Virus record (IMG/VR): IMGVR_UViG_3300005528_003595
Location: 1 to 30,068 of that record
DNA from: a virus
Direction: 5' to 3' (one strand)
DNA length: 30,068 nucleotides
Notes under the pieces: model-generated
What the model saw: the letters and a program-made list of their open reading frames with translations, nothing else
Database searches by the model: none
What the model was told of the DNA's origin: nothing
Shown: positions 1 to 30,068 of the stretch, piece by piece
How positions within the stretch are numbered: position 1 is the first letter of the stretch
Layout: every line of letters starts with the position of its first letter
Program-made: the position numbers and the translations under genes

Positions 1-2
1 AT

Positions 3-623
3 GGAGACGCTGGCGAAAGGCCTATCACAGAAGACTACCCAACGTGGCCAGTAAATCCGTATGGCCACAGCAAGTTGATGATTGAACAAATGCTCTCTTG
101 GGCCGACACTGCACACGGCCTGCGTTCAGCATGCTTGCGGTATTTCAATGCAGCAGGAGCAGATCCCAAGGGCGTGCTGGGAGAGAGTCACCATCCAGAA
201 ACACATCTCATTCCGTTGTGTATTGACGCAGCATTGGGTCGTAGAGATGCCCTTGTGATCTTTGGTGATGACTACCCCACTCCCGATGGCACCTGCGTGA
301 GAGATTATGTGCATGTGGAGGACTTGGCCCGGGCGCATTTGGCTTGCGTGCCGCAGCTTCACCAAGGCAGCTTCAAGCTCAATCTAGGCACCGCTCACGG
401 CTACAGTGTTCGCCAGGTAATTGATGCTGTTGAGCGTGTCACTGGGGTTAAGGTTCCTCACAAAGTAGGTAAGAGACGAGAGGGCGATCCAGCTGTGCTT
501 GTTGCCAACAGCATGGCGGCACAAAGACTCCTAGCTTGGCAACCGCAAATGAGTGATCTCGACACATTGGTTGCCTCAGCATACAAATGGCGGCTCGCAC
601 GCCCAAAGGGATACAACACATGA
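3..623 (+). CDS. galE: UDP-glucose 4-epimerase, C-terminal part (5' end outside window)
   Basis: Interconverts UDP-glucose and UDP-galactose using bound NAD in the cytoplasm. The frame is open from base 3, so 206 residues of a normally ~330-340-residue short-chain dehydrogenase-fold enzyme are present. The fragment opens near the catalytic motif NPYGHSK, which carries the Tyr-x-x-x-Lys pair at fragment residues 20 and 24, and goes on through the GalE signatures RYFNAAGADP, VRDYVHVEDLARAHL and NLGTAHGYSV. The N-terminal NAD-binding GxxGxxG region lies upstream of the window. The stop overlaps the next start by 4 bases (ATGA), so the two genes are translationally coupled. In phages such enzymes usually supply sugars for modification of DNA, virion or host envelope; which applies here is not visible. 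A related NDP-sugar epimerase specificity cannot be excluded. Confidence 0.93.
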   Translation, partial: GDAGERPITEDYPTWPVNPYGHSKLMIEQMLSWADTAHGLRSACLRYFNAAGADPKGVLGESHHPETHLIPLCIDAALGRRDALVIFGDDYPTPDGTCVRDYVHVEDLARAHLACVPQLHQGSFKLNLGTAHGYSVRQVIDAVERVTGVKVPHKVGKRREGDPAVLVANSMAAQRLLAWQPQMSDLDTLVASAYKWRLARPKGYNT

Positions 624-856
624 TTCGCTGGATTTCACAAAAAATCACACAACAAAATCAATGGTATGATAGCTTGAGTGAGAGCAACAAGCGCCTAAGG
701 TTCCTGCTGTTTCTCACGCCTATGCTTGCTGGTTTCACATTGGATCTCTATTGGGTGATCCTGTTTTCAGGCAATCCCATGTTTACCTACCTTGCATGGG
801 GTTTGATGGCCTTGTGGCGCATACCTTACGTCATCAGGCAGCGACAACGGCGTTGA
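620..856 (+). CDS. small two-helix membrane protein, unknown function
   Basis: A 78-residue protein not recognised as any named family. A polar N-terminus rich in Gln and Ser (residues 1-25) is followed by two hydrophobic segments at about residues 27-49 and 54-71 and a very basic tail (RQRQRR), so it probably sits in the inner membrane with the tail in the cytoplasm. The start chosen is the ATG overlapping the epimerase stop (ATGA). A longer in-frame start at 587 would overlap the epimerase gene by 37 bases and is less likely. Its TGA stop is embedded in the -35 box (TTGACA) of the promoter for the next gene. Confidence 0.7.
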   Translation: MIRWISQKITQQNQWYDSLSESNKRLRFLLFLTPMLAGFTLDLYWVILFSGNPMFTYLAWGLMALWRIPYVIRQRQRR

Positions 857-880
857 CATACGCCCAAACTGTTTTACAGT
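853..880 (+). promoter_or_regulatory. sigma-70-like promoter, 16-base spacer, for the gene at 904
   Basis: TTGACA at 853-858 and TACAGT at 875-880, separated by 16 bases. The predicted start near 887 gives a short leader holding AGGAG at 892-896, 7 bases before the ATG at 904. A palindrome, AACTGT-TTT-ACAGTT (867-881), covers the -10 box and could be an operator. Confidence 0.65.
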
Positions 881-903
881 TGCCTTGTAACAGGAGTTTT
901 ACC

Positions 904-1281
904 ATGCGAATCACAGTTCCATTCTCTCCAGGCTATACCTTTTGGAGCCCTCGGGTTCTCAATCGTAGTGAGCTGATCACTATCACACATGAGGGTAAAG
1001 AATATTCCCGCCGGGAAGAAACCCTCCAAATCAGTGCAAAGCAAAAAGAAATTACTCGAGTGGAAATTTCTCTGGACAAAACTGGAGAGCCTGAGTTTCG
1101 CTATTGGGGCGAAACAGTTGGCAAGAAAAATGGTTGGGATGCACTTGTTGATCCTCACTCGGGTTTCACCAATGAAAAAGATGCACTGGATTTTGCTCGA
1201 CATTGGCGGGCCACACAATGCACAGAGTACTTTGGTGGTCCAGTTGGCGAGCCCGGCTTTGAAAATCCCGCAGATGAGTGA
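904..1281 (+). CDS. hypothetical protein, 125 residues
   Basis: Not recognised. The ATG at 904 is chosen over an in-frame start at 751 because AGGAG (892-896) sits 7 bases upstream and because the longer form would run through the promoter and most of the previous gene. The product looks soluble and mixed alpha/beta, with many charged residues and no membrane segment or signal peptide. The first third (residues 1-40) is rich in Ser, Thr and aromatic residues, and the C-terminus is acidic and Gly/Pro-rich. Its own promoter stands just upstream. The stop overlaps the start of the next gene by 8 bases, so a run of small co-transcribed genes begins here. Confidence 0.7.
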   Translation: MRITVPFSPGYTFWSPRVLNRSELITITHEGKEYSRREETLQISAKQKEITRVEISLDKTGEPEFRYWGETVGKKNGWDALVDPHSGFTNEKDALDFARHWRATQCTEYFGGPVGEPGFENPADE

Positions 1282-1474
1282 AGAAGTCATCAACTATGTG
1301 ATTGGGCGCCCATGGGACAGCAGAGATCCCCACAATCTCTGTGTGTATTACTTGCAGGGTGAGATTCATCGTGGTACAATAGCTGATGCAATGCAGACAC
1401 TGGAGCGTGTGCACAATGCCAATCCTGGGTTTGAGTATGCAGTATATGAGGTATTTTATCGAAAGCTGAGCTGA
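1274..1474 (+). CDS. hypothetical small protein, 66 residues
   Basis: Begins MSEEVINYVIGRPWD and ends within YEVFYRKLS. Not recognised. The ATG at 1274 overlaps the end of the previous gene by 8 bases, and the ribosome-binding site is poor (the start follows CCCGCAG), which fits translational coupling. The frame is open much further upstream, but there it is antiphase to the better-supported gene at 904, so the short form is preferred. The composition suggests a small soluble alpha/beta protein: a strand (LCVYYLQGEIH), a helix (IADAMQTLERVHNA), then a strand (YAVYEVFYR). Confidence 0.6.
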   Translation: MSEEVINYVIGRPWDSRDPHNLCVYYLQGEIHRGTIADAMQTLERVHNANPGFEYAVYEVFYRKLS

Positions 1475-1483
1475 AGAGAGTCG

Positions 1484-1780
1484 GTGCCAAAAGACGTTGA
1501 GACTTGTTGTATCTTTGAGTTTCCTATGGGAGGTGTCACCAGTTGGGTAGTGCGTCTGCCCAACAGCACTAATGGGCATGAACAGAGGGTAGTCAACTGG
1601 CTCATTCAGAGATTTGGCATGGACGATCACGAATACTGGACCAAAATCTTCACCAAAAAAGACTCAGCCTCCACCAGCATTTGGAAACGCGGCAGCCTCT
1701 GCACCTATGTGTATCAGGAATACTGGTTCACTAACAGAGACGATGCTCTTGAGACTTATTTGGTTTTTTCACAAATTTGA
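1484..1780 (+). CDS. hypothetical protein, 98 residues
   Basis: Not recognised. The start is a GTG at 1484, with the purine-rich GAAGAGAG about 4 bases upstream as a modest Shine-Dalgarno site. It lies 9 bases after the previous stop. The protein is rich in aromatic residues and Thr (EYWTK, YVYQEYWFTNRDDALETY). The C-terminal pattern FTNRDDALETYLVF resembles the FTNEKDALDFARHW end-piece of the protein at 904, so the two may be distant relatives or share a short motif. No membrane segment or catalytic motif is visible. Confidence 0.6.
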   Translation: MPKDVETCCIFEFPMGGVTSWVVRLPNSTNGHEQRVVNWLIQRFGMDDHEYWTKIFTKKDSASTSIWKRGSLCTYVYQEYWFTNRDDALETYLVFSQI

Positions 1781-1790
1781 AAGGAAAGCA

Positions 1791-2447
1791 ATGTTAGATA
1801 CAATGGCTGAGGTTATGCAAACCGCATATGCTCGTGGCTGGATCACCACACGAGACGGCAATGTGAGTTTGCGCAGGCAGGTGCAGAACTGCATGTATAT
1901 CACCCCCACTGGGGTAAGGAAGCAAGCGCTCACCAGTGAGAGCATGATCAAGCTCTACTTCACAGAAGATCCCATGAGCCCAGATGCATGGAGCAGGATG
2001 CGGCGTGCCGATGATCCTTACCAGCAGCGGATTATTGGGCTGCGACCCAGTGGGGAACTGCCATTCCACTATTGGCTGCAAGTGAACACTCCCACCTCAA
2101 ATCGAGTTGTGCTGCATCTGCACCCCACCCACATTGTTGCTGCCATGTATGCTGGTATGGACCTACAGAAGATTGTACGAGATTTTCCTGAGCTGGAGAA
2201 CCACACCACAGTTGGCCCAACAGTAGGCAAGGTGCAAGCTCAAAGCACTGACTTGGGTAGGGCTGTTGCTGAGGCATTTGATGTGAAAGAGGACGGCAGC
2301 ATCAACAGCCACATCATTGGTTTGCACATGCATGGTGTTGTGGCAGTGGATGTGGATCCTTGGCTGGCTTATGGTCACATCGAGCGACTGAACCACGTGT
2401 GCGAGATCGTGCTGGCTGCTGGTGGATATCGCAACCAAAATGGTTAA
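1791..2447 (+). CDS. class II aldolase/epimerase-like (fuculose-phosphate aldolase family) enzyme
   Basis: The family cleaves or epimerises sugar phosphates using a zinc ion held by three histidines. The 218 residues match the usual ~210-230 for the fold. Family marks in order: GNVSLR (23-28) and ITPTG (37-41) in the substrate-phosphate loops, SGELPFH with the candidate catalytic Glu89, HLHPTH with zinc ligands His109 and His111, and LHMHGVVAV with the third ligand His181. All expected metal ligands are therefore kept. The insert at residues 61-85 (PDAWSRMRRADDPYQQR) is unusual. The start is the ATG at 1791, preceded by a strong AAGGAAAG 3 bases upstream; earlier in-frame ATGs lie inside the previous gene. 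With the epimerase upstream it suggests a sugar pathway. The substrate is unknown. Confidence 0.85.
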   Translation: MLDTMAEVMQTAYARGWITTRDGNVSLRRQVQNCMYITPTGVRKQALTSESMIKLYFTEDPMSPDAWSRMRRADDPYQQRIIGLRPSGELPFHYWLQVNTPTSNRVVLHLHPTHIVAAMYAGMDLQKIVRDFPELENHTTVGPTVGKVQAQSTDLGRAVAEAFDVKEDGSINSHIIGLHMHGVVAVDVDPWLAYGHIERLNHVCEIVLAAGGYRNQNG

Positions 2448-2709
2448 CACTGAAAACAAGCGGCGCATGGCAGTGAACTGGTTTTATGACCATTTCAATG
2501 TTGTGGCCACCAGTGTAGATCGCGATGCTGATGTCATCACAATTCAAATGCCCTGGGCTGAAATGGTACATTTGGCTGAAGATTTGTATGATCAATATCA
2601 GGAGCAATTTTTGTGTAGTCAACACAAGGATTTGAAAGAAGAATATCAGCGGTATAAAGCACTCTTGTATTTGATCAAAAGCTTGACTGATCCCAAACTA
2701 AGCGTATAA
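2440..2709 (+). CDS. hypothetical protein, 89 residues
   Basis: Not recognised. A helical, acidic protein with a Tyr/Gln/Glu-rich middle (residues 45-75). The ATG at 2440 overlaps the aldolase stop by 8 bases; an in-frame GTG at 2422 is the alternative. There is no good Shine-Dalgarno site, so coupling to the aldolase gene is likely. The last codons hold the -35 box (TTGACT) of the promoter that serves the AAA ATPase gene. Confidence 0.6.
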   Translation: MVNTENKRRMAVNWFYDHFNVVATSVDRDADVITIQMPWAEMVHLAEDLYDQYQEQFLCSQHKDLKEEYQRYKALLYLIKSLTDPKLSV

Positions 2710-2710
2710 C
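2683..2710 (+). promoter_or_regulatory. sigma-70-like promoter, 16-base spacer, for the AAA ATPase gene
   Basis: TTGACT at 2683-2688 and TATAAC at 2705-2710 with a 16-base spacer. The predicted start near 2717 leaves a ~27-base leader containing AGGA (2732-2735) before the ATG at 2744. Confidence 0.65.
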
Positions 2711-2743
2711 AACTGAACATCAGCTTTGTAGTCAGGAAAACAC

Positions 2744-3844
2744 ATGTTTGAAACTGTAGATTTTGGTATCCGTGACGACCATTTTGGCCATGGCCTTTGC
2801 AACAAGGTGCGCTTGGATTTTCTCCGGGAACAAAGTGGCAAGAGCATGGTGGTGTGTAGGGCGGTGAAGTTGGAAATGCGCCGGAACATTGTAGACATTT
2901 TCAAATCCATGGAAAGCCTGCTCAACAAAACCTTTCCTGAGGCTCATGGCTCATGGAGTTTTGTGCAGGTTGATCCTGATTACTGGATGGTGAAGAATGA
3001 ATACATGTTCATCGTTGGTGAGCAGCGGAGCTCCAACAGCCGGAAAAGTTGGGGCTACGAGGAAGGCGGCGTTCGTGTAAATCGTGCCACAATTGAAGCT
3101 TATGGTGCACCTGACAGCGTGGACCAGCTGATGACTGCTGTTGAAGACGCATTTCAGGATCGCACCTTCACCAAAATCACTTGGTATTACAAGGATGGCA
3201 ATCAGGTGGACTACCGCAGCCTGTATGTGGATCAAGACAATCGCATCCAAAACAGCTTCTATCCATGGTTTACCCAGGGTGTGGATGCGTTTATTGACGA
3301 CTATTTGAACAGCACTGCTACGGTGCTGCTTCTGTATGGTCCTCCTGGAACTGGCAAAACCAGCTTCCTGAAGCATTTGATTTGCAGCCGGCGGATGAAT
3401 GCTATTGTGAGCTATGATGAAGACATCTTGCGCGATGATCGCTTTTTCATCGACTTCCTGGCAGATGATGAGCACAACATCATGATTATAGAGGACGCTG
3501 ACCTGCTGCTGAGCAACAGGGAAAGCGAGCAAAACAAGATCATGAGCAAGTTCCTGAATGTCAGCGATGGCATTGTTAAGGTTGCGAGCAAAAAGATGGT
3601 GTTCACGACCAACATCAGCCAAATGAGCAAGGTAGATCCAGCACTGCTGCGCAAGGGGCGTTGCTACGCGGCTGTGGAGTTCCGGAGCATGAGTCCAAGT
3701 GAGGCTGCACTTGCGGCTGAAGCTGCTGGTGAACCTTCGCAGAACTGGAACAACAAAGAGCGGTGGACACTAAGCGAAGTGTTCAACCGTGACATTGACA
3801 CTGCCGAGACGCAAAAGCAGGTTGGATTTGGCTTCCGGGTTTGA
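2744..3844 (+). CDS. AAA+ ATPase, BCS1-like
   Basis: A 366-residue protein whose C-terminal half (about 165-320) is an AAA+ module. It has Walker A GPPGTGKT (199-206), Walker B IMIIED (246-251, the hhhhED form typical of BCS1-like ATPases), sensor-1 Asn290 in FTTN, and a likely arginine finger in LLRKGRCY (301-308). The N-terminal ~165 residues match nothing I recognise and probably provide substrate recognition. BCS1-type AAA proteins act as hexameric unfoldases or translocases; the phage versions have no firm role. It follows its own TTGACT-N16-TATAAC promoter. The start at 2744 has CAGGAAAAC upstream. Nothing here suggests the replication clamp loader: sequence order and length differ from T4 gp44. 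Confidence 0.85.
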   Translation: MFETVDFGIRDDHFGHGLCNKVRLDFLREQSGKSMVVCRAVKLEMRRNIVDIFKSMESLLNKTFPEAHGSWSFVQVDPDYWMVKNEYMFIVGEQRSSNSRKSWGYEEGGVRVNRATIEAYGAPDSVDQLMTAVEDAFQDRTFTKITWYYKDGNQVDYRSLYVDQDNRIQNSFYPWFTQGVDAFIDDYLNSTATVLLLYGPPGTGKTSFLKHLICSRRMNAIVSYDEDILRDDRFFIDFLADDEHNIMIIEDADLLLSNRESEQNKIMSKFLNVSDGIVKVASKKMVFTTNISQMSKVDPALLRKGRCYAAVEFRSMSPSEAALAAEAAGEPSQNWNNKERWTLSEVFNRDIDTAETQKQVGFGFRV

Positions 3845-3858
3845 AAATGCAAGGAAAC

Positions 3859-3866
3859 CATAAATA
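3859..3866 (+). promoter_or_regulatory. T4-type late promoter CATAAATA
   Basis: CATAAATA differs at one position from T4 TATAAATA. It lies in the gap after the ATPase gene, 24 bases before the ATG at 3890. The predicted start near 3872 leaves room for the AAGGCAGG ribosome-binding site at 3880-3887. Confidence 0.65.
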
Positions 3867-3889
3867 ACAGACTACTACCAAGGCAGGCA

Positions 3890-4087
3890 ATGAAAACACT
3901 AGCATTAATACTTGTTGCATATGTAGGTGCATTGTGCGCTTTTGCTGCTAGTGGATTTCTTGCCTCCTGGGTATATCAATTAAATGGATGTTTGTGGACC
4001 TCAAGCGGTGTGTTTGGGGTCAGTTTTTTGGCTATAGTTACTGGATTTGCAGGTGCAGTTGCTGGCTTAGTGGACTGGTTTCGTTGA
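3890..4087 (+). CDS. small two-helix membrane protein under a late promoter
   Basis: A 65-residue protein, not recognised by sequence. It has two hydrophobic segments: residues 3-28, beginning MKTLALILVAY after a single Lys, and residues 40-62, which is rich in Gly and Ala. A short polar turn (YQLNGCLWTSS) joins them, and it ends in WFR. The first segment could alternatively be a signal peptide. AAGGCAGG precedes the ATG by 2-3 bases, and a late promoter sits 24 bases upstream. Size and topology resemble class II holins, but no lysis enzyme is adjacent, so the role is open. The TGA stop lies inside the TTGACA box of the next promoter. Confidence 0.7.
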   Translation: MKTLALILVAYVGALCAFAASGFLASWVYQLNGCLWTSSGVFGVSFLAIVTGFAGAVAGLVDWFR

Positions 4088-4111
4088 CAGCCTGAGATTT
4101 CATGCTATAGT
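4084..4111 (+). promoter_or_regulatory. sigma-70-like promoter, 16-base spacer, for the kinase-phosphatase gene
   Basis: TTGACA at 4084-4089 and TATAGT at 4106-4111, spacer 16. Only 5 bases (TAAGC) separate the -10 box from the ATG at 4117, so transcription should begin at or within a base or two of the start codon. The -35 box contains the stop codon of the preceding gene. Confidence 0.7.
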
Positions 4112-4122
4112 TAAGCATGAAA
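4098..4122 (+). promoter_or_regulatory. hairpin burying the start codon of the kinase-phosphatase gene
   Basis: TTTCATGCT (4098-4106) and AGCATGAAA (4114-4122) are perfect complements, 9 pairs with a 7-base loop. The ATG (4117-4119) is in the 3' arm and the -10 box (4106-4111) spans the arm-loop junction. RNA reading through from upstream would fold the start codon away; RNA begun at the local promoter lacks the 5' arm. Confidence 0.6.
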
Positions 4123-5349
4123 AAGATACCATTACACAGTCTTGTGATTTTAGTTGGCCCCAACAGCAGCGGAAAAAGCAGTTGGGCACAAAAATATTTT
4201 CCTTCTCATGAAATCATCAGTATTTCAGCTCTAAAGAAGCAGCTGACAGGTAGCAGCAATACTCAAGATATTCTCCCTAGTATTTGGCAAGAACTATATC
4301 GCAGAGCAGATGTGGCTTTGGCTCATGGCCAACGTGTAGTTGTAGATGCAACTAACTTGAAAGACAGTGATAGGCAAACCCTACTGGCTATTGCAGAAAA
4401 GTATGGCGTAGAGGCTTTTATCAAAACTTTTGACGTGGACTGGCAAACATTGCAGGAGTATGCAGGGCCTTGCTCTGATCAAGAGGCTTTGCGCAGAAGT
4501 TTCAGTCTATGGAAAAATGTCCAGGCGCACGTAATGAATGGGGATCGAGGTACTGCCTCAATACTTTCTGGCCAAGAATCCATAGTGGATTTCCCACAAC
4601 AATTGAAAACAAGCAAGATCCTTGCTGTGGGAGACGTGCATGGCAATTTTACAGGAATGCAACAGGCGTTGCAATGCGCAGAGCAACAGCAAGCAACAAT
4701 CGTGTGGCTGGGCGACGTCGTGGATTATGGGCCCAGCAATCTCAAATGTTTGAAGTTGGCATATGAAACTGTGCGCGATGGGCAGGCATTTATGATCTGG
4801 GGCAATCATGAACGAAAGATTGACAGATGGATAAGAAGTGATTTTGGTGAAAACTTCAACGGCAAGCTCAGTGAGGCAAATTTAACCACTATTCGAGAAA
4901 TCAACAGCCTAAATGAAAGCCGTAAGAGAAAGTTTCTGGCAGCTTGGACTGCTTTGCGTAACTGGAGTTTCAACCATTTAGTTATTGATAAATTTTTGTT
5001 TACACATGGTGCTGCAACACATGCAATGTGGGCAAACAACCAGCGCCGGCTCCAAGGGGTTTGTGCCAATATGGCTTATTTTGGTGAAGTAGACACTGTG
5101 TCCCCAACCAGAGGTGACGGATATCCTAACCGAATTTGGGATTGGGTGCAACATATCCCTTGTGATCATACAGTAGTAGTGGGTCATGACTGGCTGGATA
5201 GGGTATCATATAACGTAGTGGAAAAAGCCAATGCCCGAGGCGGTAAGGCATATGTCACAGATTGTGGCAGCAGCAAGGGTGGACGTCTAGGCTCACTTTT
5301 TATTGATCTTGAAAGCAACGAAGTCTTGCCCTACTATTTTGACAGTTAA
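4117..5349 (+). CDS. pnkp: two-domain polynucleotide kinase-phosphatase (end-healing enzyme)
   Basis: A 410-residue protein joining a P-loop kinase to a calcineurin-like metallophosphatase, in the order of the first two domains of bacterial Pnkp. Kinase: Walker A GPNSSGKS (14-21) and VVDATN (75-80). Phosphatase, with metal ligands in GDVHGN (172-177), GDVVDYGP (199-206), GNHE (229-232), THG (296-298) and GHDW (356-359). Bacterial Pnkp adds 5'-phosphate and removes 2',3'-phosphates to prepare broken RNA for ligation. The third Pnkp domain, an adenylyltransferase/ligase, is absent, so a partner ligase would have to be encoded elsewhere. The substrate could instead be a small phosphoester, since PrpE/ApaH-type phosphatases share these motifs. 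The start is fixed by the P-loop position. There is no Shine-Dalgarno site, and the ATG lies in a hairpin next to its own promoter. Confidence 0.82.
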   Translation: MKKIPLHSLVILVGPNSSGKSSWAQKYFPSHEIISISALKKQLTGSSNTQDILPSIWQELYRRADVALAHGQRVVVDATNLKDSDRQTLLAIAEKYGVEAFIKTFDVDWQTLQEYAGPCSDQEALRRSFSLWKNVQAHVMNGDRGTASILSGQESIVDFPQQLKTSKILAVGDVHGNFTGMQQALQCAEQQQATIVWLGDVVDYGPSNLKCLKLAYETVRDGQAFMIWGNHERKIDRWIRSDFGENFNGKLSEANLTTIREINSLNESRKRKFLAAWTALRNWSFNHLVIDKFLFTHGAATHAMWANNQRRLQGVCANMAYFGEVDTVSPTRGDGYPNRIWDWVQHIPCDHTVVVGHDWLDRVSYNVVEKANARGGKAYVTDCGSSKGGRLGSLFIDLESNEVLPYYFDS

Positions 5350-5366
5350 ATATCATAGCAGATAAA
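5339..5366 (+). promoter_or_regulatory. sigma-70-like promoter, 16-base spacer, for the HNH gene
   Basis: TTGACA at 5339-5344, inside the last codons of the kinase-phosphatase gene, and GATAAA at 5361-5366, spacer 16. An overlapping GTTAAATA (5345-5352), 26 bases before the ATG, could also act as a weak late promoter. Confidence 0.5.
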
Positions 5367-5377
5367 AAAGGTGTGTT

Positions 5378-5959
5378 ATGAATGCCACATTGGTACTCAA
5401 TGCTGATTACAGTCCCTTGGGTGTAGCTCCTTTGAGCGCACTCAACTGGAAAGAAGCCATCAAGCTGATTTATCTTTCTCAAGTGGATGTTATAGAGCAA
5501 TACTCTGATTGGTTTGTGCATAGTCCCAGTGTTACGATGCAAGTACCCAGTGTAGTTGTTTCAAAAACTTATGTTAAATCCAGCCGGAGTGTGAAGTTCA
5601 ATAAACAAAATTTGTGCATAAGAGACAACTACACTTGCCAGTATTGTAATCAAATATTTGACATCAAAAGTCTAACCATTGAGCACGTGATCCCCCGCTG
5701 CCATGGAGGCAAAACAACTTGGACCAATGTCACTATGGCATGCAGCAGATGTAACACACGGAAAGGCCATCGCTTGGACGTGCATCCGCAACGGTTGCCT
5801 TACAAACCCAGCATTGGCGAAATCATAAGCAAGGTCAAAAAACAGCCTGTGATTGTTCCCAACAGCAACTGGATTCCTTACATTGGCTGGTCGCCAAGTT
5901 TGGTTTCAGTGCGCGAACCTTATAAAAATATTGACAAGGTTGTTGAAAGACAAACATAG
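5378..5959 (+). CDS. HNH endonuclease
   Basis: A 193-residue protein of the stand-alone HNH type found in phages and bacteria. The N-terminal part (LNADYSPLG, residues 7-15; LSALNWKEAIKLIYL, 19-33; VPSVVVSKTYVK, 56-67) is the conserved leader of this subfamily. The nuclease follows: zinc knuckle CQYC (87-90), EHVIPR with the catalytic His103, HGG (109-111), Asn117, and the second knuckle CSRCN (122-126) before KGHR. It cuts or nicks DNA. Members serve as homing endonucleases or in DNA packaging, and here the role is not clear: it is not adjacent to a terminase and does not visibly interrupt a gene. AAAAAAGG lies 6 bases before the ATG at 5378, and a promoter overlaps the end of the previous gene. 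Confidence 0.9.
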   Translation: MNATLVLNADYSPLGVAPLSALNWKEAIKLIYLSQVDVIEQYSDWFVHSPSVTMQVPSVVVSKTYVKSSRSVKFNKQNLCIRDNYTCQYCNQIFDIKSLTIEHVIPRCHGGKTTWTNVTMACSRCNTRKGHRLDVHPQRLPYKPSIGEIISKVKKQPVIVPNSNWIPYIGWSPSLVSVREPYKNIDKVVERQT

Positions 5960-5984
5960 TCTTATAACCTATAGGAGAATATTG

Positions 5985-6209
5985 ATGAGCGAAACACTAG
6001 AGGAAAAAACTCCTCCCCCAGGCGCATCTGGCGCAACTGAAATCACCATTACAGATTTGAAGAACGTACTGGTTCTTATTGATCTTTGTACCCAACGCGG
6101 GGCCTTTCGTGGCCCAGAGCTTAGTTCCGTTGCTGGACTATATGACAAAATTCAAAGCTTTGTTGGTGTAGCTGAAGAAGGCAAAAACACCAGCCCCACA
6201 GGCATTTAA
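5985..6209 (+). CDS. small phage protein of unknown function, 74 residues
   Basis: No named function. A Pro/Glu-rich N-terminus (MSETLEEKTPPPGASG) precedes a compact helical core with LKNVLVLIDLCTQRGAFRG (residues 26-44) and ELSSVAGLYDKIQSFVG (46-62). The core pattern (two helices around 'D-x-x-x-QRGAF+') resembles short proteins I associate with aquatic T4-like phages, but I cannot name the family. AGGAG (5973-5977) lies 7 bases before the ATG at 5985, which rules out the longer in-frame start at 5853 inside the HNH gene. The next gene starts 11 bases later with its own strong ribosome-binding site, so the two are probably co-expressed. Confidence 0.75.
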   Translation: MSETLEEKTPPPGASGATEITITDLKNVLVLIDLCTQRGAFRGPELSSVAGLYDKIQSFVGVAEEGKNTSPTGI

Positions 6210-6220
6210 GGAGTACATTT

Positions 6221-6898
6221 ATGTTTGACAACATGTATCGTCACACAGGACAACTCAACAACACAGGCAAAAATGTTGTAGTTGTGTTTATGCAATTACC
6301 TGAAGATCCAGCCCATGCTTTAGTAATTGATACAGATGCTTTGCCAGATATGTATAATGAAGCTCTCCGCAAGGTTGTTGAAAGCACAGAAGGACAGCAG
6401 GCCAAGAATCTGGCTGACGTTTTGGCACGCCGACCCAGCCCTGACGGCAGCTCAACAAGCATGCTGGTTAAGTTTCATCAAAGCAATAGGCTTCAAAAAA
6501 CACCAGTAACCAACGTAACAATGGTTCCTCGTAGAGGCGTTCGTTGGCCACTTACTGACGTTATCTCAGCTATGTCATCCCAAGAAACTGTGCCACAAGG
6601 GTTTGATGATCTTGATCCTGAAACCAAGGCTATGGTTGCTGCTGATCTCAAGAAGTTCAATGTTCATGCAGTGAATTCCGAAAATGAAAACACTGGTGCC
6701 ACTAGAGCACAAGCTGCTAATCTATTGGAAATGGCTCGCATGCTTGAGATGGATGCTCATAGCAAGAGAGAGCAAGCTTATCGTATTGATCCCAGTTTGA
6801 AGCCCAGTAAAAAAGCACAGCCAACTGCCCCTGTGGTGGAAGAAGCAACCTCAGCACCTCCTCCGAAAAAAACCAGCAAGGTCAAACAAGCTGGCTAA
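6221..6898 (+). CDS. phage protein of unknown function with Pro/Lys-rich tail, 225 residues
   Basis: Not assignable to a named function. The N-terminal domain (about 1-125) is well folded in appearance, with a central strand VVVVFMQLPEDP (19-30) and NVTMVPRRGVRWPLTDVI (98-115). A helical stretch (130-190, DLDPETKAMVAADLKKF and ANLLEMARMLEMDAHSKREQAY) follows. The last ~30 residues are a disordered Pro/Ala/Lys-rich tail (PTAPVVEEATSAPPPKKTSK), common in virion or DNA-associated proteins. AAGGAG stands 7 bases before the ATG. It lies 11 bases after the previous small gene, which suggests a two-gene unit. It is followed by a hairpin that controls the next gene. Confidence 0.8.
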   Translation: MFDNMYRHTGQLNNTGKNVVVVFMQLPEDPAHALVIDTDALPDMYNEALRKVVESTEGQQAKNLADVLARRPSPDGSSTSMLVKFHQSNRLQKTPVTNVTMVPRRGVRWPLTDVISAMSSQETVPQGFDDLDPETKAMVAADLKKFNVHAVNSENENTGATRAQAANLLEMARMLEMDAHSKREQAYRIDPSLKPSKKAQPTAPVVEEATSAPPPKKTSKVKQAG

Positions 6899-6907
6899 CA
6901 TAAAAAT

Positions 6908-6954
6908 CTCAAGAACTGGATCCTTTGATAAATAAAGTAACTCCAGTTCTTGAG
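6908..6954 (+). promoter_or_regulatory. 13-bp hairpin with a late promoter in its loop, covering the ribosome-binding site of the gene at 6961
   Basis: The arms 6908-6920 (CTCAAGAACTGGA) and 6942-6954 (TCCAGTTCTTGAG) are perfectly complementary over 13 bases with a 21-base loop. The loop holds GATAAATA (6927-6934), one base different from T4 TATAAATA. The 3' arm includes the GAGG (6952-6955) ribosome-binding site for the ATG at 6961. Late RNA would start near 6940-6941, just before the 3' arm, and so could not form the hairpin. Confidence 0.8.
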
Positions 6955-6960
6955 GTAGCT

Positions 6961-7326
6961 ATGGCAAAGAAAAAAACAGCTGAAGACTTGGAATGGGAGG
7001 CTATATTCAACAGTATATCTTTTGATACTGAACCTCCAGCCAAATACATAAAAGATGCTGTAGTAAGAACCCGTTACGGCAAACGCATCAAATTATCTGG
7101 AAAAGAATTCGTTTCCGTAATGGAACAGGAACGCATGATGGATCCTGAGGATGCTCTGATTGAAAGCTGCAAAGTCACATTGGATTTTGATAGGCTGAAA
7201 CAAGACATAACACGGTTCGCCAATTCAGTTCTCAAGAAGGCCAGCAGTCGTTACAAAAAAAGCAGAGCCCAAACCAGTCAAGCTGCTAAATTACGCCAAT
7301 TAACTGCAAAACTCAAACAAAGTTAA
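6961..7326 (+). CDS. basic late protein of unknown function, 121 residues
   Basis: Not recognised by function. A basic protein (MAKKKTAEDLEWEAIF start; C-terminus with SSRYKKSRAQTSQAAKLRQ) with a central segment KLSGKEFVSVMEQERMM (residues 45-61) and a helical C-terminal half. Overall charge suggests nucleic-acid or virion contact, but this is only inference. The ATG at 6961 is chosen over an in-frame TTG at 6925 because GAGG (6952-6955) lies 5 bases upstream and because the late promoter at 6927-6934 would cut off the longer form. Expression should be strictly late: the ribosome-binding site is locked in a 13-bp hairpin in any RNA started further upstream. Confidence 0.8.
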   Translation: MAKKKTAEDLEWEAIFNSISFDTEPPAKYIKDAVVRTRYGKRIKLSGKEFVSVMEQERMMDPEDALIESCKVTLDFDRLKQDITRFANSVLKKASSRYKKSRAQTSQAAKLRQLTAKLKQS

Positions 7327-7402
7327 TTTTATAAGCTGCCTGTTCAACTTGATTTAACTACAGTATCTAGCACAAAATAACGGATAGATATTGGAGATTG
7401 GG

Positions 7403-8332
7403 ATGACGACTTGGGAACAGGTGGCTGGCGACAGCAGATACACACAGGTGCTTGACAAAGGCTTTGTGGGCTTGATTGACTATATGGGGGATGATGCTGC
7501 TATTGTTCAAGCTGCGCGGGTCAGTTATGGTGCTGGCACCAAATCAGTAAATGAAGATCGCGGACTGATCCGCTATCTTATGAGAAATTCTCATTCAACT
7601 CCATTTGAGATGGTGGAGTTCAAGTTTCACCTCAAAATGCCAATTTTTGTAATGCGGCAACATGTGCGACACCGAATGGCCTCAATTAACGAATACAGTG
7701 GACGATACTCAGTAATGACTGATGAGTTTTATATTCCGGAACAGAGCCGACTGCAAGCACAAAGCCGTGACAACAAGCAAGGCAGCGGAGCACAACTACA
7801 CGGTCAAGAGTTGGAAATGGCCTTGAACACCATCAAACGTGTAAGTGCAGAAAACTATTTGGACTATCTCAGCCTCATAAATGATGAAGAAGGCAGAAAC
7901 TATAACCTTGGTGAACGGCAGGGTCTTGCCCGCGAGCTTGCACGTATGGTGCTCCCGCTGAACAACTACACTGAACTGTATTGGAAAATTGACCTAAAGA
8001 ATCTATTTCACTATCTTAATCTAAGAGTTGACTCACACGCTCAAATGGAAATTCAACAACTGGCATTGCCCATTGCAGAACATGTCAAGCGGATTTGCCC
8101 TATCGCATGGGAAGCTTTTGAGGACTATTGGCAACAGGCCACTACAGTCAGCAGGCTAGAGAAAAACCTGTTGCAGGCGCTTATTGAATTCAGCAGCACA
8201 CAGAGTGTGGGCTTTGGTGAAAGCTATGAGACCATGTGCCAAAAGGCCGGTGGTAAAGCTCAGCTTCAAAGTGAGTTTGGAATGAGCAAGCGAGAAATGG
8301 CAGAATTTGAGAGGCAGTGGAAACTGGCTTAA
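7403..8332 (+). CDS. thyX: flavin-dependent thymidylate synthase
   Basis: Makes dTMP from dUMP using methylene-tetrahydrofolate with FAD and NADPH, in place of ThyA. The 309 residues carry the diagnostic ThyX motif RHR-x7-S at residues 89-99 within RHRMASINEYSGRYS (89-103), preceded by the helix leading to FVMRQHVRH. Other family marks are AARVSYGAGTK (37-47), MRNSHSTPFEM (60-70) and, near 190-240, LPLNNYTELYWKIDLKNL with LRVDSHAQMEIQ. A C-terminal extension of about 65 residues ends in GMSKREMAEFERQW, as in longer ThyX proteins. The ATG at 7403 is chosen over TTG 7391 because GGAG (7393-7396) lies 6 bases upstream. It is the last gene of the rightward block and converges on the tail fibre gene, the two sharing a terminator-like hairpin. 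Confidence 0.96.
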   Translation: MTTWEQVAGDSRYTQVLDKGFVGLIDYMGDDAAIVQAARVSYGAGTKSVNEDRGLIRYLMRNSHSTPFEMVEFKFHLKMPIFVMRQHVRHRMASINEYSGRYSVMTDEFYIPEQSRLQAQSRDNKQGSGAQLHGQELEMALNTIKRVSAENYLDYLSLINDEEGRNYNLGERQGLARELARMVLPLNNYTELYWKIDLKNLFHYLNLRVDSHAQMEIQQLALPIAEHVKRICPIAWEAFEDYWQQATTVSRLEKNLLQALIEFSSTQSVGFGESYETMCQKAGGKAQLQSEFGMSKREMAEFERQWKLA

Positions 8333-8344
8333 GTAGCCAGTTTC
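8320..8344. terminator. bidirectional terminator-like hairpin between thyX and the tail fibre gene
   Basis: GAAACTGGCT (8320-8329) and AGCCAGTTTC (8335-8344) form 10 perfect pairs around a 5-base loop. Both converging stop codons fall around the loop (thyX TAA 8330-8332; fibre TAA on the minus strand at 8329-8331). On the plus strand the stem is followed by a pyrimidine run (TCTCTTCC). A short GC core and partial T-runs make it a plausible terminator in both directions. Confidence 0.6.
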
Positions 8345-10119
8345 TCTTCCAAAGCTGCTAGTTTTTGGCTTAACTCTTGCACTGCTGCCCAAAGTATAGG
8401 AACCAACTTGCTGTTATCTACTGATTGATAAACTGGTTGCCCTAGGTCATTTACCTCGTCCTTTTTGCCTTGCACGGCTTGTGGAACAACCTCTTGTAGC
8501 TCATGTGCTATGAAGCCAATGCTGGGGTTAACGTGCTCTGAATCCTTCCACGTATATGTTTTAGCTTGCACTTGATCTATTAAACCAAGTGCACTCTGCA
8601 AGGGCAATACATTGGTTTTACGTCTGTAATCTGAAATAGTGTTGTATAAGGTTCCTGTGTCATCAAAAGTGATGCTACCAGTTTCATAAGCGTTCAAGAC
8701 AGATAAAGTATTGGTTTTGAACGAAATTGCCTTTTGCACTGATGGAACAACTGAATAACTACCCCACATATTGATCATGGTATTTGGTTGTGGATTACCA
8801 GGCCCACTAACTGTGGATCGTATGTTGATCCCATCAGTATTGGCTTGATTCATATTGATAGTGAGAAAAGAGTCGTTAAAAGCCGGGCTAGCAGTTGCAT
8901 TGGCAGCGACTGTGACATCCCCCAATCGTAGGCTACGGTTTACAAATCTTGCTGTTTCCACATTGGAGATATAAAATCCAATCATGTTTGCAGCCGGGGT
9001 GCCCATGCCAGTTCCTGTGCTCTCGCGGAACACATATTTCACAGGACCATCGTCTTCATTGTGTGCACTAGCACAGAATTTATTTGAATATATACGGCTA
9101 TAAAAAAATGGAGGATCAAGAGGCCCTGTGCCTTCATAACCCAAATTAAATGCAGCATTCAACGTAGGGACGTTGTTCTGATCTCGTCTCATAAGCACAC
9201 TGCTGGAGATGCCCACAAGCGACGTTGCTGTTGTAGCTGTTGTTGCTGTACCTTCAAAGTTTGTTGCATATACAGTATTGTATCGGTTGCTTACACTTCC
9301 CAAATTGTATAAGTTATCATTTATGGGTAGGTTGGTTTGATCTCTACGCATATAGCTTCCTGAAGGTATGCCCCCTAGGAACAAGCTGTTTTGTGCCAAA
9401 CCAGTGCTGGTGCTTTCGCCATAGAATTTGGCGTTGGGTAATGTGGGATTTAACGTAATACCAGGATATATGTTTGTAAACCCTTGTAATGGGTTGGTGG
9501 GAGATGCAGCAGGAGAGAACGTAGCATCGTTACTGACCACAGCCACAAGTTGTCCACCCACAGTCAACCTCAATACCTTGTGGATGGCACTCACGGTGTC
9601 AGTTACTAACAGTGCATCAACACTTGTAAAACTGGGAATACTGGGACTGTTGGCGTCATTGCTGTCAGCAGCGCCAATGGGCCCAACTAGGTTCCATTGG
9701 GTTGAACCATAGACAAAAAGTTGTTTCTTGGCTTGATCAAACAAAAGTTCGCCGTCAACAGGATTGACTGGCCCAGGAGGACTGGGTGGTCCTGGAGGGG
9801 GCGGCCCAGGTGGGGCAGGAGGAGGAACAACAGGTGTGGTTTGCACAGGTGCTGCACTTTTCCAAGCTGTGCCATCATACACCTTCAATTGTGCGTTGGC
9901 AACATCGTACCACAGTTGACCAACTCTTGGATTTGTGGGTCCTGATACTGGAGCACCAGCGAAATTTTCCAATATCCATACCAAGTTCTCCACAACAGGT
10001 TCACCATAATTGGGATAATTACGGCCAGGCAACCGCAATGATGTTGCAGTTGTATTGATTGTTTTGTCAGGAATGGATGCAATCGGAGTTCCACTGTAAC
10101 TGTTGATTACATATGTCAT
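8329..10119 (-). CDS. tail fibre protein with C-terminal S74 intramolecular chaperone
   Basis: A 596-residue virion fibre. The N-terminal ~90 residues contain an attachment-type segment ending in the repeat VGQLWYDVANAQLKVYDGTAW. A Pro/Gly-rich linker (about 92-120) follows, then a second copy of the same type of motif (DGELLFDQAKKQLFVYGSTQW), then a long beta-structured shaft with repeating MRRDQ-N-P-x-LN-x-x-(Y/F)NLG elements. The last 101 residues are a peptidase S74 chaperone: Ser496 and Lys501 in SDYRRK form the autocleavage dyad, followed by GLIDQVQAKTYTW, GFIAHELQEVVPQAV and a C-terminal coiled-coil heptad stretch. After trimer folding the chaperone cuts itself off before Ser496. Expression should be late: the CCTAAATA promoter and an SD-covering hairpin lie just upstream. 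Host range is likely set by this protein. Confidence 0.93.
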   Translation of the reverse strand: MTYVINSYSGTPIASIPDKTINTTATSLRLPGRNYPNYGEPVVENLVWILENFAGAPVSGPTNPRVGQLWYDVANAQLKVYDGTAWKSAAPVQTTPVVPPPAPPGPPPPGPPSPPGPVNPVDGELLFDQAKKQLFVYGSTQWNLVGPIGAADSNDANSPSIPSFTSVDALLVTDTVSAIHKVLRLTVGGQLVAVVSNDATFSPAASPTNPLQGFTNIYPGITLNPTLPNAKFYGESTSTGLAQNSLFLGGIPSGSYMRRDQTNLPINDNLYNLGSVSNRYNTVYATNFEGTATTATTATSLVGISSSVLMRRDQNNVPTLNAAFNLGYEGTGPLDPPFFYSRIYSNKFCASAHNEDDGPVKYVFRESTGTGMGTPAANMIGFYISNVETARFVNRSLRLGDVTVAANATASPAFNDSFLTINMNQANTDGINIRSTVSGPGNPQPNTMINMWGSYSVVPSVQKAISFKTNTLSVLNAYETGSITFDDTGTLYNTISDYRRKTNVLPLQSALGLIDQVQAKTYTWKDSEHVNPSIGFIAHELQEVVPQAVQGKKDEVNDLGQPVYQSVDNSKLVPILWAAVQELSQKLAALEEKLAT

Positions 10120-10125
10120 AATTGT

Positions 10126-10154
10126 TGCCTCAGAGTATTTCTGATATTTAGGCA
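10126..10154 (-). promoter_or_regulatory. late promoter bulged in a hairpin covering the tail fibre ribosome-binding site
   Basis: Read on the minus strand: TGCC (10154-10151), TAAATA (10150-10145), TCAGA (10144-10140), loop AATAC (10139-10135), TCTGA (10134-10130), GGCA (10129-10126). The two arms form 9 pairs with the promoter core TAAATA as a 6-base bulge. The 3' arm holds GAGG, the fibre gene's ribosome-binding site. RNA begun at the predicted late start (about 10139) lacks the 5' arm. Confidence 0.6.
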
Positions 10155-10182
10155 GCTTACAATCGCGGCAGGCAAAGAAAGC

Positions 10183-10767
10183 TTACGCTGTCTGGATACG
10201 AATTGTATATACTACTTCAATTTCGCGATTCAAGGATTTTTGAACTGGTGAGAACACCACATGGCTGATCAACAAGCCTGTGTCAGGAGCAGATTTTTTT
10301 GTTTTCAAGCCCAACTCATTGAACACATATGGACTGGAAACATCTGTTGCTGTATCAAATGCATCTTGTCCAGCAGGTTCACCCAATCCCAATACACACG
10401 TGATTTTCACATCAGTGTATAAAGTGCCTGGTCTGTGAATGACTTTGATAAAATTGCGAGTGGGGTCAGTGTTGTCGGGACTGAGATCATTTACTACCTT
10501 GTAGTATGTTTCGTTATATAACTGTGCGTCTAATCCCTGGACATTTGGAGGCAGATAAATCACTGTGCCCACGCCAGACACCACGGCTGCTCCATTTCCA
10601 AAAACCATCTCTTGGATGTAGCCTTCAGGGCGATAGGCCAAACCTTGGGCCAATGCAATACTGAAATTCTCAAAATTGATGGCATTGTATTTGTCCACCA
10701 ACACTTCCTTGGACTGAAAGTCGCGAATCAAAACGTGGCCTGTAATGCTGTTCAAGGGAGTTTCCAT
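10183..10767 (-). CDS. virion structural protein (tail/baseplate-associated), 194 residues
   Basis: Lies between the giant structural protein and the tail fibre gene and reads in the same direction, so it is very likely part of the baseplate or fibre apparatus; the exact role is not known. The N-terminal segment HVLIRDFQSKEVLVDKYNAI (residues 11-30) followed by NFENFSIALAQGLA is a pattern I associate with tail-region proteins of T4-like phages. The rest is beta-rich with Gly turns (EMVFGNGAAVVSGVGTVIYL) and ends in the strand NREIEVVYTIRIQT. No catalytic motif is visible. The ribosome-binding site is poor and the start lies 2 bases after the stop of a 42-codon ORF, so translation may be coupled. 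The nearest late promoter (CATAAATA, 10904-10911) lies upstream of that ORF. Confidence 0.85.
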   Translation of the reverse strand: METPLNSITGHVLIRDFQSKEVLVDKYNAINFENFSIALAQGLAYRPEGYIQEMVFGNGAAVVSGVGTVIYLPPNVQGLDAQLYNETYYKVVNDLSPDNTDPTRNFIKVIHRPGTLYTDVKITCVLGLGEPAGQDAFDTATDVSSPYVFNELGLKTKKSAPDTGLLISHVVFSPVQKSLNREIEVVYTIRIQTA

Positions 10768-10769
10768 TT

Positions 10770-10898
10770 TTAGGAGAGCCTTTTGTCTAGGATTATTTTG
10801 TTTGAATTTAAATCTTTGATCAGTAGATGACTGCTTACTACTAGTTTTTGGCAGTCATCTACTTTTTCATCCACAGGGGTTTCAGTGTTTTGTTCCAT
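10770..10898 (-). CDS. 42-residue ORF resembling the N-terminus of the next gene (truncated paralog or leader)
   Basis: Begins MEQNTETPVDEK on the minus strand, 8 bases after the stop of the giant gene, and ends 2 bases before the ATG of the 194-residue structural protein. Residues 24-39 (HLLIKDLNSNKIILDK) align without gaps to residues 11-26 of that protein (HVLIRDFQSKEVLVDK), 7 of 16 identical and most others conservative. It then stops at RLS where the longer protein goes on to its conserved YNAINFENF. It is therefore either a cut-down duplicate or a coupling leader. There is no Shine-Dalgarno site; the ATG stands 5 bases after CATAAATA, so a leaderless message is possible. Confidence 0.5.
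   Translation of the reverse strand: MEQNTETPVDEKVDDCQKLVVSSHLLIKDLNSNKIILDKRLS
10822..10863. repeat. 13-bp inverted repeat inside the 42-codon ORF
   Basis: AGTAGATGACTGC (10822-10834) and GCAGTCATCTACT (10851-10863) are perfect complements with a 16-base loop. On the plus strand the stem runs into TTTTT (10863-10867), so it could terminate rightward antisense transcription. On the minus strand it would form a hairpin in the leader of the structural gene. Confidence 0.55.
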
Positions 10899-10903
10899 GG
10901 AGG

Positions 10904-10911
10904 TATTTATG
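10904..10911 (-). promoter_or_regulatory. T4-type late promoter CATAAATA
   Basis: On the minus strand CATAAATA overlaps the TAA stop of the giant gene (10909-10907). It would drive the 42-codon ORF and the 194-residue structural gene. Its predicted start falls at about 10898, the first base of the 42-codon ORF. Confidence 0.6.
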
Positions 10912-13900
10912 CTGGTATCGAGCCAGGTTGTGACAACAAAAATTGTGTTTGGTAAGTGTTGCTATACTGCAATCCCAATGATCCATAAGGCCACTGATAT
11001 CCACCTGGTATGACTTGTCGCAAGCTGCCATCTCTCACAACACTGTTCACTGGATGAGTAACTCCAGTTGTTTTCCAGTCTTGCTTAAACACTATCAAGC
11101 CAATGTTTTTGTTGCCAGCAGGTGGTGGCTCAAATACGGGATCAAGGGCCTGAGACGCAAATTGCAGATAAAATCCTGGTGCTGCGTTTGGTGGATTGTT
11201 TATCAAAGTCCAACTGTTTTGCGGTTTGCCATCCACAATCACATAGGCACTAACGAGACCTGTTTGCCATTCTGGGAAGTTAGTAACAGTGACAGGGTAC
11301 AAGTCACTGTTGCCTGTTCCACTCCAATATTGTGCCACAAACTTATCTGGAATACCGCCTGGCGTGCCCAAGGTTGCCCGATTGATTTTCCGCAGCACAG
11401 CTTGTTGAGGAAACAGAGAGGATGCAGCAGGAGCTTTGTCAAAGTATTCAATTCTCTCACCTTCAACCCAAATCACACCAGGTCGCTTGTCACTGGGATC
11501 CAAAACAGCCCCGCCATTGGCCACAAAAATTTCTTTGTCATCCCATTTCAAGTCTTGTGTCAACACTGTTCTGTCTTCATTACCTAGGCGCAAGTATTGT
11601 GTATCTTGGTACACATTTGTGAATACTCTGAATGCCACACTATCTTTGCTGGGCAATGCTGTGGGATAGTAGGCTTGAAGTTTGTCAGCTCCTGTCAATG
11701 TGTAGTGATTGCCCAACTTCAAATACCAGCTGTTGCCTGTTTTAAGTATTGTATAGTCCAACACCCAGCTTAAAGCATTACCATTTAGCCACACCTGCAC
11801 ACTGGGAAACTCCAATGGAGTATTGGTAAACAAATAGAGATTGCTGGGATCGCCAGGCCATACTTCGTTGTAGAAGGCACTGCTGCTGTCCTCGCCCCAG
11901 GTTCGCACAACAATGATGTCTCCATCGGCTACAGCCCAGCTTGCCAACTCCAGCTGAGTGCCAACTATTTGATAATCATAGTTTTGAGCCACCGGATCTG
12001 CAACTTCAATATAAATGAAGCTTTGGCTCAACGGGGGTGTTGTGAATGTGATTTGATTTCCAGCCAAGGAATATTCAGTGTTGGCCAGCAAGGATGCATT
12101 TTGCCAAACATTAACCACTGAGGTGGGATCTGGGGTTATAGCCAATGAGTACACAGTTGTTGTGTTATCGCCTAATGCACTGAACAAGTATGGTGGGGTC
12201 AACCTCTTGCCATTGGCATACACAATAGCATTGTTGCTCTGAGCAGGATTGAAACCAACCAAAGGATTGGTGGGAGTGCTCAAGCTCAAGGGATAAGAAA
12301 GCACAGGCAAACTCACAGTCAAACTTTGAGTTTTTTGTAAGCTCTGATATTGGCTGCTGTAAACCAAAACCACAACTGTGTCACCTGGCAATGGTGTGAA
12401 ACCCAAACCAATTTGTCGTTGATCAGCAGGATTTATACCAAAGCTTACTGTAGGCACGCCGTTCCAAGTCATTAAAACAGTGTTGACACCAATGGGTTGA
12501 TCCATTGTGATCAGTTGGCTGCTGACGTCAAACACAACTGTTTTTGTTTCTTGTAGATGACTGCTGTAGTTGCTGATACTGAATCCAGTGCCCAAACCTG
12601 GTGCACCGCTGCTTGTTGTTACACCCACTTGTTGCAACCCCACATTCTTGTTCAAGTAGCTGCCACGAGTCAACGGCCTTATGTCAGCTACCCCCCATTG
12701 CGGAGTTATAAATCCGCCCACTCCATTGCCATTTGTGTACCATTCATTTTGTGAGATGCTGGGCTGTGTGTAAAAACCGGGATTCACAATGCTGACACTG
12801 ACAATTTGCCCAGCTATTCCACCAAACGCAGTAGTTGCATCAACCTTAACAACCAAAGTTTGACTTCCGCTGCCATATTTGAAATACAGCAAGTCACCTG
12901 GTTGGTAGCCTGACCCAGGTTGATTTACAACCACAGAGGTGGCGCGAATTGCTGTCACCAATACAGTTGTGGACGTGTAAGAAACTGATTGGTCACTAAG
13001 TGATATACTGTCATTCAAGTTGTAACCCGTGCCCTGATTTACAATGGTCCAATTGCCCAAACCAGGGGTTGCTCCACCGAATCCAAAGCTGGTTATTGCC
13101 ACATTACCAGTTGGTGGGAACACAAAAACAATGCTGTTGCTACTGGGATCAAAAACATAGTCCGCAGTTGGTCCCAGTGTCTTCAACACTCCTCCTACAC
13201 TGACAATCACATCAACAGCACTGAACACAGGCTGGCCAATGAAAAATCTGTCAGTTATGCCATCACCAACCCAACTTTCGCAAAGCACATTACCAAAGCC
13301 CACTGTGGGTTGATTCATCACATCCATTACAAATGTTTCTTTGGCAAACAACGGAAACAGCTCTTCAGGATGATTTCCCTCCAAGTGGGGCCTACTCAAA
13401 CCCAAGCCATCATATACTGCATCAAGAGTTCCACCCAATGCACTTTCAAATGTGCTGCCTGCTTCTGCGACCCAAATATTGGGCTTGGCTACAGGAGCTG
13501 GCGGAGGAACTGAAAACTCAAGACTGGTTCCTCCCCACCGCAGAACAAATGTTGCATTGGTACCGCTGCCACCAGTGGCTTGTACTGCTGTCCCACTGGG
13601 AGTCACAGTGTATGCACCTGGAAATACCACTTCAAGGTTTAAAATTGACCCAGTCAAACTGGTGTTCACAACTTTCAATTTAGCTGCACTGGTGAAAGTG
13701 CCGCCCACCACTGTTAAAATGTCATTTACATTGTATCCTGTGCCTTGGTTAGCAACTTCAGCCGCAGTGATGTAATTTTTGATGGTCCAATTGAATGGTG
13801 TGTTTTGCAAAGCACCATTAACCCAAACTCGTAGGTCATTGGGTGCTTGTGGTGCTTGTGGCAAACTGAATTTGGATTGCACACCATCACCTTTGAATAC

Positions 13901-16900
13901 CCAGTATTGTGGACGTTGACCGCCACTTATGTATTGATCAAACAAGCGGTCAACTTCTTGGCTGGTGTTGTCCCAGCCCAATACACCATCCCACACTGGC
14001 TCGCCCCATCTGCCATTGAGATTGAAGTCTAAACCATCCAGGACAGTTCCTTTTGGGGCACACCCACTGATCAACAAAGGATCTGTAGCAGGAGGCATGC
14101 CTGGACTGGGTTGATACAAACTTTGAATTCTGTTTGCTGCACCATTGTCCAGTTGATAACCAATCAAATCAAATACACCAGAATCATACTTGAACAAACT
14201 CCAAAGGCCCACATTATCACGAGTGACTTTGATGATTTCACCGTTGGGCAAGTTGCTCAACTGCTCCATTTGTTCAATAGTATCCACAACACGATTTGGT
14301 ATAGTGGCATCACTGTAACCAGGGCTGTAATAATTTTGAGCAGGAGCACATGCCAGCCTGTCCAAAATGATTCTTGTACGCACACTTCGGACACTGAGAT
14401 TTTCTGTGTCAAACACTGTAACACTCACAATATCGCCCACACCAGGTGTGAAATTCAATTCCACAACTGTGGGATCTTCCAAAGATATTACGTAGTCGTT
14501 AGTCAGCACATTGTTCCAACGCACTTGTGTGAATTGCCAAGTTATGGGATTTACCATAGCAACAATGTTGGTGAGTCCGTCGCCAACAATAGTTTTGCGC
14601 TCCAAGTAACTGGAAGCATAAACATAAGCTTTCACAACCTCAGTGGCTTTTGGAACAAAAACCAAATCAATTATGGAGTTGTCACCACTCCGCAGAGTCC
14701 AAGCTTGTGTAAGTTTGTTGTTCCAGTAAACCAAAACATTTTCTGGCTTGGTAGCGAGACTCAATTGAATACTCTGCTGAGAGTTATTTCCTACAAGCGT
14801 AGCTGTTTCGATAAGAGCACCACTGCTGGCCTTGTAGTTGTTGAACCAGGGCTTGTATATTGTATCACCACTTAAAATTGCAAGATCCACAGGGTTATTG
14901 GCACTCAATATTCTCACATTTTTGTTGACATCCACAAACGGAGGATTGTCCAGATCACTACTATTGCTCTGCCAGACGTCTGAGCTTACTCGGAAATCCA
15001 CAAATTGCCGTATAACCACATGATAGGGTTTGACTTCTTGAATATATTTTTCCAAGCTGTTGATCTTGCTGGGATCATAGTATGCAGAACTCAAAAGTTG
15101 CTGACTGAATCCCTTCAAATTTATGAAGCTGGTTTTGAAACACCAATCAACAAAATTTTGTTCGCTCAACACATGATTTATCAACTCAAAGAACACAATA
15201 TTGCGCTCATTTAGATTGGAATCAACCTTCAACAAGCCAACACTCTTGTTGTTTTCTGGCCACAGTCCCTGCAAGATAAAACTCAACTCCAGTCGTGTGT
15301 CATACTCCCAACCTTGATAATCAACGTCGTAACTTCCACCATTGAATCCCATGTTGTATTTTTGATAGTCATACAAATTATCACTCAGTTGAAGACTGCC
15401 ATTTTGCACACCAATAACAGTCCATTCAGTATCTGACTCAGGAGTATATTTGAAAAGATTCCACCTACCATTTCCGGTGTTCAAAACTTTGACCAAAGTG
15501 CCGGTTTCCACAACAATATCAGCACGATCAGCCAAAGTGGCCACAGTTTGATCAATCAGTGTGTCGCTGCTATAGCCAGCTGCATACCAGTCCACTAGGC
15601 TCCAAACCTTGTTGGTGTCCCATGCTTGCATTCGCTCTAGAGAGAACAAGCCTTGTCCTTCATAAGCCCAAATGGTCCATCGATTGTCTGTCATGGCACT
15701 TACATCCACCAACACTTTGTTACCGGGTATCAAGCTGGGTATCAAAGCGTCTCTCTCAGCTAAAGAGGCAACATGATAATCCCAATTGTTGGGCAAAATG
15801 CCTTTTACTGGTCGCACAATTTGCCACTGTATGGGATCTACACCAAACTTTAAAATGTCCTTGTTGGTTTGAATGTATGTGGTTGGCAACAATTGCTGCG
15901 CCCCCTCCAACACCCGAACTTGTGCATCAATCACATTACTGCTCAAGCTGTCAAAATCAGTAGCTCTCACCAAGATCCATGGAGTGTTGGGTGGAGCACC
16001 AGTTTCAACTACCTCATAAATGCCATTTTGATTTGGGGCTTGTGTTACAATGCCATTTGTAGTTACTGCTGTATTTTGATTTTTTACTAGTATACGGTCG
16101 CCCAAACTTACTGTAATACCATCCACAACCAAGGGTCCAAACATATTACCTGCATAAGTCAATGTTGCCCCTTTGCCATTCTCTCCTGGATAGTATACGC
16201 TGTCCAAAGAAACTGTGGTTGCTACTCTAGCATCAGCTTTTTGGTTTTTCTGGGGAGGCAAAGGTTCAACAGACTGAAAATAAGGTAGCCAGCCCAACCG
16301 ATCAGGATCGTCGAGCGGTGGCACAAGGCTGCTGCTTAGCAATGAGTTGATTTTTTTCACCAATGCTCTGCGGGCAGTTGCGCTGTCTTTGAACCAACTT
16401 TGTGAGGGCCGGGTAAGCATGCCATACTTGCTCATTTCAGGAAGTCGCAAATTGGGCACGCTGTTACCTGCTGGGTTGAACTCCACTAAGCTGTCGCACA
16501 TCTTGCGCCACAAATCCAATGTGGGTGTGCTCAAGGGATCATTTGGTCTCAACAAGGTCCATTCTTTGTAGATTTTGTCTACATTTTCTCTGCTAGTGTA
16601 ATTCACTTGCCACACTGTATTATTGGCGTCAAGGAAACTTCCAATATTGCCTAGTAATGCGCCTGTGTTGCTTATTGCTGCCCACCAACTTTGATTTTGT
16701 GTTTGCGGACTTTCCAATATTTGGCTCAAGGATGCAACACTGATCTTGCGGCCAGCCACATTAGGAACAGTGGTTTTGCCTTTGACCCAAAAGTAGTAGA
16801 CATTTGTGTATTGTCCGCTTTCGTTACGCTCACTGCGCATCACATACGGATAATTAGCCCCTTTCACTGTTCCGGTAGGTGTTTGATCTCCCCCTGTGGC

Positions 16901-19900
16901 TGCTGCATTGCCCGCAGTAACAGCGCCTGCCCAAGATGAAGGAGGCACAAGGCTTCGTACCCATTCATAAATGTCAATGGTGATTCCTGGAGCAACTTGT
17001 CCCCAATGTCTCCGGCGATAGCTGTCTGTTCCAATTTCATAATCTATAAACCTTGTTGTGCTTAAATCCCACCAAGTTTCTCCCACTTGGTTTGGTCCCC
17101 ATGCTGAACTGGGATCCACTTGGTAGAGTCTAGCGTCACCGGCATTGTAGCTGGCTGGATCCCAATGTGTGCGATATTTAACTTCTTCACTTATCAAACC
17201 CGGTAAAGCTCCTTTTCCGGGGTCCCAAATGTTCAAATGAACCAGTGTTTGTAGAGTGGTTTTGTTGTATAATGTGCTGGCCAGCAAAAGTTTGGTGTCA
17301 ACTTTTTTGTTTTCACTTCGGTATTCAAACCAAACACCATATTTTTGATAGACTTTCCATGGCGTGTCACGAGTGCCATCCACATAGGCATAATCTCGTT
17401 GTGTCCAGCCACCTGGCGGTGTTGCTGTGTTGAAGTCATTATAAGTGGGAAATCTGATGCTCCAGTATTGAAGCACTTGACCGTTGCTTCCTGTGCTTTC
17501 AGTTGTGGCTTGCACATCAAAAGTGTTGGCTGTAACGTTGAACACACTAAACGTGCCATCCAGTCTACCATTTACACCAGAAACTCCACTCAATATCAGT
17601 ATATTGCCATTTTGTAATTTGTGTGGAATGTTTGTAACAACAGTTGTTTGATTTAACGTAACAGGTGTTGTTTGTTGAATAGTCCAACTGGGCTTGCAAA
17701 CTTTGTAAATGTTCCAACCGATTGCAGAGTCAATAAATTGCCACACACGGTCATGTGCTTGTAAGTCTACGTTCTTGTTTTGTAGAGTTTGATAGAGACT
17801 AAAAAGCTCTTGTTGGTCTTTTACATAGTATGTTGCTTCAGAAAACAACACATAGCCGCTATTTGGTAAGTCACCTGCTTCAGAACCATAATGATCCCGC
17901 AAGGCAAATTCTGGGGTCAGTTCACTTTTATACAACAGTCTTGAGTCTTTAGGCGTTATGGTTATAGTGTCGTCGTAGGGTAAATCTACTGTTTCTCCCG
18001 AAAAGAACTCAACCAATTGAGGATTGCTACGCACTTCTGCTTGAGGCAACAACACATCTATACCATGAATCAGTTCATTGCTGCCGTAGGTGCCCAAACG
18101 AAAAGCATACTCTTCGTAGTAACTGAAGCTTTCGTTTGAATCAACAAGTTGTGTGTTTCTCAACAGGCTGTCAATTGTGCCTTTTGTACCTTTTTGTTTG
18201 ATCATTCCTTGATAAAATTGAAACTGTGTGGTTTCATCTATCAAAAGATTGGTCAAATATTCTCTTTGTTGGTAACCCACTAAGTGAGTGGCCAACATAT
18301 TAAATCGTTGTGGCAAGGACTGTGAAAGCGCACTAACAGCGTTTTCATGTAGTCCTGTAGAGTCTGTGAAATTGTAGGGAGTTGGCACATCTACATTGTA
18401 GAGCTTTCTCACATCGTTAACGGTTTTTTCAAAATTGGCCAGTATTTGGTTATTGACAACCACACGATCACCAATTGTGGATGTGGTTTGTGTCACCAAG
18501 TAACCTGGGGCTTCCAGCCTGCCTGCCCAATCCATGCTCTTGTAGGTTTGGATTTTGAATCTGCTTTGTCTTACATCAAACAGAGGATCATATACAGTAT
18601 CACCAAAGATTGTTTTGTTTTGGAACAGCAGTGCATGCTCAAGACCAGTTGTGTAGAGTCTCAATCCAAATATGCCTTGATCATTCAACGGACGCACTGA
18701 AACCTGATTGTCAATCCTCAGAAAATCTATGTTTTGAACTTGAATTGGTCGGCCGCCACGATCCAAAATTGTATAAGCACCATTTACAATGCCACCAATA
18801 TTTTGAATAGTTCCAAAACCAGTAGCAAACTTTGTTTTTAGTGCTAGCGGACTCAGGGCAATGTAATTGCCTGCTGCCCATGGGCCTTGACTCCAAAACA
18901 AAAACTCTTTTCCGCTCAAGCTCCAATCTTGCTGTTGTCCAGTAGTACTATTGAACTCGTCAAAAAGCCATCCTTGACTGATTTGCCAACGACCCAAGCT
19001 TACCAAAAAGTCAAACACATCTTGCTGCGTTGGCAAAATTGTTCCGTAAGGCACTTTTGAGACTGTAGGTAATCCCACACGATATTCAATCGCACGAACT
19101 TTGTCAACAATCACAGTTGTTTTGGGTCCATTTAAATTGCTGGGAATAATATAAAAGTTGGGATCATAACTGTCATAACCAATTACGCGATAGCCCTCAG
19201 TTCCACGGTATTCAACAATTACGCCGCTATAGAAAAACTCTTTTAAGCTTGCGCTGCGAATCAGATTGTTTGTAACATCCTCTTGAGGAATCAACAAACT
19301 GTCATTAGAGCTCAAGCCAAAACTATCAACCAAGAGTTGAACACTGGTGCCATCAATAAATCCTGCTGCTCTATACCCCAAACTTACATCACTGTTTCTT
19401 ATAACATTGCCAAAATATTCAGTCACACTCCGGCTGTCATTTATCAAGTATTCACTTATCCAATGTTGGATCCCGCAGGATCCATAATAGGAAAGTTCGC
19501 TACGTAGTGTTGTGACATTTTCTGGGTTCTCTCTGTGCACAAAAAGTTCACTATTGCTAACTCTTTTCTTGTAATTTTTCCAAATCCACTGCGATGTGTT
19601 CTGACCAGAGAAAATCTGCTGCGCTCTTGGGCCGTCCCAGAGATATTCAATAAATTGCGGTGGTTTGGCCAAGTATGAAATTTGTGCCCAGATCTGATCA
19701 GAGTCAACAGCAGTGAGCCAAACATTTTCCAATGGTCCGCGATCGCCAAATTTCCAGTCCGCTCTTGCCTCTGCTTCGCTTGGAGAGCTGGTGACTATTT
19801 TGGCTTGCACTGGAGGCAGCAACTCTCCAAACTCGTTAACAGGCACATACTGCATCAATCCTGGTCTAGCATATCCAGGATCAATGCCCTTCCTGTGTCC

Positions 19901-22900
19901 TTGGCGGATTCTTCCATCACGCAAGTCATACCACAATTTTGTATTACCACTGCTGTAAGGTGCAGCACCGTATTCAGCAGTCCACCAAGAGGGTTGTTGA
20001 CTGAACCCCAGCATTTCCCAAGGTGCAGAATCAGGACGATCAGTATCAAAAAACAGGTAGTAGATTCCTCGCCAATGACCTGGAACGGGATTGTTTTCTT
20101 GATCAGTGCACTTTCCATAATTCCAAGAAAATGGGTCATCGATTTTGTAAGTTGTGTTTTTAAATGCATCTAGTTGATTTGTTGTTAACCAACGTTCAAA
20201 TATGGGATACATCAAAGTCAACTGATCTTTGTAGCTGTAGTTTGTTGTTCTCCACTTACCGGAAAATATGGTTCGTGTATCCAGCTTTTGTACAGCATCA
20301 GAATTTCTGTATGTTGCAGGCAGGGAGTTAAACAAATAGACTTCCAGTTGCATCCAAGCTCGTGACACAGGGTGAGTCAAAAGTTCAGGGTCAACTGTGC
20401 TGGGAAGGTTGTCTCTTATCGTGCCCAAGTCAACGCCGTTGAAATCTTTCAACACAACAACTGCACCATTATGACATCTTAGACTCAATGGATTATTGGG
20501 TTGTGTAGTATCAAAAAATGCCGTGGGCACAAATGCAGGTGTAACTCCTAGGCGTGTGGCACTAGCAGGAACAAATGTGGGATTAGTGGATTTTTCGTCG
20601 CAATACCTACCAGGAACACCATCAAACCCACTCATGGCCCAGGGACTGTTCAAAGTTTTGCCAACATTTATGCTTTTCAGGGCTCGATCAACCCATTCAT
20701 TTATGGGATTGGCCAGTGTTATGCCGCCACTGTTGTATAAATTGATCAAACTGTTGATGTATTTGTTGTAAAAGCGCAAATATTCTTTTTGTGCCCATTG
20801 CATCACCACCATCGGGTCCAGTAAGGCATTGCTGCTTGTAAGTGCAGTTGTTTGAGCGATGCTATTCAAAATCATAGTTTTCAACAAAGGAGCACGGTGC
20901 TGAAGAATCACTGTACCTAAACTTTGATTTTGTGCTGTGTCTCGCCAGTTGTTGGCACCAATAATGTTACCAGTAATATTCAACTGGTTACCAATAACAG
21001 AAATCAAATGATTGATGATGTTTTGACGTGAAACAGTTGTGATTTCTTGGTTATTGGGATTAGCCTCTAGGTTTTTGGGTATTTCAAAATATCCATTAGT
21101 GGCAGTGTTATTGATGTTTTGCCATGTTTTCACAATCACGTTGGTGTTGGCAGGTGCAGGAGTGACTAAAGTCAAAACATTGCCACTCACAATGTATTCA
21201 GCAGGAGTCAGCATCTTGCCTGCTACTTCAACATTTATGGCATTTGGTCCTGGTGTGCCAACACCTGGGGCTTGATCCAGTGAGAAAGATTTTTCACTAC
21301 TGGTGGTGTAAAATTGATTCACAACATATTGTCTGCTCAATACAGGGCTTTTGAACCAGTTGTTTTGATACACCGCAGCTTGGGAAGCAGGATCAACAGT
21401 TTCCCAAAACAAGAATCCAGTTATGTCAACTCTGACGTTTTGAGGTTGATAGGTCCAAGATTTTGTAGAGAGTGTATTGAGAAAGTTCAATTCATTAGCT
21501 GATACCTGAAGGGTGCTTTGATTCAACGCAGCCAATTGTTCTGGATCGTATGCAAACAAACTGGAACCAGAAAAGTCACTTAAGGGATAAATGCTGGGAT
21601 CGCTTAAGCTGTTTCCCTCGGTGTCAAACAACATGAACAAAGGAGTTTGAGTGCCTACTGTTTGTTTCCAGCTTTGTGCGGACACCCAAGAACCGGTGCT
21701 GGCTTGATAGCGCAAGTAGGTATCAAAAAATCTATTCAAAGGATCGCCATTGCTCACATAGATGCTGTCATTGTTTTTGGGCGCACCAGTGAGATCTGGG
21801 CCATTTGGCACCAGTTGCAGTGTCAGTTTGTTATCGCTCCGGATACCACTGACGCGATAAATTTTGTTATTGGCCAAAGGGTCACTCAAGTTGGTGAACA
21901 ATATTGTCATGCCGTCATCAAGGCTGATACTATCTACCAAAATGGGATTACTATTGCTTTGACTGCGCCCAATCAAGTTACCCAAGTCCAGTGTGCGGTT
22001 GTCCACAAGGCTTACTCTACCGCGGCCAGTTGTGCCAAAATTATACAACGTTGTGGTTTTATCAAAACAAATGATGGGATACTTGGCAACAAAAGTGTTG
22101 ACGTCCGGTAATAGGGTTTGGCTTTGACTCAAAATATCTCTATGAAACCAACGATTCCTTATGCTCCATGGATTTTGATTGGTGCTGCCACGCTGAAGCA
22201 CAACATACGCAGGTGTAACCAATTTATCCACACCGTCCCAAGGAGTGCTGTCATACTCTTTGGGGTTATCCCATCGTATCTTGAGGCTGCTGTCTGTGTC
22301 ATCAACAAAATAAATTTTCCTACCCACACCCTCAATTATCCACTCACGATCTCTGAGCTGAATATTCAAATCAAGAGTGGGCTTGACTTTCAAACCTGAA
22401 GAAAACACCAAAGGTGTTTGGAGGCCGTCTACTACAGAGGCAGGGCTGTTGGCAAATGAGTATCTGCCTGTGTAAGTGTAGGTGCTTTGGGCACTTACTG
22501 CGGAGAAATCAGTTGTATCCAGCAATGAGATTGTGTCAGGACCATCACTTAACCACACATACTCTTGGAAGTTCAGCCACATGTCACAGTCACAAGGCAA
22601 GCCAAAACTGTAATACTCTTGTTCAAAAAGCCGATTGTGATCATTTGTCAAAGCACCTTGACTGCGCAATTTGTTCAACAAATCTTCGTAAAACAAAATG
22701 TGAGATACAGCGTCACTGCCTTGGCTCCTGCTTATTGCAGTAGCTTCAACTTGATAGTCTTCGCGAGCTTTAGTGGATTCCACCACATAAAAGTCTTTCT
22801 TGGGATTATACCAGCTGGGCTTGCGGCCAATGTAGTTGTTCAAATATTCAACTTTTTCTGGTTGAAACAAATGGTCAGCTGTGGCTGCGAAAAATTTACG

Positions 22901-22963
22901 CAGGATGTCTGTTTGAAGTACTTCAGGTAGCAGATCGCTTATTCGTCGTTTTGTGTCGCTCAT
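10907..22963 (-). CDS. giant virion structural protein, 4018 residues, in the gp7 baseplate position
   Basis: One uninterrupted frame of 12,057 bases. It starts 4 bases inside the end of the gp6-like gene (ATGA overlap), as expected of a baseplate partner. In T4 the gene after 6 is 7 (1032 residues), so a gp7-like wedge role is inferred from position; the sequence itself is not recognisably gp7. The N-terminus (MSDTKRRISDLLPEVLQTD, then LPCDCDMWLNFQEYVW near residue 130) is of a kind seen in large structural proteins of aquatic T4-like phages. Internal repeats: 'W-x-L-F/W-x-Y' modules near residues 2420, 2495 and 2915; beta-sandwich modules opening with GDG-x(3-4)-F near 2793, 3020 and 3233, with related ones near 558, 2730, 3475 and 3600; and GTGY/GSGY-(N/P)xxD repeats near 3073-3350. 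These look like tandem receptor-binding or spacer domains. Translation is coupled to gp6. Confidence 0.9.
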   Translation of the reverse strand: MSDTKRRISDLLPEVLQTDILRKFFAATADHLFQPEKVEYLNNYIGRKPSWYNPKKDFYVVESTKAREDYQVEATAISRSQGSDAVSHILFYEDLLNKLRSQGALTNDHNRLFEQEYYSFGLPCDCDMWLNFQEYVWLSDGPDTISLLDTTDFSAVSAQSTYTYTGRYSFANSPASVVDGLQTPLVFSSGLKVKPTLDLNIQLRDREWIIEGVGRKIYFVDDTDSSLKIRWDNPKEYDSTPWDGVDKLVTPAYVVLQRGSTNQNPWSIRNRWFHRDILSQSQTLLPDVNTFVAKYPIICFDKTTTLYNFGTTGRGRVSLVDNRTLDLGNLIGRSQSNSNPILVDSISLDDGMTILFTNLSDPLANNKIYRVSGIRSDNKLTLQLVPNGPDLTGAPKNNDSIYVSNGDPLNRFFDTYLRYQASTGSWVSAQSWKQTVGTQTPLFMLFDTEGNSLSDPSIYPLSDFSGSSLFAYDPEQLAALNQSTLQVSANELNFLNTLSTKSWTYQPQNVRVDITGFLFWETVDPASQAAVYQNNWFKSPVLSRQYVVNQFYTTSSEKSFSLDQAPGVGTPGPNAINVEVAGKMLTPAEYIVSGNVLTLVTPAPANTNVIVKTWQNINNTATNGYFEIPKNLEANPNNQEITTVSRQNIINHLISVIGNQLNITGNIIGANNWRDTAQNQSLGTVILQHRAPLLKTMILNSIAQTTALTSSNALLDPMVVMQWAQKEYLRFYNKYINSLINLYNSGGITLANPINEWVDRALKSINVGKTLNSPWAMSGFDGVPGRYCDEKSTNPTFVPASATRLGVTPAFVPTAFFDTTQPNNPLSLRCHNGAVVVLKDFNGVDLGTIRDNLPSTVDPELLTHPVSRAWMQLEVYLFNSLPATYRNSDAVQKLDTRTIFSGKWRTTNYSYKDQLTLMYPIFERWLTTNQLDAFKNTTYKIDDPFSWNYGKCTDQENNPVPGHWRGIYYLFFDTDRPDSAPWEMLGFSQQPSWWTAEYGAAPYSSGNTKLWYDLRDGRIRQGHRKGIDPGYARPGLMQYVPVNEFGELLPPVQAKIVTSSPSEAEARADWKFGDRGPLENVWLTAVDSDQIWAQISYLAKPPQFIEYLWDGPRAQQIFSGQNTSQWIWKNYKKRVSNSELFVHRENPENVTTLRSELSYYGSCGIQHWISEYLINDSRSVTEYFGNVIRNSDVSLGYRAAGFIDGTSVQLLVDSFGLSSNDSLLIPQEDVTNNLIRSASLKEFFYSGVIVEYRGTEGYRVIGYDSYDPNFYIIPSNLNGPKTTVIVDKVRAIEYRVGLPTVSKVPYGTILPTQQDVFDFLVSLGRWQISQGWLFDEFNSTTGQQQDWSLSGKEFLFWSQGPWAAGNYIALSPLALKTKFATGFGTIQNIGGIVNGAYTILDRGGRPIQVQNIDFLRIDNQVSVRPLNDQGIFGLRLYTTGLEHALLFQNKTIFGDTVYDPLFDVRQSRFKIQTYKSMDWAGRLEAPGYLVTQTTSTIGDRVVVNNQILANFEKTVNDVRKLYNVDVPTPYNFTDSTGLHENAVSALSQSLPQRFNMLATHLVGYQQREYLTNLLIDETTQFQFYQGMIKQKGTKGTIDSLLRNTQLVDSNESFSYYEEYAFRLGTYGSNELIHGIDVLLPQAEVRSNPQLVEFFSGETVDLPYDDTITITPKDSRLLYKSELTPEFALRDHYGSEAGDLPNSGYVLFSEATYYVKDQQELFSLYQTLQNKNVDLQAHDRVWQFIDSAIGWNIYKVCKPSWTIQQTTPVTLNQTTVVTNIPHKLQNGNILILSGVSGVNGRLDGTFSVFNVTANTFDVQATTESTGSNGQVLQYWSIRFPTYNDFNTATPPGGWTQRDYAYVDGTRDTPWKVYQKYGVWFEYRSENKKVDTKLLLASTLYNKTTLQTLVHLNIWDPGKGALPGLISEEVKYRTHWDPASYNAGDARLYQVDPSSAWGPNQVGETWWDLSTTRFIDYEIGTDSYRRRHWGQVAPGITIDIYEWVRSLVPPSSWAGAVTAGNAAATGGDQTPTGTVKGANYPYVMRSERNESGQYTNVYYFWVKGKTTVPNVAGRKISVASLSQILESPQTQNQSWWAAISNTGALLGNIGSFLDANNTVWQVNYTSRENVDKIYKEWTLLRPNDPLSTPTLDLWRKMCDSLVEFNPAGNSVPNLRLPEMSKYGMLTRPSQSWFKDSATARRALVKKINSLLSSSLVPPLDDPDRLGWLPYFQSVEPLPPQKNQKADARVATTVSLDSVYYPGENGKGATLTYAGNMFGPLVVDGITVSLGDRILVKNQNTAVTTNGIVTQAPNQNGIYEVVETGAPPNTPWILVRATDFDSLSSNVIDAQVRVLEGAQQLLPTTYIQTNKDILKFGVDPIQWQIVRPVKGILPNNWDYHVASLAERDALIPSLIPGNKVLVDVSAMTDNRWTIWAYEGQGLFSLERMQAWDTNKVWSLVDWYAAGYSSDTLIDQTVATLADRADIVVETGTLVKVLNTGNGRWNLFKYTPESDTEWTVIGVQNGSLQLSDNLYDYQKYNMGFNGGSYDVDYQGWEYDTRLELSFILQGLWPENNKSVGLLKVDSNLNERNIVFFELINHVLSEQNFVDWCFKTSFINLKGFSQQLLSSAYYDPSKINSLEKYIQEVKPYHVVIRQFVDFRVSSDVWQSNSSDLDNPPFVDVNKNVRILSANNPVDLAILSGDTIYKPWFNNYKASSGALIETATLVGNNSQQSIQLSLATKPENVLVYWNNKLTQAWTLRSGDNSIIDLVFVPKATEVVKAYVYASSYLERKTIVGDGLTNIVAMVNPITWQFTQVRWNNVLTNDYVISLEDPTVVELNFTPGVGDIVSVTVFDTENLSVRSVRTRIILDRLACAPAQNYYSPGYSDATIPNRVVDTIEQMEQLSNLPNGEIIKVTRDNVGLWSLFKYDSGVFDLIGYQLDNGAANRIQSLYQPSPGMPPATDPLLISGCAPKGTVLDGLDFNLNGRWGEPVWDGVLGWDNTSQEVDRLFDQYISGGQRPQYWVFKGDGVQSKFSLPQAPQAPNDLRVWVNGALQNTPFNWTIKNYITAAEVANQGTGYNVNDILTVVGGTFTSAAKLKVVNTSLTGSILNLEVVFPGAYTVTPSGTAVQATGGSGTNATFVLRWGGTSLEFSVPPPAPVAKPNIWVAEAGSTFESALGGTLDAVYDGLGLSRPHLEGNHPEELFPLFAKETFVMDVMNQPTVGFGNVLCESWVGDGITDRFFIGQPVFSAVDVIVSVGGVLKTLGPTADYVFDPSSNSIVFVFPPTGNVAITSFGFGGATPGLGNWTIVNQGTGYNLNDSISLSDQSVSYTSTTVLVTAIRATSVVVNQPGSGYQPGDLLYFKYGSGSQTLVVKVDATTAFGGIAGQIVSVSIVNPGFYTQPSISQNEWYTNGNGVGGFITPQWGVADIRPLTRGSYLNKNVGLQQVGVTTSSGAPGLGTGFSISNYSSHLQETKTVVFDVSSQLITMDQPIGVNTVLMTWNGVPTVSFGINPADQRQIGLGFTPLPGDTVVVLVYSSQYQSLQKTQSLTVSLPVLSYPLSLSTPTNPLVGFNPAQSNNAIVYANGKRLTPPYLFSALGDNTTTVYSLAITPDPTSVVNVWQNASLLANTEYSLAGNQITFTTPPLSQSFIYIEVADPVAQNYDYQIVGTQLELASWAVADGDIIVVRTWGEDSSSAFYNEVWPGDPSNLYLFTNTPLEFPSVQVWLNGNALSWVLDYTILKTGNSWYLKLGNHYTLTGADKLQAYYPTALPSKDSVAFRVFTNVYQDTQYLRLGNEDRTVLTQDLKWDDKEIFVANGGAVLDPSDKRPGVIWVEGERIEYFDKAPAASSLFPQQAVLRKINRATLGTPGGIPDKFVAQYWSGTGNSDLYPVTVTNFPEWQTGLVSAYVIVDGKPQNSWTLINNPPNAAPGFYLQFASQALDPVFEPPPAGNKNIGLIVFKQDWKTTGVTHPVNSVVRDGSLRQVIPGGYQWPYGSLGLQYSNTYQTQFLLSQPGSIPA

Positions 22964-25900
22964 TTCAGTCTCAATTCAGTTTGGTTTAAGCTGGGAACAA
23001 TCAAAATGTCAGTGACTTTAGCACTGCTTATGAAAATTTCATCCGGTTGGCATTTGATCTCAAACAAATCGCCAAAACTACTGTCTTGGTTTTGTGGCAC
23101 AATCACAACAGAATTCAACACAGCAGGATTTTGTTGATGAATATATGCAGCAAGCTCAGTGAAAAAGAAGCTTTGACCAAAATCCCAATTGGCTATACTG
23201 AAATAGTTGTCAACATCTCGTATAATGCGTGCTTTAATTTCACTGTCAGTGATACTGACACCAGTGTTTTTTACAACCTTGAAAGTCACACGCAGCTCGG
23301 GATCAGCACTTTGTCCAAACAGCAGTTTGTATTTCACAGGGTGCCAAATAAGTTGATCAGTCATCATTTTGTAAGTGTCAAATTCCGCGAAAGTAATGCG
23401 CAAATCCTCTGGTGTTGGAGGCTCAGGCATGGGATCACTGGTTTTCCCTCTGGCGATCCAATTACGCATTGCTGTATCATAAGAGCTGGTCAAAACATAA
23501 GTGTCAATTATGTTCATAATTGCAGGATCAACACGCTTGCTTTTGTCAATAAAATGCTGCCAGCAGTAGTTGAGATCATTACGGCCCACTGCTGCCTTGT
23601 AGCTGACTGTTACATCAATCAAGCTGTTGCTGCTGGCTTGATACTGGAAAAACAGTTTTTGATCTCTTACATAAGCAATGTCTTTGTCTGCCCAAGCTAA
23701 AGGATTGGGCGGATATTTGGTGCTCATTGTAATGAGATCAGTAAAAATTTTGTTCACTGTTGTGGGTGTCAAATAATCAAAGCCATTTATTACTGTGGTT
23801 TTCCAAAAAACATAGGGAAAACTGTTGGGAGTAATCAAACCAGTATTGAGATCAATTTGTTGTTCACGATCTGGATCCACAATGGTTTTGAATTCATCAG
23901 GATTGTCAACAATGCCGTCATAATTGGAGTCTTGGAACCGAACTTGAACTCTGCGTGGCTCAACATATCCATCAGGATACAGTTGTTGTGATGCAATTGG
24001 CCAAAACCAGTCTTGGGAAAAAACACTGTTTTTGGCTAGGTCAGTATTCACCCGGAGTATTTTGATAAAGTCTTGGTTGGCCAAGCCATTTATACTGTTT
24101 ACAACTGGGGTTGTATTGATGGTATAAAATCTCACATCATTCTTGCTTTCAAAAACATATCTCATTCCTCTGCCAGTAATATACCACCCGGAACCCGGCA
24201 CATATTTGAGTTGAATGAGCCAGCTTGCATCTAAATTTTGATTTGATGTATTGCCTTGTTGTGAGAGTGAGAAATCAGAGTCCACAGCCAAATTGCTAGT
24301 GGAAATCACCTGCCACATGCCTGTGAGCTGCATATAAGTTATGCCGAACGAAAGTTTTTCTTCCAAAGCATTTTTGATTGCTTCTTTCTCACTAGCTGCT
24401 AGCACGTCTTTGTAGCTGGGCACAACACTGCTTAAGAAAACGCCGTTGGGCACGAAACTGCTGATTACAGCGTTTCCGCCACTGCTTACGCTGTTTCCTT
24501 CATCAATGAGGTAACTGCTGGTGCCGTTGGCAAAAAACAAATAACTGCCATTGCGTATGCCATATGTTGTGTCCGGCAATCCCAAAACAAAATCTACTGA
24601 TTGTGTGTAAAAATGGGCGTTGGGGAACACAGTGTTGCTGGGGTTTTGATTTGTCCATTGAATATTGCCACCCGTGCGTTTGGGGTATTTGGCCAAATAA
24701 AAGTCCCGCATATCTGTGTTGATTTTTCTTGAATCAAAACTGCCTTGAATCAAAGGTTGAATGTAGGTGTCCAGTATTTGTGTTGTGTTGACATTCAAAC
24801 TGTTGGGCACTTCAATGTAGGTTTCATGCTCTTCTTGAAACAAGATTCCATCATCTGAAAAAACTTTTGAATTTTGATAAGTGCTTGTGGGATCATTTAT
24901 GTCAATGTATCGACTTTGTCCACTGTAGACTCGGTTAACACTTTTGATTTTCAATGCTTGGCTGCTGATAAGAGGATATACATTGTAATCCTCCCCATTC
25001 ACCATCCGATTCTGAGAGTAAAATACAGCTGGTGCTCGCTCTTTTATAAATGTATTGCTTTCACGACTGAGGCTGTTGGCCACAGTGCTTTGCAGATCAA
25101 ATTGCATTTGCAAGAGATTTTGTGAAGTGCCATCATTTTCTCTGTAGTAACTCAAGCTAAGTGGCACGCTGGCGATTTCTTGAGGCAAGATAGTGTAAGT
25201 TAAGTTATTGCTGGTGCGATAGTAGACTCTGATACGCCCAACAGGAATGTTGCCAAAGTTGCCATCACTGAATTTGATGCTGATGGAATCAGTGCCACTG
25301 ATGTCACGTGTGATAACTTGGAAAATATCACGTGTTGCACGATTCAATGCATTATATGCAATGTTTGTGCCAAACAAGGCTGGGACTTTGGTCCACTCAA
25401 TAAGAGTATTGCCTTGGTCGTCAACAGTTTCAACCCACACATCACTTTCATTTACATTCAAAGCAGTTAAATCCAGCACGCGGTTGCTCAAGGGCTCGGA
25501 GAGCACGAAATCCGTAAATGCCAGTGTTCCTTGTTTGAATAGGCCAAAAAATCCCGTGTCAGGACTGGCATTGCCATTGCCATCATTTCTGTATAACAAG
25601 CTCCAAGGCAGAATATAATTGGGTGTTTTTTCTCTGTAATAGCCTGCTGCGCCCACTGTAATGCTGCCATTTACACTTCCCACGAAGTCAGTGTTGACAA
25701 ATTCAAAATTCATTTGTTGTCCATTCACAATAGATGTGAATGGAAAAGCCAATGTGCGTGTTACAATGTTATCAAGATCATATCGTTCAACTGTGAGCCC
25801 ATTTACTGTTCCAGTTTTCACTGGTTGGCCAAACGGATTGACCTTGCTAAAACTGGCGTTCAAAACCAAAACAAATTGCTCAAACCAGTCGGGGTTGTTG

Positions 25901-26340
25901 GCGTCATTCCAAATCACAGGCACATTGGCTAGATTGAATCCATTGGAATCAAATATGTTCTGATCAGTTATAACTTGTGTTAACTTAACCAAACCTTGTG
26001 CGGCAATACAACGCCGCGGGTTGTAAGAAATCAGTCGTGCAAGGCGGAAAATGCTGTCTCTACGTGTGGCTGTATCGATGAAATTTTCGCGGATATTGAG
26101 ATCCAAGCGAAATGCCAAACTGGACGCCAAATAACTCAACAATTCAATTATGGCAACAAATTCGCTGCTTTCAATCCAGTCGTTGAAATCTTCAGGATAG
26201 TTCAAACGTATGTAATCAATCAACGCCTGACGAATTGTGTCATAGTCATAGGCGTTGAAATTAATTTGGCTCATGGCTTGATACAGCACGCGCCAATCTT
26301 GGCCCAAGAATAAATTATTTTGTCGGAGGCTTTGACTCAT
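22960..26340 (-). CDS. 6: baseplate wedge protein, gp6-like
   Basis: A 1126-residue homologue of T4 gp6 (660 residues), which forms the inner ring of wedges around the tail tube and belongs to the baseplate J-like family. The N-terminal region (FNAYDYDTIRQALIDYIRL, residues ~28-46; ELLSYLASSLAFRLDLN; ENFIDTATRRDSI; LARLISYNPRR) is the hallmark of gp6. The J-like core lies near 355-385 (IKFSDGNFGNIPVGRIRVYY) with the following NRMVNGEDYNVYPL (~440-453). The C-terminus (~1015-1115) has the usual DSEIKARIIRDVDNYF and FTELAAYIHQQNP. Extra length lies between these, in ~500-1000. The start at 26340 is preceded by a weak AGGG and a CTTAAATA late-promoter match 31 bases upstream. Confidence 0.92.
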   Translation of the reverse strand: MSQSLRQNNLFLGQDWRVLYQAMSQINFNAYDYDTIRQALIDYIRLNYPEDFNDWIESSEFVAIIELLSYLASSLAFRLDLNIRENFIDTATRRDSIFRLARLISYNPRRCIAAQGLVKLTQVITDQNIFDSNGFNLANVPVIWNDANNPDWFEQFVLVLNASFSKVNPFGQPVKTGTVNGLTVERYDLDNIVTRTLAFPFTSIVNGQQMNFEFVNTDFVGSVNGSITVGAAGYYREKTPNYILPWSLLYRNDGNGNASPDTGFFGLFKQGTLAFTDFVLSEPLSNRVLDLTALNVNESDVWVETVDDQGNTLIEWTKVPALFGTNIAYNALNRATRDIFQVITRDISGTDSISIKFSDGNFGNIPVGRIRVYYRTSNNLTYTILPQEIASVPLSLSYYRENDGTSQNLLQMQFDLQSTVANSLSRESNTFIKERAPAVFYSQNRMVNGEDYNVYPLISSQALKIKSVNRVYSGQSRYIDINDPTSTYQNSKVFSDDGILFQEEHETYIEVPNSLNVNTTQILDTYIQPLIQGSFDSRKINTDMRDFYLAKYPKRTGGNIQWTNQNPSNTVFPNAHFYTQSVDFVLGLPDTTYGIRNGSYLFFANGTSSYLIDEGNSVSSGGNAVISSFVPNGVFLSSVVPSYKDVLAASEKEAIKNALEEKLSFGITYMQLTGMWQVISTSNLAVDSDFSLSQQGNTSNQNLDASWLIQLKYVPGSGWYITGRGMRYVFESKNDVRFYTINTTPVVNSINGLANQDFIKILRVNTDLAKNSVFSQDWFWPIASQQLYPDGYVEPRRVQVRFQDSNYDGIVDNPDEFKTIVDPDREQQIDLNTGLITPNSFPYVFWKTTVINGFDYLTPTTVNKIFTDLITMSTKYPPNPLAWADKDIAYVRDQKLFFQYQASSNSLIDVTVSYKAAVGRNDLNYCWQHFIDKSKRVDPAIMNIIDTYVLTSSYDTAMRNWIARGKTSDPMPEPPTPEDLRITFAEFDTYKMMTDQLIWHPVKYKLLFGQSADPELRVTFKVVKNTGVSITDSEIKARIIRDVDNYFSIANWDFGQSFFFTELAAYIHQQNPAVLNSVVIVPQNQDSSFGDLFEIKCQPDEIFISSAKVTDILIVPSLNQTELRLK

Positions 26341-26370
26341 TCGATATGTGCCCTGTTTTATCTACTTGAG

Positions 26371-26378
26371 TATTTAAG
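26371..26378 (-). promoter_or_regulatory. probable late promoter CTTAAATA for the gp6-like gene
   Basis: Minus-strand CTTAAATA lies in the 61-base gap between the gp25-like and gp6-like genes, 31 bases before the ATG. It matches T4 TATAAATA at 6 of 8 positions and shares the TAAATA core with the other candidates here. Confidence 0.45.
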
Positions 26379-26401
26379 CGAGTTTTAACTGAGCATTTAA
26401 C

Positions 26402-26797
26402 TTAAATAACGTTGGTTTCCACATTACGACGATCAAAGTCAATTTGAAACACATCAACAATGTCCAACGGCTGATAATACAAGTCCATAAAAAGTTGTAA
26501 GCCATTGTCATAGGGAGTGAGTTTGATGTCTCTTATTTGAACCCTTCCGTCTGAGGCAACTATTTGGTAGCAGTCATCTATTATCAGTTGTATATTATCA
26601 GCCACCATGGGCTCAAACAACATGTCCCAAATAATTGACCCAAAGTCAGGACGCATGACTCTTTCGCGTTTCCGAGTGTAAAATGCATTTACCAAATCTC
26701 TCTTGATAAGCTCAAGATCAGTGAATTGTGTTCTTTTGATGCTGGTGTCCACTGAACTGTATCCAATGAACAACCGTGTACGAGGTGCTACTGCCAT
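26402..26797 (-). CDS. 25: baseplate wedge protein, gp25-like
   Basis: A 131-residue member of the gp25/IraD family, a sheath-platform component of contractile injection systems that joins the wedge to the first sheath ring. Family marks are DLELIKRDLVNAFYTRKRER (residues 27-46), the highly conserved MRPDFGSIIWDMLFEP (48-63) and the C-terminal amphipathic strands (VQIRDIKLTPYDNGLQLFMD and LDIVDVFQIDF). Length is typical. It is the first gene of the leftward structural block, diverging from the phosphoribosyltransferase gene across 52 bases. GGTAAATA (26811-26804, minus strand) lies only 6 bases before the ATG. AAGG stands 3 bases before the ATG, so either a very short leader or another promoter is used. 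Confidence 0.95.
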   Translation of the reverse strand: MAVAPRTRLFIGYSSVDTSIKRTQFTDLELIKRDLVNAFYTRKRERVMRPDFGSIIWDMLFEPMVADNIQLIIDDCYQIVASDGRVQIRDIKLTPYDNGLQLFMDLYYQPLDIVDVFQIDFDRRNVETNVI

Positions 26798-26816
26798 AAT
26801 CCTTATTTACCTTAAA

Positions 26817-26844
26817 TTGACACAAAAAAACTTTCCCACAAAAT
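26817..26844 (+). promoter_or_regulatory. sigma-70-like promoter, 16-base spacer, for the phosphoribosyltransferase gene
   Basis: TTGACA at 26817-26822 and CAAAAT at 26839-26844, spacer 16. As at the kinase-phosphatase gene, 5 bases (AAGCT) separate the -10 box from the ATG at 26850, and there is no Shine-Dalgarno site. Confidence 0.55.
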
Positions 26845-26849
26845 AAGCT

Positions 26850-27353
26850 ATGAACAAAAAATATTTGAGTTTTGATGACATAGAGTCTTTAACACGCAAG
26901 CTTTGTGATCAGATCGAAAGCAGCGGCTGGAAGCCCACCATTGTTGTTGGCGTTTCACGTGGTGGGTTGTTGCCAGCCAAAATGATAAGCTATTACTGGG
27001 GCACTCCCATGTGCACTATGGATGTGAGCTTGCGAGACAACTCCTTGTGGTATCAGAATTTCAACACCAATCTTGCATTGGAAATTTTCAATAATCAAAA
27101 CATCCTAGTTGTTGACGACATAAATGACAGTGGTGCAACAAGTGTGTGTATCAAAAATACTTGGAGCAATTCGTTAACAAAGTCAAAAGAAAGGCTAGTG
27201 GAGTGGCCCAGCAATCAAATCAAATTTGGGGTGCTGTTGGAAAACCAAGCAAGTTCACATCAAAGCAACTATTGGGGCACCAAAATCAACAAGGAATTGG
27301 ATCCTGTTTGGTATGTTTTCCCCTGGGAAATAAGCCGAGTGGAGAATGATTGA
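26850..27353 (+). CDS. purine phosphoribosyltransferase-like protein
   Basis: A 167-residue type I phosphoribosyltransferase. These enzymes join PRPP to a base, usually for purine salvage. Visible marks are the N-terminal VVGVSRGGLLPAKMI (residues 32-46), which forms the strand and pyrophosphate loop, and the PRPP-binding motif ILVVDDINDSGAT (85-97) with the Asp-Asp pair and the phosphate loop DSGAT. The C-terminal WYVFPWEI is typical of Gpt/HGPRT-like proteins, so guanine, xanthine or hypoxanthine is the likely base; the substrate cannot be fixed from sequence. With ThyX it would support nucleotide supply during infection. The start is fixed by the next stop and the promoter. The stop overlaps the next gene by 8 bases. 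Confidence 0.9.
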   Translation: MNKKYLSFDDIESLTRKLCDQIESSGWKPTIVVGVSRGGLLPAKMISYYWGTPMCTMDVSLRDNSLWYQNFNTNLALEIFNNQNILVVDDINDSGATSVCIKNTWSNSLTKSKERLVEWPSNQIKFGVLLENQASSHQSNYWGTKINKELDPVWYVFPWEISRVEND

Positions 27354-27549
27354 AAAAACACACAACTTGCAGTTTCCATGGAGCGTGAGAATGAACTTTG
27401 ATGTAATTGACTGGACTCCAATGGATAATTGGTGCCTTGCACAATTTGGAAATGAAGGCGTGTTGTGGTCTATTGGTTGGAATAATGGCACTTGGGATTT
27501 TCAAAAATTTGAACACGCGATGATGATGGAGTTGGCATGGTCACTGTGA
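27346..27549 (+). CDS. hypothetical small protein, 67 residues
   Basis: Not recognised. Rich in Trp and aromatic residues (WTPMDNWCLAQF, VLWSIGWNNGTWDF), suggesting a small beta-domain. The ATG overlaps the end of the phosphoribosyltransferase gene by 8 bases, with GGAGA immediately upstream. Its end overlaps the next gene by 13 bases. This is the second of five tightly packed genes probably read from the promoter at 26817. Confidence 0.6.
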   Translation: MIEKTHNLQFPWSVRMNFDVIDWTPMDNWCLAQFGNEGVLWSIGWNNGTWDFQKFEHAMMMELAWSL

Positions 27550-27890
27550 CTGAAGATTGGAGTGTTTCTGCAGATCTTTGCTGTCCTCTTGATTTGGATC
27601 AGGACCGACTTGACTGCGAACTGGCACTAATCAAGTGGCGCACCACAGCGGAATTACAGGACAACTTGGTGCTATGCTACCTACGCATGCCAGAATATGG
27701 CTATCCAGAACCACAACACCAATTAGTGAAGCAGTGGCGGCAATATTTGATTGATGAGCTTGTGTCCAGAAAACCCATCCACTGGCGACCATGGCTTGGT
27801 GCACGACTAGCCTGTGTTATTCCTCAGTTTCCTCTACACGAGCAGTTGGTGCAAAAAGAAACGGAGGATGCAGCACAACACTCTAAATAA
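27537..27890 (+). CDS. hypothetical protein, 117 residues
   Basis: Not recognised. GGAG (27528-27531) lies 5 bases before the ATG, and the gene overlaps the previous one by 13 bases in another frame. The protein is soluble in appearance, with a helical middle (HQLVKQWRQYLIDELVSRK) and a Pro/Trp-rich patch (IHWRPWLGARLACVIP). The six Cys/Trp-bearing positions show no zinc-finger spacing. The last codons, with the TAA stop, contain TCTAAATA (27882-27889), a possible late promoter for the next gene. Confidence 0.65.
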   Translation: MVTVTEDWSVSADLCCPLDLDQDRLDCELALIKWRTTAELQDNLVLCYLRMPEYGYPEPQHQLVKQWRQYLIDELVSRKPIHWRPWLGARLACVIPQFPLHEQLVQKETEDAAQHSK

Positions 27891-27894
27891 GAGT

Positions 27895-28167
27895 ATGAAA
27901 GCTGGTGAAATGCTGCTTCTGGAAGCAAGTGCACTTGATGCAGCACTTTTCAGAGGCTGGGTGAGAATCAAGTATTTGAGATTGGATGGCACTCCTCGTA
28001 TTATGATGGCTACAAAAAACCACAAGCTTTTCACTTATGTATACAAACGACCTTATAGGATCAAGCGCAAAAACATCATCACCGTATGGGACAGGATGGT
28101 GGGGTGGCGTAGCTTGCGCAGAAATAGGATCCTAGGGTGGGCAGAAGCTGGGCCAGTAGGCTCTTGA
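27895..28167 (+). CDS. small SH3-like barrel phage protein (WYL_2/DUF2693-like)
   Basis: A 90-residue protein resembling the small beta-barrel proteins common in phages. LFRGWVRIKYLRLDGTPRIM (residues 19-38) is the 'V-x-F-x-K-x-DG-x-x-R-x-M' core and ITVWDRMVGWRSLRRNRI (about 62-79) is the usual 'V-x-D-x-x-x-x-W-R-x-F' end. The role of the family is not established. The ATG at 27895 is used here. An in-frame ATG at 27868 is possible, but its GGAGG touches the start codon. TCTAAATA ends 5 bases before the ATG at 27895. The TGA stop is embedded in a TTGACG (28164-28169), a weak -35 match before the next gene. Confidence 0.65.
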   Translation: MKAGEMLLLEASALDAALFRGWVRIKYLRLDGTPRIMMATKNHKLFTYVYKRPYRIKRKNIITVWDRMVGWRSLRRNRILGWAEAGPVGS

Positions 28168-28219
28168 CGTAAGGCTTTTTTGGTTGCAATATGCCGGCAG
28201 CAGCAAAAAGGCATACGAT

Positions 28220-28879
28220 ATGACTCCTATCGTCAAGAAGTTTGAAACGCGCCGCTTTTGTATAGTCAGTGCCAGCACAGGACAGTTTGTCAACATCTAT
28301 GGCGATGCTATCACTGCTGTTGTTAACGACAAGCCCCCTCCCACACAACACCGTATGTGGATTGAATTTAGAGGCAGTGCACCCCCCAAAGAGTATGACG
28401 CTGAAAAGCTCAGTCCATCTCAGCGGGACGAGATTTTGGCTTTGGTTACCCTGCATTTGCAACACGAGGTGGCTGAGATGGAGCGGTATATCCAGGAAAC
28501 GCTAGACCTGCAAGATTGGTTGAAAATGGCTATCTCGCGCATTGATGCTGGGTTCAGCCCCTTGAATGATGATTTCAGTCAATGGCATTACCGTGCATGG
28601 GGAGGCAATAGTAGTGACCCCAACTATCCTTGGTATGATCTCAAAAGTTGGGCCCCCATTGTTCTGGAATCTCCCAGCAGTGATTTGCAGAACATTGAGA
28701 GGAAATGGCGAGCAGAGCGTTTGAGAGAGTTTTTCTCAGACCAACTGCCTTCTGTGGAAAATCGGCTACGAGACTACAAGAAAACACTGCGTATGTGGAA
28801 AACTCGAGCCCGGGACGGGTATTTTTGGGCTGAGGTGCACACTGAAACTGTGAAGACAGTCACCATTACTCCTGTGTAG
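28220..28879 (+). CDS. hypothetical protein, 219 residues
   Basis: Not recognised. The frame is open from a TTG at 28184, but AAAAGG (28206-28211) lies 8 bases before the ATG at 28220, which is preferred. An N-terminal beta region (residues 5-50, RRFCIVSASTGQFVNIYGD) is followed by two long charged helices: roughly 70-105, SPSQRDEILALVTLHLQHEV with AEMERYIQETLDLQ, and 170-205, ERKWRAERLREFFSDQL with ENRLRDYKKTLRMWKTRAR. They could form a coiled coil. A Trp/Tyr-rich loop (WHYRAWGGNSSDPNYPWYDL) separates them. No catalytic motif is seen. It stands 10 bases before the broken Thg1-like gene and may be co-transcribed with it. Confidence 0.7.
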   Translation: MTPIVKKFETRRFCIVSASTGQFVNIYGDAITAVVNDKPPPTQHRMWIEFRGSAPPKEYDAEKLSPSQRDEILALVTLHLQHEVAEMERYIQETLDLQDWLKMAISRIDAGFSPLNDDFSQWHYRAWGGNSSDPNYPWYDLKSWAPIVLESPSSDLQNIERKWRAERLREFFSDQLPSVENRLRDYKKTLRMWKTRARDGYFWAEVHTETVKTVTITPV

Positions 28880-28889
28880 GATTGAGAGC

Positions 28890-28988
28890 ATGCGAGAAGA
28901 TGATCTAGGCGATAGGATGAAGGGTTTCGAGGCTCAAGAGACTGATCGCCGAGTAAGCAACATGGTGCATCTACTCTATATCGTATAG
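28890..28988 (+). pseudogene. thg1: 5' end of a tRNA-His guanylyltransferase-like (Thg1) gene, interrupted
   Basis: The ORF starts MREDDLGDRMKGFEAQETDR, which matches the N-terminal helix of Thg1-family proteins (pattern D-x-LG-(D/E/N)-RMK-x-(Y/F)-E-x-x-E). These enzymes add nucleotides in the 3'-to-5' direction to RNA 5' ends. Similarity ends at about codon 26 (base 28967), just before the place where the family has its metal-binding (R/V)-x-DG-(R/K) motif. The frame then runs six foreign codons to a TAG. Three or four bases after the similarity ends comes the stop codon of an oppositely oriented GIY-YIG gene, so an inserted element is the cause. The rest of the gene should lie beyond base 30068 if the insertion is clean, or may be lost. 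Confidence 0.7.
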
Positions 28989-29945
28989 TGCATACCAACC
29001 TACCAAGCTGTGTTTGTGCGGTAGGCTAGAATTTTTCAAACTAGCACTAGTAGCAAATATGGGAGCACCATTCCGTAGGTATGAGCGTTGCAGGATTTGA
29101 AAAGGAAGATTATTGGCCTTGCACACTCTTTCAAAATCTCCGTCGCATCGGAACATAGGCTCGCCCGACGCATTATAAATGGTTATTTTTTTACCATTTA
29201 GGGTTTTAAATGGTTTAGTATAGGGGAGCTTTCCTACTACCCATCCGTCTCCTGGATGATCAAACGATATTTTATTACGTTGACCATTATTGTACCAGGT
29301 CCTTCCTGTGCGTGCAGATCTCAATTTGTCTTTAGTAGATTCTGTTTTTGGGCTGCCGGCGCGGCCCTTTAGAGGGCTTGGTTTACCTTTTTTGGCAGCA
29401 CTTATCTTGGCACATCTTTCTGGAGTCCATGGCCGAGTAGCTGACGCAGCGCCTATTTTAGCTTTCGTCTCTGCACTATGCACCACAACACCGGTCTTGC
29501 CTTTGTTCCAAGGGATTTGATTCTTTTTATTTTGGGACAGTTTGGCTTTTGTTTCTGACGTTACTACTCTATTACGTTTGGCGATAGACATTTTTTGACG
29601 AGTTTTTTCGGAAACTGGTCCTTCTCTTCTGAACTTTGTAGCTGCTATTGAGGCATTCAACCAAATGGTTGATTGCAATACTTTCATCCGTGTTAGTACA
29701 CGTTTTTCCCATTGAAATGCTGCCTCGACGTCATCGAACTCTTTCCGGACTTCAAAAAGAAATGCATCGTTACCATACTGTTGACGGAGTTTGGAAACTT
29801 TTTTGCTACTTGTGAAATAAAATGTCCATAAGTCCTCATGCGCAGGAACTTTGTTACGGAATCTTACTCCGTAATATACTTGGTTAGTGGGAATACATTT
29901 GATAAGATACGTATAGGGACGTATTTTTGAATAAATATTATTCAC
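28971..29945 (-). CDS. GIY-YIG homing endonuclease with NUMOD3 DNA-binding repeats
   Basis: A 324-residue protein of the SegA/I-TevI type. The GIY-YIG nuclease appears as TYLIKC (12-17) and VYYGVRFR (23-30, with catalytic Arg28), with the metal-binding Glu probably Glu80 in FQWEKRV. NUMOD3-type repeats follow from about 115 to 225: KTRQKMSIAK, SETKAKLSQNK, NKGKTG, AETKAKIGAAS and KISAAKKGKPSPLKG. A C-terminal domain includes FERVCKANNLPFQILQ. The start is the GTG at 29945, preceded by AAGAGGAG 8 bases upstream. The frame stays open 39 codons further, but with no such site and with atypical residues. The gene opposes the Thg1-like gene it interrupts, with its stop at the junction. Confidence 0.9.
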   Translation of the reverse strand: MNNIYSKIRPYTYLIKCIPTNQVYYGVRFRNKVPAHEDLWTFYFTSSKKVSKLRQQYGNDAFLFEVRKEFDDVEAAFQWEKRVLTRMKVLQSTIWLNASIAATKFRREGPVSEKTRQKMSIAKRNRVVTSETKAKLSQNKKNQIPWNKGKTGVVVHSAETKAKIGAASATRPWTPERCAKISAAKKGKPSPLKGRAGSPKTESTKDKLRSARTGRTWYNNGQRNKISFDHPGDGWVVGKLPYTKPFKTLNGKKITIYNASGEPMFRCDGDFERVCKANNLPFQILQRSYLRNGAPIFATSASLKNSSLPHKHSLVGWYALYDIE

Positions 29946-29971
29946 TGCTGTGGCTCCTCTTAAGCTATAGG

Positions 29972-30012
29972 GTGGTCGGGAGTTGGCGCTCCGTGGACCA
30001 CATTTATTTATG
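29972..30012 (-). promoter_or_regulatory. late promoter CATAAATA and adjoining hairpin upstream of the GIY-YIG gene
   Basis: On the minus strand CATAAATA (30012-30005) would start RNA near 29999, giving a ~54-base leader. That start falls in the 5' arm of a two-part hairpin: GTGGTC/GACCAC (30001-29996 with 29977-29972) and an inner GGAG/CTCC (29992-29989 with 29982-29979). Free-standing and intron homing genes of T4 are also under late promoters with leader structure. Confidence 0.5.
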
Positions 30013-30068
30013 CCTCCTCTCAATCTACTCACAAACCGAGCATCAGCATGGCAGCCAGCCACTACTAC

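Follow-up and report, generated by a model that had tools for sequence, protein, structure and literature searches.

A predicted translational lock around an internal late promoter in a jumbo myophage of the Atu_ph07/Rak2-like lineage

In phage T4, the late promoter of genes e, soc and 49 lies within the helix region that sequesters the Shine-Dalgarno sequence: the early read-through RNA folds, whereas the 5' strand of the helix is missing from the late RNA, according to passages of PMC3014915. Passages of PMC2988022 describe the combination of a late promoter and a hairpin sequestering the ribosome-binding site (RBS) for I-TevI, I-TevII and segB from T4 and mobE from Aeh1, in each case with the gene inside an early or middle unit. 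In the Rak2-like phage CBB, the motif ATAAATA and a gp55-like sigma have previously been described (PMC5259590); a text search of that paper returned no mention of an RBS-locking hairpin.

The locus discussed here belongs to a stretch of viral DNA of 30,068 bases (the window). Judged by its sequence, the window comes from a jumbo myophage, of which it is a fragment. Its gp6-like baseplate wedge protein (22960-26340, minus strand) is 38-40% identical to the counterparts in Agrobacterium phage Atu_ph07, Sinorhizobium phage Phosso and the Rak2-like phages, which are thus its kin. A DNA-level search with the 7 kb around the locus gave no match among named phages, and the close relatives of the window are IMG/VR contigs of 38 to 329 kb. 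The lineage shares with CBB the late-promoter class and a gp55-like late sigma.

The gene of a 121-residue protein is preceded in the window by a hairpin with a late promoter box in its loop and the Shine-Dalgarno in its 3' arm (Table 1). This is very probably a translational lock of the T4 gene e type, with an internal late promoter, directed against early read-through. The layout is the same as in T4 gene e, but the phage lineage is another one (jumbo, Atu_ph07/Rak2-like), the gene is unrelated, the arm sequences differ, and the lock of the window is a prediction. I-TevI, I-TevII and segB share this layout too; these three and mobE are homing endonucleases, whereas no endonuclease match was obtained for the 121-aa protein. 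The described examples that were found come from T4 and its relatives, and the open literature searched yielded no earlier report of such a lock in the present lineage. Here, the layout is kept in a distant jumbo lineage, with an unrelated gene and changed arms.

Table 1. Features of the window around the 121-aa gene and at the other sites discussed (window positions)
Feature	Positions	Strand	Basis or remark
5' arm of hairpin	6906..6920	+	13 perfect pairs 6908-6920; A-U and U-G added at 6906-6907
Late promoter box GATAAATA, T4-type, in loop	6927..6934	+	predicted start ~6940
3' arm of hairpin, including Shine-Dalgarno	6942..6956	+	pairing
GAGG, Shine-Dalgarno for ATG 6961	6952..6955	+	sequence; predicted opening cost
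Gene of 121-aa protein (locked gene in the model)	6961..7326	+	ORF, 121 codons
Sigma70-type promoter TTGACA-N18-CATAGT	5931..5960	+	heads the run small ORF/225-aa/121-aa
Sigma70-type promoter TTGACA-N16-TATAGT, extended -10, before NinI-like gene	4084..4111	+	
Small ORF, 74 aa, upstream operon	5985..6209	+	counterpart called in 328-kb relative
225-aa protein (phrog_15894), directly upstream of 121-aa gene	6221..6898	+	
ThyX-type thymidylate synthase, downstream of 121-aa gene	7391..8332	+	
CCTAAATA, plausible late promoter of tail-fibre gene	10147..10154	-	surrounding pairing weak, non-significant

A reading of the letters without database searches (hereafter the sequence-only reading) had reported perfect complementarity over 13 bases between 6908-6920 and 6942-6954. 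The pairing is present, with a loop of 21 nt, and the positions given for the box in the loop, for GAGG in the 3' arm and for the start codon are borne out. The RNA stem comprises 15 pairs (6906-6920/6942-6956, one of them U-G) with z = -5.2 to -5.75, and none of the shuffles of the window leader folds as well as the native RNA. The folding energy is -23.8 to -28.2 kcal/mol for leaders of 76-86 nt. Dinucleotide shuffles give an expectation of 0.04 stems of at least 13 bp per window, compared to two found, at 6908-6954 and 10822-10863. An Rfam search gave no match.

The predicted effect on the ribosome site was scored as the free energy required to open the Shine-Dalgarno, in the RNA made from the predicted late start and in an RNA with 45 more upstream bases. 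In the window, the computed cost of opening GAGG is 0.8 kcal/mol for the late RNA and 9.5 kcal/mol for the read-through RNA. This rise (dd) of 8.7 kcal/mol has a p value of 0.002 against shuffled upstream sequence, and the value for the late RNA stays practically the same for any start between 6938 and 6945. Among T4 genes used as positive controls, the rise is 11.8 for e, which is comparable to the window, 11.1 for I-TevI, 11.2 for I-TevII, 4.9 for segB and 5.2 for 49; the scores of I-TevI, I-TevII and segB are in the same range as that of the window. Most T4 structural late genes are near zero, but scores are also obtained for 51 (9.2), 4 (4.1) and segE (3.6). The known lock of T4 soc is not recovered (dd 0.9), so that false negatives can occur. 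The leader of T4 gene 51 (L053, around 16462-16481), which was run as a control, has the score of a strong lock (9.2 kcal/mol, p 0.005), and this gene is not among the locked T4 genes listed in the passages of PMC3014915 and PMC2988022.

Profile searches led to ten distinct leaders of the 121-aa gene, window counted, which fall into two clades. Clade A consists of six leaders (the window, L035, L036, L040, L042 and L044), with proteins 50-97% identical to that of the window, and clade B of four (L045, L047, L048 and L050), with proteins 28-37% identical. All six leaders of clade A have a strong stem (z between -3.7 and -5.2), and the predicted rise in opening cost of the relatives is 7.4 kcal/mol for L035, 8.8 for L036, 10.8 for L040, 11.7 for L042 and 4.0 for L044. 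The four leaders of clade B are without a strong stem (z between -0.9 and 0.3) and their rise is between -1.7 and 1.2.

Compensatory changes in the arms, which the sequence-only reading had proposed to look for in related phages, were found, the pairing being retained with altered arms. In the window group, the arms differ only by changes from A-U to G-U. The arms of the window group, of L040 and of L042 are mutually unalignable, giving three arm sequences. L044 is similar to L040; its 5' arm carries substitutions and its 3' arm an inserted base, through which the pairing is retained, so that L044 is a compensated variant. As the arms of the six leaders were not correctly aligned by MAFFT, the pairs were tabulated from GAGG. 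At offsets -2 to -6 from GAGG, standard pairs are present in 6/6 leaders and both sides differ between lineages, in a table that leans towards pairing as it uses the predicted fold of each leader.

The TAAATA core is present in 10/10 distinct leaders, and GATAAATA is invariant among the close relatives of the window. Compared to its reversed control, GATAAATA alone shows no enrichment, so the box of the window is a variant and not the consensus; as a genome-wide motif it was rejected, the enriched class being C/TATAAATA. In the 328-kb relative, 28 of the 36 NATAAATA sites are located within noncoding DNA, which represents 13.7% of the sequence. Most of these noncoding sites begin with C or T (C/TATAAATA), and many of them are 20-35 nt before genes. 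A late sigma factor of the T4 type is encoded in the same relative (phrog_12791, E 1.1e-76; also phrog_234) and would recognise the TATAAATA-like boxes. The late sigma factor is also encoded in other clade A contigs and in one clade B contig.

In clade A, the genes are arranged on one strand in the order NinI-like phosphatase, HNH endonuclease, (small ORF), 225-aa protein, 121-aa protein and thyX. In the 328-kb relative, the regions upstream of genes are enriched in sigma70-type promoters of the class TTGACA ... TATAnT. The promoter at 5931-5960 of the window is also found, conserved, in L035, L036 and this relative, while L041 and L034 have a TTGAC-type site at a similar place, and this promoter is the putative source of the early read-through. 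No terminator-like site is predicted on the plus strand from 5960 to 6908. The promoter pattern, the gene order and this lack of a predicted terminator point to a 121-aa gene located downstream of early or middle transcription.

We infer that late transcription starts near 6940, that early RNA reads through, that translation of this RNA is repressed and that the protein is made only late. Early RNA would enter from the upstream sigma70-type promoters through the NinI, HNH and 225-aa genes; the read-through RNA would then fold into the 15-bp stem, and the 121-aa protein would not be made early since GAGG is buried. When the phage late sigma takes over, RNA polymerase would start at about 6940, within the loop region of the hairpin. 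The late RNA could not form the hairpin because the 5' arm is wholly upstream of the predicted start, which would leave GAGG free for the synthesis of the protein. In 6/6 hairpin leaders, the 5' arm is entirely upstream of the late start predicted from the sequence (motif end + 6). The arrangement of T4 gene e, which was the core of the sequence-only reading, is well supported by the pairing retained in the relatives, the predicted start and the calculated change in opening cost.

A different function can be considered for the hairpin, that of an RNA switch of its own (a thermosensor or an operator bound by a protein) acting on all transcripts, with the box in the loop merely as a result of the usual spacing of 20-35 nt. 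Late boxes of the phage are indeed found at this distance from genes with or without a hairpin, but the position of the 5' arm in the six leaders means that it would be absent from late RNA. As for a protein operator, TAAATA and the Shine-Dalgarno region are the only elements common to the lineages, with no other shared arm or loop sequence. Such a switch is quite improbable.

The two other possibilities relate to the stem alone. ATTTTTAT comes after the stem on the minus strand, as in an intrinsic terminator of an antisense RNA. The window, L035 and L036 have this T-run, but L040, L042 and L044 have the hairpin without a T-run on that side, and termination leaves the Shine-Dalgarno in the 3' arm and the late box in the loop unexplained, which makes this function extremely improbable. 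A strong double-stranded stem between two genes of an operon is also what is expected of an element for mRNA processing or stabilisation, such as an RNase III site. This is highly improbable as well: it needs neither TAAATA in the loop nor the Shine-Dalgarno in the stem, yet both are found in every hairpin lineage, and the predicted effect resembles that of the T4 leaders which passages of PMC3014915 describe as acting on translation.

The translational lock can be confronted with the leaders that do not fold. The distant clade B has lost the pairing while keeping GAGG and the gene, an outcome which the sequence-only reading had set against its own proposal; the model is nevertheless unbroken, as the gene is in a late unit there where this is readable. 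In L054, the one clade B contig whose neighbourhood was fully read, the 121-aa gene comes behind counterparts of the structural genes of the window and ends a co-directional run opened by TATAAATA before a tail-fibre gene; it keeps its own TAAATA and the hairpin is absent. L048 and L050 have in common with L054 the immediate neighbours of 150 and 304 aa, judged by length. The gene of the tentative homolog in Atu_ph07, gp247, is oriented against its neighbours; GGTAAATA precedes its start by 32 nt, and its leader has no lock (dd -0.5).

The hairpin therefore tracks the early-operon context where both are readable, in agreement with a prediction of the lock model, although the independent lineages are few. 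The chances seem evenly balanced that the lock is gained or lost according to the transcription unit which holds the 121-aa gene: in an early operon, a hairpin would surround the late promoter, whereas behind late structural genes (and, tentatively, on the opposite strand in Atu_ph07) there would be the promoter only. If this is true, RBS-locking hairpins would be a general and re-evolvable solution for late genes inside early operons, in jumbo phages and T4 alike. The reason why the lock exists can be approached through a natural comparison with the sister clade, whose gene is in a late unit and has no hairpin.

The contrast between the two clades points to a cost of expressing the 121-aa protein too early. 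In a protein-level search against named phages, nothing was found at E ≤ 0.1; Pfam gave nothing above cut-off, and there was no match in PHROG and no fold in the PDB. A search of viral folds matched uncharacterized phage proteins only, one of which is from Atu_ph07 (90 aa). Atu_ph07 gp247, also of 90 aa and possibly this fold match, adjoins thyX, and its comparison with the 121-aa protein (hhalign E 0.026, probability 1.9%) makes it a tentative homolog.

The sequence-only reading regarded the layout as a genome-wide switch. This is not upheld in the 328-kb relative: of its 22 late-promoter leaders, three have p ≤ 0.01 and five p ≤ 0.05, the 121-aa gene showing the largest opening-cost change. 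From these calculations, locking may be limited to a few genes. Two other late promoters of this relative (G005) are candidates for the same switch, at 9174 on the minus strand (dd 5.4, p 0.005) and at 265753 on the plus strand (dd 5.5, p 0.03).

The recurrence of the layout had been proposed at two sites of the window. At 4098-4122, there is a 9-bp palindrome around the extended -10 of a sigma70-type promoter (TTGACA-N16-TATAGT, preceded by TG) and no TAAATA; a late promoter in a loop was thus rejected in favour of the sigma70-type promoter. The latter (4084-4111) ends 5 nt before ATG 4117, so that the start would fall on or beside the start codon, and a leaderless early mRNA is possible for the NinI-like gene. 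Among about 30 sigma70-type promoters of the 328-kb relative, only that of the NinI gene and one more are that close to an ATG. At 10126-10154, the box CCTAAATA is a plausible late box because the relative has CATAAATA there, and the site is probably the late promoter of the tail-fibre gene, but the locking is not significant, either in the window (dd 6.9 kcal/mol, p = 0.106) or in the counterpart of the relative (p = 0.129).

Other elements of the window were observed. The perfect 13-bp inverted repeat at 10822-10863 (minus strand) has a CATAAATA box on one side, at 10911 (minus), and on the other a gene that starts at 10767; no T-run follows the repeat. A 10-bp hairpin at 8320-8344 is placed exactly where the thyX and tail-fibre genes converge, and looks like a shared terminator. 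Lastly, a CATAAATA box is found 23 nt before the gene of a 65-aa hydrophobic protein (3890-4087; region 3859-4087), with no hairpin lock (dd 0.1). It may be a small protein of the membrane or for lysis, with late expression in a region that looks early.
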